Shown piece after piece: positions 1 to 11,567 of a stretch of 11,567 nucleotides of DNA. Each line of letters begins with the position of its first letter. Position 1 is the stretch's first letter. The notes beneath the pieces were generated by a model that searched no databases, was not told where the DNA came from, and saw nothing but the letters and a program-made list of their open reading frames with translations. Source of the stretch: Clostridia bacterium (lineage in GTDB: Bacteria; Bacillota; Clostridia; Oscillospirales; CAG-382); assembly GCA_017397605.1 (NCBI GenBank), contig JAFQII010000252.1, forward strand, positions 1 through 11,567, in the 5' to 3' direction. The position numbers and the translations under genes are program-made.

Positions 1-606
1 TACGCGATGCCGATTTTTGTTGTGATCACGGTCGTGCTGGTCATACACCGCAACCACGACGATCATTTTTTTGAAATCGAAAAAGCCGCAAATATCCGCC
101 CGTCCGCTTATCTTTGGGGCAGGATCACCGCTCTGACGGCTGTAAACGGTTTGACATTGCTCCTATGGGGTTTTTTGGCATTTCAATTCTATATCGTGAC
201 GCGCGGCGGCGTCGAGGGGCTGACTCTCACAGAATATGTTGCGGACATGCTGCCACGTTTTGTGCGGACTTATCTTTTTGTCGCTTTACCGCCCATTTTA
301 TTCTACATCGGTGTCACCTATCTGATCGGTTCGGCTTCAAAAAGCGGTGTCGCGTCTGCGGTTAGCGGCATTGGTTATGCAATTTTCTTTTTTGTCGCTT
401 ATCTCATGTTTCGCGGCCGCATTGCGGATGTTTATTTTGATTATCTTTCACCCATACCTTACAATCTGCGACGGTATTTTCATTATTACGATTCAAGATG
501 GTTTGAGGAAACCATCACAGAAGCTCCTCTGTTCGATGGTTCCGTCCCCGTGGCTCCTACCTTGGAGGATTCGTATATTTACGCCTTGGGCGGCGTGAAG
601 AGGTAA
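1..606 (+). CDS. ABC-2-like permease with an ABC-ATPase C-terminal tail (5'-partial chimera)
   Basis: The frame is open from base 1, so the gene continues upstream of the window; the ATG at 7 aligns inside the homologous permease and is not its start. Counting from that ATG, residues 1-170 match the permease at 612-1469: FFEIEKAA at 21-28, then TRGGV at 65-69, several hydrophobic helices, and a YLSPIPYNL block at 146-154. The last helix of that permease is missing. Instead residues 172-199 match the last 28 residues of the ATPase at 4266-5144 at 24 of 28 positions, including SVPVAPTLEDSY. A conserved (T)LED motif near the end is normal for DrrA/BcrA-type ATPases and out of place in a permease. 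The DNA of this tail is about 76% identical (64 of 84 bases), with most changes silent, so the fusion is not a fresh copy of the downstream gene. Whether the protein still works is unknown; it would lack its final membrane segment. Confidence 0.8.
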   Translation, partial: YAMPIFVVITVVLVIHRNHDDHFFEIEKAANIRPSAYLWGRITALTAVNGLTLLLWGFLAFQFYIVTRGGVEGLTLTEYVADMLPRFVRTYLFVALPPILFYIGVTYLIGSASKSGVASAVSGIGYAIFFFVAYLMFRGRIADVYFDYLSPIPYNLRRYFHYYDSRWFEETITEAPLFDGSVPVAPTLEDSYIYALGGVKR

Positions 607-611
607 AGGGA

Positions 612-1469
612 ATGTTTAAAACTATTGTTGTCACAACAAACAGAAATCTCTTTCGTTCAATCACGTTTCGATTATCTTTAATAATATTATCCGTCGTAGC
701 TATCGTGACAGCATTGCGAGGCTTTCATGGAACCTACGATATGAGCCTCAATGAATTGATCATGGATACCGATCCGCGATATGTACTTAAATATGATATT
801 TTCATTCAGTGGCTAAATAACTCGGTGACATCGCTTTTGCTTTACATCTTGCCCTTTTTTTCTATCATCGCAACAGTAATCATCCTTATACGCGATTACA
901 AAGATGACTTTTTTGAGATAGAAAAAGCAGCCGGAATAAAACCTTTTCAATATATATTCGCACGCTTGCTGACATTGATTTCAATCATCTACATATTGTC
1001 TGCAGTCATGAATTATTTTCAAGTTAATCTTTATGTATATACACGCGGCGGTGTTCAAGGAATGGATATGAAAGATTATCTGGTCGAGAGTTTTGTGCGA
1101 CTGACACGCATTGAGTTCACACGAATACTCCCTTGCATCACCTTTTATGTATGCCTAACATATTTATTTGGCTCTTTTTCCCGAAGTGCTATTTTATCTG
1201 CATCGCTGTGTATGGCATATGCCATTACAAACTATGCCGTAGTACTATATTCCGTAGCAGAAAGTGGGATCTTTTTGAATTACCTTTCTCACACTGCGCG
1301 AAAATTACAGAACTACATGCATGTTTATGACACTGAAAAATTCGAAAGTTTTGTGACACAGACAAATACATCCTCAACAGATGCCGCTCTTTGTATTAGT
1401 TTTTTAATCGATTGCGGTATTCTATTTGCAGGTCTATGCTATGTCCTCGTTAGAAAACGTGAGCAATAA
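612..1469 (+). CDS. ABC-2-like transporter permease, six membrane helices
   Basis: This 285-residue integral membrane protein is probably the membrane subunit of an ABC exporter. Hydrophobic segments lie near residues 18-36, 71-93, 119-142, 170-188, 192-214 and 257-280, followed by a basic end (RKREQ). The cytoplasmic motif DDFFEIEKAAGIKP (98-111) after the second helix is also present in the gene before it and, weaker, in the permease at 3512 (NFEIELALTCGVK). By analogy with ABC-2 permeases it could be the ATPase-contacting loop (inference). The start follows the previous stop by five bases, with a GAGGTAAAGGGA ribosome site overlapping that stop, so the two genes are co-transcribed and probably translationally coupled. 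No ATPase lies directly beside it; the only one in the window is at 4266. Substrate cannot be told. Its AT-rich composition contrasts with the genes after 5200. Confidence 0.85.
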   Translation: MFKTIVVTTNRNLFRSITFRLSLIILSVVAIVTALRGFHGTYDMSLNELIMDTDPRYVLKYDIFIQWLNNSVTSLLLYILPFFSIIATVIILIRDYKDDFFEIEKAAGIKPFQYIFARLLTLISIIYILSAVMNYFQVNLYVYTRGGVQGMDMKDYLVESFVRLTRIEFTRILPCITFYVCLTYLFGSFSRSAILSASLCMAYAITNYAVVLYSVAESGIFLNYLSHTARKLQNYMHVYDTEKFESFVTQTNTSSTDAALCISFLIDCGILFAGLCYVLVRKREQ

Positions 1470-1499
1470 CAATTATAATTCATTGTTAAGGAGATAATT

Positions 1500-2642
1500 A
1501 TGAAGCGCATATTTACCTCGATCCTCATTCTACTTTTCGTGCTTAGCACAGCCGCTTGTTCGAACGATCACTCACAATCTACTTCGAATGAATCCTCGTA
1601 CGTTGATCCTATTTCGGACTATGATGATATCTCGGTTTTCTATCCAAATGATTCCGATGACGAAACATTGCCCGAATCCCAAGAGAACGAGTCGGAAAAT
1701 GAAGAATCTGCAGATCATTCGATTGAAACTCCCGAGTCTGCCTTTTCCGAAGAGCCGCACGAATCCTCCGATGATGGGTCTGTAGAAGAGGAGTCCTCAA
1801 GTCATTCGGAAGAAACTTCCGAATCTGCTTCCTCCGAAGAGCCGTACGAATCCTCCGATGATGAGTCTGCAGAAGAGGAGTCCACAGATTATTCGGGAGA
1901 AACCTCTGAATCTGCTTCCTCCGAAGAGCCGCACGAATCCTCTGACAATGAGTCTTTCGGCGATGTCACATCTGAAGAGGAGCCTCACTCCGCGGGCGGT
2001 ATCGTTATCAAACAGAAAAAATACGACTATAATGGTCATCATATTATAATAATGTCAGTTGAAAATCAAACAAAAAAAGACTACACAATCACGATTAACG
2101 GATCCTATTTTGAAGCAAACGGCACAATGATTCAACAGGAAAGCAAAACTTTCAAAGGATTTGCCTCCTGATATCAAAAATATTTTGTTTTTAATCCGGG
2201 AATGCAATTTGATCACTTTGAATACACACTAACAACGGAAAGCTTTGGCGGAATTGCATTTTCGAAATATCTTAAAACCATGGATCCGGTTCGCATTACA
2301 ACCGGTAAAACATTTATAAACGGCACAGGCGGTTTCTTTGATCAAGCACATGTTGCCGTCTCTGCAAGTTTTCAGGTTGCTAATACATATGATAAGGAAT
2401 TATTCTACTCCGCAGAATTTGTCGTATTTGATAACAAGGGAGGCATCTACTATATCGATTCAACACTCCAAGAAAGTAGCGCAGTTCCGGTAGAGAGCGG
2501 CAGATCGCCAACGGAATATAGAATTGGACGTTATATTATTTACACCGATGTATTATGGGAAGATAAAAGCTCATTTGTTTTACCCGATGAACTACAAGGT
2601 GATGTGATTGGAATCGTGTGCGTCAAAAGCATCAGCAACTAA
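1500..2642 (+). pseudogene. Lipoprotein with Ser/Glu-rich repeat stalk, interrupted by in-frame TGA
   Basis: One reading frame of 380 codons is broken by TGA at 2169-2171, after residue 223. The start is secure: ATG at 1500 with AAGGAGA five bases upstream. Residues 1-20 form a lipoprotein signal with lipobox STAAC. An acidic Ser/Glu-rich segment follows, with three tandem units at residues 68-153. A beta-rich domain then begins (IVIKQKKYDYNG...). Its continuation after the stop, YQKYFVFNPGMQFDHF, aligns with YQNYFIFEPKIKFDHF in the protein at 2819-3502, where the residue at the stop position is Gly (SGYQ). A GGA-to-TGA change is therefore the likely lesion. The domain resembles FxLYD-type extracellular domains (inference). 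The part after the stop has an ATG at 2202 without a good ribosome site, so separate translation is doubtful. The first part could still give a truncated surface protein. Other genes here end in TGA, so TGA is a true stop in this genome. Confidence 0.8.
1701..1958 (+). repeat. Three tandem ~87-bp repeats coding for a Ser/Glu-rich stalk
   Basis: Three units start at 1701 (84 bp), 1785 (87 bp) and 1872 (87 bp). The block GAAGAGCCG recurs at 1749, 1836 and 1923, exactly 87 bases apart. Each unit codes for about 29 residues of the pattern EES..HS.ETSESASSEEP.ESSD, with no hydrophobic run. Such acidic low-complexity segments commonly act as wall-spanning spacers in Gram-positive surface lipoproteins (inference). 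Units 2 and 3 are more alike than either is to unit 1, suggesting stepwise expansion. Confidence 0.9.
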
Positions 2643-2643
2643 T

Positions 2644-2802
2644 TTCTATTATGTTTTGAAGCGATGAGAAGTCGGGCATATAAACATCAAACGTTTCGGT
2701 TTGACGGCAGTCGATCCGATATTGTGCATTTTGTTTTTGGCCTGCACCTCGTTGCTTTGCCTGATAGCGGCATATTGGTGCCAGAAAAAACGTGAGATTT
2801 AA
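2644..2802 (+). pseudogene. Remnant of a permease C-terminus (last membrane helix)
   Basis: Directly after the lipoprotein stop (2640-2642), a frame ending at TAA 2800-2802 codes for a hydrophobic helix (PILCILFLACTSLL onward) followed by QKKREI. This mirrors the end of the permease at 612-1469, whose last helix is followed by RKREQ, and the end of 2819-3502 (RIRKRNV). The frame is interrupted by TGA at 2665-2667 and has no start or ribosome site of its own, so it is read as a leftover of a permease gene removed by recombination. It shows that at least one more permease copy once stood here. The match is short and compositional in part, so confidence is moderate. Confidence 0.6.
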
Positions 2803-2818
2803 TGAAAAGGAACGGATT

Positions 2819-3502
2819 ATGAGAAAGAGTTTTGTTTTCCTGCTATGCGCCGTGCTACTTTTTTCGGGATGCGCCAAATACGAAGAGCACACAATCGTAT
2901 CTTTTGACGAAGAGTCACGCATCGTGATCGAAAACAGCGAAACCGATCAGATCAGCGAGCTTTTGATCAAAGAAAAGAAGTACACCTTTGAGGGGAAAGA
3001 CCTTGTGGTGCTAGATGTTACAAACATCACGGGCAGTTCCCTATCCGTAACAATAAACGTGTCCTTTTTTACCAAGAACGGCAAAACCGTAAAAACGCAA
3101 ACACAGACCTTTGACCAGTTTTACAGCGGCTATCAAAACTACTTTATTTTTGAACCGAAAATCAAGTTTGATCATTTTACCTATACAGTCAGTACGGTAT
3201 TCAAAAGCGGGGTTGCGGCAATGATCGCGTCATCGATCTACGTCATTGTGTTTTATTTGGGCCAGCTTACGCTTCATATGAGCTACGAGCCGATCGTTCA
3301 GGTATATTTACGATATCTCAGTCCGCTCCCCCGGGCATTGAGGCTACATGCGGCAATGGCGGACACCGGTTACTACAAAAGCGCTCTCAGCATACATAAT
3401 GATCAACCGATCCATATCGTTTTGGGCTTTTGCAGTCTGATATGTTTTATCGGTTTGGGAGCGGGAATTTCCTACTTCCGTATCCGCAAGCGTAACGTTT
3501 AG
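2819..3502 (+). CDS. Chimeric protein: lipoprotein N-terminal half fused to permease C-terminal half
   Basis: The start is taken at ATG 2819, with AAAAGGA eight bases upstream; a GTG at 2792 in the same frame would put charged residues before the signal. The protein has 227 residues. Residues 1-18 are a lipoprotein signal with lipobox FSGC. Residues 48-127 match the beta domain of the lipoprotein at 1500-2642 (LLIKEKKY versus IVIKQKKY; IKFDHFTYTV versus MQFDHFEYTL). From about residue 128 it becomes a permease C-terminus: FKSGVAA aligns with SKSGVAS of the gene at 1-606, YLSPLPRALR with YLSPIPYNLR, and a last helix is followed by RIRKRNV. The junction lies near 3200, at bases similar in the permease gene (TTCAAAAGCGG here, TTCAAAAAGCGG at 337-348). 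The frame is kept across it. A surface-lipid-anchored protein with two or so C-terminal helices is possible but unusual; it may also be decaying. Confidence 0.82.
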   Translation: MRKSFVFLLCAVLLFSGCAKYEEHTIVSFDEESRIVIENSETDQISELLIKEKKYTFEGKDLVVLDVTNITGSSLSVTINVSFFTKNGKTVKTQTQTFDQFYSGYQNYFIFEPKIKFDHFTYTVSTVFKSGVAAMIASSIYVIVFYLGQLTLHMSYEPIVQVYLRYLSPLPRALRLHAAMADTGYYKSALSIHNDQPIHIVLGFCSLICFIGLGAGISYFRIRKRNV

Positions 3503-3511
3503 GAGGGTAGT

Positions 3512-4252
3512 ATGCTATTCTTACGTTCTTTATGGAAAAACAAATATTATCTCGTCTTGGCGACGGCTCTCATGGTGGTGGTCTCCCGGGTATGGGAAGC
3601 ATCGCCATTGATTGCGGCTTTGCCGGAGAAGGGTTTTATCGACTACACGGAGTTATTCGTGCCGTTTTTGCTGATTCTACCCATTTCGTTCTTGCTGTAT
3701 GATAACTTCGAGATCGAGCTGGCCTTGACCTGCGGGGTGAAGACGGTGAAGCTGATGCTTTACAAGTTTTTCTCGGTGTTGCTTTACACCCTGATTCCCA
3801 TGGGGATGTTGGTGGTGTTTTACAAGTACACGGAGTTTACCCCCAATAGCCAAACGAAGATACGGATTCCCATCGTCATTCCAGATGATTACAAGGTATA
3901 CATGGCGGTGTCTGCGTTTGTGACAATTTTGTTCTTTGCGTCGTTGTTCCTGCTGGTGCGTGTGGCGACGAAGAACTGTTATGCCCCCGTGGGCTTGGGG
4001 ATCTTGGTGTATACCATTTTCAACACGCTGAACACCAATATTCACTCAGGGTATGAGGATATACGGAAGTGTCTGTTTGACCCCTTCTTGTCCAACTATT
4101 TTCTCGGGGACGAGGTGCCGGTGAATTATTACAAGGTAGGCCCGCTTTGGACGTACAACAGGATCTTGTTCTTGGGATTGGCGTTGGTGATGTTGGTTGT
4201 TACGTACGTTTTGTTGAGACGGGAAAAACTGCATCAAGGATTTAATGATTGA
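3512..4252 (+). CDS. ABC-2-like transporter permease, six membrane helices
   Basis: This 246-residue membrane protein is the likely partner of the ATPase that follows. Hydrophobic segments lie near residues 12-26, 47-63, 86-104, 131-149, 158-174 and 217-235, and the end is charged (RREKLHQGFND). NFEIELALTCGVKTVKL (65-81) after the second helix corresponds to the FEIEKAA.I.P segment of the other permeases, so it belongs to the same broad family but a different branch; it lacks their TRGGV motif. The ribosome site AGGAGG (3501-3506) overlaps the stop of the preceding gene, showing tight coupling. It is the only permease here directly adjoining an ATPase and appears intact. Codon use is heavy in TTG for Leu and GTG for Val, more so than in the ATPase next to it. 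Substrate unknown. Confidence 0.85.
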   Translation: MLFLRSLWKNKYYLVLATALMVVVSRVWEASPLIAALPEKGFIDYTELFVPFLLILPISFLLYDNFEIELALTCGVKTVKLMLYKFFSVLLYTLIPMGMLVVFYKYTEFTPNSQTKIRIPIVIPDDYKVYMAVSAFVTILFFASLFLLVRVATKNCYAPVGLGILVYTIFNTLNTNIHSGYEDIRKCLFDPFLSNYFLGDEVPVNYYKVGPLWTYNRILFLGLALVMLVVTYVLLRREKLHQGFND

Positions 4253-4265
4253 GAGGAGTATATAC

Positions 4266-5144
4266 ATGAAAATTGAAATCAAGAACCTAACCAAAATCTA
4301 TCCCAGAGGGAAAAAGAAAGCCCTGAATGGTGTGAACATCGAGATCGGGCAGGGCATTTTCGGGTTGATCGGGCGCAACGGCGCAGGAAAGACAACGTTA
4401 ATGCGCATTGTCGCAACGATCATGGACGCTACCGACGGCGAGATTTATTTTGACGGAAAAGAGTTAAAGGCAAACAAAGACGAGTTCCGTTCCTCGCTCG
4501 GATATCTTCCACAAAGCACAAAATTGATGCCGAGAATGAACATTGTCGAGTTTTTGGATTACGTTTGCATTCTCAAAGGCATCAAAAACAAAACCGAGAG
4601 AAAAGAAAAGATTGCCAATGCGATCGAAACGGTCGGTCTGGTCGGCGAAGAAAAGAAACGCTTGGGCAAATACTCGGGCGGTATGTTACGCCGTGCAGGT
4701 ATTGCGCAGGCTTTGATCGGCGACCCCAAGGTATTGATCATCGACGAGCCCACAACGGGGCTTGATCCCGAGGAGAGACTGTACTTTTTGAATCTGCTTT
4801 CCAAAATTGCCATGGAGAGAACGATTATCTTTTCCACGCATATTACGGCAGATATTGAGCATTTGTGCAACAACATCTGTGTTTTGGAACAAGGTGAAGT
4901 CAAGTACCTCGGCGAAAAGGGCGCGTTTATCAACCGTGTGGAAGGCAAGCTGTACGAGCACACGGGAACGCCATTTGAGGAAGAACAGTTGCGAAAGGAC
5001 ACCGTGGTCACCTCCGTGGCATACGTAGACGGCAAGCCGAAGATTCGTTACGTTGCAGAAGCGCCTGTATTCGAGCATTCTGTTCCCGTGGCTCCGACCC
5101 TTGAGGACTCGTATATTTTTGCTCTGGGCGGTGTCAAACGGTAA
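4266..5144 (+). CDS. ABC transporter ATP-binding protein (BcrA/DrrA-like)
   Basis: This 292-residue cytoplasmic ATPase would power the permease at 3512-4252. Visible motifs are Walker A GRNGAGKTT (36-44), Q-loop LPQ (81-83), a signature in the form YSGGM (136-140) instead of LSGGQ, Walker B VLIIDEP (156-162) and the switch His192 in FSTH. The C-terminal part (about 200-292) contains the typical regulatory extension and ends in the PTLEDSY segment seen in DrrA/BcrA-type ATPases. An in-frame ATG at 4245 overlaps the permease end, but ATG 4266 has GAGAGGAG eight bases upstream and gives the usual N-terminus (MKIEIKNLTKIY), so it is preferred. All catalytic residues are present. Its last 28 residues reappear at the end of the gene at 1-606. 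Related ATPases serve in antibiotic export or lantibiotic immunity; the substrate here is not known. Confidence 0.95.
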   Translation: MKIEIKNLTKIYPRGKKKALNGVNIEIGQGIFGLIGRNGAGKTTLMRIVATIMDATDGEIYFDGKELKANKDEFRSSLGYLPQSTKLMPRMNIVEFLDYVCILKGIKNKTERKEKIANAIETVGLVGEEKKRLGKYSGGMLRRAGIAQALIGDPKVLIIDEPTTGLDPEERLYFLNLLSKIAMERTIIFSTHITADIEHLCNNICVLEQGEVKYLGEKGAFINRVEGKLYEHTGTPFEEEQLRKDTVVTSVAYVDGKPKIRYVAEAPVFEHSVPVAPTLEDSYIFALGGVKR

Positions 5145-5234
5145 AAACGTTTGGCATGATTTTGTCCGAAAAATGGGCAGATGTGCTACTATACTATGAA
5201 CTCCGGAGAAAACAAACAGAAAGGAGAATTTGGT

Positions 5235-5948
5235 ATGAAGAAAACAACCGTACTTGCATTGGTTTTTTGTTTGGTGTTTGCATTGGTCGGCGGAACGTTT
5301 GCGATTGCGCAGGAGGTTTCCGAAGGTGAAAACGCAACAGATGTATCAGCAGAAATATCCGCAGAGGATGCTCCCGCGGCAGATGAAACGGTTACACAAG
5401 CCGAAAGTGCGAATGTCCCCGAAACACAACAGCCGGTCACGGATGCTTACAGTCCCGACAGAGTGGTTTTGACTTCTACTGCTTGGGATGACACGCTGGG
5501 CGAATGCGTCACGGGCGAATTTGACTCGCTTGCGGACGCGCTTTTGGCGGTCAACAGCGACGTTCCGCTGTATTATCCCTCTTGGGATGCGGGGCATCTC
5601 GACACCTTTGGCGGTGCAATGCTGATCATTCTGCACAACCCCGTTTCGGTGCTCGACATGTCCACGGGTACATCCACGGTACACGCGTCGCTGCAGTTTA
5701 ACTACCACACGCCGCAGTTGGAGTATTTCAAGATCCATTTCGGCTACACGGGCAAGGGTGATTCCGAAGAAGAATGCGAAGCGTACGCGTTTGGCAAGTA
5801 CACGTTTTATCTCAGAACGTACGAAAACGTCGTGACGGGTAAGCAGGGCTGTATCGCGCATGCGGACATCGAAGGCTGCGGCTATCAGTTTGTCGCGGGC
5901 AGTATCGAAGACGCAAAGCGCATCATCGACAGCTTGGTACGCGCGTAA
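5235..5948 (+). CDS. Secreted protein sharing the sensor domain of the downstream anti-sigma factor
   Basis: ATG 5235 has AAGGAG eight bases upstream; the longer frame from 5181 would bury the signal peptide. The protein has 237 residues. Residues 1-25 are a classical signal peptide (cleavage probably after AIA). An Ala/Glu/Thr-rich linker covers about 27-68. A C-terminal domain (about 75-237) is clearly related to the outer domain of the anti-sigma factor at 6543: VTGEFDSLADAL versus VTGTFDTLSQAM, YYPSWDAG versus YYPTWDGG, SLQFNYHT versus SLQFEYHT, and EDAKRIIDSLV versus EDAKRMIDSLV. The C-terminal pattern recalls DUF4367, a domain found in Firmicute anti-sigma-type proteins (tentative). With no membrane anchor it should be released or held at the surface. 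A -10-like TATACT lies at 5190-5195 without a well-spaced -35 box. It may compete for, or deliver, the signal read by the anti-sigma factor (inference). Confidence 0.85.
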   Translation: MKKTTVLALVFCLVFALVGGTFAIAQEVSEGENATDVSAEISAEDAPAADETVTQAESANVPETQQPVTDAYSPDRVVLTSTAWDDTLGECVTGEFDSLADALLAVNSDVPLYYPSWDAGHLDTFGGAMLIILHNPVSVLDMSTGTSTVHASLQFNYHTPQLEYFKIHFGYTGKGDSEEECEAYAFGKYTFYLRTYENVVTGKQGCIAHADIEGCGYQFVAGSIEDAKRIIDSLVRA

Positions 5949-5954
5949 TTCCTC

Positions 5955-5983
5955 TTGCAAACACAAGCGTCTTGTGTTATTCT
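5955..5983 (+). promoter_or_regulatory. Candidate promoter of the sigma/anti-sigma operon
   Basis: TTGCAA (5955-5960) and TATTCT (5978-5983) are separated by 17 bases; each matches the sigma-A consensus at four of six positions. It sits 28 bases before the sigma-factor ATG and just after the stop of the secreted-protein gene. The spacer is an inverted repeat, listed separately. Confidence 0.5.
5960..5978. repeat. Perfect 8-bp inverted repeat inside the promoter spacer
   Basis: AACACAAG and CTTGTGTT face each other around CGT. The repeat spans exactly the space between the candidate -35 and -10 boxes. It could be an operator for a dimeric regulator. It could also be a weak stem-loop ending the upstream gene, although no U-run follows at once. 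Confidence 0.6.
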
Positions 5984-6010
5984 ATCAAAAACAAACCATG
6001 GTGAAACGGC

Positions 6011-6580
6011 ATGCAATCGGATCTGTTTATCAAAAAAGCGATACGGGACATCGCGCACGGCGACCGCAATGCGATCGGCGTGATTTATGACTGCGCCTAC
6101 AAACAGATCTACTCGGTTGCATGGTCGGTAGTCAAAAACCGCGAGGATGCGGAGGACGTATCGCAGGAGACGCTGTGCGAGATCCTGCGGTGCGCCTCCT
6201 CGTACCGCGGCGGAAATGCCAAAGCGTGGGTGCTTGCCATTGCGCGCAACCGCGCGTTGGATTTGGTCAAAAAGCAAAGCCGTCTGACCTTGCGCGAGGA
6301 CATGGCGGCACAAACGGAGCTGTCCTGTGCCAAGGACGCGCTGGAAGACGAGGTGATCTGTATGGATGCCTTGCAGACCTTGGGCGATACGGAACGCGAG
6401 GTGGTGCTCTTGCGCGTTTATTGCAACTGCCGTCACAAGGAGATCGCACAGATTTTGGAGATCTCCGTTTCGGCATCCGAAAAGCACTACCAACGAGGGC
6501 TTGCCAAGCTCAAAGCCTATTATCAAGACAAGGAGGAGCCGTATGAAACACATCCGCAAACAAATCAAAAACACGTTTGA
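6011..6580 (+). CDS. ECF-type RNA polymerase sigma factor
   Basis: This 189-residue protein has the two domains of group 4 (ECF) sigma factors. Region 2 lies at about 18-88, with DAEDVSQETL (46-55) and the promoter-melting/-10 segment AWVLAIARNRALDLVKK (72-88). Region 4 lies at about 118-170, with LGDTEREVVLLRVY and the helix-turn-helix HKEIAQILEISVSASEKHYQ. Length is normal. The start at 6011 has only a weak ribosome site (GGTGAAA), and no better in-frame start was found upstream, so translation may be kept low. The gene overlaps the anti-sigma start by 38 bases, the usual layout of a sigma/anti-sigma pair. It would direct polymerase to a small regulon when released; the upstream secreted protein is an obvious candidate target (inference). 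Confidence 0.92.
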   Translation: MQSDLFIKKAIRDIAHGDRNAIGVIYDCAYKQIYSVAWSVVKNREDAEDVSQETLCEILRCASSYRGGNAKAWVLAIARNRALDLVKKQSRLTLREDMAAQTELSCAKDALEDEVICMDALQTLGDTEREVVLLRVYCNCRHKEIAQILEISVSASEKHYQRGLAKLKAYYQDKEEPYETHPQTNQKHV

Positions 6581-7340
6581 CCGCGCACCGCGCAAAACAA
6601 AAGCGGAAACGCTGGACGCGTTGGGCATCCGCCCGCAACATCATGTACGCCCTGCGGTCGGACGGCGCGCCGTTTTGGTCGCCGCGTGCATCATCGCGCT
6701 GTGCGCGCTCGGCACTTCCTTTGCATTGGCGATCGACGATCCGTCGATCATCGACAAGCTTTTTGAGATCATCGACAGGACCGAGTCGGAAGACTCCTCT
6801 GTTTCGGAAACGTCTTCTGCTGTGACGGTCAATGATCCTGCATTCGGCGCTGTCATCCTTTCTGCCCCGCCGTCGTTGCCAAGCGAGTTGCCCAAGCCTG
6901 TCACGGGCACATTCGATACGCTGTCGCAGGCGATGCGTGCGGTGGAAACGGAGTACGATTTTTATTACCCGACATGGGACGGCGGTACAGTGAGCTCTTA
7001 CGGCAAAGATCGTACGCTGTTGGTTCTGGTCGGCGCAAACGGCGTTGTCACCCCGCCGAACTACGAAGACACGCGGTATTATTTATCCTTGCAGTTTGAA
7101 TACCACACGAAGCAGATCGATTTCTTTAAAGTGGTTTTGGGACGGCGCGAAAGCCTGCCCTCGCAATACGACGAGGCATATACGTTTGAAGGCGGTACGT
7201 TTTATCTGTATGAGCCGGCTTTTGAGGAGTACAAAGGAAAGGTGCTGGCTGTCGCCACGATCGGGCAGTGCAGTTACCAGATCCTTGCGCAAAGCGCAGA
7301 GGATGCCAAGCGGATGATCGACAGCTTGGTAATGCCGTAA
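6543..7340 (+). CDS. Membrane-bound anti-sigma factor with extracellular sensor domain
   Basis: The start ATG 6543 lies inside the end of the sigma gene and has AAGGAGG six bases upstream; the longer open frame from 6366 is sigma-gene shadow. The protein has 265 residues. It has a basic cytoplasmic part (1-42), one membrane helix (about 43-63), a Ser/Glu-rich linker (about 80-95) and an extracellular domain (about 115-265) shared with the secreted protein at 5235. The cytoplasmic part is short and has no HxxxCxxC zinc motif, so it is not a ZAS-type anti-sigma factor; it more resembles the short N-terminal tails of RsgI/DUF4367-type regulators (inference). Position and overlap are the main evidence that it holds the sigma factor. 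The outer domain has conserved aromatic motifs (FYYPTWDGG, LSLQFEYHT) that could bind a ligand or the cell wall. Confidence 0.82.
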   Translation: MKHIRKQIKNTFDRAPRKTKAETLDALGIRPQHHVRPAVGRRAVLVAACIIALCALGTSFALAIDDPSIIDKLFEIIDRTESEDSSVSETSSAVTVNDPAFGAVILSAPPSLPSELPKPVTGTFDTLSQAMRAVETEYDFYYPTWDGGTVSSYGKDRTLLVLVGANGVVTPPNYEDTRYYLSLQFEYHTKQIDFFKVVLGRRESLPSQYDEAYTFEGGTFYLYEPAFEEYKGKVLAVATIGQCSYQILAQSAEDAKRMIDSLVMP

Positions 7341-7347
7341 ATAGCAC

Positions 7348-7376
7348 TTGATTTATTCACATTTGCGTGGTATAAT
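7348..7376 (+). promoter_or_regulatory. Sigma-A promoter with extended -10
   Basis: TTGATT (7348-7353) and TATAAT (7371-7376) stand 17 bases apart, and TGG directly before the -10 box gives an extended -10. It lies 30 bases before the ATG of the membrane-protein gene and is independent of the sigma operon that ends at 7340. Confidence 0.85.
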
Positions 7377-7405
7377 GGTTTTATCAAGAAAAAAGGACTG
7401 TAACC

Positions 7406-7942
7406 ATGGGTACCAAAAGCGCATTTGAATTATACAAAAACGGCAAATCGACTTTGATGGGCATTTCAGCTGTGACGGCAATCAACGTATTGCTGGCGCT
7501 GTTCGGCTTTGACTTGTTCTTTCCGTTTTCGTCCGCACTCCCGCGCGAAATGATCGTGCGCACGCGTGAGACCGGTTTTTATACGCTTGCAGCCTTCGGC
7601 GCGGTCGTATTGCTGTTTTGCTTTGTAGCGCTGTGCATCGTCTCGCTGACGAGCGACAAGTTCCCCGCAATGCGTTGCAGTTGGGTTTTGTACGCGATCG
7701 ACTCGGCGGCGTTCTTTGCGCTGTCGGTTCCGTCCATTGCGTCCAAAGGCTTTACGATTGCCTACGTGATCGAATTGGCGTTCCGTTGGTTTATTCTGTC
7801 GACGCTATACAAGGCGGACAAAGTGTTTTATGACCCCAAGCGCAAAAACCCTGCCGCGGTACCGAAAAAAGCGCAAAAGAAAAAGCCCGCACCCCCTCCC
7901 CCGCCCGAGGACGAGGAAGAGGACGAGGGTATCCAGTGGTGA
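7406..7942 (+). CDS. Four-helix membrane protein with basic, proline-rich and acidic tail
   Basis: The 178-residue product is not recognised. Hydrophobic segments lie near 18-40, 59-81, 90-109 and 116-134. The remaining ~40 residues form a cytoplasmic-type tail of three zones: basic (KRKNPAAVPKKAQKKK), a run of six prolines broken once by Ala (PAPPPPPP-like, 161-167) and acidic (EDEEEDE), ending GIQW. Similar small membrane proteins with charged tails occur in clostridial genomes without known function. The start is supported by AAAGGA upstream and by the promoter at 7348-7376. It appears to be a single-gene unit. The tail could anchor a cytosolic partner (speculative). Confidence 0.75.
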   Translation: MGTKSAFELYKNGKSTLMGISAVTAINVLLALFGFDLFFPFSSALPREMIVRTRETGFYTLAAFGAVVLLFCFVALCIVSLTSDKFPAMRCSWVLYAIDSAAFFALSVPSIASKGFTIAYVIELAFRWFILSTLYKADKVFYDPKRKNPAAVPKKAQKKKPAPPPPPEDEEEDEGIQW

Positions 7943-7954
7943 TCGCTGCGCTCT

Positions 7955-8072
7955 CACTCAAAAGCACGAGTGCTTTTGAGTGGTTTCCGCCTTGCTTCCG
8001 CGCAAGGCGAGCCCCTTACGGGGTTCGCGTCAGACGCGAATTTTGATCGCGACGCTCGCGCTGCGATCAAAA
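7955..8072. repeat. Array of five back-to-back stem-loops
   Basis: Five inverted repeats follow one another with gaps of 0-5 bases. They are 7955-7982 (13-bp perfect arms, CACTCAAAAGCAC), 7988-8009 (8 bp, CGCCTTGC), 8010-8025 (AGCCCC/GGGGTT, one G-T pair), 8024-8040 (7 bp, TTCGCGT) and 8041-8072 (10 bp, TTTTGATCGC). Two smaller ones follow at 8108-8122 (ATCCGC/GCGGAT) and 8148-8160 (ATCGC/GCGAT). A 10-base direct repeat, ATCGCTGCGC, occurs at 7942-7951 and 8148-8157, enclosing the array. No U-run follows the five hairpins, so they are not ordinary terminators. The stretch 7943-8184 has no convincing gene. It may be a mosaic of palindromic intergenic elements or a structured RNA. Confidence 0.75.
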
Positions 8073-8184
8073 CTATAATCGGTGTCTTTTTGCCCGAAAT
8101 CAATGATATCCGCTTTGCGGATTTGCAAGCAGACGCAATTTATCGTAATCGCTGCGCGATCATGTCAGTTATCTTTTTGTGATC

Positions 8185-8220
8185 AAAAGGGAGAAACCGT
8201 TTTTGGTTTCTCCCCTTTTT
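8185..8220. terminator. Bidirectional rho-independent terminator
   Basis: AAAAGGGAGAAACC pairs with GGTTTCTCCCCTTTT (one bulged base) around a T-rich loop. The T-run lies at the right for the + strand and an A-run at the left for the - strand. It separates the plus-strand region from the minus-strand coat gene, whose stop codon overlaps its right edge. Confidence 0.85.
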
Positions 8221-8465
8221 TAGCCATTTGCAAACTTTTGTCTTGCCTGCGTGATCTTGGTCTGCTCGGCGTTCTGGTTGGTATACCAGCCCTTGGCGAC
8301 CATTTTGTCATAGATCTGCTTTTGCATCTGCAGTGTGCGGTTTAAGGACGAGTCAAACGCACATCTGACGTTTTCGTTGGCGGACTCGATCGTACCGTGC
8401 AGGTACAGATCGCTGATCCCCTTGGTGGTCTGGAGAAGGCTCTCCATCAGATTCTTGTCATCCAT
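8220..8465 (-). CDS. Spore coat protein, CotF family
   Basis: This small 81-residue protein belongs to the Coat F family: a helical segment (MDDKNLMESLLQTTKGISDL), an Asn/Glu-rich middle (IESANENVRCAFDSSLNRTL) and the family's signature end QKQIYDKMVAKGWY. CotF-type proteins are found in the spore coat of Bacillus and clostridia, and family members are often paired or fused. The start at 8465 has AAGGAGG nearby upstream. It is the second gene of a two-gene minus-strand operon, 14 bases after 8480-8653, and ends in the terminator at 8185-8220. It indicates a spore-forming host. Confidence 0.88.
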   Translation of the reverse strand: MDDKNLMESLLQTTKGISDLYLHGTIESANENVRCAFDSSLNRTLQMQKQIYDKMVAKGWYTNQNAEQTKITQARQKFANG

Positions 8466-8479
8466 GCTCTTTTTCCTCC

Positions 8480-8653
8480 TTACAGCGCGTTGTACAGCGT
8501 CTTAAAAATCTCTTGGTGGCTTGCGGCGAGGGTGCTTGCAAGGTTTTTCAGCTCGGGATCGGACAGCTTGGCGGCACAGTCGGTGCACTGTGCTTTGAGG
8601 AACTGCTCGTGGCCGAGCGCGTCCTGCAGGTAGAGAAGTTCTTTTTCGCTCAT
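8480..8653 (-). CDS. Small helical protein, probable spore-coat partner of CotF
   Basis: A 57-residue gene, MSEKELLYLQDALGHEQFLK at its start and KTLYNAL at its end. It has a good ribosome site (GGAGG, six bases before the ATG) and sits directly upstream of the CotF gene in the same direction. It is rich in Leu, Glu and Ala and should be two helices. Two cysteines lie as CTDC (residues 23-26). Similar short proteins with the LYLEDAL-type start are commonly found beside CotF in clostridia (from memory, unverified). A role in the coat is inferred from this pairing. No promoter was confidently seen; a sporulation sigma may be used. Confidence 0.75.
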   Translation of the reverse strand: MSEKELLYLQDALGHEQFLKAQCTDCAAKLSDPELKNLASTLAASHQEIFKTLYNAL

Positions 8654-8685
8654 GGGAATACCTCCGATTTTTTTGGCAAAAAGTC

Positions 8686-8715
8686 TTTACAACCCCCGTT
8701 GGTTTGTGGTATCAT
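8686..8715 (+). promoter_or_regulatory. Sigma-A promoter with extended -10
   Basis: TTTACA (8686-8691) and TATCAT (8710-8715), each five of six to consensus, are 18 bases apart, with TGG before the -10 box. It would drive the hydrolase gene at 8793 and lies between it and the divergent spore-coat genes. Confidence 0.7.
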
Positions 8716-8792
8716 AAACAAAAGGGGATTGCTTGCATGTCTCTATCTTTGCCGCAATCCGCACGAAACATTCACAAAAGAGGAAAAAATGT

Positions 8793-9428
8793 ATGACCGA
8801 CTACGAGATCCGCCGCGTCACCGTCGGCACGCTGAGCACCAACTGCTATATCATCGCAAACAAAGAAACGGGAGACGCCTGCGTCATCGACCCGGGCGAC
8901 AATCTGACGCTGATTCAGGACGCACTGCACCGCATGAAAGCGCATTGCCGTTTGATTCTCCTGACGCACGGGCATTTTGACCATATTCTTGCCGTGGGCG
9001 ACCTGCGCAGTGAGCGCGCGCCCGTCTGCATTCACCGTGCGGACGCGCACTGTCTGACCGAGCGCGACATGTTTTCTCCGTTGATCCCTTATGATCCGCG
9101 CCCGTTTGAAGAAGCGGACTACGTGTTTGACAAAGAGGGCAGCTATACGGTTGCGGGATTTACGTTCTACGTCCTGCACACCCCGGGGCACACCAAGGGA
9201 AGCGTGTGCTACCAGTTTGACGACAACCTGTTTACGGGCGACACGCTGTTTAAGGGCGGCATCGGTACGCTGGACTTTGGCGGTGATGCGGACGACATGC
9301 GCGCATCGCTGCAGATGCTTTGCAAGCTTCCGTGCGACTATACGGTCTATCCCGGACACGACGAAAAAACGACGCTGTCCGACGAGATCGCAACCAATCC
9401 TTTCCTCAGAGAATTCAAAAGAAGATAA
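8793..9428 (+). CDS. Metallo-beta-lactamase-fold hydrolase (glyoxalase II-like)
   Basis: The 211-residue cytoplasmic enzyme carries the full metal-binding set of the fold: THGHFDH (His59, His61, Asp63, His64), His133 in HTPGHT, Asp150 in FTGDTLF and His189 in YPGHD. These bind two metals, usually zinc or iron, and the family hydrolyses thioesters such as S-lactoylglutathione or other substrates. The short length, lacking the C-terminal glutathione-binding helices of true GloB, points to the YcbL-like single-domain group. The start at 8793 is preferred over the in-frame 8733 because AGGA lies eight bases upstream and MTDYEIRRVTVG is a normal family N-terminus. It is transcribed alone. The substrate cannot be told. 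Confidence 0.92.
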   Translation: MTDYEIRRVTVGTLSTNCYIIANKETGDACVIDPGDNLTLIQDALHRMKAHCRLILLTHGHFDHILAVGDLRSERAPVCIHRADAHCLTERDMFSPLIPYDPRPFEEADYVFDKEGSYTVAGFTFYVLHTPGHTKGSVCYQFDDNLFTGDTLFKGGIGTLDFGGDADDMRASLQMLCKLPCDYTVYPGHDEKTTLSDEIATNPFLREFKRR

Positions 9429-9436
9429 CAATGAAT

Positions 9437-9514
9437 GCAGGGGCGGGCATTGCCCGTCCGCAGCAACAAGTCTGATCGGACCCACGGCTGCGGACGCGCG
9501 ATGCGCGCCCTTAC
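9437..9514. repeat. GC-rich palindromic intergenic element with 28-bp inverted ends
   Basis: The left arm (9437-9464) and the right arm (9487-9514) are inverted copies matching at 23 of 28 positions. They surround a 22-base centre. Each arm itself can fold (GGGCGGGCATTGCCCGTCC on the left, GGACGCGCGATGCGCGCCC on the right). The whole can form a double or cruciform structure. Repeats of the GGGGCGGGCATTGCCCG kind recur between genes in many gut clostridia (from memory, unverified). It follows the hydrolase stop by eight bases and could act as its terminator, with a T-rich tail at 9517-9521. Confidence 0.8.
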
Positions 9515-9551
9515 GCTTTTTATATCCGACAAAAAAGTTCATTTTTTTGCG

Positions 9552-9580
9552 TTGACAAATACTGATACGTGGAGTATAAT
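9552..9580 (+). promoter_or_regulatory. Consensus sigma-A promoter
   Basis: TTGACA (9552-9557) and TATAAT (9575-9580) match consensus exactly with a 17-base spacer. Transcription should begin near 9587, giving a short leader before the ATG at 9614. It drives the two-gene lipoprotein/CotH operon. Confidence 0.93.
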
Positions 9581-9613
9581 GAAACCATGACCAAGCAAAG
9601 GGGACAAAAAAAC

Positions 9614-10129
9614 ATGAAAATCAAAGGCATTTTGATATTGCTTGCCGTTTGCGCTCTCGTTTTGTGCGGGTGCGCAGGACTCGGCGTCTCGCCGATCCAC
9701 ACGGGAGAGACGTATATCCAAGGCTCGTGGTATTTCTCCGAAGGCGGGCTGAACGTCGGCTACAACCTGTTTGACGACGGCGGCGGCTATCAGTTTATCG
9801 GTTCGGTACACAACCCGATCCGATACGGCATTTATAACGGCAATATTTATATCGCTGTCAACGGCGGCGAAGCTGCCGCATTTACATACGAAGAGAGTGA
9901 CGAAGGGCTGGTCATCGGCGGCTTGCTCTACAAGCCGGTCGAGGCAAACGAAGAAGTCGCAGAGTCGATCGCAAACGAGCTTGCGCAATTGCAAAGCGCA
10001 CCCGGGCAAACGGGGCTCGACGCGGTTACAATCGGTTATTACATCAGCGCGGCGGCAGGCTTTGGCTTGGTGATCTTTATCATCGTCTGGCTCGTCCGCA
10101 CGGTCAAAAAGCGGGAGAAACCGCTATGA
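9614..10129 (+). CDS. Lipoprotein with beta domain and C-terminal membrane helix
   Basis: ATG 9614 follows AAAGGGG by about ten bases; the longer frame from 9569 starts inside the promoter and is rejected. The 171-residue protein has a lipoprotein signal ending in lipobox LCGC (Cys20). Residues ~33-108 form a compact domain of short strands (GSWYFSEGG, GIYNGNIYI, GGLLYKPV) that recalls lipocalin-like DUF5640-type lipoprotein domains (tentative). A helix at about 139-162 is followed by VKKREKPL. A lipid anchor at one end and a helix at the other would pin both ends to the membrane, an unusual topology. The stop overlaps the start of the CotH gene (ATGA), so the two products are made together. 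Function unknown. Confidence 0.78.
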   Translation: MKIKGILILLAVCALVLCGCAGLGVSPIHTGETYIQGSWYFSEGGLNVGYNLFDDGGGYQFIGSVHNPIRYGIYNGNIYIAVNGGEAAAFTYEESDEGLVIGGLLYKPVEANEEVAESIANELAQLQSAPGQTGLDAVTIGYYISAAAGFGLVIFIIVWLVRTVKKREKPL

Positions 10130-11532
10130 AACAAACAGTCTCGCTCTTTTTGAGCTTTATCCTTTTGCTCAGTATGCTGTGCAGCTGTCAGGCGCATGTG
10201 CACGCATACGCGCTGACGGTCATTGCGCCGACCTGCAAAACGATCGGATATACCATCCATGCCTGCGATTGCGGTGATACCTATTACTCGGACTACAAGG
10301 CCGAGGGTGCGCACGAATTCGGCACATGGCAGACGGGTGTACAGCCCACGCTGACAGAGGGCGGTGAGGAATACCGCATCTGCAAAACCTGCGGTATTCT
10401 GGAAGCACGCGACGTCGGAAACCAATCGAAGCTTGCCAAGCTGTACGCAACGACCGAAGGTGCATTTTTGTACACGGACGGCGAGCTTCGTTTTTCCTGC
10501 ATCGGTACGCTGACAACGCGTACCGCCGGAGACAAGCGCGCATACAATCTGCATCTGCAAAACGAAAACGGAGACAGCTACGCGGTCGATCTGGGCTGGG
10601 GCGAGCGTGCAAGCTACGCATTGGAGCCCTGCGTTCCCGACCCCACGCTGACGCGCGCAAGCGTCGCAGAAAAGCTTTGGCACGCCTGTGCGGAAACGCG
10701 GTCCGATAAGGACTGGATGCCTGCGGAAGCATACGGCAGTATTCCCGTGCAGTTGTACCTCGACGGCACCTACCTCGGTGTTTTTGCGCTGACTGCCCCC
10801 GCTGACGGATGGAAATATGCCTACAGCGGATATCACGGCAGTCCGACGGCAGTGTTGCAAGCAAAAAATGACGGCGACGGCTGTTCGTTTGCGTCCCGCC
10901 CTTCTTATGAGAACGGCGATTTTGAGGTGCTTTCCTGCTCGACGGACGAGGTTTTGTGGGCAACCGAAAGCTTTGACGGCTTTAACATCTTCGTCCGCGA
11001 CGCAAAAGACGCGGCATTTCGGGAACAGCTCTCGCAATATAGCGATCCTGGCGTTTTGATCGACTATTTTCTGCTGACGCAATTCTTTGGACTGTCGCAC
11101 GGCGACACCGCAGAAACGGTCTGGCTGACGGCAGACGGCATTCACTGGCTCCCTTCATTTGCATTTGACAGCCTCAACACCGCGTTTGGCATCAACGCTT
11201 TCGGCGCGCTGTACAGCGGCAGTCAAGGCATTGCGCAAGCGGGAGAAAACGGTTCTGTGCTGTATACGGGAGACAATCTGCTTTGGGCACGTCTGTGCAA
11301 CATGTTCGGTGCAGAGATCAAAGCGCGCTACAAAGAACTCCGCAAGACGATCCTGAACATCGACGCGCTGGAATCACGCTTTGTCACTTCGTTCAATCAT
11401 ATCGAAAAAGGCTTGTTTACCGCAGAACGTCTGCTCTACCCTTCCGTCCCCGTGCACGGAATGAGTACCGACCGCATGCGGCAATTCTGGGAAGAACGCC
11501 TTGCGGCCATGGACGCCTGGCTGAAGAATTAA
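10126..11532 (+). CDS. CotH-family lipoprotein (kinase-like fold) with N-terminal Cys/His domain
   Basis: This 468-residue protein has a lipoprotein signal with lipobox LCSC (Cys21). A Cys/His-containing domain follows (about 24-95: HVHAY, PTCKTIGYTIHACDCG, ICKTCG), a kind common in clostridial surface proteins. The rest resembles the CotH family, whose Bacillus member is an atypical protein kinase needed for spore-coat assembly. Matches include TRASVAEKLWHACAE (176-190), YLDGTYLGVFAL (211-222) and VLIDYFLLTQF (310-320). The usual DLDxxFG metal-site segment is here FDSLNTAFG (347-355), where the second Asp is replaced by Asn351, so catalysis is doubtful. Overlap with the preceding gene by four bases shows translational coupling. 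No sporulation promoter is seen; a vegetative role at the surface is plausible. Confidence 0.78.
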   Translation: MKQTVSLFLSFILLLSMLCSCQAHVHAYALTVIAPTCKTIGYTIHACDCGDTYYSDYKAEGAHEFGTWQTGVQPTLTEGGEEYRICKTCGILEARDVGNQSKLAKLYATTEGAFLYTDGELRFSCIGTLTTRTAGDKRAYNLHLQNENGDSYAVDLGWGERASYALEPCVPDPTLTRASVAEKLWHACAETRSDKDWMPAEAYGSIPVQLYLDGTYLGVFALTAPADGWKYAYSGYHGSPTAVLQAKNDGDGCSFASRPSYENGDFEVLSCSTDEVLWATESFDGFNIFVRDAKDAAFREQLSQYSDPGVLIDYFLLTQFFGLSHGDTAETVWLTADGIHWLPSFAFDSLNTAFGINAFGALYSGSQGIAQAGENGSVLYTGDNLLWARLCNMFGAEIKARYKELRKTILNIDALESRFVTSFNHIEKGLFTAERLLYPSVPVHGMSTDRMRQFWEERLAAMDAWLKN

Positions 11533-11560
11533 AAAAACACAAAAATTTTTCATTTTCCTA

Positions 11561-11566
11561 TTGACA
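11561..11566 (+). promoter_or_regulatory. Probable -35 box of the next gene
   Basis: TTGACA appears six bases before the right edge, in an AT-rich spacer after the CotH gene. The matching -10 box would lie outside the window. Confidence 0.45.
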
Positions 11567-11567
11567 A

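Follow-up and report, generated by a model that had tools for sequence, protein, structure and literature searches.

Gene content of the window

The stretch of DNA analysed here (the window, 11,567 bp) is the whole of contig C237 of a Clostridia bacterium assembly, which comprises 1.7 Mb in 300 contigs and is 61% complete. It carries an array of transporter and lipoprotein genes in the order chimera, permease A, lipoprotein gene with an in-frame stop, last-helix remnant, lipoprotein::permease fusion, permease B, and ATPase (Table 1). The first open reading frame (ORF) is open from base 1 and encodes 201 residues; its 5′ end is cut off by the contig start, beyond which about 79 N-terminal residues are expected, as estimated from the profile position. 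Its stop codon is followed after 5 bases by the ATG of the intact permease A gene (A2), which has a GC content of 0.368 as compared to 0.41–0.55 in the rest of the array. Further along the window, a gene for an ECF-like sigma factor (Pfam Sigma70_r2 and r4) is flanked by genes for two related proteins (5235–5945, 6011–6580, and 6543–7340); these two proteins share 36.9% identity and, in our judgement, look secreted or membrane-anchored. A CotH-kinase-like protein is encoded at 10126–11532 (Pfam CotH, 30 bits at a cut-off of 23.8).

Table 1 Features of the array in the window, with the matches or comparisons by which they were delimited
Feature	Positions	Strand	Basis
Permease A part of the chimera, 5′-truncated at contig start, last helix missing	1–516	+	Profile positions 80–253 of 288
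Chimera junction, accurate to a few bases	516–519	+	Base identity and codon alignment
ATPase C-terminal tail, 28 codons and stop	520–606	+	Comparison with window ATPase and L076
Intact second permease A (A2)	612–1469	+	Profile match
Lipoprotein gene LP1, one in-frame TGA at 2169–2171	1500–2642	+	Pieces match profile positions 2–121 and 123–267 of 278
Frame with permease A last-helix remnant	2668–2802	+	Profile positions 250–288
Second in-frame chimera, lipoprotein::permease A	2819–3502	+	Lipoprotein profile positions 5–147, permease A profile positions 184–288; joint at about 3179–3193
Intact permease B	3512–4252	+	Profile match
Intact ABC ATPase (start in ORF list 4245)	4266–5144	+	End (5058–5141) homologous to chimera tail

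Composition of the chimeric gene

Residues 1–174 of the chimera were matched by a permease A profile built in the present analysis (E 9e-70), and its end was matched by positions 253–292 of a 292-position ATPase profile (E 1e-9). The rest of the ATPase profile was unmatched, i.e., the nucleotide-binding domain is absent. The original prediction had put the identity of the last 28 residues to the end of the window ATPase at 24 positions, and recomputation over codons 520–603 gave the same value. The roughly 20 base differences, mostly silent, that it had reported for the 84 coding bases were likewise recovered (20 differences, 64 identical bases), with 12 of the 16 changed codons being silent, four being replaced, and 13 of the 20 differences falling on third codon positions. 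The tail match is beyond chance, both within the own genome (E 1e-9) and among the compared ORFs (E 1e-10). The observation of a permease ending in an ATPase tail is thus confirmed, and we regard the chimera as a gene scar of an ordinary kind.

The permease part ranked 14 of 36 by leave-one-out score, like intact members, and missed two of the 16 columns conserved at ≥ 90% (rank 27 of 36). The last membrane helix and the basic C-terminal end typical of related permease A proteins are missing from the chimera: the most hydrophobic 19-residue segment among its C-terminal 45 residues scored 0.65, as compared to 1.88–2.79 for the other 23 permease A sequences in alignment A1. For the count of six helices in permease A, pieces at 160–180 were counted as one, the script having split the fourth and fifth hydrophobic regions. 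Pfam matches at E 0.01 or better among 24 permease A proteins were ABC2_membrane_3 (7 proteins) and ABC2_membrane_2 (5 proteins), which relates permease A to the ABC-2 permeases; the chimera differs from these in lacking the last helix and in its score against ABC2_membrane_3, which was 25.1 bits for a query cut at the 5′ end and thus under the cut-off of 31.6. A search of the permease A profile against PDB sequences returned four matches, all of them nuclear receptors at E 0.3 and taken as chance.

Position of the joint and integrity of the assembly

Counted per 12 bases from the 3′ end, the chimera shares 8, 8, 11, 9, 11, 8, and 9 bases with the window ATPase, and then 4, 2, 4, and 2, i.e., base identity collapses upstream of position 520. 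In the codon alignment, from which the row of contig C149 was left out at the joint, the sequence is permease-like up to residue 172 (bases 514–516), as far as which permease relatives in L076 and L088 match the chimera codons, and ATPase-like from residue 174 at the latest (520–522). As the permease codons end at residue 172 and the ATPase codons start by residue 174, the joint was placed at about 516–519, with few shared bases at most. No exact match of more than 13 bases was found between positions 480–560 and the rest of the window or nine whole and three partial contigs of the own genome (13 of the 300 contigs, including that of the window); hence, no k-mer of ≥ 21 bases is shared at the joint within this set. 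For the whole of 1–606, the longest exact match in the same contig set was 22 bases (in the tail at position 572, to contig C186), and around the other two scars in the window the longest matches were 15 and 12 bases. A DNA search of the own genome (assembly 61% complete) returned no near-identical copy of either half of the chimera, the best other match being 83% over 515–602.

These values bear on misassembly, in which a short-read assembler or a strain mixture would have fused a separate permease and a separate ATPase gene. Such an error would fit the fragmentation of the assembly, the fact that several other contigs of the own genome (C245, C186, C22, C153, and C270) begin or end within array genes, and the location of all scars on one contig; it would also fit short-read data such as those of a ruminant-gut MAG set, for which passages of PMC8199421 give 150-base reads and assembly with MEGAHIT and IDBA-UD and to which several relatives with RGIG names were assigned by record name only. 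Against it stand the shortness of the exact matches at the joint among the 13 contigs compared, the absence of a near-identical copy of either half from an assembly in which 39% is missing, and the in-frame stop of LP1, for which a separate cause would be needed. Misassembly is thus considered unlikely.

Origin of the ATPase tail

The tail was compared with those of several ATPases, and the 20 base differences to the window ATPase dropped to 18 for C153, 15 for C186, 13 for G010, and 5 for L076. The contig L076 belongs to a Clostridia MAG from sheep colon (RGIG5382), and its ATPase is full length, is 93% identical to that of the window over residues 1–292, and ends in the same 28 residues as the chimera (28/28), all five base differences being silent. 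This supports the predicted origin of the tail in a diverged second ATPase copy. The lineage of the window's own ATPase was rejected as the nearest donor, since C153, C186, G010, and L076 are all closer over the tail. The own genome holds at least five related ATPase copies (window, C153, C245, C149, and C186), two of which are cut by contig ends, and since the tails of four of them (window, C153, C186, and C149) differ from each other by 14–31 bases, the divergence of the chimera tail corresponds to the normal divergence between ATPase copies. Selection, which had been proposed to have held the tail before or after the fusion, is visible for its past within the ATPase, but no sign of it was seen for the time after the fusion. 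Long ageing of the tail after the fusion is unsupported, as every tail residue matches the L076 ATPase.

The window ATPase scored 149.3 bits against the DrrA-type model TIGR01188 (cut-off 312.45) and 136.1 bits against the lantibiotic-protection model TIGR03740 (cut-off 309.75), and is thus below both cut-offs. For DrrA-type ABC exporter ATPases, a passage of PMC4132065 describes a conserved C-terminal LDEVF motif. In our judgement, TLEDSYIYALGG in the tail resembles this motif, which in both cases lies at the extreme C terminus, but the copy studied here is part of a permease that lacks a nucleotide-binding domain.

Distribution

Searches with the chimera protein found relatives in five of 60 genomes, in six of 63 genomes of the family, and in seven of 394 genomes of the order (≤ 8 candidates scored per genome in the latter), the sets overlapping and including the own genome, and the permease profile was found in four of 391 genomes of the class (own genome included, ≤ 6 candidates scored per genome). 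With relatives in few genomes of each set, the arrays are patchily distributed. Outside the own genome, no match spanned the whole of residues 1–201 in the 60, 63, or 394 genomes; the partial matches were permeases with a full frame of their own, ending at residue 184 or before, or ATPases covering the tail from residue 162. A permease family naturally carrying the ATPase tail, which the original prediction had named as a counter-finding, was looked for in the same three sets and among 45 permease A ORFs; no case was found, and this candidate was rejected. None of the genomes searched was close enough to belong to the same species, as permease matches in other genomes reached 53% at best. According to the record titles, the related arrays come from hindgut MAGs of sheep, goat, water buffalo, and roe deer, from two MAGs labelled Lapin (rabbit, by label), and from the Oscillospiraceae MAG SIG564. 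Searches for the chimera in plasmids and phages, of the permease alignment against viral contigs, and a first scan of genome contigs with the chimera as query yielded no match.

Array order in relatives and further scars in the window

Gene order was counted from profile matches at E 1e-4 or better. The ORFs were taken as stop-to-stop frames, and a few of them overlap each other or represent one half of a gene at a locus end. Profiles were mapped on seven of 79 loci (L076, L079, L083, L084, L085, L089, and L090), and a further eight (L077, L078, L080–L082, and L086–L088) were treated as contigs already covered from G062, G028, G010, G023, and G013; the remaining 64 loci (≤ 38% identity) were outside the mapping. 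Loci L063, L064, L089, and L090 were left out of the order count as divergent, and single-family matches of < 60 profile positions were dropped from the order listing, so that the remnant at 2668–2802 was counted but is absent from the order string.

In relatives, the array usually runs lipoprotein, permease A, permease B, ATPase, and it often continues with further lipoprotein or permease A genes. Counts of adjacent pairs were 23 for lipoprotein–permease A, 9 for permease A–permease B, 13 for permease B–ATPase, 9 for ATPase–lipoprotein, and 3 for ATPase–permease A (in relatives, with 15 bases between the genes in L055). This order is common but not invariable, as 31 lipoprotein–lipoprotein, 16 permease A–lipoprotein, and 7 permease A–permease A pairs were counted as well, along with some rarer ones.

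Among the 45 permease A ORFs, 40 are full length (including A2 of the window), two are cut by contig ends, and three are truncated, and all three truncated ORFs lie in the window (chimera, second fusion, and remnant). Two families were joined in two of the 171 ORFs with a match, again both in the window. Contrary to what the title of the original prediction implies, the chimera does not stand alone, as the same decaying array holds two further scars. In the second fusion, the first approximately 124 residues are lipoprotein and the remainder corresponds to the final two hydrophobic segments of permease A, the two parts being joined where both families read T-Y-x-V. The remnant is a stand-alone last helix of permease A between two lipoprotein genes, and LP1 is otherwise complete but split by its single TGA, with intact relatives existing. 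No convincing Pfam family was found for 37 lipoprotein pieces (best E 7.7e-5, one member; most widespread DUF4969, four members).

The usual order also bears on the possibility that a more distant ATPase gene of the genome donated the tail, through transfer or non-homologous recombination, and that no neighbouring ATPase gene was deleted. Donors would have been available among the related copies in the own genome. Permease A directly follows the fused gene, however, as in the three ATPase–permease A pairs of relatives, and the other two scars are likewise collinear; a donor from elsewhere is therefore quite improbable.

Probable deletion within a tandem array

Deletion between neighbouring genes can give birth to gene fusions. 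With a probability of about 0.7, we regard the chimera as a fusion that arose recently by deletion within a tandem array of ABC-transporter cassettes now in decay, and its product as most likely non-functional. The ancestor would have carried permease A, permease B, ATPase, and permease A2 in a tandem array, from which about 1.65 kb (judging by the lengths of the missing segments) would have been lost, namely the end of permease A, the whole of permease B, and most of the ATPase. Illegitimate recombination would thereby have fused the shortened permease A gene, with the reading frame kept, to the final 28 codons of the ATPase gene. Two similar deletions, one from a lipoprotein gene into permease A that would have left 2819–3502 and another that would have left the remnant at 2668–2802, together with the stop codon in LP1 indicate an array in decay, in which one permease B–ATPase pair stays intact.

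Both parent genes are found separate and intact in relatives (the 40 full permease A ORFs and the same-tail ATPase of L076), and the fused parts follow the undeleted order from permease A via permease B to the ATPase. Since none of the scars departs from the gene order of the array, they are best explained by collinear deletions in a tandem array that is decaying. A deletion inside a tandem cassette had been proposed from the outset, and it gains support from the order in relatives and from the two similar scars; the event itself we infer from gene order. The locus resembles other deletion-born gene fusions in its parent families that are intact elsewhere, its collinear order, its abrupt joint without extended shared sequence, and its broken neighbour, and differs from them in that three scars, two of which are in-frame fusions, lie within a few kb of a single array. 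Counting against a deletion relic, both fusions are in frame and the permease part is undecayed by leave-one-out score; the latter may reflect either a recent event or continued use.

Predicted topology and function of the products

The termini of the intact permeases are basic, with means of 2.4 (N-terminal) and 3.7 (C-terminal) Lys + Arg versus 0.0 and 0.3 Asp + Glu, respectively. The positive-inside rule places basic ends in the cytosol, and both termini of the intact permeases are accordingly predicted to be cytosolic. With the last helix lost, the tail of the chimera would lie outside, away from the cytosolic ATPase. From this topology, which was derived from hydropathy and loop charges, the chimera is expected to have no function and is most likely a relic.

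A functional fusion under selection, in which the tail with the conserved C-terminal motif of the ATPase would give the shortened permease a new role, e.g., in binding an ATPase or permease partner, would agree with the kept reading frame, the identity of all 28 tail residues to the intact L076 ATPase, the permease part without visible decay by score, and the stop codon only 5 bases before the next gene. The predicted position of the tail outside the membrane speaks against such a role, as do the broken neighbouring genes and the absence of a full-length match from the overlapping sets of 60, 63, and 394 genomes, and a recent origin also accounts for the tail identity; we hold selection on a new function to be improbable. 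Still further removed from our expectation is that in-frame deletion made new membrane proteins here, with 1–606 and a hairpin-anchored lipoprotein from 2819–3502 being expressed as decoys or regulators of the permease B–ATPase pair. If either chimera were functional, the locus would exemplify the creation of new membrane proteins by array contraction. Under the preferred reading of collinear deletions, tandem lipoprotein/ABC-transporter arrays of gut Clostridia can shrink, and the in-frame chimeras left behind could be mistaken for ordinary permeases or lipoproteins by automatic annotation.

Further features of the related arrays

At L085 (10421–16184), and also at L079 and L081, at least five neighbouring lipoproteins of one diverging family lie beside one ABC module, and the lipobox cysteine is invariant across the lipoproteins (alignment A2). 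The genomes G062 (L065/L066) and G028 (L053/L054), which belong to one genus, have the array in common and hold four and six permease A genes, respectively. The two permease A genes missing from G062 left no remnant in the profile map, and the difference corresponds to either a clean loss in one genome or a gain in the other. At L076, the array is followed (2863–4376) by genes for a response regulator and for a HAMP-domain protein that also contains the beginning of a HisKA domain; the latter protein is cut by the contig end, and its HisKA match scored 26.0 bits at a cut-off of 26.9.
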